DNA from: Gamsiella multidivaricata
Lineage: Eukaryota; Mortierellomycota; Mortierellomycetes; Mortierellales; Mortierellaceae
DNA length: 64,000 bases
Direction of reading: 5' to 3'
Assembly (NCBI RefSeq): GCF_025024155.1
Contig: NW_026251776.1
Span: forward strand, 124,001-188,000
The notes under the pieces are model-generated. The model worked only from the letters and a program-made list of their open reading frames with translations, did no database searches and had not been told where the DNA came from. Both the position numbers and the translations under genes were made by a program. This document shows, one piece after another, positions 1 through 64,000 of the stretch (within the stretch, counting starts at the first letter, position 1; the number at the start of each line of letters is the position of its first letter).

Positions 1-3000
1 CCTTGGCCAGTTGGTCGGTGTTCCCCCTATGTCCTTCAAAGGATACTCGACTTCGACTTAGGCTGATTACCATTTCGTGCTCGGCTATTCTATCCAATAG
101 ATTCGATCACTGCTGCATGTTGCCATGACTCGACCTGCCTTGTCTTGCTTTGACACGACTTGGTTTGGCTGTAGGAAGTACCGCAAGAGTGTCACAAACA
201 GCGCACAACAAACAACACGTAAAAGTACACTCTCGCACACACGCACACAATAAACAACTTCCAGCAACCATTCAAACACCTAGTCTAACAGCAAATACGA
301 GCGGACAAAAAAAAAAGCAAATAAATGTGCCTCCGTCTGTCTTCAAGTGCTACACTGTGTAGTTTCCCGCCTTCTGTCCCTCCGTCCACCACGACCTGTC
401 TTGGACATGAACATGAATGCAGACCACATACAGCCACGGACATGCCTGACTCGGGTTAGTCTAGCAGGCCTTTCTCTCCCCCTCTCCCCGGTTTTTATTT
501 CGCACTACTCGACATGGTGTCCACTCAAAATGCCAGCATTATTCATGATCAAATCGTCTGCGTCCCTTTTTGGCCCGTTAGAGAAAAAGAAAAAGAAGCC
601 GCTTGTCCGGTGGTGCCTGCGTGTTTGTTTATCGCTCTCTATTGCGTATACTATTCTATCTAATCGTTTTTAAACAAAATAAATCTTTGACCTGTCTGGG
701 TTGAAATAAACATCCGAGAAAAGTAAAACTTGTGAGAGCAAATAAGAACGGGGATGGAGAAGGGAGAGCAGAGGACCCCCATCAAAAAAACAACTCAGGC
801 ACACGCACAACCCTCACCGAGTAGCGGGTTGCGGTTGAGACTTAGTTGAGGACTAGGGCGCACCATCCCCTCATTGTGTTGGACACAAAGCCTTGCCATC
901 GATGCAGACAGAAGGCGGGAGGGGAGGGATCTGCTTAAGGCGGCATGCAGCATCTACTATCTAAAAAAAAAAATTGTTCAACCCGCTCCTCACACACCTC
1001 GCTTTGCCTTTGCTGTTGTTGTTTTCAGCCCAACCAGTACATACTCAAATGACCCATCTAAAATACATCCGCATCATTGGACAGAGCAGGAAAAAAAAAA
1101 GAAGGGGGAGTAGAACATCTCTGTCTTATCGCCTTAAAGGTTGTACTTTATTTTTTTCTTCCTATGGGGTGCGACACTAACGACACAAGTGCTGTGTGTC
1201 TGTCTCTGGAACTGTCTCTGGAATAATGGATCGGTTGCGCGTCGGAGCAAACGACTCTGCTCAGTCCATCGACGATGCTGGCCCCTTCCCTTTACCCGCA
1301 CACACACACATTCTAGTAGCTGCACTTGGATTCATTCTAGAAGTGGAGGGAAGAGAGGATGAAAAGAAAAGGTGGCTACAGCGAGCTGAAGTACGACGAT
1401 GCCATAATCCATCTGAGAGCCCTTGCGCTGCAGAGCCACTTATTGCATCTCCGCGAGCGACAGCAATGATCCTCACTCACATACACAAAAATATATATTG
1501 CAATGAACCTTTTGAACAGCAGAGTGGCAAAGGGCATAACTCAATTCGATGGCAACCGAGAAGACAAAACGGAAGGAAAGAAGAGCAGCTTTATTTGTTC
1601 AAAATCGGTATTCAGTAATTGTACAGTGGCATGCATCTACACTTATATACATGTGTATTGTCGTCATGGCCATCCTCTGTCGGCGCCTGTAACGCATTCC
1701 TCCTCTCCTTGCTCTCTCTGGCTTTCCACAGTACATACACATAGCAAAATTGATCAGCCTTGACCTACCCGGGAAATAGTCCCCCTGCGCTCAATCTAGT
1801 TATTCAGACGTGTTTATTTTGCCGGCGGGAAGTAAAAAAAACGAAAGGTGGTCCTTGCTCCATCCCCGATGCTCGTGCTTATACTCTACTATTCAGTTAG
1901 GCGTCGTTTTGTATTCACGAATAAAAAAGGGCGCATGATGCTATCCATCTCCATAGCGGACTATGACTCTGAGTTTCCTGTCCACCAACATAAAACAAAC
2001 AGGAACGAGAGCAAGGACCTCCTGGAATGCTCCTTCTCGATAGTCTGACCAACCAAAACTTTTCAGGTAGGAGGGTCAAGTGTGCCAGTGGCGGGGCGGG
2101 CGATTGTGTGCGTGGAGCGGGAAAAGAGCGAGAGCTATTCCAGATATCGCTCAAACTCGTGCACGTTTTTTTTTTGTTTGGGGGGAGGGGGAGGGAAGGG
2201 AGGGGAGAAGTGGGAGGAAAGGGTAGGTACAGACGCTCCAACAATTGAGTTGTACGGTGAATAGCTACCTGAAGGTCTATTGCTGTTGTACAAACAGCTG
2301 ATATTAGGCGCACCTTTGCTTGTTGCTTTGTGTAATTATCATAGCAGATGATAATCAAGTAGCCATGGCTCCTTGCTTCTTTCTCTTATTCTGTAAATGT
2401 GTTTTTGAGATGAGTTTTTAGCCCCTATCATATGCGCTTTAGGCGGTGCAGCTTATGAAATCATCACTGATGCACACCTTGTCTTTATGTCGAAGAAGGG
2501 GATGAGAGTTGGGGAGGAGAAAGGGGAAGCACAATACGCGTCTTTTGCTGTCGCATGTAGAAGCGCGTGCAGGGGTTCGTTAGCTGACAGTAACGATTAG
2601 TAGGGTTGCTATAGTCATAATATTGGCTGCCCGGCACCTATGCTCGTCTACGAGCAAGGCGCCGGTCAAGCATTCCTGGATATCCTGATGAACAGGTCAT
2701 TCAAGAGTACTCTCATCCCATGCAGTACCTCCTCTGCTTATAGGCAGTGGTCACGTTCGCTGTTCAGATGGCAGTGTGTTGGAGGAACAGCGCAGCAACT
2801 CAGTGTCGTCTTCTTGGTCGGCCTTTTAAAGCACGACACGAGATGAACAGGGTACATTGCATCTGATAAGAGAACATAGTACCAGTCCGTGGGCGCAGAA
2901 CCTCCCCTCCTTCGATCAGATAAGATTGGCAACACTTTTGTTTATTTCCAAGCCACTGTGCCATTTTTTTTTTCTTGGTGCACACCTACTACTACAGTCA

Positions 3001-3119
3001 GGGACCGTTCAAAGTTCGAGCTCCTGCTGCGTCCATACCGGGCTCCTTCTCACTCTCGTCTTCTTTGTCTAGCCTCCTCCTCTTCACCCTCTCATCTCTC
3101 TTCCGCATTTGCTCGAACC
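1..3119. other. Gene-poor leading region
   Basis: I see no exon set here with recognisable domains. The stretch has many short A and T runs, CA/CT-rich tracts (for example around 230-250 and 1300) and several AATAAA-like hexamers (about 249, 677 and 701), which would fit 3' ends or UTRs of genes lying outside the window. From about 3000 the sequence becomes CT-rich and forms the likely leader of the next gene. A short unconserved gene or a non-coding RNA could be missed. Confidence 0.5.
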
Positions 3120-4322
3120 ATGGCCTTCGAGGACGTCCAGATCGCCAAGCCCAGTGCTGAGACCTATAGGGCTCTTGAAGCCGACCTCTGCAACCACTCT
3201 GGAAAGGCTCCCTTGCACGAGCGCTTCCGTGCCCTCTTCACCCTCAAGGCTCTTGCTGACAACGAGAGTGTCGATATTATTGGACGAGGTATAACTCCAT
3301 CACTTCTCGCCCTTGTCTCCAATGCTAACCAGGATGGTTTCTTTGGTCATTGCTGATCAGAGGTGGGCGTCCTGACCAGGCTGCCGTTTGTTTCAAGGCG
3401 TACTCATTACTATTGCTTTTGCCCCGTTCCTGAATACTCTCATTTTGCTGATAGCTTTTGCGGACGAGTCTGCGTTGCTCAAGCACGAGTTGGCCTATGT
3501 CTTGGGTCAGATGAAAAACCCTCATGCTCACGCTGTCCTGAAGCAAGTTTTGTCGACCATGGATGAGGATCCCATGGTCCGCCACGAGGCTGCGGAGGCC
3601 CTGGGAGCCATTGGGTCATTAGACTCGATCCCTATTTTGGAGGAATACCTCAAGGATGAATCCGTGGTTGTCTCTCAGACATGCGAGTTGGCCATTGAGA
3701 AGATCAAGTACGACAACCGCAAGGAAAAGGAGGCCCTCCCACAGAGGTATGGAATCAATGTATTGGTGGCAACCGCTGGCATACTGAAGGAATTGTTGTA
3801 TGAAAAATGACATTCACACGAGCGCCCAAACTTTAAATCGATTCCACCTCTAGCTCGTATTCCTCGATCGATCCCGCCCCACCAACCACTGCTGAAGAGT
3901 CAACAGAGCAGCTGCGGGCGATTTATTTGAACCAGAAGCTGCCACTCTTTGAGCGTTACCGTGCCATGTTTGCCCTCCGCAACCAATGCACGACAGAGTC
4001 GGTCCTTGCTCTGGCTGACGGATTCGACGATCCCTCTGCGCTGTTCCGACACGAGATTGCATACGTCTTTGGTCAGATGCAGCACCCTGCAGCGGTGCCC
4101 TCGTTGGTGAAGGTTCTCTCCAAGCTGGACGAGACCAACATGGTCCGCCATGAGGCAGCTGAGGCCCTGGGATCGATTGCTACGCCCGAGTGCTACCCTA
4201 TCCTTGAAAAGTTCCGTGACGACAAGGAGCGTGTTGTTCGCGAGAGTTGCATCGTTGCGCTGGACATGTACGAGTACGAGAACAGCGGCCAGCTGCAGTA
4301 TGCCGATGGCCTGAGCAAGTAG
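3120..4322 (+). CDS. LIA1: Deoxyhypusine hydroxylase (HEAT-repeat)
   Basis: This is deoxyhypusine monooxygenase, the di-iron enzyme that completes hypusine on translation factor eIF5A in the cytoplasm. Exons are 3120-3288, 3455-3746 and 3854-4322, giving about 309 aa, close to the yeast enzyme (325 aa). The protein has two halves of HEAT-like repeats. The metal-binding His-Glu pairs are visible as [10 protein letters not shown] and [13 protein letters not shown] in the first half and [10 protein letters not shown] and [12 protein letters not shown] in the second. The start ATG follows a CT-rich leader, and exon 1 opens directly into the [12 protein letters not shown] repeat. The intron joins preserve frame (phases 1 and 2). 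Nothing looks broken. Family assignment is firm; exon ends are inferred from splice consensus and repeat continuity. Confidence 0.95.
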
Positions 4323-4672
4323 AGTGACTCCAGAACATACTACGACACTGCGTTGTGTTGACATTGGAGAGCGAAGCGAGGACAAGTGCGGGGGTGAATG
4401 TATAATATAGAGCAGAAAATAAAATAAAGCCAAGATCCGATCAGCAATCAAAGTGTATCTGTCGTCCTGTGCCCAATGCACGTTCCTCGCTCGTAGGACA
4501 CCGATGCATCAAATGCACCCACGATTTCATGTCCAAAAACGCTCTCCTTCCTCTTCGAACTGCTTCCGCCGTTCGTCGCTAGTTCCACCGGCGCCCACGG
4601 TCACGGATGATATCATGAGCATGTGTAGCCCGTAGTCAAGGGTGCTCTTTTCTTTTCCTTTTCCTTTTCCTT

Positions 4673-4673
4673 G

Positions 4674-4699
<26 letters not shown>
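4673..4699. repeat. Poly(T) tract between genes
   Basis: A T run of more than 20 bases, preceded by a short CTTTTC-like repeat, lies in the gap between the deoxyhypusine hydroxylase and 5'-nucleotidase genes. It may be part of the promoter of the downstream gene, since poly(dA:dT) tracts exclude nucleosomes in fungi; that role is inference. Confidence 0.6.
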
Positions 4700-4704
<5 letters not shown>

Positions 4705-4828
4705 TTTCTCCCCTCCTTCTTTGCCCACCCTCTTTGCTTACTTCCTTGTAAGCACTTCTTCGTTTATCCTCATTCTTCTGACCCTATCCATCCTTCACAG
4801 CCGGTTCTCTTCTTAAAACAGTACTGTC

Positions 4829-5719
4829 ATGAAGATCCGATATGCCATGCGTCCCACGCGCTTTGTGCCTCTCATCCTGACCGCAACAGTTGCCGTCCTG
4901 TTGCAGACTCAGGCCCAGTCTTCGGACAATGGCTGGCTCAATCTGACAGTCATCCACACCAACGACGTCCACTCCCGGTTGGATCCAGCCAATGCTCTTG
5001 GTGTGGCCTGCTCTGCAGATGACATTGCCCAGGGTAACTGCTACGGTGGTGCTGCAAGACACAAGACCCTGATCCAGCAGCTCCGTCAGGGCAAGCAGCA
5101 CTCGCTGCTCCTGGACGGTGGTGATGAGGTACAGATATTGATCACAAATGCCTATCTTGTATTAAATGAACATGCCATTGGGATTCAAAGGAGTACCCCC
5201 CCACACACACACACACACGAAACCGACGCTTATTCTGTTCTTGTTACCTTCTTGAATAGTTCCAGGTAAGTTGTTGCCGACCACCAGATTCTTTTCGCTA
5301 CAGACGAGAGGCAGGATGTGAACTAGTTTTTTTATTTTTACAACGGGCTTTCGCGTAGGGAACGCTCTTCTATACGTACTACAAGGGAAACGTTACCGCA
5401 GAAGTGATGAATGACATTGGATACGATCTGACGACAGTCGGTAACCACGAGTGGGACGATGGCCCAAGCATCGCAGCACGCTTCTGGGCCAATCTGAAGA
5501 TGCCTGTTGTTTGCGCCAACATTGACTTTTCAAAGAATCCAGAACTTGCCAAGCTGGTCAAACCCTACCATATTTTTGAGGACTTGGGTGTTGCCATCAT
5601 TGGATACATCACTCCAGTATGTTTGTGCTCCCTTTTGGCATACACCTTCATGTTTGTGCCAAAATTTGGTGTTACATGTCTTTCTATATCTTCTGTTTGT
5701 ACTTAAGCCTGCAAGCGCG

Positions 5720-5757
<38 letters not shown>

Positions 5758-7156
5758 TTGATAACCACTATAGACGACGGCAGACATCTCCAGCCCCGGC
5801 CCGACTGTCTCTTTCACAAATCCCATTGTCGCTGTTCAAAAGTACATTGATGAGTTACAGACCAATGGCATCAAGCGTATACTGGCCCTGTCCCATAATG
5901 GATATGCCCCCGACATGGAGCTGGCTGCAAAGACTCGTGGTCTCGATTTGATTGTCGGTGGCCACTCTCATTCGTACCTGGGTGATCCCAAGAACCCACT
6001 TTACCAAGGACCATACCCCACCGTCATCAAGAATTTGGACGGCGACAATACTTTGGTTGTTCAGGTATGCTACCGCCAAAAAAAAAACAAAAAACAACAA
6101 CAACAACAACAACAACAATAACTTGCGAGATGAGAAATGAGCGCTACGAGTATTGAAGCGACTTAGCTATAGCATGCTATCGTTTTCGTTCCACTCCTGT
6201 AGGCGTACTGCTGGGGTCAGTTTATTGGAAACTTGGATGTGTCTTTTAACGCTGAGGGCAAGATTGTTGCCTGGAACGGAGCTCCTGTGCAGGTCGAGAA
6301 CACTGTTGCTGCTGATCCTGCACTGGCCAAGAAGGTAGATGGTTGGCGCAACGAGTTCGAGGCCTGGGCCCAGACTGTACTCGGCCATGCCTCAGACTCG
6401 TTTGATCTGGTGGGCTGCAGGTCCCGCGACTGTTTGATGGGTAACTTTGTGGCGGACGCGATGCTCAACTACGTCCGGAACAAGGTCACTAAACCTGGCC
6501 GCGACAACAAGCATGGAAAGCCATCCATCCAACCCTGGGCTGATATTACGATCGTTAACTCGGGCGGTATCCGCGCTGGCCTTCCCAAGGGCAATGTCAC
6601 TGTTGAACAGATCATCACGGTCGCGCCCTTTGGAAGCAATGTTCTGCAGATCCCGATGGAGGGTCAGGAGTTACTCGATAGTTTGGACGCTGTGATTGCG
6701 GGGCGCCGCAACGATACCGGCAAGGTTGTTACTTCGTTCATCCAGGTGAGCGGCCTCCGCTTCGGGTACGACTCGACCATGCGTAATTCGACCGGCAAGC
6801 ATGTGTTGAAAGTCGAGATCAGGGATCGCAACAAGAAATGGCGCAAGATTTCGCCCCATAAAACGTATTCAGTGGTGACGACGGACTTTCTGCTGAAGGG
6901 CGGCGATAATATCTTTTTGAGCCTGAACCGGACAGGAACGATCCAGCACGAGAAGCAGGACCAGGTGTTGGTGGAGATGGTGAAGAAGGTCAAGGTGATC
7001 AGACCGTTCTTGGATGGGCGGATCCGCGATGTGGCCTCGACGACGGCGGTGAAGCGAGCGGAGGAGGAGGCTAGGTATGCGACAGAGTGGCCGGCGGGGA
7101 TGCCTGAGCACATGAAGCGGATGTATCCGCTGGGCACCCGACAGTTGCGCGAGTAG
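4829..7156 (+). CDS. Secreted 5'-nucleotidase family phosphoesterase
   Basis: The protein belongs to the metallophosphoesterase/5'-nucleotidase family (UshA, CD73) that hydrolyses extracellular nucleotides. Exons are 4829-5128, 5260-5265, 5359-5616, 5774-6064 and 6203-7156, giving 602 aa. An N-terminal hydrophobic stretch (residues about 12-30) looks like a signal peptide. Metal and active-site motifs appear in order: HTNDVHSR, LLLDGGDE then FQGT, VGNHEWDDG, LSHNGY, VGGHSHS. The C-terminal nucleotide-binding domain has NSGGIRAG and the APFGSN region. The Phe-Gln of the conserved GD-x-F-Q-G-T motif is supplied only by a 6-nt exon (5260-5265). The C terminus (TRQLRE) lacks a hydrophobic tail, so a GPI anchor is unlikely and secretion more likely. 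Intron 3 holds a poly(T) run and intron 4 a CAA microsatellite. Confidence 0.93.
5718..5754. repeat. Intronic poly(T) tract
   Basis: An uninterrupted T run of about 35 bases lies inside intron 3 (5617-5773) of the 5'-nucleotidase gene, about 20 bp before the acceptor. It could act as an extended pyrimidine tract. Similar runs occur in introns at 17040 and 29313. Confidence 0.85.
6091..6120. repeat. CAA microsatellite in intron
   Basis: About eight CAA triplets follow an A-rich run within intron 4 (6065-6202) of the 5'-nucleotidase gene. It is non-coding in the spliced model. Confidence 0.85.
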
Positions 7157-7770
7157 TACGGCGCATTGGGTGGGGTAGACAGCTGGGGAGTGGGTGCGGT
7201 TTCTAGCTTGCTGTAGTATGCATCCTACCCGTGGTTGGCTGTGTTTTGGAAATGGCTGAGCGGTCGATAAAGATTTTTTTTCCCGCCAAAAAAAGACATG
7301 CAGTCGGGGTGGAGAAGCTGGGCTTGAGGGCGATGAGGCGGGCTTGAGGGCGAGGATGTGTAGGGCGTATATATGCTGTGCCATGCGTGTATGTGTGTAT
7401 GCGTCTGCGTGTGGTTGAGGGCGAGTGGGCGTGTGCAATAAAGAGTGGGCTGGGTTCGACTGAAGCCGAGTCGAGCGAGAGTATCTCGTCCTCAACTAAG
7501 GTGGGTCCCAGGTGAGGGGGGCTGACTCGGCAGAGAGATGGAGTCATTTAGGGGAGGAAACAAGTTTTTTCTCTCTTTTACTTCCTTCTTCTCTCGCCGT
7601 TTCTCACACCTTCAAGCCTCTCCTCCACCTCCCCCTTTTGTCGTTTTCCGCTTCCGTTTCTTATGTACCTCTAAACACTCTCATCCCACCCAACCGCTCC
7701 TTAGTCCGTCCGTCCTTCCGTCCGTCCTTCCTTTTCATCTTCTTTTTTCCTCTTCTTCGAATAAAGCACC
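7157..7770. other. Intergenic region, terminator and promoter
   Basis: The region between the 5'-nucleotidase stop and the methyltransferase start has no convincing coding exon. It contains AATAAA-like motifs near 7437 and 7760 and a pyrimidine-rich stretch (7560-7760) with a CCGT/CCTT minisatellite near 7707-7733 that probably forms the leader of the downstream gene. No TATA box is obvious. Confidence 0.5.
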
Positions 7771-10700
7771 ATGGGCTCTTCAATCTCAAAGTCAAAGAAG
7801 AAGAACCGGCATTCAACCTCGTCCGTTGGCGCCACGACCACAACCAAAAAGTCAAAAAAGAACACCGCCCTCGGGAACATGGCCCATCCCAACTCGGACA
7901 CCTCCATCCTCCAGAACCCGCCCCAGTGGAGCAGCTCCTTCAACCAGACTCAGCAACAGCAACACAGCGCTACTACCTCTAATAATACTGCAAATGCATC
8001 CTACAACCCTCAAAGCATTGACACCAAGAAAACAAACAGATACAGTAACGACGTGTCCCAGGGCCCCAGTGCCAATATCGCCCAGCCTCGCACAAGCACC
8101 TCATTATTCCGTGGGCCCAAGAGTAGCCAACGCGAGTCAGATCCCCTACCGCAGGTCCGCCGCATCAGTTTACCCGTTTCCGAACCTATCACTACCACTA
8201 TCGCCAACACCACCAACAATAACAACAGCCACTACAACCACTACATCGGTGCCAGCAGCAGTTACAGCAAAGACCACATCGGCGAACAGTCTCCGCTTTC
8301 GAGACCATACGGAACCAGACAAACCTTAGAAACAAATCGGTTTGACCAGCAACGGAACCCCTATACCGAGTCACCACGACCCACCTTCGGTGCCTACAAG
8401 GCGCCTGTTCCCTCGCTGCCTATCGCTGCTCAGGCTACCTCATTCCCACCTCCACCTCAGATCGCAACCCCTCCCTTGTCTCCCAGCGACGTCCCTTCAT
8501 TTCCTGCACCGCCCGGATCCACATCGTCATCTGTGCAAGAGCCCCAGCGGCTATGGAGAGAGAGTTTACGTAATGCGGCCACTGCGGAGAGTCGCAAGCC
8601 AGAGTCGGGTCCGACACGGTCCAACAGCAGTAACAGTTGCACTAGTCAGTCGAGCTCCGCCTACTCATCCTCAGGACGGAGGTGCCGAAAGAACAAGCCG
8701 GTCTCTGGATCCACATTTGCGAGCTCAACCTTCTCGCCCTCGCCCTCTAATACATCTCATATGAACGTTGGCGTCAGCAGACAGCGTTCAAACAAGACTA
8801 ACGTCGTTCACCCGGAGGGCGAATCTCGACTATCGCGTCAACGTCACCAGTTACAGCAACAGCAACAGCAACAGCAGCAGCACCAGCTTGAGCACTCCGA
8901 GAACGCCTCGACCATTTCCTTACCAGGGTCCAAGTATATGGGTCGTGATGGAGGCTTAAGAATCAGCATCGAGGATGACAGCTTATTGGGCACTTCCAGC
9001 GCGCTGACAAGTAGAAACGCATCAGAGTTGTCTCTCGCGGGCTCTGCACGAAGAGGCACTCCAGCAGGTAGCGAGAGTCCGAACCTTGTAGGTGTCAATA
9101 CTCAGAACACCCGTTACGACAATCAGTACTCGAGCCCTCGTCAGTATCCAGTGAACCTGCAGCAGCAGCAACAGCAACAGCAACAACAGCAACAACAGCA
9201 ACAACAGAGTTACCCTCGGACGGGTTCTCCGCCCGATACTGGCGAGCACGGACTTTCAGATTCGACAATCAAGCATCGCACCTTCAACAGCAGGACCACA
9301 CCCTCCTCAGCGCGCGAGTCAACATCTACGATCAGCACCGCGAACTATCAATGGATGGATGATCAGACAGAGGACAATGGGGCTGAGGATTCCCTGAACC
9401 GAGAGTCTATGATGATGCTTTTTCACTCGCCTACTGCAACCGACTTTGGTTCCTCGATCAAAAACGCACCAACCAATCCGGGTTCCGAGCAACAGAGCCA
9501 GCAGTTTCTGGAGCAGCAGGCGCAACAGCATGCACTGCTAAAGTATTTCTTCAGGGGCAATTACCATGCGCCTTTCAACAAGCAGGAGTTGGTGTCTGTC
9601 CTCGATGGTATGCATTAAGGCCAATGACCGCACTTGTGTCTTTTTTTTCATGCAGGTCAATGACGCTCATGCTAACCCTGTTCTCTGTTCATTTCTTTCT
9701 GAACTATAGTTGGCTGTGGATCAGGGCTTTGGATGAAGGATATGGCGCTCGAGTTCCCTCTGGCGAAGATCCATGGTGTCGATGTGAATGCTCCCACCCG
9801 TCGTCGGCGTCCCAGAGCCAACAATCTGTCGGCTTTGTCATCTCCTTCATCCCCTACGTTTGCGGGCAATATGGGGGCTGCACAGCGTCCGAGTCGTCAA
9901 GATAACAGTTCCTCAGGCACATCTCACCCCTCCACGAGCCCCTGTGGACTGCCGATGGTGGACTCTCTGCCGAGCAATTGCTACTTCCACAACGCAGACA
10001 TAACCGCTGGCTTGCCCTTTCCCGACAACACCTTCGACTACTGCCATGTGAGGCTCGTTCTTTGGGGATATCCTTTGAACTGCTTCCCTGATCTGTTGAA
10101 TGAGCTAATCCGCGTAACTAAGAAGGAGGGGTGGGTTGAGTTCATGGACTTGGATCCATGCATCCTCAAAGCAACAGAGATCGGAAACTGCATTAACGAA
10201 TGGGTAAGACATTTCTTCTATGTTTTGTCATGCAAAGGGGATTAGGGGGGATGCTAGAGAGGCGCGTCTTGCTGACGGCATGAGTGTCTTACGTCCTATA
10301 AAAAAATACCCCCCTAGATCAAAACGGGTCTTATCCACAGTAACATGGATCCAGACCTGGTCAAGACCCTGCCTAGGTTCCTCAAGGAGTTCTGCGAGGA
10401 CACCACTAAAGCCGTCCTCCCCCCAATTGTAAACGGTCAGAACAGGAACCGGACCTCGCTTATCCTGCCCTCGCAGCTCTACGGACTCAAGAACCTTAAG
10501 GTATCCAAGTATTCATTGCCCTTCGGACCTTGGGGTGGTCAAGTCGGAGAGCTCTGGCAGAAAACATTCACGACATTCTTGAAGGGCCTGGAGCCCATGA
10601 TGGTCGATGCAACGCTCTCGGGCCTGGTCATTGATCAATATCATCGCCAATGCCAGCATGAAATGCAGTATCTCGCCGAAGCCTCTGCTGCCTCAACTGG

Positions 10701-12519
10701 AAGAATGAGTACCGACGGTGGCGATCACTCACGCGAACGTATCACCAGTTTCGACCAGAGACTTTGCACCCATAAGGCATGGCACCATCTGATCCAGCAG
10801 CTCGTCAAGGATGCCACACTCTCTGCCGCACAGTTGGCATCAAGTGCATCGCATTCAGTGTCGGCGCGATCGTCTATCAAGGAGATACGTTCGTACAACA
10901 ACTTTTACATTGCTTATGCTCAGAAGGTCGACCTCGTAGAGTTGAAGCAACAGCTTTTGTTGCAGCAGCTGGAGCAGGAGATCTTGAGCCCTAACCCGAA
11001 TATGACTTCCGCTCCCACGTTCTCGTTGGCTTCTAACCCAACTTGTGGTGTTATCCCGACGCGTCAACAAAGTCTGGGTCAGGACCAGAGCTCCATCCCG
11101 ATTAAGGTTCAGAATCAACAACTGCGGAAACAGCAGCAGCCAAATGATGATCTTCGTGAGAATGCAGAGCGCCACAAGCGATTGACGAGTACCCTTCGGG
11201 AAAAGCTGTCGTCGCCCAATCTTCATCAGCGTTACATCTCCAGTGCGACGACGGCCTCAGAGAATACTATGGAGGAGGATGATCTGTCAGTAGGGTCGCG
11301 CAACAAGAATCGATATGGCGTCGTGGCATCGTTGACACAGGATGCGCTCGAATCGTTCAATAGGACCAACAGACTCGATCAGGGGTCTGAGGCGATCGCT
11401 CCTAACTCGTCTGCAGTACCGCCGGCGCCGACATCGGTCGCTGCACTTTTGATTCGTGGCAGCTCACGAAACTCAAACAGGAACAATCGCATCTCTGGCA
11501 ATGGAGATGAGTCTGTCGCTATTGGAACACCAGGATCATTGACGAGTACGTCTGGATGCCATAGTCCTCGCATCGCTGTGCATTCGTTGAGACATCAAGA
11601 GTCGGTCCAGAGTGGATTGGGTAGTCCACAGCCTCGGGTACCAGCACAGGAAGAGATTTCTTCATTTGAGCCCGACTACTTCAACCAGGTGCCGATGCAG
11701 TATCCTTCGGCTTATTATCATCAGCAGTACCATCACCACCAGCAACAGATGGGTAATATTACGAAGAAACCAAGCCTGTTATCTCAAGTTCTTGTACATC
11801 AGACTGGAGCTGCTGCTGCGGGCACTGCCGCTGTGGGCGCAGCCCTTGGCGGTGCTACAGAATTGGATGGTTATGGGAGGAAGAAGGGTCGGTCTACAAC
11901 TGGTGCATATGCGAGCGATGAACATGTTGATACCTCCAATCTGGGAGATTCGGCTCTGATCGGCCACAACACAGCAGGAAAGGGACAGCTTGGCACTGTA
12001 GTACATGGAGAGGATGGAGACGAGGGCTCGGACATTCTGATTGCGCTCAAGGACGAAGACGAGGATGATTATGATGAAGAGCTCGAGATGCAATCAAAGT
12101 TGATGAGTCCTGAGGGTATTATGGGTATGGTCCCGGAGCACCAGGTATCGACGGCAGTCCGGCCGGGTGCACATCTTGTGCCTATCAAGTCATCTTCAGC
12201 TTTGGTCGAGCATACAGAGGATGAGATGGAGGGCGAGTACGAGTACGCACACGATGGAAGGGAGGGTGAGACGAACGAGAGCAGTAATTACGTGTCTCTC
12301 GACAATACTGATAATGGATCTGTGATAGACGAGAGTCAGCTTCAGATGTTACATGTGGAGGATGAAGAGGTTATGATTACTATGGCTCCGGAGGAACCGC
12401 AGGAGCCCTTGGTTCTGGCGACGACGTATGGTATCAAAGAGCCACACTGGCCTATAGACTTCACTCAAGAGACTGGGTCTGTTGCGAAGAACGGAGGAGT
12501 CTGGTCTGGGCGGGAGTAG
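7771..12519 (+). CDS. Q-rich SAM-dependent methyltransferase-domain protein
   Basis: A large protein (about 1510 aa) encoded by exons 7771-9607, 9710-10203 and 10318-12519. The middle carries a class I AdoMet methyltransferase fold: motif I VGCGSGLWMKDMA right after exon 1 (about residue 613), an acidic end of strand 2 in KIHGVDV, then LPFPDNTFDYCHVRLVLWGYP and a RVTKKEGWVEFMDLDP strand. The N-terminal 600 residues are Ser/Pro/Gln-rich and of low complexity, with polyglutamine tracts at about 8852-8883 and 9161-9206. The C-terminal half continues with Gln/His-rich and acidic stretches. The protein begins MGSSISKSKKK, which fits an N-myristoylation signal followed by a basic patch, so membrane attachment is possible. 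The substrate is unknown; related fungal proteins are annotated only as methyltransferases. A possible extra 3' exon is described at 12542. Confidence 0.88.
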
Positions 12520-12541
12520 GGTCCATTGCTACCGCTGACAG

Positions 12542-12730
12542 GACGCAAATCTGGTTTGGATGACAGTGTACGGTGAGTGGGCGAGGTCATCTCTGCGGCC
12601 AAGGAGGAAGGAGGTGCTGGCAACAGCAACAACAACAGCAGCAGCAGCGGCGGAGAGTGATCTAGCGGATTTGAAGTCTGAGGAAGCATCTAGTCGATCC
12701 GTGGATGTTGCGGCCGCTGAGGACCAGTAA
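12542..12730 (+). other. Possible extra 3' exon of methyltransferase gene
   Basis: A 63-codon open frame begins just after an acceptor-like CTGACAG at 12541 and ends TAA at 12728-12730. It reads DANLVWMTVYGEW at the start and ADLKSEEASSRS near the end, which looks coding, and is in a different frame from the upstream exon that stops at 12519. No good phase-compatible donor is visible (GTTGCG at about 12480 would fit). It may be an alternative terminal exon, a recent frame loss, or chance in 3' UTR. Confidence 0.3.
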
Positions 12731-13188
12731 CTTGTTTATTGTATAGTGTAAAATAAGGAGGCACCCCTTTCCTCCCTTGAATTGTTATCGTTCTGTCTTT
12801 TCTCTCCGCATCTTGTCTGTCACATTATTCATGCTTGAAATCGTTTGTAGCATATTACATTACTTGTATTAGAACCCCGCATCAAAGAAACCATCAGGTC
12901 TGCGATAGCATGACTCAAAGTTGTGGACTCTCGAGTCGCTTATAGTTGTAGTTGTGCAAAAGCCCTATCTACTGATGAGGTGTAAAGCTCGATCGACCCA
13001 AATTTCACAGTCAATAGTCCGTTTACACAGACGTGAGTGCTATAGATCCGGTTCGCAACAAGGGTTTCTCATTAACAACCTGCATCGCAATTCCACCTGT
13101 GCGCATAGCAAGCCCTAAAATTGGGGAGGTTTGTAAGCATGACAGAGTTCTGTTCCCCCCCTCCCGCTTGCAGTCATGGCCATGAGCT
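12731..13188. other. Intergenic, no gene seen
   Basis: AT-rich sequence follows the methyltransferase gene. TTATTG/ATAAAATAAG-like motifs at about 12736-12755 may serve in 3' end formation. I see no supported coding region. Confidence 0.4.
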
Positions 13189-13392
13189 CTAAGGCTTTGT
13201 AAGAGCTTCACAGCGTGGGTATTCATCACTTGTTTGGCAGGCGTTGTTAGTGCACGAATAGAAGCATCTTCCTCCCTTCGCACCAACGGAGGAGCAGGCA
13301 GTATCGCAGACTTGAACTGCGGCAATAAGCACAGAAGTGAGAGTAAAGATAAATGCCCTGCAATAGAAGAAGTAAAAAAAGATGTAGGTCAT
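13189..13392 (-). CDS. Possible small cysteine-rich secreted peptide
   Basis: A 67-codon minus-strand frame starts at ATG 13392 and ends TAG at 13189. It has a hydrophobic N terminus (residues 1-28, ending VLIAAVQ) that could be a signal peptide, followed by about 39 residues with six cysteines spaced C-x3-C-x9-C-x3-C-x4-C-x8-C. A strong acceptor-like sequence (pyrimidine tract ending TTGCAG at about 13358) lies inside the frame, so the true N terminus may come from an upstream exon. A TATATAAAG box on the same strand near 13685-13693 and a CA/CT-rich leader support transcription from this strand. I do not recognise the family. It could be a secreted effector-like or antimicrobial peptide, or a chance ORF. 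Confidence 0.4.
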   Translation of the reverse strand: MTYIFFYFFYCRAFIFTLTSVLIAAVQVCDTACSSVGAKGGRCFYSCTNNACQTSDEYPRCEALTKP

Positions 13393-13684
13393 TTTTCTAT
13401 TTTCTATCCATCATACTTGAATGGGTTCAATGTGTGCACCATATATAATATTCTTATTTGACTACCATCGTTGTTGTTTGCTTAAAGAACCGCGACCTAT
13501 CATTGAGAAACTAATTTTGAGTACAACAAATACAATGGTAGTTGAGATCCATCAAAGCGGAAACATACTTTTTTTTTTCTTTTTTTTTTTGTTAGAGCTT
13601 GAGGGTCGGTCTGAGATATGCGGCGAAGATGCGTGCGATGGGCTGGTTGGTTGAAGTTTGGTGCTGGCCGAAAAGCGGGGTTTC

Positions 13685-13693
13685 CTTTATATA
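13685..13693 (-). promoter_or_regulatory. TATA box of small peptide gene
   Basis: TATATAAAG reads on the minus strand about 300 bp upstream of the small cysteine-rich frame. It is followed by a pyrimidine/CA-rich stretch without ATG and then a possible donor (AAAGTATGT near 13566), consistent with a leader intron. The assignment is inferred from position. Confidence 0.4.
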
Positions 13694-14875
13694 CGTAGTG
13701 CAAATCCATCTCTTTCCTTGTGTGGGGCTATTCTTTTTGCCTTTTGAGCTAAGGATCTTTACGCTTGTGAAGTCACTTTGAGCACTGAGCATCCTCTTTG
13801 AAAACAAACAAGATGGAGCTCAATCAGGGGGAAAAGGAGAAAAAAAATGCATCCTTATCTCTGTTGACCAAAACAATGATTGAGGCTAATCTACCATCCA
13901 GTTGACTGTATCAAATTCTTTTGCGCTATGCCATGCAGCTGTTGGACGAGGAACAGATTGCTTGCGCGGGAGGTAAGGCGGTAAAAAAGTAAACGCGTCC
14001 CAGCTTTGGTGGGTTAGGGGACAATAAGGTTTATCATCACGTGGCCCTAGATTCTGGAGTCAGATTCCGGATTGATTAAATGGGTGGAATGCAGAGGGAT
14101 GAGAGGATGATGAATGATGAAGAGCTGGGGAATCATCGAGGGAAGTGGAGCATGGTTGCGATTGCTATGCTTTTTTTTTTTAACTCGACAAGGGTAACCG
14201 GCTATTTGAATCAACGGCTGCACACATGTGTGCATGTGTGCATGTATAACCCCCTCCCCTGGTTTGTGTTGCATGCAAAAAAAAAAAAAGTTTTGTTGTT
14301 TTCCATTTTGGTGGCAAACCAACCACAGACGAAGAACGACCAGCTAACCGGCCCATAGTAGCAATGATGGTCAACAACAAGGCATTCTTCCATCGAACTG
14401 AAGGGATGAGAGATTCCCCCGCTCTTTTGGCTTCCCCTTCTTCTTCTGGTACTTGCACCTCCACTTCAGTCCTGCTCTCGTTTCGATTCGGATCACACAC
14501 ACCGCAGCCCCATTTAGCATCCATTTGTTTTTGATGCATCACTTTGAATGATGCGAATGTGGATGCAAGTGTGGGAGGGTGAGTGCCAGTGTGTGTGTGT
14601 ATGTGAGAGTGTGTTGTGTGGCTGAATCCATATAAGAAGAAGAAAAAAAAAAAAAAAGACTCCTCCTTCCCATCACTTCCCATCACTTCCTTCTCTCCCA
14701 TCCTTCCATCACCTCCATCACCTCCATCACTTCCACCCCTCTTCCTTCCCTTCCTTCCCTTCCTTCTCATCAAACATCTACACACACACACACACACGCT
14801 CACACACAGACACACGCTTGTACACATACATCTCCATACATCTCCATACATCTTTTCATTCACACCCATACCACC
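13694..14875. other. Intergenic promoter region of SET gene
   Basis: No coding region is supported. The segment contains A/T runs (14170, 14280 and 14645), CA/TG dinucleotide stretches (14220-14250, 14590-14615 and 14780-14810) and tandem CATCACTTCC/CATCACCTCC units (14675-14735). The last 200 bp are pyrimidine-rich and lead to the ATG at 14876. Confidence 0.5.
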
Positions 14876-17036
14876 ATGCCGACTGCACAACCCTCTGCTC
14901 CTCCCCCATCCTCTTCCTCCCCCTCGTCGCCATCGCCTTCTCCTCCTCCCCCATCTGCAGCCTACCGCTTCCCCCCTCCTTCTTCCTCTTCATTCTCTTC
15001 CCTGTCTTCTTCATCACACCCCACCAGAGACCCATCCCAAGGTCCTCACTGGCACCACACCCAGCCTGCACATTCACACACACATTCACATTCACATCCT
15101 CATCCTGATCGACCCACAAAGGACGAACCTTTAGACCCCTACTCTTCTCTTTCCCACTCCTCTTCTTCTTCCTCCTCCTCGCCCCCACCACCACTCCCAC
15201 CACAGCCTGCATCATCCCTACACTCTTCTCATCACCCTTACTACTCTCAGAACCACCAGAACTATCACCATCACTCAGAGTCCTATCAGCAGGCCCATCA
15301 CCATCATCGCAGCGACACGGACAGCAACAACTACAACCATGAAAGCAGCATCTACCGACCCATTAGCGATCAGGCCCACGCCCGACGGGGCCATCGATAC
15401 TCGATCGATTCAGCTGCTGCCGATACTCTGCTAATGCTCAGCGCCGCTGCCTTCATGGATCCTGCAACAGCTCGCTCCGTTTTGGCGACCGACCAGGGAG
15501 ACAAGCGGACGGGGTCCTATCACCAACATCACCACAATGGGTCCTATGGCCACCCATATCGCCACGATTCCCATTACAGATCCCTTGAGCATTCGCATCC
15601 TCCTCACACTGCGTATTCCCACCAGCAGCGACAGCACTCTCCATCAGCGCCAGAACCCTTCCGTCTTCATGCCATGTCAAAGACCGTTTCAGCTCCAGCT
15701 TCATCCTTGCATCTCCCTCCACTGTCTCTGTCTCGGAATCGGTCTCACCACCACTACCACCGTCACCAGCAGCAGCAGCAGCAGCAGGACCACTCGAGCG
15801 ATATGGAAATTGAGCCCAGACCCTCAAGTCCATTACTTGCTGCGAGCAAACATCCTGCCTTTGTTCCGGATCGATCATGTCCCACGCGAGAGCATTCCCC
15901 CTCCTCTTTAGGAGTCAACGAGCCTGCTCACTCGCTCGGCCGGCATCAACCTTCAACCCTCGTGTCCTCCGCTGGTGTAACAATCGATGGGCCCTTGGCC
16001 TCGGTCAGTGGCAACACCGACGGGTTTATACCAGGAGGCTATGCTGATGTCAAACACAGGAGAGATCGGGACAACAAGGTCCATGCAGACGAGGAAGAGG
16101 AGGAGGACGAAGTCATGTCCGTTGGTGTTGTGCATATGAATGCAAAGTTGGCACCGGTCACTCTCTCTCCTCAGGGCAAGACAAGGTCCTCGAATAAGTC
16201 CTCGCTCCCGTTGCCACCGCTGCCACCATCGATATCGACCTCAGCCTCTGTCCTACATCAGGACCAGGACTCCCCAAAGACACCGACCAGCGCAAGGACG
16301 CCACGAACACCTAAGCAGACCAGGGCGCCAAAGCTACCAAAGATCCCACGGACGCCAAAACGCAGCCAAAGCGACTATCAACCCAACAGCAGCGGTGTTG
16401 GCAGTGGGGGTCGAGGCAGGGGTAACCAGCGGGATGGTCATGGCGACTACTTTTTCTCACCCTTCCCGCCATCAGCCTCGCCTGCATCTTCGCCATCCTC
16501 CTCATTGTCCTTTCAAGCTCAGCTCCAATCGTTGACCCACAACTTTGTCTCTGTTCAGGCTCATGCTTCTCCGACGAGCCGATTCCGCCGAACACTGTCA
16601 TCTCATACTGCTGCCGCAACCGTACCTGTGGCTACGACTGCGACTGCGATTGCAACTGCAACACCACCAGTCTCGCCACCAGTCTCGCCAGGAGTGGATC
16701 TGATTCGGGATTTGCCATTCCATTTCGGCTCTGCCTCTGCAACGACTTCGCCGACAAAAGGAAGCAGCTATTCCTCGTCAAATGCACAGGGCACAGCACC
16801 TTCAACCCCAACCTCGACTACGTTTTCGCGTCCTGGTTCCAAAGTCAACACACCCCTGCGGACACACTTCAAACCGCGATGGCACACTCAGCCCTATATG
16901 ATGTTCCTGGCACTGCGGGCTATGCCTGACCGGACAGCTGCACGACAAGAGTTAATCATGGCGGCCGTTGAGCTGGACAAAAAGTTTAGCGCGGAAAAGG
17001 GTCTTCCACGTGTCTTTACTGGCAAAGTAAGTCTCC

Positions 17037-17067
<31 letters not shown>

Positions 17068-18362
17068 TGTTTCTTGTTTCCAAACCATTATTGACAGTGC
17101 ACTGACTTTCTATGATTTGTCTGTTCATGATATAGACGCCAATGAATTCGGCCTCGGCGTGCCTAACGAACAACGGTGACAAGTACTTTATACCTTTCAA
17201 GCCGGAGGGCAGCAGGAGCACACACTTTCAGCTTGCGTACGAACCGGGAGATTTCGACACGGCCGTGAAGGAGTACAATGACTGGATGGAGCAGTTGATT
17301 CGAAGAGATTGGCCACTCTGCTTTGGTGTCCCCAAGAAAGATGCACTGCCTCTGGAGATGGAGGAGCAGGCGGGTTCTCAACGAGTAGTCATCAAGGAGG
17401 GCCGACCAGAGATGCAGCGTGCATACTCCTCACCGGAATCCAGGAAGCGTGGCGCGGATGTGAGCGAGCAGGGGCAGGAGACGAAACTGGGAAATAGCAA
17501 GAAACTCAAGGCCGAGACTGGAACCGAGGATGAGAATGAAAACGAGACACTGAAGCACGAATCGATCGAGAGCCGAGAAGAACGGAAGGTCGCGGATAGT
17601 ATGCAGCGGCTAGATATCAAAGCGGCAGGAAGTTATGATGGGTCGTTATCTTGCCCTCCGACACCCACAGCGACTAATTCAGCAGCAGCGATCGAGCCGT
17701 CGGAAGAGCGTCCGAAGGTGCAGAGATTCCGTCTTGAGGACCTCGACCTTCAGAATGTGCCGACTTGCTTGGAGGACATTGTACGAGTTGATGTCTCCAT
17801 GATCCCAAATGCCGGCAACGGGCTGTTTGCGAAGACAGATTTGCCGGCAGGAACACCTCTGGGCTTTTATTTTGGCGTGCCGTTGACGGAAAATGAGTTT
17901 GACTCGCTTAAGGATGGTGTTGGATTGGCCTCGCAGTACTCGGTAATGTACCGGCGGACGGTGCTCGATGCGACGGACGATGATGGACAGCCGTACACTG
18001 ACCCGAATGGACCTGTATACTGTCCGTTCCATTTCATGAACGAGGATCCGGATGGGAATGTGTCGTTTATCACGGGTAGTGTTGTGAACCAAGTGATCTG
18101 TACGACGAATCGAGATATCAAGGCCGGCGAGGAGTTGTTGGTGTTTTTTGGAAGGGAGATGGTAGACCGATCGTGGGGTCTGCAAGCGCAGGACGCAGCA
18201 GCGGCGGCAGGGATGGGTTCGGGCGCGGGTGAGACGATGGAGGGAAAGAGAAGTCGAGGCGGATCGAGGTCAAGAGCGTCGTCGCCGACGAGACGGCCTG
18301 CTGAAGATGGTGGGCGGCCACGAAGAGAAACCGTTCACAAACCTGTGCGATACACGCGCTAA
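14876..18362 (+). CDS. SET-domain protein (PRDM-like SET)
   Basis: Two exons (14876-17026 and 17136-18362) encode about 1125 aa. The N-terminal 700 residues are low complexity: Ser/Pro, His and Gln rich, with a basic TPRTPK-type patch near 16290-16370. The C-terminal SET domain spans about residues 929-1066, beginning VDVSMIPNAGNGLFAKTDLP and ending KAGEELLVFFG. In place of the usual NHSC it has FHFMNEDPDGNVSF, resembling PRDM-type SET domains, and no post-SET cysteines follow. A conserved segment before the SET (WHTQPYMMFLALRAMPDRTAARQEL, split here into its two halves by description only) spans the intron. A Lys methyltransferase acting in the nucleus is possible, but activity is uncertain because of the atypical AdoMet-binding motif. 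The intron has a poly(T) tract just after the donor. Confidence 0.85.
17040..17068. repeat. Intronic poly(T) tract
   Basis: A T run of about 28 bases begins 13 bp after the GTAAGT donor of the SET gene intron (17027-17135). It is non-coding in the spliced product. Confidence 0.85.
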
Positions 18363-18615
18363 GGATGAGTCGTCCATCTACAATCCTCGATCACTCGTAT
18401 ATGTTCATTATGTTCTTGCTCTTGTTCTTGTTTTTGTATTTTTTTTTTTTTTTTGTTGTAGCTATAGCTGCTGTAATTGTAATAATCATCATTTGCATCT
18501 TTTAGCACACACGAGTTTGTGTGGATGTACTGACAGAATATATACAAGAAGTCATCTCAGAAAGCACCTTTTATTATAATCACGATATCGAAAGAGTGAA
18601 AAAGAAAAATATGGA

Positions 18616-19827
18616 CTAGGGCTTGCTTTGACGAGCAGCAATGTTGAGGTTGATCTTGAGTCTCCGTTTCTCGGCATAAAGTGCTGTGACATCCTTTTGC
18701 CTCGCGTCCATCATCTGAGCGAGGGCGACGGTTGGGATGACGGACATGGTTGCCGAAGGTGTCGCGGGTGTGGCGGGGTTCATGGGTGTGGATACTGATG
18801 CTGGTAATGATGCGGGATCGCCTGCAGGGGCACCGGTGCTGGCTGGGATGGTCGCTCCTGCTCCTATCGTTCCTGGTAATGCTGTTGCTGAAGAAGAGTC
18901 AGAAGACATAAGGGTGTCGAAGATCGGGATGGGTGATAATGCGGTTGTGGATGACATCGTATTGGTATTTGATAATGATGCAGTTGTGGAGGGTATTGAA
19001 GGCACAGGTAGAGGCGTGGAGCCCGCGGGTGTGGCGACGAGACTGGTAGGTGCTCCCGGGGATAGCATTTGTATATCGAGGTTCGAGCTATTTGTCGATC
19101 CGGCGGCGACATTTGTAATATTGTTAGTGGTATTGTTATTGCTGGAGGAAGAGGCGGTATTATGGTGGTGGTTGCTGTGAATATGGTTTTGCATGCGTGG
19201 GGACATGAAGGACGGTTTGGGAGTTCCGGCGACGAAAGTTGTTGAGGCCGAGGGAGTGGAGACGACGGTTGGGGAGGTTGGGAGCATGGTCAGGGCGCCA
19301 AAGCCAGTGGTCTTTGCCTGGGTCGCCAGGGTGTCGAGTTGTGTCAACAGGTTTGCTGTGTCGGCTACATCGAAATGCCACAGTGTAATAAGGAGGAAAG
19401 TGAGTGCCTAATAGTTATGTTGTTCCCCACTAACCACTAACAAGAGGAGGTGGAAGGGGGGTCCTTGCTTACCGATGGCTTCATGCTGGGAATATGGGTG
19501 CTTGAAGGACTCCTCACTACAAAAAAGAGAGAGATGCGAAAAGCGTCGATATGAGCTTTCTGGGATCCTGTTCTGTTCCCGGGACATACTGACGAAACTT
19601 TTTTTTGTTTTTGGTCTGTTTGTTGATCAGATCAAGACCGAGAATGAAGAAAGGAAGGAGACGTACATCTTGTGGAACATGACGAGCCCCTGGCGCTCGA
19701 CCTCATTCAGCTGGTTGAGGAGGACGTGAAGTGAGGCCATCAGTTCCTTGTCGAAGGGCACTTGCGGCTGTGCGGGGGGTCTCCCCTGGGGCCGAGGGGA
19801 TTGGATGCTGCTCGCGGGTGATTGCAT
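18616..19827 (-). CDS. Ser/Thr/Pro-rich protein of unknown function
   Basis: Three minus-strand exons (19827-19667, 19516-19473 and 19364-18616) join in frame to 317 aa. The N-terminal 95 residues look structured and helical (ELMASLHVLLNQLNEVE, then HPYSQHEAIADTANLLTQL), suggesting a short coiled coil. They are followed by about 180 residues rich in Ser, Thr, Ala, Pro and Asn, and a basic C-terminal helix ending EKRRLKINLNIAARQSKP. The arrangement resembles small nuclear subunits such as Mediator components, but no diagnostic motif lets me name one. It ends tail-to-tail with the SET gene (254 bp) and starts head-to-head with the small gene at 20122. Confidence 0.75.
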
Positions 19828-20121
19828 CGTTTTTCTCCTACGTGAGGGTGATGGTGTTCTGTTGCTGTGCCTGGCGTCTCCTGGTGTCTCCTGATGTCTC
19901 CTGTCTCCTGGCTAGCCTGGTATATCCTGGTGGGTTTTGCTTTGTCACAGCGTGCCTCTCTAATCCTGCGTTCCTGAAGTAGCGATGGTGATGATGCTGA
20001 ACAATGCCTGATCTCTTTATGGCATAGCTGCGACAGGAAATAAAGCGCGTTTCTACATCTATTTCCATCTTCATTTTCAGTCCCTGGATATGAGCCTACG
20101 GCTTTTTAGACTGTACCCGAC

Positions 20122-20560
20122 ATGCTTGACATCATGCTCCAGGAACTGGTTCCCCTGCACACAGCACCATTGACGCCCGAAATCCTCTCCCCCGGTCTTC
20201 CAGTACGTTTTCCTCTGGCCCCTCGGTCCTTACGCACTTCTGACGCAGACACGCCCTTCCAGCCATCTGGTTCGTCCTCTGCTACTACAGCCTCGCTCAG
20301 GGCTTGGTACCATCCCCATTCTCAGCAAGGACCCTCGACGCGTATCCAAGGCTGAAGCATTTCTTCTGGACCAGGTGTCATCACCGAAATGAGTTGAGGC
20401 CGAGGAATATTGTCGAGCGACTATGCATGCTGACCTGAATTGAAGCCCTCTCTTTCCCGAGATGGAAGGTGCCCTGGGAGGAGCTCCTGATGCACTTGAA
20501 CACAGCTTCACGACTACAGAAACTGCAGCTCTCATCCACGTACCGGGACCTTGTTCGTAG
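20122..20560 (+). CDS. Small hypothetical protein
   Basis: Exons 20122-20202, 20249-20374 and 20462-20560 join in frame to about 101 aa. Exon 1 ends at GTACGT. Intron 1 is only 46 bp with a CTTCTGACGCAG end. Exon 2 reads TRPSSHLVRPLLLQPRSG near its start and ends KAEAFLLDQ before GTGTCA. The third exon is least certain, and its acceptor CCCGAG is weak. I recognise no domain; the Arg/Leu/Pro-rich N terminus could be a mitochondrial presequence. Support comes from frame-consistent joins and the 294-bp divergent spacing from the gene at 19827, a pattern repeated in this window. Confidence 0.4.
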
Positions 20561-20802
20561 AACATCTTATTCTTCTCAGGAGTCAGATTCCCCGTCTTAA
20601 TACCTACAAAAACACTGTCGGACAGATATTCCCTGCCGCTGCTCAATCTCGCAGCCCGAACTTCTTACAACTCAGCGATGGTGGAACGGCATCAATTATG
20701 CGGGCCAGGTCACATATCTTCGAACTATGCAAGCATTCAAGTAACAGAGCTTTATATGTCGGTACAAAAATGAGCAGATAGATCCAAAGGTGAAGACCAT
20801 AA

Positions 20803-22209
20803 TTAGTGGGCAACAGCACCCTCTATCTCTGTCGTCGTCGCTGCTGTCGTTGCTGTCGTCGTCTCAGTCGTTTCTTCCGCCGCGACCACGTCCGCAAAAG
20901 TAATGCCGGCCCTCATCTTTTCCAAATCCTCAGTCTCCTCCAGGACCTCGCTCTTTTCTGCCGAGTTGTCCTCCTCAGTGTTTTGGGCAACCACATCCGC
21001 AAACGTGATCCCGGCCTTCATCATTTCCAGATCTTCAGTCTCCTCCAAAACCTGGTCAGTTTTAACCTCGGAGTCGGGTTTCTCTTCGGGAAGGTTGTGC
21101 GAGGTCACTTCAGCGAACGAGATGCCCTCCTGAACCTTTTCCAAATGGCTGGTCTCCTCGACCGCGACTGTTGCACTGCTACTGCTGCTAATGCTGCTAG
21201 TGCTGCCACTGCTGATCGTCGTTGTGGTCGTCGTGGTCTTGGTGGAGGAGGTGGTCGTGGCCAGGAGGCCATTGGCGTGCTCGTGGTGCTTGTGCTCGAT
21301 GTTGTGGGAGGCCACATTCGCGAAGGTCACGCCCTCCTTCATCTTCTCCAGATCCTCCGTTGGCTCCAAAATCTCAGGCTCGGGGATGTTGCGTGAGGCC
21401 ACCTCTGCGAACGAGAAGCCCTCCTTCACATGAACATCGACATCCGCACCGTGCGCCTCCTTGGCCATATCCGCCTTTTTCTCTTCAGTAGCGGCAGCCT
21501 TCTTGGCCTCCTCGGCCTCCTCGGCCTTCTTCTCGAACACTTCGACCGCGGTCAATCGATCCTTGAACGAGGCCCCAATCTTGTCCATCTGTGCCATCAG
21601 CTTTTGAATCTTTTCAATGTCTGTTCTCTTGCGCTTCCGGATCTTCTCGAATGCCTGCATCTCCGGTCCGTTCGCGGACGCGAGTCCTCCGGATCCATCG
21701 CCCAGATCCGTCAATTCGCGAGGCGAGATCGCATCGAGGGACTCAAGCAAGCGCAACAGCTGCTCGTTCACGGAGTTGACCAAGAACTCCAGACGCTTAT
21801 AGCCCTGTCGGACCTTCTGAGGATCTTCGCCATACCCCTGCGTGCGCTCCCGGATCAGTTCCTCCTGGGTCTCCTCGATATCGGAACCAAGATCGAGCTT
21901 GTCCTGGGGGTTGATCAAGCCGAGGCTCGGGAGGTGGACATGTGGGTCGCCTGTGTAGATTGCATAGGTGCGAAGGGTACGCGTCCGGACCTGGGCCAGA
22001 CGGATATCGCCCTCAACGAGAGCTTCGACGGAAGACTCGACTTTCGAGAGCTTGTGGGAAAGTTGCTTTTGGAGCGCGCGGATCTTTCTGCGGTGCTTCG
22101 CGCGTCGGTCGTCTTGGATGAGGAGGTAGGCGAGGGTTGAAAGGGTGGTGAGGCCGACGATGGCCGAGACAGAGAGGATGAGGGTCTTTTTCGTGGAGTC
22201 GGAGACCAT
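20803..22209 (-). CDS. Membrane-anchored BAG-like protein with repeats
   Basis: A single exon encodes 468 aa. Residues about 9-31 form one transmembrane helix (LILSVSAIVGLTTLSTLAYLL), followed by a basic coiled coil (RRAKHRRKIRALQKQL). The region about 135-225 (YKRLEFLVNSVNEQLLRLLESLD and onward to KIQKLMAQMDKIGASF) resembles a BAG domain, the Hsp70 nucleotide-exchange module, as in the yeast ER protein Snl1. This would place it on the cytosolic face of the ER or nuclear envelope. The C-terminal 200 residues are acidic and carry five degenerate repeats with a core G-[ITVF]-[ST]-F-A-[EDN]-V, such as EGVTFANVASHN and AGITFADVVAQN. The BAG call rests on pattern, not on a search. The leader is CT-rich. 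Confidence 0.8.
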   Translation of the reverse strand: MVSDSTKKTLILSVSAIVGLTTLSTLAYLLIQDDRRAKHRRKIRALQKQLSHKLSKVESSVEALVEGDIRLAQVRTRTLRTYAIYTGDPHVHLPSLGLINPQDKLDLGSDIEETQEELIRERTQGYGEDPQKVRQGYKRLEFLVNSVNEQLLRLLESLDAISPRELTDLGDGSGGLASANGPEMQAFEKIRKRKRTDIEKIQKLMAQMDKIGASFKDRLTAVEVFEKKAEEAEEAKKAAATEEKKADMAKEAHGADVDVHVKEGFSFAEVASRNIPEPEILEPTEDLEKMKEGVTFANVASHNIEHKHHEHANGLLATTTSSTKTTTTTTTISSGSTSSISSSSSATVAVEETSHLEKVQEGISFAEVTSHNLPEEKPDSEVKTDQVLEETEDLEMMKAGITFADVVAQNTEEDNSAEKSEVLEETEDLEKMRAGITFADVVAAEETTETTTATTAATTTEIEGAVAH

Positions 22210-24482
22210 GGCGGGGATCGGGAAGGAAATGATCGTTGGTTAGATCAAGGGAGAAAAGGAAAAAAAGAGGACAAAAGGGGAATGGGCCACCAAAATGTAT
22301 ATGACGTCGAATAAAAAAAGAAAAGAAAAAAGAGCGCCAGGGATCAGGTTCCCATGCACAAGGCTGATTGAGCAGATGGGGATCTCCATCCACAGGGATG
22401 GATGCGGATCCCCATCCGCACCCATCGCGGTTGACCCCCGCGCGCAGGCACCTGCTTGGGGGTCCTCCGCCCAGGCCAGGGCCACTGGGCACCTGATAGC
22501 CTGCATCCGTGGTCTCACCCGGCTTCAAAAAAGGCCATGCGGGCCATGTGATGCAGACCGCTGCGGGGGCGCGCCTCCTCCGGGTGTGACCAAAACGGTG
22601 TCCCCCCCAATTGCGCCCTATCCTCCATCGTCGCCGCCTCGGCCCCTGCGTCCATACGCGCCGACACGCGTCCAAGGGCGCGAGAACACTGCAGCTTGGC
22701 TGCATCTGCTTCTTTGTCCATGGTCCCAATCGAGAATCTGCTGTCCACACTGCTTAACTACGCCGTAGTGGCCATTCTTAGCGCGTATGTTTATTTATAG
22801 TGGTGTGCCTGGCTGATAGACTGGGCGGCCGGCTGCTGACATGGTCGTGTCTTGATGCTGCTTTCGAAGCGACCGAATGGAAGGCTCTTGGCCTATGACC
22901 CAGCTGATTGACAAGGCGACTAGTTCGACTTTTGCTGAGGCCTTGGCGCCAGGCCGTCTAGCGTCCATCACGATAGAAATAATGTCATTAAAGAACAGAA
23001 CGATAGACCAAGATCCGCAATGCAATGAGTGGATCCGTATTCAGAGTTATAATGCTTACCTTGCTGCGGTTACGGTCTGATTCGAGCCTTGTGGTACTGG
23101 CACCTCCCCCTGCACTTTCCTTCCTTTGCCCCTCCTGTTCCTCCTTTTGGACCCCCTCCAGGATCCCCTCCAGTGCACACCACCCGCACTCATTCTGCTG
23201 CCCCCCCTCACCATTCTTCCTCATTGTCCACATTCGCCCTCTCCCTCTTATACTTGGCACACATTAGTCATCCAATGCAGAGGAGCCAAACTCACGACCA
23301 GCAATCTCTAGGCTTTCAGAAACAATCACTCCCAGCCGAAGTGAGAGCTCCACTGGGCGGCCACAGCCAGCGCCGACCCCTAACTTATCCCTACCCGCTC
23401 TGCCTCTACTTTGAGCCCATCATATCAAGCCGACTTGGCTATTAAAAAAAAGAACCCCCACCTGGTTGAGAGCGAGATGTAAGGGTGGATGGAAAGACTC
23501 GCTTGGAGCGGTAGTCTAAACATCTCTTGTCTTGCCTACCTGTGCCTTGGGGCGCATTGCCCTGCTGGGGCGCTGTTATGGGTCTCTACTGTGCTATCAT
23601 ACGTACACAGGGTTCACAGCATACGGCAGTACAACTGCTAGGCCTCCCGCGTTCCTTTACTGCTAATAGCTCTGAAATAGAACACCCTTTTAAACAAAGT
23701 GTTAGCTTCAGTCTCTTTGGGTACATTTTTCTTGATCATATTGCCTGAGACCCTTTGAGTCATGGGCATTGAGGTCGCGGCATGTTGATCGTTACCAAGT
23801 AGAATATTCGAAAAAAGATGAGACAACGACAAATACAGAGAAGACTCGCGTTAGTACCCGCGTTGATTTCAGCCCGAGGCCGGTTGTTTGCTTTGAGGAA
23901 CGAGAAAGCACCTGTGGTATGCCCTGGGCGATTGCTTGCGTCCTTGAGGTCATCTTCTTGGGGTCGTGTTCCTGAGATTGTCTGGGCGAAGCAGATAAAA
24001 AGTAAGCAAGAACTGCAGTCCTTCATGTGTAACCACGACCACAGATAAAGTTCAAGTCTCTTCCCCAAAGCTACCAAACCATTCACGTCGTGTGCCTGTG
24101 GCCTAGCATCGCCTGCGATGATCATTTGCCCCGTCATGATTGATATTCATAAATAAGGGCTAGTAAGCCATCCACAACGCATACAACAAAGAGATCCGTA
24201 TAGGTGCAAAGCGCTCGTGAAAAGCAACGGCGGCTCATTTTATAGTCCTTACAGCCAAAGCAACCGTTTGCAGAATCTAAACAGACAAACGTAGGTGATC
24301 TGTTTGCACGGACTATCTGAGCCGAGGGCCTGTCGCTGTCAACGTGACAACGCGTTCCTTGAAGAATCGGGCCTCAAGAAGAACATATGTGCTCTAACTC
24401 TGGGTTTATATTCTATGATACATTTCATCCTTGATGCAGCTGTCTATTTGTTCTGTGATATCCCATCAGTTGTAAGACCCAT
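22210..24482. other. Gene-poor region with GC-rich island
   Basis: No supported coding gene. The segment 22430-22700 is strikingly GC- and CpG-rich compared with its surroundings and may be part of the upstream control region of the BAG-like gene. Open frames overlapping it on the minus strand (for example from ATG at 22748) lack recognisable domains and have no good downstream acceptor. The rest (22800-24480) shows nothing I can name. Confidence 0.5.
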
Positions 24483-27400
24483 CTATGCAAGTGCAGCGCG
24501 TAACGTCTTCGTCGTTGCAATCAAATGCTCCTCCTGCGCCAGCAGCTCCTGCTTACGCTTCACATCAACCGCTCTCACGTGTTCAGGCACACGCTCCAGA
24601 TACTCTGCCTTACTTACACGACCTGCTAGCTTATCCAGACTAGCTCGCACCGCATCCAGCTTCCGATCTAGACGCTGTAATTCTTGCTGTTGTCTACCTC
24701 TATCCGCGGAACCCCCAGCAGTTGATACAGCAGTGCCCTGAGAAGTCGATGATACATCTGCAGAAGCAATGGCCTTCTGGACGGCAGCCAGTGGTGTGAA
24801 CAGCTTCACCTCTGGCGTGACAACGTGAACAGCTGAAAACGGCTCAATCGCAGACATGCCTTGTCGTCCATCGGTTGCGGAGGCACCATCAATATAAATG
24901 ATATCCCCTTCAGCGCGAGTGAAATGGGAGAGATAAGATCGACTCTGCTGGAGAGCACCGCCATCGGCTAAAAGGGATGCATCGCTTGTCCAAATCGTGA
25001 AGGGTAGTACTTTAGACATAGGCACCTGGTGGCTCTGACGCAAGGATCGTGACGCCTGGATCACACCCAAGGCAATCTCCATATCCTTCTCTGCTGCCTC
25101 GTCTCTCCATGAATCGAGCTCTTGACTTGAAGGGAACGAAGAAATCATGATGGATGTATTCGAGGAAGCTGTCTCTGGTAGCATTCTTTGCCATAGTTCC
25201 TACACGACGAAACAACGTTATTACGGCATTAGCACTTTGACCTTTCTAACTCGAACGAACAAGCTCAAACGATCGCCTACCTCTGTGACAAAAGGCATGA
25301 ATGGGTGCATCATCCTTAGAGACGCATCAAAGCACGTCTGCAGGACCTTGAACAACCGGGGCTTTTGTTGAATAGAGATCTTATCCGCAGAGAATAATGT
25401 TGGCTTGATGAATTCGACATAGACATCGCACAGGTCCTGAATAATAAACCTGCGCAGTGTATCCGTTGCAACCGATGGTTCCAACTGTTCCATGCCGCTG
25501 TTGACCCTCGCGACCGTGTCCGACAGTCGCGACATGATGAAACGCTCCACCAGAGTCATACCTTGCCGAGAGCCGCCTTCCTTGAATTCATCCAGTCCAC
25601 GGGCAAGCACAGCCTCCGAGGTGACAGAGGATACATGGTTTATATCGTACAGTCGAGTCTTGTAGAACACAGACAAGTTCCATAACTTGTTCGCAAAGTG
25701 TTGTGCCGAAGTAACATTTGACAGATCGAGGTTGATTTGCCGTGTGTGTTGCGTAGATGAAACAAGCGCGAAACGAAGGGCATCGGCTCCGCTGGCCATG
25801 ATGCCCTTGGGAAAGTCCTTCTCCATCTGAGCCTGCGAGCGCTTCACCTCCTTGGCTGCCAAGTTTCCTCCTTCGAGTGTTGCCTTCAGGTCTTTCAAAG
25901 ATATGCCCTCGATCACATGAGTTGGATCAATGACATTGCCGACAGATTTGCTCATCTTTCGTCCCTGGGCATCACGCACCATGGCATGGAACATTATATC
26001 CTTGAATGGAACTTGATCTGAAAGGTGTGTGCACAGCATGACCATCCTTGCGACCCAAAAGAACATGATGTCGGTCCCCGTTTCGATCATAGTAGTGGGG
26101 TATCGTTCTGGGATCCTCCTACCTGAAGGAAGCATCTTTCCTGTCCAGCCCAGTGCAGATAACGGCAAAAGGCCTGACGAGAACCAGGTATCCAAAACAT
26201 CCTCGTCCTGAACAACCCTGTACTTCAAATGCTGCAGGCTTCTTTCTGAAACGAACTGGCTGATTTTCTCCTCTGCCTGTTCCTGGGACTCTGCAACAAA
26301 CCACGGTCCATCTCCCGCATCTGCGCCACACACAGCCCGACAACTGTTGGGTTCTTCGAATACGGGCCTATAGGCAGGAATACGGTGACCCCACCACAGC
26401 TGACGTGATATGCACCAGTCCTGAATGTTTTCTATTTTAAGTGTTGAGCAATGATCTGTTAGTAGCCTGTGATATATCATGGCCAGAAGGACGACACCAA
26501 TGGCACATGTTTTCCAGCTTACCCAGCCAACGATTCCAGTCTTTGATGGCCGAGTCAGGATGAAACACAAGGTTTTGACTTTCAGCATCCTTCAAGGCAC
26601 GTTGCGCCATCGTGTCGCACTTTATGTACCTAGGCAATCGGAACAAGATAGTGTTAACTTCAAAAAAAAAAAAACTTAAACGATTTCTCCAGGGCTGCGG
26701 TTTTGTCAAGCACCGGACATTACCACTGAGGCATCACCATGGGTTCGATGACATCCCCTGATCTTGAGCATCTCGCTAACCGCATCGCATGCTTCTCATT
26801 CTTGCCTCTATAGAGGCCCAGTTCCTTCAGATCCTGTACAATCCTATCTCGAGCGTCAAATCGGTTCATTTTCTGAAAAAAGACTCACTTAGTTTTGAAA
26901 TCGAACTGGATGCGCTAGTAAGCAATTTCATCAATCCGTAAAGTATAAAACCTGGAAGATCCTCTTACCTCATATGTTTTTGATCCGCAGTTCGTATTAA
27001 ACGTGCCGTCCTTTTCCAAGATATTTACAATAGGAAGGCCATGTCTTCGTCCGCATGCATAGTCGCTAGGATCGTGCGCAGGGGTCACCTATAGGCATAA
27101 AAAAACGCGACGCCATTTAGCAGCAGGCACCTCTTGCAGGATATCATAAATAGCCTGGCAGAAAGTCGCTTTAAAGTACCTTGACAGCGCCTGTCCCAAA
27201 GTTTATATCCACCAATTCTGGATCGCAAATGATGGGAAGTCGCTTCCCTGAGATTGGATGGACGACATGTTTGCCGTACAAATGCTTGTATCTGACATCA
27301 TCTGGATGAATAGCGACTGCCTCATCTCCGAGCATCGTCTCGATACGCGTTGTGGAAACGACCAGTTCCTGTGTATCGTCACCGTCAACCCTGTATGCAA

Positions 27401-28497
27401 AATCATGCAACACCCCGAATTCCACTCTATCATAGTATAGTTCCGGAGAAGATGTGTTGGCGCTTAGAACAACTCTCCCGCAGCACCGATGAAACCTTCA
27501 TGTACCACCTGTGCTTACTTTTTCAAACGCCCTGGTACGCTCAGCATGATCCTTCCAGCGATGTCCTCGTGTTCAACTTCGATATCCGATATTACAGTCT
27601 CGAGGGCACAGCACCAGTTGACAAGCCTCGTGTCGCGATAAACGAGCCTGTCGCGGAACAGTTGAATGAACGCCGACTTGACGGCCTCCGTGCGTGTCTC
27701 GTCCAGAGTGAAAAAACTCTGGTCCCAGTTCATGGATGCCCCTAGCCGTTTCAGCTGCTGCGTGATCTTGTCACCATGTAAATGTTTCCAGTCCCAGATC
27801 TGCTCAACGAAGGTTTCCCGTCCTAAGTCATGTCGCGTCAGCTTCTGTTCCCGCATCAGCTTTTTCTCAACGACGGTCTGGGTGCTAATACCGGCGTGGT
27901 CCATACCCGGAATCCACGAGACGCTTTCACCCCGCATGCGACGCCATCGTACGATCGAGTCCTGGATTGAAGCTGTGAGGGCGTGTCCAACGTGGAGATA
28001 TCCTGTGACATTGGGTGGTGGCGTTAGCATGGTGAACCGAGTCAACGATGGGTCGGAGCCAGAGCTGTCGGGGCTACCGGTTGATCCTGAAGTAGAGATT
28101 GAGCGCGGAGCAAAGAAGCCTGGTAGATACCAGGACATGTCAGTTTCGAGATCCTTCATATCTAAGAAGCACGTAGCGATCGCCGATAAGACCGATCAAT
28201 TGTACCTTGTGCTTCCCACCATTCATACCATCCGGACTCCACGGCAGCCTAGTTCATTGGCGTAATTCCGTGTCAGTTGATTGATAGGCGTATCCCATGG
28301 ATTAGTTTTTGATCAGGGCTTCGTTCACGTACTGTGTCGTATTTCTCGAGCTCTCGTTTCGGCTTAATAACATGCACCCTGGCGTTATTGCTGCTGCTGG
28401 TCTGAGCCAGTTGTCGACTGTGTGATGAGAACCTATGCCTGGTGCTCCCTGCGAGCCCCCTGGGTTGCTGCAGTTGGCTCCCTACGACCCGCCACAT
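24483..28497 (-). CDS. VAS1: Valyl-tRNA synthetase, mitochondrial-type leader
   Basis: This class I aminoacyl-tRNA synthetase charges tRNA-Val. Eight exons (28497-28333, 28153-27519, 27426-27180, 27088-26969, 26872-26724, 26629-26523, 26431-25281 and 25199-24483) join to 1096 aa. Motifs are in order: [14 protein letters not shown] (HIGH), [13 protein letters not shown], the editing-domain [15 protein letters not shown] and [31 protein letters not shown] split by an intron, [11 protein letters not shown], and [14 protein letters not shown]. An anticodon-binding domain and a C-terminal coiled coil ([18 protein letters not shown]) follow. The first about 35 residues ([11 protein letters not shown], rich in Arg and Ser, no acidic residues) look like a mitochondrial presequence. 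The exon 1 to 2 join relies on frame, so the early N terminus is the least sure part. Confidence 0.93.
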
Positions 28498-28699
28498 GAT
28501 GTCGTGAGTGAGAGACGCGAGTGAATGAGGCGACGGAAGATAACGGTGTGAGTATTCCCAGGAACGTTGCCTTCAAAGTTGTTTACGCTCCAATTGCACA
28601 TTACAGTCACGACTGTGCCCTTTTCCCCTCGTCGCTGACATGCTTATCCTCCACTTTCCCTCTACATTGTCCTGATCACCCTCATTCCATCCACTCGCC
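28498..28699. promoter_or_regulatory. Shared divergent promoter
   Basis: Only 202 bp separate the start codons of valyl-tRNA synthetase (minus) and the prolyl hydroxylase (plus). The plus side is pyrimidine-rich just before its ATG. No TATA box is evident. Confidence 0.6.
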
Positions 28700-30389
28700 A
28701 TGCCAAAGCGCGGTCTTTCACCAGACTCTGAAGCGTCCCAGAAGCGCTCTAAAGTCCGTCCTCAGGATCCAGTTGCTGTCGATCCACCCGCCTTCAACAG
28801 CCGCTACAGCGACCCAGAATTTACAGCAGCCTTCAACAAAGCTTTCCGCAACAGCCAGCCCTTTGAGGACCCCAAAAGCAGTGCCAGGCTTATTGAATAT
28901 CCATATCCAACAGCCAGTCTCCCTAATTTCCTTCGATCAACCACATATCTCAAGACGCTGCGCGAGGAGCTGCTCACGGAGGATTACTTTCACAAGTCCA
29001 ACGATCTGTACGAATTCTATCAGTCGGAGGATCTGCGCCTGTCCAAGAAGCCCCACATTGCTGCATTAAAGAATGCGATCTATTCGCAGGGGTTTTTTGC
29101 AATGATGACTTCGCTGACAGGCATTGATCTGGACCCCTCAATTATCGATCTCAATGGGAACCAGTATCACGAAGGATGCTACCTTCTGTGCCATGATGAC
29201 GATATTAAGAACGAGAAGGAAGGGCGCAGGATCGCCTTTATTCTTTATCTTGTGGACGAGGACTGGAGTGCTGCTGACGGCGGAGCCTTGGATCTTTTCA
29301 AATGGTGAGTCGCCTTTTTTTTTTTTTTTTTTTTTTTTTTCTATATGATTCTGCGTCGCACAAAACATCGTCGTAATAATATATCATTGCAAGTTCAGTA
29401 ACGAAGCAGGATACCCGATCGAGGTAGTGCAATCGCTCGTCCCGGTACGGAATACATTGGCGTTCTTTGAGCTGTCATCGGTCTCATATCACCAAGTAGC
29501 TGAGGTCTTGACCCGCGACAAGAGCCGAATCTCCATATCTGGATGGTTCCACGGTCCACTCAAGACTAGGCTCATCTCCAAATCCATGCCATTCGAACCA
29601 TTGGTGGATCTGCCGGAGGTCTCACTCGAGGCATTGCTCAATCCTGATTACCTGAGCAAGAGCTCTATCGACAACATCTGCAATGTCTTTTCGGATCAGA
29701 GTTCAATCGAGCTCCAGCAGTTTCTGAAGCCCGAGATTTACAAGGCCCTGCTGGATGAATTGGAGCCCCTGGACGCAGAGAAAGGGGCACAGGCGGTACG
29801 GCCACTGTGGGACGAACAGATGGGGCCTCGGCACGTCCGCAATTACATGCGCGTCTCAACCAAAAATCAGTCAACGATTCCTCCGACGTTAGCGCGTGTG
29901 CAGGCGCTGTTTTCGTCCAAGGCGTTTGAGACGTATATGACAAAGATTGCCAATCTTTCGTTTCTTTCGGCATATACAGAGCTGCGCATGTTCAAGAAGG
30001 GCGACTACACGCTGTTGCATGACCATGCATTGGAAAGGAACGGGTTGGATGTGGTCTTTAGTTTTCCGTTCATACCTAGTTCAAAGCAAACCTCGTCTTC
30101 AAAGTTGCCAGAGTGGGAAGAGAGCTGGGGAGCAGGCGCCACGCACTATGTCGCGGACAAAGTCAATCTATTGACATTATACCCGAAACACAACACATTG
30201 ACCTTGGTTCTACGAGACGAGGGTACTATGAGGTTTGTGCGCTTTTTGAATGCGCGTGTGGGCGAAGCCAGGCGACGAGAGCTGAGTGTCCTCTATACCG
30301 TTAATGGTGATGACGATGATGAGGACGAGGACGCATTGGAGGGTCAGGGCGAGCTAGGCGAGGACGAAGAGTCCAGGCAGGATATCTAA
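28700..30389 (+). CDS. TPA1: Tpa1/OGFOD1 prolyl 3,4-dihydroxylase
   Basis: This Fe(II)/2-oxoglutarate dioxygenase hydroxylates ribosomal protein uS12 (Rps23) and affects translation termination. Exons 28700-29304 and 29399-30389 give 531 aa, close to human OGFOD1 (542 aa). The N-terminal double-stranded beta-helix shows the iron-binding HxD as LLCHDDD, with the distal His in SSVSYHQVAEV and the 2-oxoglutarate Arg in SISGWFHG context. The C-terminal half contains a second, degenerate domain with TYTELRMFKKGDYTLLHD-like sequence, as in Tpa1/Ofd1 proteins. An N-terminal basic stretch (KRGLSP and QKRSKVRP) could be a nuclear signal. The tail is very acidic (GDDDDEDEDALEG). The single intron begins GTGAGT and carries a poly(T) run of about 28 bases. 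Confidence 0.93.
29313..29340. repeat. Intronic poly(T) tract
   Basis: A T run of about 28 bases begins 8 bp after the GTGAGT donor of the Tpa1-like gene intron (29305-29398). Confidence 0.85.
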
Positions 30390-30454
30390 GAATAAAGCAC
30401 GATGCTGCTTCAGACTACTATTCCGTTTATTTTGCTTTTGTTTTGTGCTTGATA

Positions 30455-30984
30455 CTACAGCTTGACGTCTTCCTTGGGGATCCCATTGACGAGCACGCAA
30501 GGGCCATCGGCAATAGTCTTGATGCCAGCCTCGTTTGCGTATGCCAGGACCTCAGGTGATTCTGCACCAGGCTGCAACCAAACGCGTTGGATGCCGTTCT
30601 TATGTGCCTCCTCCAACACTGACTTTGTAGCAGCAGGAGGAGTGATGATCGAGAGGTGGTAATCTGATGGGTTGCCTGGGAGAGAAGACAGGTTCGGGAC
30701 GCAGCTGAGGGATTCGATGGCGGTCTCGCGTGGGTTCACGGGCACAGCTGTGTATCCATGGTCAATGTACCTACGGATGGTGGCACAATTGGTCGTCGTG
30801 AGAACACGTATAAGAGAGCCAAAGAGCAGTAGATCGCGTATGACAACAGACGCGTGTCATTTTGAGCAGGCCAAGAATACCAGCGGAGGACCTTGTTGCC
30901 AAACTTTGAGCGGTTGGTGCTGGCGCCGACAACGGCGAACTTTTGCTCGGCAGAAGAGAAGAACTCGCGGATGAGGGTTGCCAT
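30455..30984 (-). CDS. CoA-binding (Rossmann) domain protein
   Basis: Two exons (30984-30881 and 30770-30455) join in frame to 139 aa. The whole protein is one CoA-binding domain as in bacterial YccU and the N-terminal domain of succinyl-CoA ligase alpha. Motifs include FAVVGASTNRSKFGNKV near the N terminus, VPVNPRE, SIITPPAATKSVLEEA, QRVWLQPGAES and a final ADGPCVLVNG. Proteins of this family are small cytosolic or mitochondrial proteins of uncertain function that bind CoA or a related nucleotide. It lies tail-to-tail with the Tpa1-like gene (65 bp) and head-to-head with the armadillo gene (222 bp). Confidence 0.92.
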
Positions 30985-31206
30985 GGCGGGGGCGGTCGTT
31001 TGTCGTGGGAATGTAAAGGTGACGAGGCGGAGAAGGAAAAGGGCGAAGATGGAGATGGGGGGGGGGGAGAACGAAAAGGTGCATGTGAATGTGTGCGTGC
31101 GCCAGGCCTACTTCCTTTCTTCCTAATTTCCCTATTCCCCCTTCGTCTGCATCCACACCCTCGACACTTACCACCCACCGACTCCTCCTCCTCTGAACCT
31201 TGCCCG

Positions 31207-34200
31207 ATGTCTGCCAACACCAACAACACAGGTACAACGCATCACCCTTCCCGTGCGTTGCTGATGCAGATCATCCTTTTGCAAAAGGGGAGCATCCCAT
31301 TGACAATGTGCATGTGTCTTTGAGCTTAGATGCAACACCCCAGGACGACGCTGCCTTCGCAAGCCTCGTCCAGGACATCAAGCTATCGTCCAATAGTACT
31401 GCAATATCGCGCGAAACACGAGCAATTGCTTCCTTCCTATTCCCCCTTTCAGATGCTCTGATGGCCACCTTGCCCAAGCGATTGAAGCGCATTGAGAACC
31501 GTTACTGACATGCAAGCATGCATATCCGTGTGCCTGCGCCCGTCCTCTTCCAACTCATAAAATAGATCCGTCTGCAATCGATTCGCAGATCCCACGCCAC
31601 GTTCAGAAACTCGAGGACGCCAAGACTCAGCTCGAGCAGGATGCCGACTCACAAGAGGCCTGGGACCTTGTTGCCAACGCGTTCCAGTTCTTTGCCGATG
31701 CTGCCAAAGAAGGTGCGCATGCTGCACAACATGATCAGGCGTCTAATCGTTGTTATGAGGGTGGATAGCGCCTCTACCTTTGCCACGATTCACCAGCCGG
31801 AAACGTCGAGCAATGAGAAACTGACACACCCGCTTGCTTATATCGCTACATAGAGAATGCACGAACCCCTATTGGAGATTCAAAAGCCGTGGCATTGATT
31901 GTCAGTCTCGAAGCCCTGAACAAGCAGCGCCTGGCCCACGTCGATATCCAGGCCATGCGCGCCTTCGCCAACATCTGCGTCGATCATGGTAAAGCAAAGA
32001 GTTCGTCCTTGGGTTGAACTAGAGGAAAAAAAAAAGCGAAATACTCAATTTTGATCTGACACCACCAAATTTTATCATTGTGTAGAGGCAAACAGAAAGA
32101 AGATCCTAGAGGAGAACGCATTTACGACCATTATCGAGATTCTCAGACACACGACCCACGCAGATGCGATCAAGACAGCTTGCGGAGCACTCTTGAACAC
32201 GACAATGGCATGTGGTAAGGGATGCATCATGGTGCAAGGTCATGAACAGCAGGGACAGTTGATCTAGGTGGTCTAGGCGTTGGAAATACTGACGCAGGAA
32301 TGCGATACATCACTGGCATATAGAGCCAGCACAGAACAAGGCGATCGAATTGGACGCAATCGAACAATTGCTCAAGGTCCTGCAATCGGAGAATATCGAC
32401 GACAACGAAATCAGCATGACAATTGCTTCCCGTGTTATCGCCAACCTCAGCGAACTTGGTATGTATCAGGAAGCTTGAAGTGAAACAATCAAAGAGTGCC
32501 GAATGAATAGATGATTGATCATGAATCTTCTTGATGCACTCTAGATGCTGGAGCTCAATCTGTGGTCAAGTTCAACGGCATCAAGACCATTGTTCAGCTC
32601 TTGCAAAAGACAGCCGAGGATGTGGAGGCGTACATGGATCTTATGGATGCCTTAACCGATATCTTGCGTGCTGTGACGTCCAAGGAATCTGCACAAACTG
32701 TCATTCAAAAGGAGGGACTCTTGCCACCATTGCTCGATATCCTCGAGCACGCTGGCACTTCTGATGAGGGCAAGAGTGAAGAAGAAAAGAAGGAGGATGA
32801 CAAGAAGTTTGGAGAGACCAAGGCCGCTTTAGTGGAAGTAGTCGTTTCAGTGACACTTGCAGGTTAGTGCAAATTCCTTGGCGATCCCCTTGTGGGGACA
32901 ACAGTGGACGTATTTAAATCCAGTTTCTAACGATCTTTGATATTCATATCATAGATGCCAACATGGTACCCATCTTCAATGACAAGGGGGTTATGGACAA
33001 GTTTCTTGCATGGCTCAACCTCGCCGACCGAGAAGATCTGCAGGCCTGCGCAGCTCTCTGTCTAGGCAATGTAGCACGATCAGGTATAAATACGGTACAG
33101 TCTTTATGGTTACCGCTATGTCGATAAGGATATCTCTGACGAACACATTCTTTTCTCGGCTTATTCTCGTTCTAGACCAACACTGCGTCAAATTGGTCCA
33201 TGAATATCACGCTGTTGAGCCATTGATCCACGTCGTCAGGAAGGCAACGGACTTGAAGGCCAGCCATGCCGCAACAGGGGTGCTTCGAAATCTTGCGCTT
33301 CCAGAAATTAACAGGGAAATCATGGGCGATGCAGGTGTCATCCAGGCCTGTTTCCCTCTTCTCAAAAAGGACAATGCGCTCCCTCTCCAAGCCAATGTTG
33401 TTGGGATCTTAAAACGGCTCTGCACCGGCAATAGCCACAATACCATCCGGGTCATCTCTGGGCGCGAACCCTTCGAGACTCTCTCGTCAACGCCTCACAC
33501 GGAGAGTGAGAATGAGACACCACTTTCGACACTGGTGGATGTCATTGGGAGAACCGATGACTTCCCACTGAAGAGTGAAGGAACTAGGACACTGTGCAAT
33601 CTCATCAAGGTCATCTGGGGAAGCGAGAGTATGAAGGAGTTCGATACGGTATCTGTCACAGCCTTGCAGCAGACCCTAAACAAGCCTGAGGTGGTTCTTC
33701 AGATTGCTGCCATGACCAGGAACCCCAAGTATATCGTCTTGCAAAATGAGGGAGTCATTGCACTAACCCTTCTCGTGACAAGTCCCGCTCGAGGTAAGAA
33801 GGAGGACTCGATGCATAATTGAGCACGCATACACACAGGAATGATATAAGCCTAACGATTCATAACACTTTTGCCACGCCACTTATCGAAAAATAATAGA
33901 GAAAAACGCTGTTCTTGACGCCCTTGTTTCCATTGCCGTAGATGAACACCCCGATCCAGAGAACACTATATCTGAAGAGCCTCTGGACCAGGCCAAACAA
34001 CTGACTCTGCTGGAGAGTCTACTCAGTCTAATCAAGAACAAGGACGGCAAGTGTCCCGACGAAGTTCGTATGAACGTCTGCGTGCTCTTAAGGAACGCAT
34101 TAGATTCTGGAGCGCGTGAGGGCGAGGATTCCGCCTACTTGGCCTTCTTGAGGGAGTCTGGAATCAAGGACACGCTCACAGAGGTCAAGAGCAAAGCTGA

Positions 34201-34255
34201 CATCTCTCCTTTGATCCGCACATCGGTCCAAGAAGTGCTGTCGCGACTTGAATAG
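31207..34255 (+). CDS. SmgGDS/RAP1GDS1-like armadillo-repeat protein
   Basis: The protein is built of armadillo repeats and resembles SmgGDS (RAP1GDS1), a chaperone and exchange factor for prenylated small GTPases. Ten exons: 31207-31231, 31330-31395, 31566-31712, 31854-31988, 32086-32214, 32324-32458, 32545-32862, 32955-33083, 33176-33793 and 33900-34255, giving about 685 aa. Exon 2 could instead run to 31500 (about 720 aa). Repeat-like segments include AMRAFANICVDHEANRKKI, ACGALLNTTMACEP, ASRVIANLSELDAGAQ, CLGNVARSDQHC and GVLRNLALPEINREIM. All nine introns are phase 1, and four consecutive internal exons (129-135 nt) each match about one repeat. A lysine/acidic insert (SEEEKKEDDKK) lies in the middle. 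The GTPase partner is not shown by the sequence. Confidence 0.88.
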
Positions 34256-34345
34256 ATACAACACGCATCAACCTTTGTGAAGCGGTTCAACTTTATTTAA
34301 ATAAATACATTCCTCGTCCCGCATTTTTAGCAGTGGAGGTGTGCT

Positions 34346-35995
34346 TTAAAAGCGGTTCAGGGCATTGTCAAACATGGTATGATCGCCGTCCTCGAAGACT
34401 TTGGCGATGGGAGTGTGGCTGCTGTGACCCTCCTTTTTGAGATATTCCTGAGCGTAGTGCAAGCCCATGCGATGCTCCTCCTTGTTGGCCCCAGATCCGA
34501 CCCAGACAAAGACCTCGTGGTGAACATCGAGGATAAAGACATCGTTCGAGTCTAGAAGATCTTTGGTGACCTTGGGGCCAGAGGCCTCGAGCGTGAACGT
34601 CATTGAGCCGCTTTCGTTGGATAGGCTAAAAGGATATAATATGAGACGAGAACAATATCGATCAGCACTGTTGAGCAATTCAGCAGATGCAAAAGACAGC
34701 AGAGAAAAAGCATGCTCTTACCGGTACAGCTTCTTGACGTATTCGGGCTCCTCGGCAACGGCCTCCGCTGGCTTGACCTCGACTTCACCGCCCAGTGCGC
34801 TCCAGAACAGTCTCTGGTCACGATCGCCCTCATCTGCAAGATGAATAGCAAAATATTGTAGTGAGCAAGCAATCGTGAACAAATAGGAATACACGACAGT
34901 ATTGTATGTGCACCATAGCATCCTCGTATGTCCTACCAAAAGTCTCGACGTTGACATCCCCTGCGCGATCGGCCTCGATGCCGTGCGCGTACTCTGCCGC
35001 CTTGACCTTCTCAATGCCAGAGCTCTTCCTGCCATTCCATTGGTAGAGGACCTTGCCGGTATCAAGAATGAAGACATCGCCCGTGTTAATCTGATCCTTC
35101 GAAACCTCCCTGACAACGACTGAGGACTTGTGACGTCCAGGAACAGTAGGTGCGGACTTGACCATCAGCAGACGAACCGTGTACTCGGGCTCGGTCCAGT
35201 GGTGGAAACCAGACTTAACGCCGCCTCCGAGGGTTGTAAAGGACTTGAAGCACGAGAGAAGCTGTCTGGATTCGCTACCTTGTACTTCACGGTGTTGGAC
35301 GGGTCGGCCATCGAGGTCTAGTGCGAGAAAAGTGGGATATCAAGAAAAATTGAGAAATTGTCAAGTTTAATTCGCTCTATCGCACAGCCAAAGGGATGGT
35401 CTGGGTTGTCATTACAGTCATCAAGCTCGACGGTCTTGTAGGCTGCAGTGCCGGCCTCATCCTGGGTAGTTTCCTCTCCCAGCCAAAAGTGAACGTCGTG
35501 CAACAGCACATCTGAATCCTTCTTCGTATATGACTAGATGCAATAGATAAAAGTAGCCCGCAGGAGTGGCGGAATTTTCGCGCGGGTTAAAAAGCGAGCA
35601 ATTGCATAGGCCGAAAGATGTCATGAGCCAATAGATCTGCGGAGAAAAGTGGAAGACGACGTTACATTGAGGATTATGTAGCTGTCTCCGCTGTAGAACT
35701 GTCCAATTTGGTTCTTGGGAACGGGCACGACTTTGAACTGCTCGATACGCCAGACCCAGAGACCGGCCTTGGATCCGACACCAGTGTCCTTGCCCCAGGC
35801 GGTCTCGAGCGCGCCCTCTTCCTGGCGGTGCTGCTTCTCGAGCTCGCTTCCAAACTCGGCCAAGTTTGTGTCCTCGAGCTCTAGTGAAGGCAATAACGCG
35901 GTCGATGAGGGACATGCCTAGATGATTTGAAAGAAGATATCGTGTATTTGCCAACAACGAATACGGTACTTACTCCAGGTGGAGTTCTTCAGCAT
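34346..35995 (-). CDS. Severin/gelsolin-like actin-severing protein
   Basis: Six exons (35995-35974, 35880-35666, 35533-35416, 35317-34937, 34833-34722 and 34625-34346) join to 375 aa, the size of severin or fragmin (about 360 aa). Three gelsolin domains follow one another. Domain 1 starts WKLEDTN and has [16 protein letters not shown] and GDSYIILN, then [21 protein letters not shown] and the characteristic [10 protein letters not shown]. Domain 2 contains [20 protein letters not shown], and domain 3 [20 protein letters not shown]. Ca2+-dependent severing and capping of actin filaments in the cytoplasm is the family role. Exon 1 codes only seven residues plus one base (MLKNSTW). Ends lie tail-to-tail with the armadillo gene (90 bp). 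Confidence 0.92.
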
Positions 35996-36263
35996 GTTGT
36001 ACTGATATTCAACGTTAGTTATACGAAAAGTGTGCGGGTAGGAGAGCGATGAAGTGTGGATGAGTGAAGGAATGGAAGAGGGATGTAGGACGCGCGAACG
36101 AGGAACAGGGCTGCTCCAAAGCTTGGATGCTGCTTTGGTGTAACAGTCACGCATCCAAAGGGACGCTCCAGGCCACAAAGATTTAAACCCACGTGTGGAA
36201 GACCTTGCATCAACAGAGTGTTGAATCTCCAGCATTTGTCCACGTCGGGTTTGTACTTTTGCG

Positions 36264-36380
36264 CTAATTCGTTCCCCTGTCCGCGTTGATGACCAATATA
36301 TGATAGAAAGCAGCTATATATCTTATCAAAGTTGAATGGCCGTGGGTGCCGACGACGGCGAAATCCTTGAACGGCTTCAT
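36264..36380 (-). pseudogene. Truncated relative of PD-(D/E)XK gene 5' end
   Basis: The frame from ATG 36380 reads MKPFKDFAVVGTHGHS, closely similar to the start of the gene at 41630-43721 (MKTFKDFVLTDTHDHG). Similarity extends upstream: both have an AACTAACCCT-like motif and GACTCCGAGA/ACCCGAGA about 20-40 bp before the ATG, and then a copy of the 189-bp repeat unit. The frame ends after 38 residues and the similarity fades, so only the 5' end is present. Confidence 0.7.
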
Positions 36381-36475
36381 TCTAAGACGGCAATTTATCT
36401 CGGAGTCATGCCAAGGGTTAGTTGCCAGAAGATCGTATATGTCAAGTGTAAAAAAAATAAAAATAAAAATAAAAA

Positions 36476-36640
36476 CATTCTCTTCTCTACCCACACCAGT
36501 GAGGCATCAGATGAGCGACAGTGAACATAACCAGACGCAGAAATGAACTCCTGGACAGTGGCTAAAAGTCTGCATCCGTATTGATCAGCAGCCAAGGCGG
36601 CTGCCAATCCCACCCCCACAGACACTTTGGGAGCAACCGA
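36476..36640. repeat. Diverged single copy of the 189-bp repeat
   Basis: Sequence here matches the 43805-44548 array unit: it shares GAGGCATCAGATGAGCG, ACCAGACGCAGA, GGACAGTGGCT and GACACT(T/A)TGGGAGCAA-like blocks in the same order, with substitutions. It lies just upstream of the truncated gene copy at 36264-36380, as the array does for the intact gene. Confidence 0.8.
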
Positions 36641-37497
36641 AACAGAGCAAACCTAAGAGCCCACGCTGGAAAAACCGTGCCTCGATGTAATCCGCCCCTT
36701 CGGTCACTGATCAGTCGGATAGAACAGATGGCTAGAAGACAGAGAGAGAGAGAGAGAAAAAGAGGAGAGTGATTGCAAGAGAAGAAAGTGTTGTAAGACA
36801 GAAAAAGAAGAATAAAGGAGTCCATCATGGCGCAGTCGCTGCTTGCGAGAATAAATGGAAGAGAAACACCAGTGCAACATAGTCTACCTTTGCTGAATGA
36901 TCAGAGCCCGCTGAAGAAGAAAGAAGGCCCTCAATGGCCTCGACGGTGGAAACGAGGAACAAGCAAACGACAGATGAGGGAGAGACGACGAAGAAAGACG
37001 AGGGGAAGGGACGCGACGTGCAGCAAGGTACATACAGGGGAATATCGCTGGCATCATCACAACGCTGCAGAGCACAAAAACGCATCAATGGTGCCTGCGA
37101 GTCGCGTCGAAGCTCCTCTACGGCGATCTTGCTCTTTGTCTACGAGTATCTTTTTGGCCGCTACCATGCCCCCAAGGGAATTCCAATTCCGCTTGAGGCA
37201 AGCAGGCTCCGGGTCTAATTGGCTTTGCCAGAGGAGCGTGGAGGCAGCCCAAACAGGTTTGGGAGCATAATGTTGGCGTGCGGGAAGGAGCACTGTGGGA
37301 TGAGGATATGCATTGCTTGCGACTGACCAGAGGATACAGGCACGTGTTTGCTGGCTACCTGTTGCGCACAGCAAATCATTATGGATGTAAAGTATATTGA
37401 GTATACTGCTAGTCATGAATTCCGTCTGGCTGGTACCCTTGTTACTCTGCATGTCATTCTGATTTACTTTAATGAACAGTGACGAGGTACATGTAGT
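36641..37497. other. Intergenic with possible coding remnant
   Basis: A purine-rich stretch (36730-36830, GA repeats) is followed by an ATG frame at 36828 without domains. Around 37120-37200 the plus strand reads LLFVYEYLFGRYHAPKGIP, and at 37237-37395, in another frame, WRQPKQVWEHNVGV and TRGYRHVFAGYLLRTA. Both look coding but no acceptable splice joins them. This may be a decayed small membrane-protein gene or one whose exons I could not resolve. Confidence 0.3.
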
Positions 37498-38332
37498 TTA
37501 CAAAACGGCTTCCTTGCCAAACGCCCAGATGCCGGCCAACGCTGCACACACGCCTCCTGCGGAACCAGCTGCACGCAATCCCGCTATTAATAGTGATATA
37601 AGAAGCAGAAAGACAGATTTCAATAGCCTGTTACAGGTATCAATTGCGTATAAGATAAACAATTGCATTGTGCCCTGCTCAACACTGTGAGCTACCTGTT
37701 GATTTGAAGAGGGCACCGGTCAAGGCCCCGGCGGCAACAGAGTTTAGAGGATCATAGGTGCCGCGGGCTCTGCCAATAGCTCCATTGACCCCGTTATACA
37801 TCAGAGCTAAACAGAGTTCATGAGGTATTGGGACAAACCCCATACTTGAGTAACAGCACAGACGTGTGTTCATTGAAAGACAGAGAGAACAAAACACCAA
37901 TTATTGCTTACCGAGGACACCCGCCGAGTTTCCAATGAATGGTCCTCGACGAGTCATCGAGTTCAAAACAGTGTTAAGGCGGATCTTGATTGCCGGGCTT
38001 GGTGATGATCGAAGACCTTCATAGAAACCAAATGCTCCTCCCATGCTCAGACCGGTAATATAAGTCAAACCTGTTCCATATGTCAAATCGTCCGACCATC
38101 CTCTGCTCGGCAAGATTCCCCCCTGTGCACCGGGAATCGGACCGGCATCGTCCTCGAGGCTGATGTAGTCGAGACCGCCGCCGCTACTGAGGCCGGCCAG
38201 GGGGTGGAGCCGTGCAGGATCGTATGCTGTGTTGGAAAGAAAAGAACTGACGGTGTCGCTGGGGTTGAAGTCCTCTGGAGTTGAGTTGATAGGCTCGAAC
38301 GTATCATCATCCTCGATATTCGGGTGTAACAT
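37498..38332 (-). CDS. TIM23: Mitochondrial inner membrane translocase TIM23
   Basis: TIM23 is the channel-forming subunit for presequence-driven protein import across the mitochondrial inner membrane. Exons 38332-37912, 37806-37696 and 37583-37498 join in frame to 205 aa. The N-terminal intermembrane-space part contains YDPARLHPLAGLSSG and LEDDAGPIPG. The membrane domain follows with TYGTGLTYITGLSMGGAFG, RLNTVLNSMTRRGPFIGNSAG, GVNGAIGRARGTYDPLNSVAAG and a last helix GGVCAALAGIWAFG. These are the Tim17/22/23 family signatures. An in-frame ATG 78 bp upstream (38410) could extend the N terminus, but the start used gives a typical length. It shares a 230-bp divergent promoter with the G-patch gene. 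Confidence 0.95.
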
Positions 38333-38562
38333 AATGTGATATATGCGAGGGCTTGCTCTCGTTGTCCAGGTATTCCTTGGCTTTGGTGAATTGTCTTGTG
38401 GGAATGGCAATGGTCAGAAAAAAAGCGATGGCCCAACAGTGATCAGGGATCCTCAAAATCGGCCAATACCAGTAAAGCAGTCCGATGTAAAGCACCACCG
38501 AGCATGCTTCTCAAGTTGATCCGACTTTTCCATGAACCCGACATCCTATTCAACTTACAGTC

Positions 38563-39852
38563 ATGAGCAGTGTCGGGAACGAGGAAGAGGAGGAGGACTA
38601 CATGTCTGAAGCCTTCTTGGAAAGCCTTGCCCAGGATAGCGCGAATGACAAGACGAGGAGAGAAAATATTACATATTCAGAGCGGCGACGACAAAAGCAC
38701 ACTGAGCACCTTGCCAACCTTCCCAAGCCGCTGCATGTCCGAGAAAAGGAGGCGCGAGAGAAAGGATTGACCAAGGAGATTGGGGAGGAAAATAAGGGCA
38801 TGGCTATGCTCCTCAAGATGGGATTCAAGTATGTTTATCAAGAAAGCAAGGCCAGTCTTTCAAGGACATAGTACTTGACTTCGTGAGTACTAATCAAGGC
38901 TTTCCTCCAACGCGTCATGGTGTTCTTAGAAAAGGTGGAACGCTAGGAGCATCAAAACCACAGACCAGCATTGCAGAAGCGTCCGCTCCTTCAAAAACAT
39001 CTCCCGATTCGATAAGCAAGGATGGTAAAGCCCTCGGTCGCTCGGATGCACTGCGGGCACCTCTCGAGATTCAGATCAAACAGGGCCGCGGTGGACTGGG
39101 TATGGATTCTTTACGGAAACGACAAGCTGAGGAAGAATTACAAAGACACGAGAGTGAGGCCCATCGCGTCTTTGATGAGGGCTTTCGTGGTCAGAAGCGC
39201 AATCAATTTGAGCTCGAGAAACGGACGCGTCAAGTGGGAGCAGCAAGAGGAATCTGCATGGTCATGGATGCCAAGAAGGCTCAAGCTGATTCTGAAATAG
39301 CTGAGACAAATCAACTCAGAAACTTAGGAAGATCCAACTCGTTTTGGTGGATCGCAGATTCGGTACCGGACGAAATTCTGGGCACGAAATTGATGGGCCC
39401 TGGCGCCGAAGTTGTCGTTCAAGAGGACGGGTTGGCACTGGAACGGGGTGAGGAGGCTTCGATAGGCGCGTTTGATCACAGCGATGATGAGGATGGTGGC
39501 CCGGAGCACAAGAAGGAGAAAAGGATCAAACTAGACCCCTTGCGAACTGTTGAAGTCTATGACAATGTCGTGCAGGACGAGGAACCACCAAAGTGGGGCG
39601 AAAGACCAGATTTTGCGCAGCTGGAGGTATGATTCCATAGTATATTGACTTGAAACTGCTTGGGATTGATTGATACATTTGAACTCACATTAACTACTAC
39701 CTTTTCCTCGATCATAGATGCCTGAGAAACTTGCAAAAGTGGTTCAACATCTTCGGGATGAGCATCTCTATTGCTTCTGGTGTTCTGCTCAGTACAGTGA
39801 TCCTGAAGATCTGGCAGAGAATTGCCCTGGGCCTACTGAAGATGATCACTAA
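38563..39852 (+). CDS. GPATCH11-like G-patch protein
   Basis: Exons 38563-38828, 38930-39626 and 39718-39852 give 365 aa. The protein begins with an acidic segment and EEDYMSEAFL. The G-patch (a DEAH-helicase activating motif) starts KGMAMLLKMGFKKGGTLGAS across intron 1 and ends IQIKQGRGGLGM. The C terminus has the conserved HLYCFWCSAQYSDPEDLAENCPG block found in GPATCH11/CCDC75 proteins, which places it in that family rather than among other G-patch proteins. A nuclear role with spliceosomal or kinetochore links is known for the family. Intron 1 carries a perfect TACTAAT branch site at about 38889. It is tail-to-tail with Cwc2 (86 bp). Confidence 0.9.
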
Positions 39853-39938
39853 CTGCCATGTTCTCTTGTAGTATGCGCTGTTGTAAATAAACAACATAAA
39901 GGATATTGTTATGTTTTTTTGACGATGCAACTGATTTA

Positions 39939-41339
39939 TTAATCGCCATCCTCGCTCGTTGAATCATCGGACCCGTAAGCAATAAGGGCACTAAGTGCAG
40001 AGGTATTGGGCATGGATGGTGCTTGCTTCGGCTCCGACGCTTTGATTGTTGTTCCCGAGAGTAATCCTGGCAATGGCTTCAACAAGAAAGCAGGTGAGGC
40101 GGTATTGGGCGCTGCAGTTGATAACGACGCCTTCACGCGATCCTGTAATGAGGGTACCGAGCCAACATCACCCTGAGCCGAGCTTCCGCTACCTGCGCTC
40201 TCCTGATAGTGCCCTAGACGAATGGGATCGTATTGCTGCGTCTCATGGTTATATCCGTAGTCGCCATAATCATAATAGTATTGACCATCAGCTCCACGAT
40301 ACAACTGCGGCACTTGAGCATGAGCTCCATTAGATGTATCATTCTCAGCAGCAGTAGATTCCTGTTTTTGCCGTTTCCCTGGTCCGGGCATCTCAGCTTT
40401 TTCTGATCCAGGAAGGTGCTGTGCTTGCTTGAAGTCAACCGACAGCTTGGACTCTATTACCTCTCGCGTAAGTTCGACGGCCTTGCGCTTATTTACTGCC
40501 TGCACTCGTGGGTTCGGATCCTCAGTAGCCCATCTGATATTCAAAACCTTTAAACAGAAAGAATATTTTCAAGGCAGTCAGCGACTCCTTCTTTCTGGTG
40601 GGGCTTCGATAGTCAGCATGTTTTACGGCATTCATGCTTACCTCTGTGTGGTCCAAGGACTGGTTCGCCATAGCCTCCTTCGCGAACTCGGCATTCAATC
40701 GACTTCGATAGGTAACAAAAGCGACGCCTTTGTCCGCCAATACCTTGAGTCGTTCGACTTCACCCCATGCGCTGAAGTGTTTTTCGACGACAGCCTGGAT
40801 GTCGGGAGACGGCTGTATCCTGCCGACATAAAGCGTCCTACTATCAGACCGCATTGACCCTACGCCGCCGCGATCGTCCCTATGCTCGTCGAATCGCTCA
40901 CGTCCAAAAACATCCATTCCAGAGTCCACATGATCCTGTCGCGTAGGAATCCTGTGAAGCCAGCCGCAGTCCTCGCTGTAATGAAGGGAAACGCAGGTTA
41001 GCATCCGAACAAGTCGTTGTGATCTGTTTACTACCTTTATGCCTGATTCATTCTCGTCTCGTACCCATTCGGGCAGCATCCCTTTGCGAAGAACGCGCAA
41101 AAGTACGCATTCGGGTTATATGTTCCCTTGGTCCTGCCTGAATCTTTGGTTAGGTCACATCGATAGGCCGCCTTCTCCTTGCCGCTGCCACCCGATTCTC
41201 TTGACCGACCGCCTCCACTCCACCGATCATAATAGATGTTGTAGGTCTGCCCTGGCTGTCCCGAAGATCTACCAGCGACGGATCCTTGTTGGCCGAAAAC
41301 CTTTTCTTTGGCGACTTGTCTTCGCGCAGGTCGTGACAT
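39939..41339 (-). CDS. CWC2: Pre-mRNA splicing factor Cwc2
   Basis: Cwc2 (RBM22 in animals) binds U6 snRNA and helps form the spliceosome active site. Exons 41339-41065, 40975-40642 and 40547-39939 join to 405 aa. The Torus region is GQTYNIYYDRWSGGG; the CCCH zinc finger is split by intron 1 (FFAKGCCPNG then EDCGWLHRIP). The RRM follows, with RTLYVGRI as RNP2 and VAFVTYR as RNP1, and then IRWATEDPNPR. The C-terminal tail is low complexity with Tyr-rich YYDYGDYGYN. An alternative ATG at 41369 would add ten residues. The coding start lies only about 35 bp from transposon-derived sequence (41374), so its promoter or leader is partly made of mobile-element rem­nants. Confidence 0.95.
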
Positions 41340-41373
41340 TACTGGTGTACTTAGCAATGCTCCACGCATGAGG

Positions 41374-41470
41374 GCAAGTTATCTATTTGACAACCCGGGT
41401 TGCCATGCATTATTTGCCAACCCCCCCCTCCCCTAATTGACTGCTGCTATGAGACTTATTTTGGCCTGCT
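41374..41470 (+). mobile_element. Fragment of the 384-bp inverted-repeat element
   Basis: About 97 bp match the reverse complement of the right end of the element at 45679-46062, including AAGTTATCTATTTGACAACC, the CCGGGTTGCCATGCATTA block, CTAATTGACTGCT and GAGACTTATTTTGG. The rest of the element is missing, and the sequence passes directly into a pogo terminal-repeat fragment. Confidence 0.8.
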
Positions 41471-41580
41471 GTATTTTTCGCCTTTAGAATAGCTCGTTCA
41501 AAGAGGTTCAATTCAAAGTTTTATTGCAGGTTTGCGCGCGGAAAATGGGATAAAAACGAGTTTCGACTATACTGCAACTG
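41471..41580 (+). mobile_element. Degenerate pogo terminal-repeat fragment
   Basis: The segment resembles the right terminal repeat of the pogo element at 51916-52067. Shared blocks are TATTTTTCG, CTTTAGAATAG, GAGGTTCAATTCAA and the end AAAACGAGTTTCGACT followed by TA. It is clearly diverged and lacks the rest of the element. Confidence 0.75.
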
Positions 41581-41629
41581 GATAGGTTCAAGTATGCAAA
41601 CAATTTGATAGGGAGCAAGGGACGCCATG

Positions 41630-43721
41630 TCAAGTCAATTTGGTAAGGCAACTACGAGGCCTCTCTTCATCCTTGTCCTTGTCTGCGGCCTTCAATGCCG
41701 TTGGGTCCACATATTCATCAACCACAACTTTAGGAATTGGTATTCGGTTGCCCTTGACGTAATAGGAGGGGCGGCGCCATTTTCCCTTCATGCCACGGTT
41801 ACTATCGCGTGCCTTGATTGCGGCGAGGGTTTTCGATACCACCTCCTACCACAGTTGACGCATAAAATGGCTTAAGAAACAGCCAGACAGCCAGACAGCC
41901 AGACGCCTGGGCACCAAAGAGCAATAAAAGAATAATCACTTACATGCACTAACTTCAAAAGACCTAATCCAGGGCAAAGAAGACTGAGTTGGAGGTTGTT
42001 ACGCGGAAGCTCAAAGGCTCCTATTGATTTGACAACGTATAGAGCTTCGTGATCTAACGACATCAGGGAAATCTCGCAGCGAGAGCCTAAGAAGTCATGC
42101 AAATCAGTGCCGTGATCATTAAGCAGAAGAGGTGTTGCTAAACGCAAAAGTACTTACGTCTTATCAAGAATCCAACTACTATAGGGCCCTTAATCCCGGC
42201 ACCGAGCATGTGATCTATCATCAGTTTCTGCATGCAAGGGAGCTTCCGCTGGTCCCCTTCCAAATCGTTATCATTTGCCCCTGGTTTCTTGATCTCAACA
42301 ATCAAAAGAGGAAATTCATCGTATTCCGCGAAATAATCGGGGTTATACGCCTCCTCAAAACCGGCGGGAGTGGGTAGTGGGTCTCGACTCCTAAAACGGA
42401 CCATAGCAGAAAACGAGAAATTTAGGAGCTGTTCGTATTGTAAATGTAACCATCGGCTACTCATTTTGACTTACCAATGATCCGACAGCTCCAGATCGCC
42501 GACTACGCCGAGGATAATATTTTTCACAATGGCCTGCGTGTAAGTGTCTTCATTCTGTGTCAGTGATGGCGGAGGGATGGGATATGAAGTACTGTGCTGC
42601 CAGAGGTAGGGTCTTTCCGTATAATGACGAAGAATGTCTGTTACAAGGCTCTCTCCTTCTGTTTGGATTTTGTTCCGAATGTGTCTTTTGGTCTCCTGGA
42701 ATGAATGTGATGCCGCAAACACAGAGCAGTCTAAAAGTAACTTCATTTCTCGATCAGGTGGTGTGGGTAGTGGTGTCGATAAAAATGATGTCAAGATGTT
42801 CGTCGGGACGTGTTTCTTCAGGAAGTTCGCGTCAAAAATAAAATTAATCGTTCTAAAGCACGCATGCATTATAAACAAGATACAAGAGAGATGTCAGACT
42901 ATTGAAAAAAAAAAAGTTCAGAAGCCATACAGCAACCACTTACAACAAATCCGAAACATCCGTGATCTCGCTTTGCTTTTTTATCATTGATCTTCGCGCG
43001 TCCATCAGTAGCTGGGAAACATCAAGTTGGTCGATTATGAGGCGAGCGTTTGTAGTCAGTCGTGAAGATGATGTGCCTGGTCCAACTAAATGATCGATAA
43101 AGCGGAAGTCAATGGAGTTCAGAGATGATCTGGTCGAAGAGGGATTGGAATCGGCGTAATCGCTTCCACATTCCGAAGGGAACTCGACTTCCAGGAAGGT
43201 GACTTTTTTATGGGGTGGTTCAGGACTTGGAGCGCTCACATCAGCCTCTTCAGCCTCCTCTCCAATCTCAGAGACAACTTCTGCAGCTGATCTTTTCGAG
43301 GGAACCGAACTCTCCGACGAAGTAGTTGTGAGCCGCCTCTTGCTGTCGTCTGATTTTCCACGAAGGCCTTGGGTGGTCTCTATCAGATCCAAAGGAAAAT
43401 AAATGCAGTTTACAATCGATCCCATTTAAGCATGAAAAAACCAGTACCAAGACGATAATAGCTGTTCTTACTGGCAACCTGATGTCGCACGAAAGTCTGT
43501 AAGACGGTACTGGCCGATACATGTGAGTAACTGATGTTTCCCTGTATCAACACATCGTGGTACTCCTCCCGACATTGAGCCGCGTCAAGCCTGTATTGAA
43601 TTGCTGATGAGTCTCCACGTCCACGCTGCCGACCAACATATGCTACAAAGCAAGAGTATATCTTCTCAAAGGTGCCGTGGTCATGGGTGTCGGTAAGCAC
43701 GAAATCTTTAAATGTCTTCAT
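41630..43721 (-). CDS. PD-(D/E)XK nuclease-like protein of unknown role
   Basis: Six exons (43721-43448, 43379-42944, 42852-42475, 42390-42158, 42086-41944 and 41845-41630) join in frame to 559 aa with no internal stop. The C-terminal half contains YFAEYDEFPLLIVEIKKPG, which fits the acidic residue plus E-x-K core of the PD-(D/E)XK nuclease fold, followed by LEGDQRKLPCMQKLMIDHML and a later ISLMSLDHEALYVVKSI strand pair typical of such folds. The middle has a lysine/serine-rich segment (SKRRLTTTSSESS) and acidic patches. The N terminus (MKTFKDFVLTDTHDHG) also occurs at 36380. I do not recognise a named family; related genes may be multi-copy in this lineage. A TATA-like CTATATACG lies about 50 bp upstream, just before the repeat array. 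Confidence 0.75.
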
Positions 43722-43804
43722 TCCTAACAAGTTGTCTCGGGTATACCAGGGTTAGTCATTAAGTTGTGCGTATATAGAGGTACAGAAAAGTCGAGAAACA
43801 AAAA

Positions 43805-44548
43805 CCAAAGGCCAATGAGAGAAAGAGCTCCATCTCTGCCCGCACCTGTGAGGCATCAGATGAGCGACAGTGAGCATAACCAGACGCAGAGGCCTTCTGG
43901 ACAGTGGCTGAAAGTCCGCACCCGTATGGATGTACAGTCAGTGCTGTGCATCCCACCCTCATAGACACAGTAGGAGCAATGAATAAATCGAAGCCAAAGG
44001 CCAATGAAAGAAAGAGCTCCATCTCTGCCCGCACCTGTGAGGCATCAGATGAGCGACAGTGAGCATAACCAGACGCAGAGGCCTTCTGGACAGTGGCTGA
44101 AAGTCCGCACCCGTATGGATGTACAGTCAGTGCTGTGCATCCCACCCTCATAGACACAGTAGGAGCAATGAATAAATCGAAGCCAAAGGCCAATGAAAGA
44201 AAGAGCTCCATCTCTGCCCGCACCTGTGAGGCATCAGATGAGCGACAGTGAGCATAACCAGACGCAGAGGCCTTCTGGACAGTGGCTGAAAGTCCGCACC
44301 CGTATGGATGTACAGTCAGTGCTGTGCATCCCACCCTCATAGACACAGTAGGAGCAATGAATAAATCGAAGCCAAAGGCCAATGAAAGAAAGAGCTCCAT
44401 CTCTGCCCGCACCTGTGAGGCATCAGATGAGCGACAGTGAGCATAACCAGACGCAGAGGCCTTCTGGACAGTGGCTGAAAGTCCGCACCCGTATGGATGT
44501 ACAGTCAGTGCTGTGCATCCCACCCTCATAGACACAGTAGGAGCAATG
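43805..44548. repeat. Four-copy 189-bp tandem array
   Basis: Units start at about 43805, 43994, 44183 and 44372 and are nearly identical; the last is a few bases short. The period, 189 bp, is exactly 63 codons, so one minus-strand frame stays open through all copies (44622 to 43759), repeating the segment that includes CTALTVHPYGCGLSATVQKA and GYAHCRSSDAS. The array ends about 80 bp upstream of the PD-(D/E)XK gene start. Whether it is transcribed leader, coding or promoter is unclear. Confidence 0.92.
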
Positions 44549-44555
44549 TAACAAA

Positions 44556-44801
44556 CTGACTCTTTCGGAATGGAAGTCAATAGAACATTACCTTCGTCAA
44601 GAGAAAAAGGAGCAGGAGGCACAAGTCGCGGATGAGGACTGGTTTGCGGGAAAAATGAGCGATGAAGAGGCGAACAAGCGAGGTGAAGGGAAGCGGGGTG
44701 ATGAAGGAGAGGACATTGAGGGGGACGAAAGCTACGTCATCAGTGACGCAGACTTAAGGGTGGAAAGGACCATCCTATTTTGGAACAATCTTCTTGTTTG
44801 A
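44556..44801 (+). pseudogene. Headless C-terminal gene remnant
   Basis: A plus-strand frame begins CTG at 44556 and ends TGA at 44799-44801. It reads LTLSEWKSIEHYLRQEKKE, DEDWFAGKMSDEEANKRG and DLRVERTILFWNNLLV, which looks like a real charged C-terminal exon. It starts within 8 bp of the end of the tandem array and has no start codon or acceptor upstream, so its 5' part seems to have been lost or separated by the array. Confidence 0.5.
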
Positions 44802-44874
44802 CAACGGCTAACTGCTTCAGCACATTTATTTCTGACATCTTTGTCCCGCCTGGACAGTATTGAGGCCCTTTACC

Positions 44875-45336
44875 TCAAGCGAGGCCTTCCTTACTCCTGC
44901 AGTTGTGGTCTGAAAGTACTCGAGCGTACATTTCATCTTTTGTTGAGCTAGCGGCAATGACGATCTCCGGTATCATGTTTTTCAGATCGACCTCAAGATC
45001 CTGAAGCTCCTGCTCTTGTTCTTTTTCTCTGGCCATTCTTTTCTGTTTCGCCTTTTCTGCCCTTTGCCTATGAAGTAGAAGAAGGATTGATGATGGAAGG
45101 GTTTGCTCCAAAGACGGTGGAAGTGTTGAATCAGGTGAAGGGTCAAAATCCTTCTGGTCGGCCTGTACTTGTAAGTGGTCAACTTCGTAAGGCTCTCCTT
45201 GATAAGAAATCTCCATACCCTTCTAGACCTTTGCGATTAAATACGTATGTTTGTACGGCGCCTGACGTTGAGCATAATAGTTGCAGCGACAGGCAGCAAT
45301 GATGGCGGATTCTTCGTCTGTACGGACGTCATATGT
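44875..45336 (-). pseudogene. Interrupted hypothetical ORF
   Basis: The minus-strand frame from ATG 45216 to 44875 encodes 113 aa with a Lys/Glu-rich coiled coil (RAEKAKQKRMAREKEQEQEL). The same frame continues upstream as AIIAACRCNYYAQRQAPYK and KHTYLIAKV, broken by one TAG at about 45226. This suggests a longer gene interrupted by a stop, or an intron I cannot place. No family is recognised. Confidence 0.4.
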
Positions 45337-45665
45337 AAGACTTGTGGGTGAGCGAGGAACAACGAGGTGAAAACAAGGGGAGACGAGTGAACAAGGTGAG
45401 TGAACAGAGACGAATGTGTGAAGACAATTGTTTATTGGCTAGACTGTTGTGAGTATATGAACTGTGGTTCAACTACATAGCCTGTCCTTCTTTATATACA
45501 TCAGACGAATAAAGGTCCTGATTAGTAATCCATGGTTTTAGACGCTTCGATGCTGCCTTTGCTCATCTTTACATCATGGAGCTCTCTGTGATGAGGGCGA
45601 CGTTGATCCAATCTAAGACGCGTCTAGCGTCACATGACAATACCAATCAGAGTTAAACTCTGACA
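45334..45665 (-). mobile_element. Possible solo LTR
   Basis: On the minus strand the segment begins TGTCAGAG and ends CTTACA, has a TATATAAAG at about 45488 and an AATAAA about 60 bp further on (about 45430), the order expected in an LTR. No matching 5-bp target duplication is seen (TGAAT versus TCATA), and no second copy is in the window. It could instead be an ordinary promoter and leader of the ORF at 45336. Confidence 0.3.
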
Positions 45666-45678
45666 TGAATCCACGCGT

Positions 45679-46062
45679 GAAGTTATCTATTTGACAACCC
45701 GGGTTGCCATGCATTGTTTGCCAACCCCTCTAATTGACCGCTGATGCTGCCCACTGTACACTTGCCCACCGCAGGCTGCACTAACTCGCATCTGCTTGCT
45801 CTTGCCACTCCTCCTCACTGCTCCACTACTCCTCTCCTCCTCCTCCTTTACCCCTGCTGAGAAATCATTACACTAGCCTGCCCACATCCTCGTAGCATGG
45901 ATCCAGCTGTACTGAGTAGAGCCGGCCTGACCGCTGCCTCAATCGCCGCTGCAGTGTATGTGGATTCAGCAGGCGGGCCAAAATAAGTCTCGTAGTAGCA
46001 GTCAATTAGGGGGGGTTGGCAGATAATGCATGGCAACCCGGGTTGTCAAATAGATAACTTCC
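45679..46062. mobile_element. 384-bp MITE-like element with inverted repeats
   Basis: The ends are inverted repeats of about 55-60 bp starting GAAGTTATCTATTTGACAAC and continuing CCGGGTTGCCATGCATT with few mismatches. The element is flanked by the direct repeat CCACGCGT (45671-45678 and 46063-46070), an 8-bp target duplication as made by hAT and some other DNA transposons. The interior has a CT-rich stretch, then an ATG at 45898 opening a short frame MDPAVLSRAGLTAASIAAA. It has no transposase, so it is a non-autonomous deletion derivative. Confidence 0.85.
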
Positions 46063-46221
46063 CCACGCGTTACAGCACTTACTTTAAACCTCATAACCTC
46101 ATCGTCTTTGCAGATTTCCGACATCCGACCTCTTTTCCATTGAGTCGATCACATTACTTCAGCTAAACACTACACATTCGACAGCAGCTCTCTCATCGTA
46201 CCACTCGACGTACAGAAAGTG

Positions 46222-49200
46222 ATGGGTCTTAAAGGCTGGTACGCCTTTCTTCGTAAGAAGGGTTACCAACCCTCTGTACTTTACCCATCAGCCGCGTCAA
46301 CAACCTCGAGCACCGCCACCAGAAGAGTCGACCTTCTCTCTCGCTTTTCAGTCATCAGGAATGCTTATACACGAAACTCCATCGAGATGGCCCATACGAT
46401 TCTAGAGCTGGATGTCATGCGGTTCGGGACCAAGGAAAACATCATTATCTACGTCGACGGAGTCCAGGCAGAGGAGAAGGAGTTCACTGCTCAGATCCGC
46501 CAAGAAGCTCGAAGAAGACCATTAAGCAATGCAAAGAAAGTGTGGATGAACTACAAAGACGGATCGACAACAACCTCAAGGTTCGTAAGCGACACTTTGC
46601 CGATGCCTGGACCAGCCTTGCGTCCTCCTTCTATTGGTCCCTGCCCATCCGTAATGCATTTGTCAAGTATATGCAGGACGAGGGGTGGAACATTCAGCGA
46701 TGCGAGACGGAAGCTAATGTTGTGATCGCTCGGGACTGCAGATCTGACGATATTGTCGTGTCTGCGGACAGCGATATGCTCGCGTACCCATCCGTGTCAA
46801 CCATGTGGCGCCCGATTTCAAAGAACTTGATTCTGATCTACAAGATATCGGATATCTGTGAGGTTCTCGGTGTGTCCAGGATCCAACTCACGGCCCTCGC
46901 TGTTGCCTCCAACAATGACTACGGAAAAAATATCTACCCTCTTGGACCGGCGACCAACCTTTCGATTATCAAGACGATCAAGAAACAAGGTAAATATCAA
47001 TGATCAAAGTATTAAGGAGCGAGGCTGAACCATCTAACTAATATATATATTTTTTTCTACTTTTTTTTACCCTATTTTTGCAGATGTGCGACAGACGGTG
47101 AATGCATATTTGGAAGACTCCAAGGTCGTTTCAAAGAACACAGACAACAGAACACTTGAACTTGCACTCAGAGTCTTAGTTGATCTCCAACAGACGCCTG
47201 TCAGCAATCCTCGCCCTTTGTCCAGCGTCTCGTCCTACAGTGAGCTTTACAAACGACTCAAGGATCTTTGTGCCATGTACCGGGAGAACAAAGGTTTTCG
47301 CGCACAACTGCAACCAAGGTATGCTATATTTCTGTTCAATATCGCACGGCATTTAGGACTTGGTATCGGCAATCGTCTCACAGCTCACCTTACTTATTGC
47401 TTTGATGTCAATAGTACTCGCAAGGATCAGGTCATCCGCCTCCGCTCCTTGCATTCTTCCATTCGATATAGGACAGTTGAGTCTCCAGCTATGTTGAAGC
47501 CTGGCCTTGGGTCGCGCTTACCACAGCCGCCATCACCGCAACCATCCTTAGCACAACCACAACAACCTGCACCGAATCTGCAGGATAACCCTCCGACCAC
47601 ATTACCGTCTCAGGAGTCAAACGGTCACCCACCGCTTCCAAGGACGCAGCTCCCACGAAATCGCCATCGTTACTCATTCAAGACGAGGACAGGGGCAACA
47701 AACCCCCCACCCCCAGTCAAGATGAAGCTCTACAAGTTCAAGCCTTACAAGGAGCCTGAAGCAAAAGACGAGCTTGAGCCCTCCAGCGACGAGCCCAAGC
47801 CCAAGCCCAAGCCCAAGCCCAAGCCCAAATTCAAAACGTTGTCCGATTCGAGTGCAGCCACCCGCAAGCTCACTATTACACAGTTATTACAATACCAGCA
47901 CCCAACATCTACTTTGAACGTCGGTACTCTATCCGCTAACCTCAGACGAGCTCTGCCAAACGACGGTACCGTTCAACAGGAAGTTGCCCTCTATATCCGA
48001 AACGCTGTGCGCGAGGCTGCCAGGATTAAATGACAAGGTCAACGAGTAATTGGAAAGTTTGTCGAGTATGTGAACAAGCATGGACCGGGCCCCAACGATC
48101 GTCGATTCATGAATTTTCTTTGTCCTCGAGTCTCCATGAAGAACGCGAAAAAACTGGATGACGGTTGTGCTGCAGAGGACGACGATGAGGATGGTGGTGA
48201 CATGGACCAGAAATCCAAGGATGGCAAAGGCTCTGAGCAGTTCTTGTTTTTCCAAAGCTTTCTGTCATACCTCTACTCTGGGAACTACTCACGAAAAAGT
48301 GGTACCGGTCAGAAGGTCAACGATTTCATTGATCGCCTCAAGGATCTCGGACTGTACGCCCCACCACGTCCTCGGGCCGCTCTCAACGAGATAACTCCCT
48401 TCTCACCAAAAGAGTTACTCCTATCGGTGGCGTTGCAGCTCAAAGTTGAACTCAAAAAAATGTACCGTAATGGGACCTGTGAGCTGCATAATAAGGTATG
48501 AGTTGAGGGCACTACTGGTCATCTTAATGTACATCAAACCGATACCTATCATGCCTCTTATTTATTATTTTCTATCTTCTCAATTATAGCTCCAGGAAAG
48601 GAAAAAGAAGGGGCTGCTGAGATCCGATGTTAACGTGGAGATCCAAGAGGATGCATCTGCTATCGAAAACTACCTCGCGATCAACAAATTGAGTCCAAAC
48701 CCTCGTAGGATCATCCCCATGTCGACAGCGAAGCAACCTTTTGTCAGTTTTACGGAGCGACAACCGGCCATGTTCTTTTTCAACCGCGGAGGCGCACTGA
48801 GGGCATGGGTTCAGGAACTGGTCGGTACCGTCTGCACATCCATGCGGGATGTTGAGGAGTGGATAGGGGGAAAAGAACCAGGCTTTCTCATCAAGCACCT
48901 TATCGTCGATATCGATCCCGAAGACCTGACCAGTCGCAAGAGAGGCAAGGCTGGACACCGCACTGCGATCAAGTTGTTATCCCTTGATGATCTCGAGACC
49001 GACTTGCAGATGCTGGACGATCCAGAGTTCAAACCGGAGACCTATGCCTGCAAAGGATATTTTCTCAGGGGGTCCTTACGAACTGACGGATTCACTATGC
49101 AGCTCCTGTGTTCCAAAGTCAGAGAACTTCTGTCAGTCAAATACAAACGGTTGCCCGGCGATCGCCTACCTCCTCAATTGACTTTAACACTTCACGATAC

Positions 49201-49753
49201 CAGTGATTTTTTGGCGGAGATCCGAAACGTTGTCCGAACCAAAGACGATGTGGCGAGACTCTGGCCTGGTGTCGATCCTAAAGATATCAAGATCCTCACC
49301 CTTGATGCAGGACAAGCTTTTGTCGTCGGAGCATACGCACATCTTCCACAATCGGGCAAAAATAAGGATCCAGTGCAAGGAGCCCCTCCGTCCTTCAAAG
49401 GCTCATTCCCTATTATCTCTTCCTCGACAACAACGCCACAGGATGTTATGCAGAGACTCACTTTGGAACAACAAGCGACCACAACGCCACTAACAATGAT
49501 AGGGCTCACGAAAGCCCACCACCATAATCTTGCTGTCAACCAAAAAGCGGTGATGCAGCCTGTGTTCCGATACAGACGGTGGCTTGAGGACGAGAAGCAG
49601 TTGATTCCAGCGGGCCGGTCAGACTCCATCTCGGACATCGAGTCCTGTCTTCCTCTTATTCGAGGTCCAGAGGCGAGCGTCACCAATTACAGTCGAAACT
49701 CGTTTTTGCGGCCACTTCCCACTGCAAATCGGCTGCAGACCTTAAATTTTTGA
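46222..49753 (+). pseudogene. XPG/FEN1-like plus TnpB/Fanzor-like fusion, disrupted
   Basis: Exons 46222-46990, 47084-48495 and 48590-49687 encode over 1100 residues before a transposon. The N-terminal third is XPG/FEN1-like: MGLKGWYAFLRKKG, IIIYVDGVQAEEK, RCETEANVV, DDIVVSADSDMLAY and SNNDYGKNIYPLGP align with the catalytic and helix-hairpin-helix motifs of flap nucleases. A Lys-Pro repeat linker (47797-47830) follows. The C-terminal part has GSLRTDGFTMQLL and then KILTLDAGQAFVVGAYA, resembling the TDG segment and RuvC-I Asp of TnpB/Fanzor proteins; the rest of RuvC is missing. Breaks: a frame change near 46510-46535, a TGA at 48031-48033 inside an otherwise continuous frame, and the pogo insertion at 49688, after which 22 codons of transposon end precede TGA. 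The XPG call is firm, the Fanzor-like call moderate. Confidence 0.7.
47797..47830 (+). repeat. Lys-Pro codon repeat (linker)
   Basis: Six tandem AAGCCC units encode a Pro-Lys linker between the nuclease-like N-terminal part and the C-terminal half of the disrupted gene. Confidence 0.9.
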
Positions 49754-49830
49754 TTGAATTGAACCTATTCTAAAGACGAAAAATACAATCACATATTCAG
49801 TCACATGTTGCGCTGCAAGTCGCAGACCCA
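49691..49830 (+). repeat. Left terminal inverted repeat of pogo element
   Basis: This 140-bp end is the inverse of 51916-52067 apart from one 11-bp length difference and isolated changes. Its first bases are read as the false C terminus (YSRNSFLRPLP) of the interrupted upstream gene. Confidence 0.92.
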
Positions 49831-51790
49831 TGGACACGTCTCTCATGTTGTATTCTATACATCTCAACACCATGACTACAAACCCTCCCCAAAAAAGACA
49901 CTATGAGTCGCTCTCAGCCCAGGCAACGACGACAGCCAAAAAACAAAAGCCAACTCTTGTAGACCTTCCTGCCAAGGATGACAAAAAATACACCAAGCGC
50001 GAACTTGAGGATATCGAGCGCACTCGTCGGCAGAGATACAACTACCTTTTAGATAGTGCTAGGCGCAAAGATATGTATTCACTCCTTGTGCTTCCTGCCG
50101 CCGAATAGTTCAAGATTCCAATGATCAGGGTCTCGCACACGCTGGAGCAGCAAGTCGAATTACTGGACATATTTCATTATCTCGATGATCGGAAGGAGGA
50201 CCTCCCGATCAAGCTTTCTCACAGATCCTTTGGGCGCTTGATAGGACTCCATCTTCCGAAAGGTAGCCTTGAACGCATGCTCGAGCGAGAGGACAAATTA
50301 CATGCTGCAGCCAGGACGCACCCCACAGGCGCTCATTACATTGTCAATCGCAAGGACTTAATGATTGAGGAGGTCCTCTACCGGTGGCTGCAAGACCAGC
50401 GGAAGCAGAACGTCCCTGTCAACGGCAAGATGATCAAGAAAACATGTACGGTTCTAGTCGATCTTCAGGACAGTTCGGGCAATACTGTATCTGAGGCACC
50501 ACCGTCATTTTCAGCCTCGTGGTTTAATGACTTCAAGAAACGCTATGGGATAATCTATTGCTAGCTTCATGGAGAAGCAGGATCGGTCGACCTGGAGGCG
50601 ATTGAACTGGAGCTTACCGACATCCGCCAGCTTTGCGCCCAATACACTCCGGATAACGTATTCAATTGCGACGAGACCGGCTTTTACTTGCAGGAGCTAG
50701 ACGACAAGTCTTACACAACTTCAGGGTCAAAGTCGGGCGCCAAGGCCAACAGGAGCTGCAGGGTCTCCACCCTGTTTTGCATTAATGCTTCTGACTCCTC
50801 TCTCGCCATGGCAGACACCAAGGATTCGTTGAAGCCGTTGGTTATCGGTAATACGTTTAGTGTATGATTTGTATTGCAATCGTCTCTTATTTATTCGTGT
50901 TTTTTACTTCCGTTCTTGACCTTTACGACTCTATAATGCCCTTTACTTTAGGCAAAAGCATTCTAAAGGATCTTGAAAAAGATTCGGCGAAAAGGATGCT
51001 CATAAGGGAAACAAATTCGGGATGGATGAACAGAGACCTATTCGTAAAATGGCTACAAATGTTTGATGACGGTCTCTCGCAGCCAACCCTTCTCCTTCTT
51101 GACTCCGCAGGTGCACACAACAACATCGACATGCGTGATCCACGAACCAACACGCCTTGGAAGCATCTTCACATACGACGGCTCCCGACAAACACTACAT
51201 CAGTAACGCAGCCTCTCGACGCGGGCGTGATTAGTGTTTTCAAACGAGCTTTCCTGGAGATGCTCAGCTATGAAACCTATCTCGCTCGTAGCTATGATAA
51301 AAAGAAACGTATCTCTGACGAACTCGCTTGGACATTGATCCCTATGCATGGAGTCGAATGAAGCCTCTAACGCTGCGAAACTGCTTCGCCAAAACGCCAG
51401 TCCTTCCGACGGAAATGCGCGAGCAGCTCCGACGATGACTGCCAACCCATGCTGGACAGCAACAACCACTTCAATACTCCCGACACAACCAACATAAAGA
51501 GCAGGAGCGGGCATATTTCGAGCATCTGATCGCCGAGATTACTATGGAGAACAGTTGGAATTTCCGAGTAGTGAAGCGCTACAACACGTGAATATAGTGG
51601 AAGAAAGAGACGGAGACCATTCCGAAGGCGAAGTTAGCTGTGACGGGTCTACAAGCAATGGCGGGAATGCAGGCTCACCGTTAGCAGACGTGGACTTGGA
51701 TGTGACCACTGAAATACTGAAGTATCTGGCAGGAGACCACGATGTACTCAGTGTTGAAGGCATCAAACAACTCAGACAGGTTACGGAGTA
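49830..51790 (+). pseudogene. pogo transposase, interrupted
   Basis: A CENP-B/Tc5-type helix-turn-helix region (SHTLEQQVELLDIFHYLDD, SLERMLERE, EEVLYRWLQDQR) precedes a DDE_1 catalytic domain with FNCDETGFYLQ, LLLLDSAGAHNN and LPTNTTSVTQPLDAG as the acidic triad. A short intron (50848-50951) sits inside the conserved VIGKS block. The frame is broken by TAG at 50106-50108 and TAG at 50562-50564 (frame continues beyond both) and by a frame change near 51330, after which AWSRMKPLTLRNCF continues in another frame. It is therefore unlikely to be active as it stands. Confidence 0.85.
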
Positions 51791-51915
51791 GGACTTGAAG
51801 GAGAGGCGGGAGATTCGAGGGATAATGAAGGAACTGGTGCATGTTTGTGCAGCGTTAAAGAATAAAATGGACACGAATGTCTTGAAAGGTAGCAATGAAC
51901 GTGAATAAAGGTTTC

Positions 51916-52067
51916 TGGGTCTGCGACTTGCAGCGCAACATGTGACTGAATATGTGATTGTATTTTTCGTCTTTAGAATAGTCTTTTCAGAGGTTCAATT
52001 CAATCAAAAATTTAAGGTCTGCAGCCGATTTGCAGTGGGAAGTGGCCGCAAAAACGAGTTTCGACTG
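51916..52067 (-). repeat. Right terminal inverted repeat of pogo element
   Basis: Inverse copy of the left end, 152 bp, ending CGAGTTTCGACTG before the TA duplication. Confidence 0.92.
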
Positions 52068-52069
52068 TA

Positions 52070-52193
52070 CGTACAGTATTTGACAGAAGGCCTTTTATTT
52101 AAAGCTTTTTTTATGAACCTGACAAAATATCCATTGCCTCGAACCTGGGACTTCCAATGCGGAAACGCAGCTGCGTGGATGATTCTTCTGTAA
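52070..52193 (+). pseudogene. Downstream stub of the interrupted fusion gene
   Basis: If the pogo element and one TA are removed, the reading frame of the gene at 46222 continues from codon TAC into this segment for about 40 codons (VQYLTEGLLF, then PRTWDFQCGNAAAW) to TAA at 52191-52193. The frame match and the coding look support it being the original continuation, though the end is probably truncated or decayed. Confidence 0.5.
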
Positions 52194-52196
52194 GAC

Positions 52197-53338
52197 CTAT
52201 CGATGCAGGGGTAATGTCGACATAGGTTGTGCCTCCTCTGCTTGTGAAATCGGCACTGGACGTAGCGCATGTAATGGTTTACGTCCTTGTGTTGGTTCGG
52301 TTGCTGCTAAATGCTCTGCCTGTCCAGATGCCTGTACTGCTGATGGTGAGTGATCTATTGGTGTTTGTGCAGCAGTTGTTGAGCTTCCTGCTGGTGAAAA
52401 CTCATGCTCTTGTGCTTGTGTATTTGACGCCGGAATCATCCTTATTCCCGGTTTTTGACCTTGCTCCCTCATGGCAAGCACCAGGGGGACTTTACTTAAT
52501 GGTTTGTGCCTCTACTTGCATTTCTGCTTTGTTTTGAGTATATTCAGTAAGTAGCTGTAGTAGGCTAGTCCGGGGTAGGAGGCGCCACTGACACCGTGCT
52601 CTTTGACTGAACGTGGTGCAGATGTAGTGGCCCGACTAGAGGAAGTTGAATTGAGAGTGGAGCTTGCTTGATCTTGAAACATAAACATCAAAAACTGTTG
52701 CTGTTGCTGCAACTGATTGATGCTGTAGCGCTTCTCCAGTTTACGGTCGGTCTGTTCTTGTCAGCGCAAGGGCTACTCGTGTCACCAATTGACCTAGCTC
52801 CCCAATACCCTGAAATCATCCGATAGATAAAGCATAAGATCTTACAGCTGTTGCGAAGGGTCGTGTTCCATCGCCACCATCCCAGCAATAACGCGTTTTT
52901 GCGGCCATAATGGAGATGAGCAGCTGTATCCTGAAGGATGATACGCCGACAGCGCGTGAACAGTTTTAAGAGCCCAACTTTCGTAGCGTCCCTAGCGGCA
53001 GTGGAGGTTGACATTGCCGTAGTCGGTAAGAGAAACGCGAACAAGGATGGCGATTGAGACCGACCTGTAGCGAAATAAACAATCAAGAGCGATATCGGGA
53101 GAGCAAGAGGCAGGTTGGAGGATTTCAAACTGAGTAATTGGTCAATGACGAACTCGTCAAACCACCTTTCCAGCTTTAACGAAGAGATGCGCATGTCGAT
53201 TGCGCTTAAGTAGTATCGTCCACTCCTCATGGTGCGTTCATCATATTTTCTTATATCGTCAATGAATATTGCCATGTGCTGATAGAAATTGTGACGGGAC
53301 CTGTACGATTTCAGGAACATGATGAACAAATCGAACAT
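52197..53338 (-). pseudogene. Decayed or unresolved minus-strand gene
   Basis: Several minus-strand frames look coding: HMAIFIDDIRKYDERTMRSG, SSLKLERWFDEFVIDQLL and KLFTRCRRIILQDTAAHL (53338-52900), then KLEKRYSINQLQQQQQFL (about 52740-52512) and a Gln/Ala/Pro-rich frame (52481-52197). I could not join them with acceptable splice sites. The LQDTA-type segment is faintly like Ndc10/Crypton recombinase C-terminal regions, but this is weak. It may be a remnant of a lineage-specific or mobile gene. Confidence 0.35.
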
Positions 53339-53383
53339 CAGATGCTTTCATACAAGGGTAGAAAGGCAGCCTGGAACGCCTGT

Positions 53384-54669
53384 TTATTTGTTTGCAAGAT
53401 AGCCAAGGCCCAGTCGCTTTCGAGCTTCCGCCTCGTCTGATGCTGCCGCTGCTGCTGGACGCGTCCGACTCAAGAGCCATCCCCACCAAGCGAACGCACG
53501 CTGGATTGCCTCAGGGCTAGGAGACGGCATGATATTCTCGATTCGGTGCTCATCAACCAGCCCATTCTCATTAAACTGATACACAAAAACGCCCGCATAC
53601 GACGACGGCGGAGGCGGCGCGGGCCCAGAGGACGTTAGAACCACTGACGGCCGCGTCGTTCCCTTCATCGTCCATCGTATGGTGACAGTCGTGGTGAGGG
53701 GTGAAGACTGCCCTTCTTCGCTGGCTCCTTCTGTTCCTGCCGGACCTACCGTTCTATCAAGTTTGTCGACGCAGTCCATTTCGAAAGCACGACTGCCACG
53801 TTCTGGGTAATGGCGGTATGTAAAGTCGAGGGGAGATTCTACCATGCAATGATCAAATGTTCCAGGCCGCGTAGCTGATGACGGCTGTGTTCCTGCGCTC
53901 GAATGATACTTTAAGATGGATGCTGTTGCGTTGGCATAGTCCCCACCAGAGTCCATACCCTTGAGACCCCTGCCTCCACGATCGTTCACGCGGATCGACT
54001 GGATCTCGAACTCGAGGTCGCGGAACCATATTTTGAAGCTCCAGCGAACAGCTCCAGCGAGCAAAAAGTAGATGGGCTTGCCCTGGATGGTCGCGTTTGT
54101 ATGGCTAGCCTCGATAAGCCGGATATTTGAAGCGTAGATCGACGTCGTACAAAGACCATACTGGAAAAACTGCGGAAGCTCCTCGCGCAATGTTCTGACG
54201 GCTATCGTAATGAGGGTCCGAAATAAAGATGGGTGTGTAAGCCCTTCGTCTCCATTGCGGCTGACAAAGATTCGCTATCACTATACATACCTTTCCCGAC
54301 GCGAATCTTGTATTCTTGAGGAGAGACATGATCGTTACTCTCTCCAGAGTATTTCAGCACAGGCGCCTGCCGATTCGATTGCGTCATAAGTCCCCTTAGA
54401 GACGACATGCCAGCGCGTAGTGGGTGCCTCCAAAGAGTGGAGCCGCCTTGGATAGGCGCCAGGAATGGTTCGCTGCCGCGTGGTATTATGCAGGCTGTAG
54501 GTGCATTAGATAGACGGAGCCGGGACGGAGTTCCGGCAGTATTCGTGGCGACTGAAAATGGATTCGAGTGAAGATGAATGTTTCCACAGCGCATTCCATG
54601 GAATGCTGCTCTTCCGTGTGTTCGCCCAGAAAGTAGTATGGGTTTTAATATATCTGACGTTGTCCTCAT
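53384..54669 (-). CDS. DUF2358 (NTF2-like) protein, probably mitochondrial
   Basis: Exons 54669-54291 and 54201-53384 join in frame to about 398 aa. A start at 54774 would add 35 residues. The N terminus is basic, Ser/Thr-rich and poor in acidic residues (RAAFHGMRCGNIHLHS), fitting a mitochondrial presequence. The domain begins YKIRVGKAVRTLREELPQFF across the intron and continues YASNIRLIEA, WSFKIWFRDLEFEIQSI, TTTVTIRWTMKGT and YQFNENGLVDEHRIENI, matching the conserved pattern of DUF2358 proteins, which have an NTF2-like fold and no established reaction. A disordered insert separates the strands (residues about 190-270). The protein ends with an Ala-rich helix. Confidence 0.82.
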
Positions 54670-55362
54670 GGCAAGCGATGACTGTAGGCGAAGCTGAGGG
54701 TTGCAAGGCGATCGAGATGCAAAACAAGAATGCGAAAGTGACGTTGTTTCACAGCCTTTATTTAGTTTAATCATGGCTCCTTATTGGTTAAAGCTGTCAA
54801 CGGATCCTGGGTCCCGCTCCGTTGGCATTGGCTCCTGGGTCCTGAATCCTGGCTGGCTCCTGCAGGCTTAGACGCGTCTCTGGGGTGGTGGGGGTGGTGG
54901 GGCGCCTCGTCTGATCGAAAGAAATTGGAAGGGAAAGAACGAAAGGAAACGGTTCCCGAGAAAGATCCGTCCTAGAGTTGGTCATCTGTTTTCTTCAAAG
55001 TCCAGCATTCAGCCAGATGGTCGCTCCAGACACTGCTCGTGCGTGTTCAATTGCCTCAAATCGTCCAGCCGCCCAATATCGATGATATGATCATGCACCC
55101 TAACGCCCATTGAGTTCCTTTTGTCCATAGCATCGCCATTTCATCCTGTTAAGTATTACGCCCGCCCTTCCTCCATCCAGAAATGGGATAAACAAACGAC
55201 TCGAAAACAGAACAAAACATATCGACCAGCATGTGTTATCAATGCGACGGATGACAGCAAAACCACATGAACAGATCAGGAAGTAACAAAGAGAACGAAA
55301 ACCAAAGAGCTGCACATCTCAGCTAGTAAAAGGCAGACATAGTAACAAAGAGGGTTTGCGGC
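54670..55362. other. Intergenic region
   Basis: Between the DUF2358 gene start and the SR-protein gene end I see no supported exon. There is a GGTGGTGGGG-rich stretch at about 54885-54902. The part near 55320-55362 is the 3' end of the SR-protein gene; a donor-like GTAAGC overlaps its stop codon, so a last non-coding exon is possible. Confidence 0.45.
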
Positions 55363-56497
55363 TTACCCATATGGGCTAGGGGAGCGACCACGTCCGGATT
55401 CACGATAGTACGGAGAAGGCGAGCGACCACGGTAACCACTTGGGCGATAAGGCGAGCGCTGGCGGTATCCACCACTGGGCCCTCCATACCCACGCTCAGG
55501 CGATCGGGAGTAGCCTCGTCCACGATACCCATATTCATAGGGGTCTCGACCATAGGGTACAGGAGAGCGACCACGTCCGCCGTAGCGGGGAGGAGGAGGA
55601 GGTCCGCGACGGAAATCACTGTAGGGGGCACCGCCCTGGCGTCTTATGTCTTGGCCACTAGTAATGAGGAGATGCAAAGAGATCAGACCTTTTGACTATA
55701 GTTTATCTGTACAGATGGGAGGTCTGTATCAAACTCGGTTCCGCATGACATACCGACAAAAGCGGGCCAAATGGCCGGGCTCGCCGCACTTAAAGCACTT
55801 TCCAGATTTGACATCCATGCCCTTCTCTCTTGCTTCAGGGCACTCTCTTGCCCAATGTCCAGTTTGATTGCAAAGAAAGCAACCACTGCCTGGGCCGCCA
55901 GAGCGTCTCGACCATTCCACAGAAATCTTATTCCCATCCAATTCGTAACCGTTCAGCTTGCTCACTGCATCATCGGCATCACGGGGATCCTAAACGAAGT
56001 TAAAACATGCGTTTATGAATAAATGGCAGAACGACATGCCCCATCCCCTACCAACATCGATGAATAAACCCTTCAAATACGCAACTGCAACGTACCTCGT
56101 ACTCGACAAATGCGAATCCTCCGTGCTTCAATTCAACAGATACAAGGCGTCCATATTTCTCGAACTAAGCACAGGTGGAGGACAAAAAGACCATAAGAGC
56201 GTGAGATTCTTAAAGGGTCGCTTTATGAATTAGCTTCCGTCACTCTAAAAGAAACATACCAACTCCTCGACGTCGCGACGTTCAGTCCTTGCGCTCAAAT
56301 GGCCGACGTAGACTGTCGAGTGGGTGCTGGCCGCAGAGGGAGGGGCGCCTCCTTCGGTGGCTGCGTCAGCAATGGAAGCAATAGGTTAGGCACTTGATGT
56401 CCATTTAAACAGCGTTCGTTGCTCATGCTGGATTCTTTCATCTTAGCAGACAGGTACCTGGAGGAAGTGGGGGAGGAGGTGGGGGCAATGCTGACAT
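55363..56497 (-). CDS. SR-type RNA-binding protein, RRM and two zinc knuckles
   Basis: Five exons (56497-56458, 56360-56260, 56164-56096, 55989-55754 and 55657-55363) join to 246 aa. Order: a proline-rich start ([13 protein letters not shown]), an RRM ([12 protein letters not shown] as RNP2, [11 protein letters not shown] as RNP1, ending [10 protein letters not shown]), two CCHC knuckles ([14 protein letters not shown] and [14 protein letters not shown]), then a tail rich in Arg, Tyr, Gly and SPSP motifs ([12 protein letters not shown]). This layout is that of SRSF7 and plant RS2Z splicing regulators; two knuckles match the plant type. A role in splice-site choice or mRNA export in the nucleus is the family function. 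It diverges from the SWI3 gene across 133 bp. Confidence 0.92.
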
Positions 56498-56630
56498 TAT
56501 TATGTGGGTAGCTCTGAGGAGTGATAGTGGTGTTGTGGATGAACGAAAGAAAATGAAGTGTCTGTTTGCCAAAGGTTAAGTGTCACCTGATAGACGACCC
56601 TTAAGACATACCGCTCCTGGGTCGCTCGCC
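56498..56630. promoter_or_regulatory. Shared divergent promoter
   Basis: Only 133 bp separate the start codons of the SR-protein gene (minus) and the SWI3-like gene (plus), the shortest head-to-head gap in the window. No TATA box is evident. Confidence 0.6.
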
Positions 56631-59600
56631 ATGATCAACGCGCCTGAAAACACCTCCTTCTCTAATCATCCGTCCTTCTCTTTGCTTGACCATCAGCACG
56701 GCTCCACCATGACGGCTCGCAAATCAGGAGGTCCAGACCTCGCCTACTATCAGGCTCCAGATACCATCGCTCAGTTTCACCACATTGCCAATGAGCTGAC
56801 GCGAGATCTCAAGGCGGACCAAGAGGGATCCATCATCTCACCCTCGGGCGAAGAGCTTGCTCTGTTCATCCAGGGCCTTCAGCAGTTTCAGCAGGATATC
56901 CTCGGCGCCCACAACGCCCACAATTTGCCATCTGCCTCAGCAAGGATCCCCGCCAAGCTTCTTAGGAGCAAGACCATCACGACCAGCTCCCCTATCTACA
57001 AAATCCTTCTAACAGCTTACAGATATCGCCAACGACAGGGTTGGCTAGAATGGGATCTTTCCAACCCCTTGAAGCAAACCCAATACCTCTCCATGATTGC
57101 CCACATCCGAGAGGCACTCGTTTCCAGCGGAATGCTCAGGAACCCAGCCATTGCCTTTGCAGAATCGGTCAATGTAGAGGATCGCGAAGGCCTTACTGCC
57201 TCTATCCATAAACTTGGAGGTATGTACGCCTGTGAACGTTTTTTTGCAAGTTCGGCTCTTGTCATCTCATTAGCTTCATTATTACTTACTCCAGGGTTCT
57301 GCTGTCGCTATAGGAACGCTTGTTTCGGATCCCCAGACTGCTTCACATATTGTGCATCATTCTACAGAGGAACAGGAGAGTGCCGATGGAGAGGAATGGC
57401 TTCGCACGCTCGAGAAGAAAGATGGAAAAGTACTTGTTCATTACTGGTATTATCCTGACTCGTACGACGGGTGGGTATCCGAGACGTCAGGCGATTATGC
57501 GGAGCCTGAGCCGCTACCACAGCACACTGGCGCATGGACCGTTTCGACTCGCTGGGTCAAGGATAGTGTCAGATTTAACGAGTGGATGAATGAAGAGGAT
57601 TACGGGAGTAGCACGTACCGATCAGGATCAGGCTTAGGGTCATCAGCACAGTCCAGTCAGCGCTATAGAAGCAAGCGAGACAACTCTGAGAAAATCGAGT
57701 CGCACCCAAAGAGAGTCAAACGCAGCGCTTCATCTACGCCAATGGACTCGGACGAGATTCAACGGTCAATAGAAAGCGAAGGCGCCGCACCCCCAACAGA
57801 AGACGCATCTATGAAGGAGGTCTCTGCTTCCGACACTTTGGGGCTGGACAACACTCTGCCAGCCGATACAGACTTAATGGAGGTCGATTCTAAGGAAGCG
57901 GACATGGAAACCAAGGCGGGAGAATCACCATTAAAGGGAATTGAGACCAAGGAGACAAGCGTAGCCGATAAGGACTCTAACAGGGGAAGCGCTCCACCGG
58001 AAAACGAAGAAGCCTTGACACAAGCTGAGGCAGATCGGTTCAAACTCGAGGAGGAGGCAGGCCGATATCTCTCTCGCCAAACACAGGAGGTGATCATTCC
58101 CTCCTATGCGGCATGGTTCTCGCTCGCCAAGATTCACGAGATCGAGCACAAGTCCCTGCCAGAGTTTTTCAACCTGAAGAACCGCAGCAAGACCCCGACA
58201 GTGTACAAGGATTATCGCGACTTTATGATCAACACCTATCGCCTCAACCCCTCTGAGTATCTTACCGTCACCGCTTGCAGGAGAAACTTGGCTGGAGATG
58301 TCTGCGCCATCATTCGCGTTCACTCCTTTTTAGAACAATGGGGTCTAATCAACTATCAGGTATGAACATGACCAATCTGATTAACAGGAACTCGCCGATG
58401 GAATGATTTGCTTTTTACTCACATTCCTGCTCTCTGCTCCTGTCTTTATCAAGGTTGATCCCGAAACCCGCCCCTCGACAGTTGGTCCTGCCTTTACAGG
58501 TCATTTTCGCGTTACAGCAGATACTCCAAGAGGATTACAGCCTTTCCTTCCAAGTGTGGCAGCCCCCACTGCAGCACAGGCGAATGGCGAGCTCAAGGCC
58601 GTTGGAGACGCCAAGCAGGAATCTAATATGGAGCTCAGACGCAATGCCTTCAGCAACGGAACAGCACTGGCGGTCAAGGATGGTGAGGATAGTCTTGAAA
58701 AGAAGCAGCGATTCAACTGCTTTACATGTGGCACTGACTGCACCAAGATCCGTTACCACAGCATCAAGACCAAGAATTTCGAACTTTGCCAAAACTGCTA
58801 CCTTGAAGGACGCTTCCCATCGACCATGTCCTCTGGCGAATTTATTAGACTTAATGCTCAACACTTTAAGCACGCAACTGACGACCCATGGACGGATCAA
58901 GAGACGCTGCTTTTGCTGGAAGGTCTCGAGATGTTTGATGAGGATTGGAGCCAGGTGGCAGACCATGTCGGAACACGCAGTCGAGAGCAGTGCATTCTCC
59001 ATTTTTTGCAGCTGCCCATCGAGGATCCATATCTGGGAGGACAAACCCAGCGAGAACTGGGACCACTTCAGTACCATCGCATTCCATTCAGTCAGGCCGA
59101 CAATCCAGTAATGAGTGTCGTGGCATTCTTGGCTAGTGTTGTAAACCCCAGCGTAGCAGCAGCAGCAGCCAAGAGCGCGCTGAGGGAGCTGGAGCAAGTC
59201 AAGAAGGCCGTAGGCGGCGAGGAGGGCACACAAGATAGAGAACCAGAGACGGTCAAGGAGACCGGTACAGCCGAGAGCAGTGACGATGCACTTAAGGTTG
59301 AAACACAAGGCTCGGACACGATGGATCTAGATAGGACAAACAGCGTGCAGGGTGATGAGGACACGGAGATGAGGCAGAACGGAGAGGCAACGGCCGCAAA
59401 GGCAGACTTGGATGTTGCGGAAGTGTCGCGTTCGACCCTGCAAGAGGCAGGGGCTGCTGCTCTCGGATCGGCTGCTGCGAAGGCCAAGACGCTAGCGGAT
59501 AATGAGGAGCGTGAGGTCAAGAAGCTGGTCACGCAGGTCGTGGAGGCACAGCTGAAGAAGATGGAACTGAAGCTGCAGCAGTTTGAGGAACTGGAGAGCG

Positions 59601-59893
59601 TTCTGGAGATCGAGAAGAGAGAGCTGGAGAGGCAGCGCCAGCAGCTCTATTTGGATCGGTTGGCGATGAAAAAGAGCATCATGGCGATGCAGGAGAAGAT
59701 GGTGTCGGCTAGACAGACAGGCAATCTACAGGCTGTGGCTAGCATTACAGTGCCTCCAGGCGGTACGGGCGGAACGGGCACTGCCTTCCAGAATGAGGCA
59801 ACGGTGCGGCAGCAACAGGAGCAGGGACAGGGAGTAGGGCCGTTGAGCCGAGACCAGAACACAGATGGCGTTGTTGTGATGTCCTTGCCTTGA
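56631..59893 (+). CDS. SWI3/RSC8/SMARCC chromatin-remodelling subunit
   Basis: Scaffold subunit of SWI/SNF or RSC remodellers. Exons 56631-57219, 57314-58359 and 58454-59893 give 1024 aa. The N-terminal region has the SMARCC-type MarR/BRCT module ([18 protein letters not shown], then [18 protein letters not shown] across intron 1 and [15 protein letters not shown]). The SWIRM domain is at about residues 455-545 ([18 protein letters not shown] to [11 protein letters not shown]). It is followed by a ZZ-type zinc finger ([28 protein letters not shown], about 630-668), a SANT domain ([20 protein letters not shown] to [13 protein letters not shown], about 690-740) and a C-terminal coiled coil ([18 protein letters not shown]). 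Acidic linkers separate the domains. The order is complete for the family. Confidence 0.95.
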
Positions 59894-60435
59894 TGATGGG
59901 ATTTCATTCTCGACCGCCTTTATATTTTTTTTGCTCGCGCTTGTGGAGACATATAATCATTTCAATAAAGATTTTTTTCTAAACTACTAACACTAATTTG
60001 TCTCGCGGTCTTATGTAAGAAGTAGATGGCGTTCAGAAAGATAAGGACCAACCTCGCAGCGACATTGTCATTCTCCTCTCTCCTTTCTCCAGTTCTGCAA
60101 GGCTGCGTGCATTCGTGGGCTGCATAGTTGCGTTCGAAACTCCATAGATGTTCGTGTGCGGTATCTGCATCTGTGTGCGTATGACTGGACAACTGGAATT
60201 GTAATTCGAACGAGGATGCTGTAGGAGCAGATCAGAACTATCGAAGATACCCTAGTTCTTCTCGATCACAATAAAAGGAAGCCCTTTCTCTTTCTGAATG
60301 AATCCCTCATCCTGCATAGCGCCCTTTGTCCCTTCCTCCCTCTATCATTTCTCGCTTTTTACATCTGCCTTTGTCCTCGTATCAAGAAAAAAGAAAAAAA
60401 GAAAAAGAAAAGAAAGACCTACCACAAGCACCCAA
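59894..60435. other. Intergenic region
   Basis: Contains an AATAAAG signal at about 59963 for the SWI3-like gene and a pyrimidine-rich, then A/G-rich (60390-60415) leader before the chitin deacetylase start. An in-frame ATG at 60298 lies upstream, but the signal peptide fits better from 60436. No other gene is seen. Confidence 0.5.
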
Positions 60436-62036
60436 ATGACATTATTCAAACCCTCGAAAAAGACCACCACAGCAGCCATGCTTGGCTCCGTGGCTCTGGT
60501 CGCCAGCATGATCTCGTCCGGTAGCCTCGGTCTGGTAGAGGCTTTCCCTAACAAAATACCGCATAAGCCTGACTACTCACATCCCAAGGGCACGAGTCCC
60601 TGGCCCAAGTACGGAGAGAAACCCAACGCCAATACGCCCGAGGTCAAGGCCTGGGCTAAGCTGGTAGACTGGTCCAAGGTTCCCAAATTGCCTATCCGCA
60701 AGGTCAAGTCCCCCGGGGACGCACCAGAGTGTCCCAAGCACGATGTTCCCAAAAGTGATTGCTGGTGGACCTGCACCGGTTGCTATGCACCGGACGATGT
60801 GGTCGATTGTCCCGGCAAGAACGCCTGGGGACTCACATTTGACGATGGTCCTCAGCCAGGCACGACAGAGAGCTTGCTAGCGTTGTTGAAAGAGAAGAAC
60901 GTGACGGCAACGTTCTTTGTTACCGGTATGAAGTCCGCCAAGGCGCCATGGCTGCTGCAGGACACGCTCGAGCAGGGCCACCATTTGGCGAGCCATAGTA
61001 AGTCGCAATTAAACCCAAGATGCCGGATACCGCGATCGGATCTATTGTGTAGTTTACTGACGATTGGATGCACGTTCTTTTCATTTCATTTCATGACCGA
61101 TAGCATGGTCGCACTCAGGACTGACGACGCTGACAAACGAAGAGATCGTCGCAGAACTGAAGTGGACGGAGAAGTACATCTACGACCACACCGGATACAA
61201 GATCAAGTACTACCGTCCTCCATATGGTAAGCTGCCTGTGATACGTCCACCATTCCTTATTCCAAAGACAGCCGTTACACGAGCCATGCATTTGCTATTC
61301 ATATACATGTTTCCCTTTTCTAGTATAAGCAACTGCTAATAATATCCTCCCTCCACTTATTGTACATCAACTAGGTGATGTTGATAACCGCGTCCGCGCC
61401 ATTGCCACTCAGCTTGGCTTCACGACCGTGATCTGGTCTAACGAGTGGGACACCCAGGACTGGCAGCTCGAAGAGAACACCATTTCTTCTAAGCAAATCG
61501 TTAATATTTTCAAAAACGATCTTCAAACCCTGCCCAAGCGCAAGAACGGTGTCATCACCCTCGAGCACGACGGGGACCCCAAAATGATCACCATGGCCCG
61601 CACGCTCCTCGATATGGGATTGGCCAAGGGTATGAAGCCTATGGACATTGCCCAGTGCCTGAACGATCCTGTTGGATATAATGCTGTACCTAAGAAACCA
61701 GAGCCTAAGTTTGAGTCGGTCAAGAAGCCGCAAGAAGAACTATCAAGCAGCAAGAACGAGCCACCAAAGTCGTCTCCTATTCCAGATAACGCTGACAACA
61801 AGGCTACTACTCCTCCAGAGCTTTCCGAGAGTGACTCGAACGACGAAAGTGTCTCGAACGATGAGAGTATCTCGAACGGCGAAAGTATCTCGAGCGGCGA
61901 AAGTGTCTCGAGTGGCGAAAGTATCTCGCAGCAATCAGTGAAGAAGGTTTCAGGAGCATTGCCTTCGTCGAACGCAGCAGGTCTCTCGGTCGCCCTCTGG
62001 ACGCTCGCCGCCGTTGCTGCCTCGCTCGTTCTCTAG
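60436..62036 (+). CDS. Chitin deacetylase (GPI-type cell wall enzyme)
   Basis: A carbohydrate esterase family 4 polysaccharide deacetylase that would convert chitin to chitosan at the cell surface. Exons 60436-60997, 61104-61226 and 61375-62036 give 448 aa. A signal peptide spans about residues 14-36 (MLGSVALVASMISSG). The catalytic NodB domain has LTFDDGPQPG (motif 1), SHTWSHSG (metal His-x3-His, split by intron 1), YYRPPYGDVD (split by intron 2), IWSNEWDTQDW and ITLEHDGD. The C terminus has a Ser-rich stalk of about five repeats (ESVSN/ESISSG, 61840-61930) and a hydrophobic tail after SNAAG, as expected for GPI attachment. All key residues are present. Confidence 0.95.
61840..61932 (+). repeat. 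Ser-rich 18-bp coding repeats
   Basis: About five imperfect 18-bp units encode S-[NS]-[DG]-E-S-[VI] repeats in the stalk between catalytic domain and GPI signal of the chitin deacetylase. Confidence 0.85.
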
Positions 62037-62162
62037 AGTGACATACCATGAAATAATTATCCCTCCTTGCAGCTGCATTGCAATACGCTTTCATCAATAA
62101 ATGCAGACTTTACACTTATAATTTTCTGTATGTTTATTTTGCGACCAGGGGCGCAATGTATA

Positions 62163-63497
62163 CTATTTGCTGCCTTGCAGCGACATGGCAATGGCCTGCT
62201 GCATCATCTCCCACTCTGCATCCCCATCGCCCTCGGACTGACCAAGATCCGTATCCTCCCACGAGAATCCTGGCGGAAGCGCCGAGGTATCAGCTGCAGC
62301 ACCAGGTAACCCGCCAAGGCGATAACCTGTACTGCTTAATGCGTCCTTGGCCCCTTCTGTCCCGGGTCTTTGAAAGTTCTCTTGAGGAAGCGTCGCAGCC
62401 ATGATATCGGCTTCACACCTAGGTAAAAACGACGGCGTGGTAACCAATACTTCCTTTGACAATCGCTTACACTGCTTATCTCCAGCTTGATCAACAAGCG
62501 CCCGCTTGTTGTTGTTGCTGGTATCAGGATCTGAGCTTGTTGTTGATGAGGCTACGTTCTGTTGTGAGGGTGCACGCTCGTGCTCTTTAATCCTCTGCCT
62601 TGTGATCCTCTCCATCTCCTGTCTTTCATTCAGGAATCCAAATGTCGCTGGTACTTCTGGTGCAGGTGGAAGCTTTGCTGCGGACTCAACCTTCTCATCA
62701 GGAGCTTCGTCAGTGGTGAGTTTTTCGAGAGACCGTACGACGAAGATGGAATATCCTTCCATCTCCAATTGCGAGAGTGTCATTCCGAGATAGATCGCGG
62801 ACATGTGCTTAGGTTGAGAATGCATTGAGTTGAGATCGTACCACCGCTGTGTCGACGGCCCAAACCGACGTAACGTGTACCAATGCTGATCTAGGTTGCA
62901 GATAAACGCAATTTCTCGCCTAATACAAAGAATAAAGAGATATGGTTAGTATGTCTTGCCGCTAATATCTCATCATAGAAAGTACGCTCATTGTTATCGA
63001 CATACTCCGGCTCTGTTTTGGAGTCGCTCACTTCCTTAGCTCCCCATGGGATAATCTGGACGTTCCAAATGTCTAATGCGTGACTGAGGACCTGCATACC
63101 CATTGACAAGAAGCACATCAGTTCCCGATTCAGGATGCGTTTCACACGTGTGAACTGGCCAGAGCAAACTACAGTACTTGACAATATCCTTTACCTGAAC
63201 TGAAAAGAACCCCGAGTCATCCATGTTCTGGCTTTTGACCTCCCGTGCTCCAGACCCAGAGTTGCCAAGCGCATCCTGCTCTCTTTGATCTAACTGACGC
63301 GCCAGTTCCGCTAGGTCGATGGCGGTGAAATAGGGCCCCTGCAAGAGCGCGTTCAAGCAGTGCTGAGCACAGAGGTTTCCTTCTTGCTACAGAAACCAAG
63401 ACAGCGGACATTTAGAGCAATGTTGGTAGCAACGTGTTGTCAAACCGGAGAACTTGCGACTGACCTGTTCATGAAAAATATACGGAACCAAATCCAT
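62163..63497 (-). CDS. Ataxin-3-like Josephin deubiquitinase
   Basis: Exons 63497-63465, 63386-63195, 63091-62986 and 62914-62163 give 360 aa, close to human ataxin-3 (364 aa). The Josephin domain begins IFHEQ then QEGNLCAQHCLNALLQGPYF, carrying the catalytic Cys and the oxyanion Gln. It continues DDSGFFSVQVLSHALDIWN, IPWGAKE, and IAFICNLDQHWYTLRRFG with the catalytic His, then WYDLNS with the Asn. The last exon has LEMEGYSIFVV, a Lys/Arg-rich region and one ubiquitin-interacting motif at the C terminus (DAEWEMMQQAIAMSLQ). No polyglutamine tract is present. The exon 4 acceptor is taken as GGCGAG because only this keeps the IAFICN frame. Confidence 0.92.
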
Positions 63498-63796
63498 TAT
63501 GTCGGGAGTGATATAGCGTCGCGTACTCAAGAAGTTTATGGAAGGCGAAGAGGTTTTTTCGAAAGTAAAGGAATGAAGGAAGAGGAATGAGGGAGAGAGA
63601 GGAAATGGTTACCAAGAAGGGCGCGCAAGTGCCTAGTAGCCATCACGTGTGATATGCAAGAAGAAAACGAATCCTCGTGCTCCAAGTTCTCCATTCTTCT
63701 TCCTTTTGTCTTTGTCCTCGTCGACCGTCTCGTCTTCTGAAGCCGCAGCCCGACTTTTGTGAATACCAAGCTGTGCACCAAACAAGGAACTACGCC
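63498..63796. promoter_or_regulatory. Shared divergent promoter
   Basis: About 299 bp separate the start codons of the Josephin gene (minus) and the Nudix gene (plus). The plus side is pyrimidine-rich (63680-63740). Confidence 0.55.
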
Positions 63797-63989
63797 ATGA
63801 CAGCGCTCGAGAAACCACTCGCCAATGTGAAAATCATCAGCGACGAGAAACGCGGAAACGGGCGCTGGCTGTCCCTGCACGAGGTCAAGTTTACAGATCC
63901 CTCGGGAACAGAACGAGGCTGGGAGGTCTGTCGTCGCATCTCACCTGGTTCTAAAGAAGGGAGAATCAACTCTGGACCTTCAATTGATG
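63797..63989 (+). CDS. YSA1: Nudix ADP-ribose pyrophosphatase, first exon (partial)
   Basis: Exon 1 starts at ATG 63797 and ends at a GTAGGC donor (63990), leaving phase 1; the rest of the gene lies beyond the window. The sequence DEKRGNGRWLSLHEVKFTDP and GTERGWEVCRRISP matches the N-terminal dimerisation domain of YSA1/NUDT5-type ADP-ribose pyrophosphatases, which hydrolyse ADP-ribose to AMP and ribose 5-phosphate. The Nudix box itself is not in the window, so the call rests on this N-terminal block. Confidence 0.8.
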
Positions 63990-64000
63990 GTAGGCATTTC

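Follow-up and report, generated by a model that had tools for sequence, protein, structure and literature searches.

TnpB elements of the IS200/IS605 and IS607 type carry a target motif on the left and an omegaRNA at the right end, and the right flank supplies the guide. Fanzor is the eukaryotic relative of CRISPR-Cas12, and Fanzor1 is found in the MuDr-like fungal elements ROr-4, PBl-3 and MCi-4 (Bao and Jurka 2013, PMC3627910). As described there, these elements encode no MuDR transposase; the elements described below share with them the fungal MuDR-type setting and 9-bp duplications, but possess a MULE/SWIM-like transposase gene. With the Fanzor1 proteins SpuFz1, PpFz1 and GtFz1 they share the fold, the shifted RuvC-II Glu, the C4 finger and the RuvC-III Asp and, judged by PMC10432273 and PMC11423790, a predicted 3′UTR scaffold of stem, linker and stem ending at the right end of the element. 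They differ from them by an N-terminal FEN/EXO-type nuclease with a long linker; in addition RuvC-I mostly reads DLG, DAG or DGG, and the candidate target motif is longer than that of Fanzor1 and lies 3 nt away. The proposed layout is that of the IS200/IS605 and IS607 elements as outlined in PMC10711439, whereas the transposase here is DDE-type with target duplications, the gene is spliced and eukaryotic, and a nuclease is fused to it. FEN1, EXO1 and XPG belong to the Rad2 family, but here such a domain sits on a transposon protein, joined to a nuclease of the RNA-guided type.

Fanzor1 in MuDR-like fungal elements (PMC3627910) and FEN-family nucleases are known already; their fusion is undescribed in the literature searched. 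No paper on an XPG/FEN-Fanzor or FEN-TnpB fusion was found in open-licence PubMed Central, a collection lacking many preprints and subscription papers. Neither fusion nor XPG occurs in the main text of PMC10711439 or PMC10432273, neither XPG nor fused in that of PMC3627910, and neither fused nor flap in that of PMC11423790. Two passages of PMC12719977, the one paper mentioning both Fanzor and FEN1, are unrelated to a fusion.

The window, which is the whole stretch of 64,000 nucleotides analysed, holds on its + strand a fusion-gene chain at 46222–49687. The preliminary description read it as an XPG/FEN1-type nuclease joined to a TnpB/Fanzor-like RuvC half, and every motif quoted there is found on that strand. 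The chain is a degenerate four-exon remnant with no single open reading frame. Its introns are all GT..AG, and exons 2 to 4 keep one phase except for an in-frame TGA. The features of the locus are as follows.

44734–44739, + strand: ACGTCA target-motif match in the left flank, then 3 nt, then a putative 9-nt duplication
44752–45678, no strand assigned: left part of a subfamily C element, about the first 50 nt missing (left ends compared by eye)
44875–45400, − strand: divergent transposase remnant, C-terminal SWIM-like part, catalytic core missing (ORF 44875–45216; reading of 45201–45420)
46222–46989, + strand: exon 1, FEN1/XPG/EXO1-type nuclease domain by family profile and fold, with a 1-nt frameshift near 46513
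47084–47318, + strand: exon 2, in which the nuclease domain ends and the linker begins
47415–48495, + strand: exon 3, carrying the Pro/Lys-rich linker and the first part of the Fanzor domain (HPTSTLNVGTL), in-frame TGA at 48031–48033
48590–49687, + strand: exon 4, Fanzor REC/WED and RuvC-I (LTLDAGQ); the break comes ahead of the RuvC-II Glu, zinc finger and RuvC-III Asp
49688–52069, no strand assigned: pogo/Tc1-type transposon truncating the fusion gene, outside the system (by its ends and Pfam)

The gene stops abruptly at 49687 because the left end of the pogo/Tc1-type transposon sits there. This insertion has terminal repeats perfect over about 145 nt, a TA duplication, and Pfam matches to HTH_Tnp_Tc5 (2.8e-13) and DDE_1 (6.7e-16); its own transposase frame is fragmented. 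As to the remainder of the gene, no further match to the sister copy L009 exists within window positions 43001–54000, the exact C-type right-end string is absent from the + strand of the window, and contig C146 has no zinc-finger match among the 150 scored. In Pfam the window fragment gives XPG_I only, below threshold (0.0035), the exon-4 piece alone has no match in the PDB by sequence, and Rfam yields nothing at gathering scores. The flap-nuclease landmarks are present as described, but the set is not the full one claimed: the window copy reads TEAN where most relatives read TEAD, and its acidic set is therefore incomplete.

The left part of the element, at 44752–45678, is 90% identical to copy L011 and 94% to L010. 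The transposase remnant within it was compared by eye with the tail of the E-type transposase. The putative target duplication occupies 44743–44751; the right end of the window copy is lost. A MITE-like insert with 50-nt inverted arms, 96% complementary, lies between the left end of the element and the fusion gene (45679–46061) and is missing from the corresponding place in L010 and L011. A tandem array of about four 189-bp units, the first of them 99% identical, occupies 43802–44668.

The host assembly (37.5 Mb, 180 contigs) contains 127 segments matching the exon-4 region and at least 150 matching the zinc-finger exon (150 of 191 candidates scored). Segments do not equal copies: some copies yield several, and the weakest segments may belong to other Fanzor-like genes. 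From the 4.9–9.9 kb taken around 20 of the 127 segments, copies were sorted into subfamilies A to E, with mostly 95–99% identity within each subfamily represented at least twice; L010 is an exception in its 3′ half, where identity to the other C copies drops to about 80%. A further pair of tails, L057 and L058, was designated subfamily F. Many copies lie at contig ends, and a subtelomeric position was considered and rejected, the loci holding 0–4 scattered TTAGGG/CCCTAA words each and no array, and contigs breaking within near-identical copies.

Protein searches, which reach only relatives sharing exact words, gave at least 35 relatives with copy L027 and 68 with the Fanzor half among the about 8,000 candidates scored in each, 82 in total. 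By the genus name shown all of these 82 are from Mortierellaceae, except P0069, which carries no name. Profiles from members of alignment A1 match both halves in 49 of the 82 proteins, the Fanzor half only in 29 and the XPG half only in four. Relatives lacking the XPG part, which the preliminary description had named as evidence against its reading, thus do occur, yet most are short or partial. Among the 37 proteins of at least 1,100 residues, 34 match both halves and three (P0044, P0079 and P0080) the Fanzor half only; many of the short relatives are annotated as partial. Precomputed Pfam lists XPG_I together with a TnpB-type finger in P0005, P0039 and P0049, so the fusion is already visible in databases. 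The combination of two nuclease types on one chain, flagged at the outset as unusual, recurs in other Mortierellaceae, and this recurrence, together with the 127 C-terminal segments in the same genome, shows that the fusion is not a chance event.

The N-terminal half, in a profile of the 35 relatives against the PDB, matches RAD2 (2.1e-8), XPG (6.6e-8), FEN1 (1.7e-5) and EXO1 (2e-4). AlphaFold models of this half match FEN1 and EXO1, the two being tied, and the FEN fold is found with its catalytic acids and basic Lys/Arg. The profile and the models support a FEN1/XPG/EXO1-type nuclease, putatively a 5′ flap endonuclease or 5′ exonuclease.

AlphaFold models of the C-terminal half match Fanzor1 over about 480–490 residues, starting at about residue 203 of P0010, with a predicted WED/REC/RuvC/NUC core and not some other fold. 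The later motifs, cut off in the window, are present in relatives when checked: the shifted RuvC-II Glu in 17 of 18 rows, the zinc-finger Cys in 16–17 of 18–20 and the RuvC-III Asp in 19 of 20; in 38 of 43 matches the Glu precedes the first Cys by six residues. The Bao-Jurka definition of Fanzor/TnpB, D-X(125,275)-[TS][TS]XX-C4 finger-X(5,50)-RD, was searched with a last span of 2–10 residues, narrower than the published 5–50, and fits all 32 proteins in which both ends were found (84 scanned, two of them transposases). RuvC-I reads DPG in only 3 of 32 proteins, the others having DLG, DAG, DGG or DMG. DPG is usual for Fanzor1 but stands outside the Bao-Jurka motif; published Fanzors almost all carry it, according to PMC10711439. 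Since DPG is rare here, we class the half as a Fanzor1-type domain whose RuvC-I is atypical, and not as a standard Fanzor1. Sequence motifs and models support this assignment, and RNA-guided cleavage would be its expected activity.

Within subfamilies dN/dS is 0.34–0.45 for the N half and 0.23–0.67 for the C half. The C half gives 0.15 between B and C; saturation affects the other three between-subfamily comparisons. These ratios indicate that both halves are under constraint, which between recent copies is only moderate. The observation in the preliminary description is confirmed, and its interpretation is supported.

A divergent gene precedes the fusion gene in subfamilies A (L019), B (L013), D (L017) and E (L027). 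The L019 transposase pieces match SWIM above the cut-off (1.1e-5) and MULE at 1.1e-4, the latter at 23 bits, below the Pfam cut-off of 27.6; the L017 piece gives a weak MULE match (0.005). The L027 and L013 pieces have no Pfam match, so for B and E the MULE likeness was judged by eye only. Two annotated transposase relatives, P0083 and P0084, were found, both with SWIM. Target duplications of at least 9 bp are present at A_L019, A_L025, D_L016 and D_L028, and one of 8 bp at B_L013; at the remaining six of the 11 loci tested the search gave no match or one at chance level. Duplications of 8 bp alone occur by chance (D_L017 and B_L012), and that of B_L013 was accepted because ACGTCA lies at the right offset. 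With E_L027, where GCTTGGATG was seen by eye at both ends, the 8–10 bp duplications typical of MULEs are present at 5 of 11 loci plus one. Left ends had looked variable, and one-ended spread with free 5′ ends was considered; it was rejected, since the duplications fix the left ends in six elements, which favours internal deletions and decay.

ACGTCA lies exactly three bases left of the duplication, with ACGTAT in its place in E. A search with the A-type left end gave 14 matches, of which 12 were fetched. All 10 complete left ends, defined as matches starting at query base 1–3, carry ACGTCA at that offset, with flanks otherwise different from each other; this count leaves out L043 and L044, which have incomplete ends and ACGTCA nearby, and the two unfetched matches. 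L033 is the left end of A_L025 and is counted in both sets. The background frequency of ACGTCA in the window is 1.2e-4 per position. Most rows follow the consensus TKACGTCAY; the leading T is missing from L033, L036 and L040, and in L042 the core is followed by G. Three of the six C-type left flanks fit the spacing (left end by eye), one is shifted and two are motif-free within 60 nt; for B, L047 fits and L048 does not. When right flanks were compared by eye the motif was seen on the left side only, and it therefore sets the orientation. Some MULEs lack terminal inverted repeats. Here self-comparison of seven elements revealed no strong ones, and of five elements only D_L016, at 47.5, scores above its 200 shuffles, whose maximum is 35; A_L019, A_L025, D_L028 and B_L013 do not exceed the shuffle maximum.

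An RTGACGTMA-like sequence is found about 32 nt inside the right ends of A to F (for example L012, L016, L027 and L057), and it is the reverse complement of the target motif TKACGTCAY.

The right end itself is exact and single in each of A, B and D, and in C single to within a few As. A tail between the stop codon and this end is conserved, a candidate for the guide-like RNA that the preliminary description proposed to look for next to intact copies. From B to E the tail has a TTTTGTGTG..CACAC hairpin, an 8–10 nt linker and a long stem in which, about 32 nt from the end, stands GGTGACGT(A/C)AT or a variant of it. In A and F other hairpins take the first position, F has an extra hairpin in the linker position, the A tail is longer and folds differently, and L011 has lost the first hairpin by deletion. 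The genome contains 14 occurrences of the tail pattern and the reversed control none, and all 14 sites lie 93–218 nt downstream of a zinc-finger match on the same strand. Stem 2 is predicted to close at the last one or two bases of the element in 7 of 7 folded sequences (from B, C, D, E and F), a closure that 63–94 of 500 shuffles per sequence tested also give. D_L016, D_L017, B_L015, C_L009 and A_L019, folded for z-scores, are outside this set, and in C_L009 and A_L019 stem 2 is not closed at the end. The z-scores are −4.2 for E, −2.7 to −2.9 for B, −0.6 to −1.4 for C and likewise for D, and −1.5 for A, those of C, D and A being weak. The longer or decayed tails of L059 and L060 were left out of folding, and L061 has no stop within its 600 nt. 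The outermost stem-2 pairs differ yet still pair (GAU/GUC in B, UGA/UCA in C, GAA/UUC in E and AGA/UCU in F, with two pairs only in D); when five tails are aligned with MAFFT, the 5′ arm of this stem is misplaced. The SpuFz1 RNA also lies between the stop codon and the right end, and it extends 14–15 nt into the flank (PMC10432273). The order of stem, linker, stem and guide is the same in that RNA and in the tail, where it is predicted. Conservation and predicted folding thus make the tail a candidate omegaRNA scaffold, whose guide would derive from the flank.

The following explanation is proposed, at a probability of about 0.5 as a whole. A MULE-like DNA transposon of Mortierellaceae would carry a divergent transposase gene and a gene in which a disordered linker joins a FEN1/EXO1-type 5′ nuclease to Fanzor1, the 3′ untranslated tail serving as omegaRNA scaffold. 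The tail ends exactly at the right end of the element, so the guide would be the neighbouring flank, that is, the target duplication and host DNA, and ACGTCAY in the left flank would be the motif in front of the target. Excision by the transposase would leave an empty site bearing both motif and guide match. The Fanzor half could then cut this site or a sister copy, and repair from the element-bearing copy would restore or multiply the element. The FEN/EXO half may trim or resect the break from recessed 5′ ends, or remove 5′ flaps, thereby steering repair towards copying. According to PMC10432273 Fanzor cuts have 3′ overhangs, hence recessed 5′ ends; several of the matched structures show EXO1 with such a substrate. 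With a FEN/EXO domain on the same chain, resection could begin at once and favour homologous copying, which would be useful to a transposon after excision. Sequence and models support the fusion itself, both folds with their conserved active sites, the neighbouring transposase, the duplications, the target motif and the conserved tail; RNA guidance, a TAM role of the motif and the task of the FEN/EXO half are inferred from these. Several results speak against the explanation: the rarity of DPG at RuvC-I, the weak z-scores of C, D and A, the open end of C_L009, the deviating tail of A and the shuffles that also close at the end, the weak terminal inverted repeats, the MULE score below the cut-off and the transposase pieces of L027 and L013 that match nothing in Pfam, the three long relatives without an XPG match, and the moderate dN/dS. 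Reported Fanzor1 TAMs are of 3–4 nt, such as CATA, TTAA and ATN (PMC11423790), and the motif, separated from the duplication by three degenerate bases, does not resemble them, so that it may belong to the transposase alone.

This last point leads to another reading, in which ACGTCA and the tail are transposase signals only and the Fanzor half, no longer an RNA-guided nuclease, persists for example as a DNA-binding or regulatory remnant. The absence of DPG in 29 of 32 proteins and the motif spacing agree with it, but the catalytic D-E-D and C4 are kept in 16–26 of 18–26 rows and the tail is conserved, with a stem predicted to close at the right end; we consider it improbable. An activity of the FEN half on RNA or an R-loop is about as improbable, with slightly more in its favour. 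The half would trim the 5′ end of the omegaRNA precursor in the 3′UTR or cut the displaced strand, so that RNA maturation or cleavage of the second strand would be built in. FEN-family enzymes act on 5′ flaps, including flaps with RNA, which they can remove, and the tail, sitting in the mRNA 3′UTR, must be released; against this, SpuFz1 cuts both strands without such a partner (PMC10432273).

A service to the transposase is somewhat easier to accept, though still unlikely. During MULE-type excision and insertion the FEN half would trim flaps or gaps, either at the ends of the transposon or at the 9-bp target gaps, and the Fanzor half would bring it to the empty site or the element ends. In A, B, D and E the element does carry the fusion gene and a transposase-like gene in divergent orientation (with Pfam support for L019 and, weakly, L017), target duplications are present, and the right-end sequence is like the reverse complement of the target motif, as if one protein bound both. 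However, MULE elements elsewhere are not known to need a FEN partner, and eukaryotes have an ordinary host FEN1. It would be very surprising if the fusion were an artefact of two adjacent genes that gene prediction or the reader had joined. Broken copies, the many partial annotations and the 29 Fanzor-only and four XPG-only proteins of 82 might invite that view, but introns are GT..AG, in phase and at like sites in the copies inspected, and long fused gene models occur across many genera.

Genome engineers have fused exonucleases to Cas enzymes with the aim of changing the repair outcome. Evolution appears to have made a comparable fusion in a eukaryotic transposon family of many Mortierellaceae, a group of Mortierella-like soil fungi, and a natural cutter-plus-trimmer would be both new and useful. 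If the fused nuclease matters, the purpose of Fanzor would be the repair outcome and not the cut alone, and its role becomes testable; the fixed ACGTCA offset and the right-end scaffold give a ready prediction of guide plus motif. It is possible, if rather doubtful, that we are dealing with an RNA-guided nuclease that brings its own end-resection enzyme and commits its breaks to homologous copying, so that the transposon is rewritten or spread next to ACGTCA.

P0046 (Podila clonocystis) and P0072 (Haplosporangium gracile), listed in databases as elongation of fatty acids protein 2 and subunit of tubulin prefoldin, include the transposon fusion protein and are probably merged gene models. About a dozen distant zinc-finger exons of 32–36% identity (for example in G000 at C115:478689, C171:129514 and C139:148019) have an open frame of 77–78 residues, usually with TAA inside, and look like a second Fanzor-like family.
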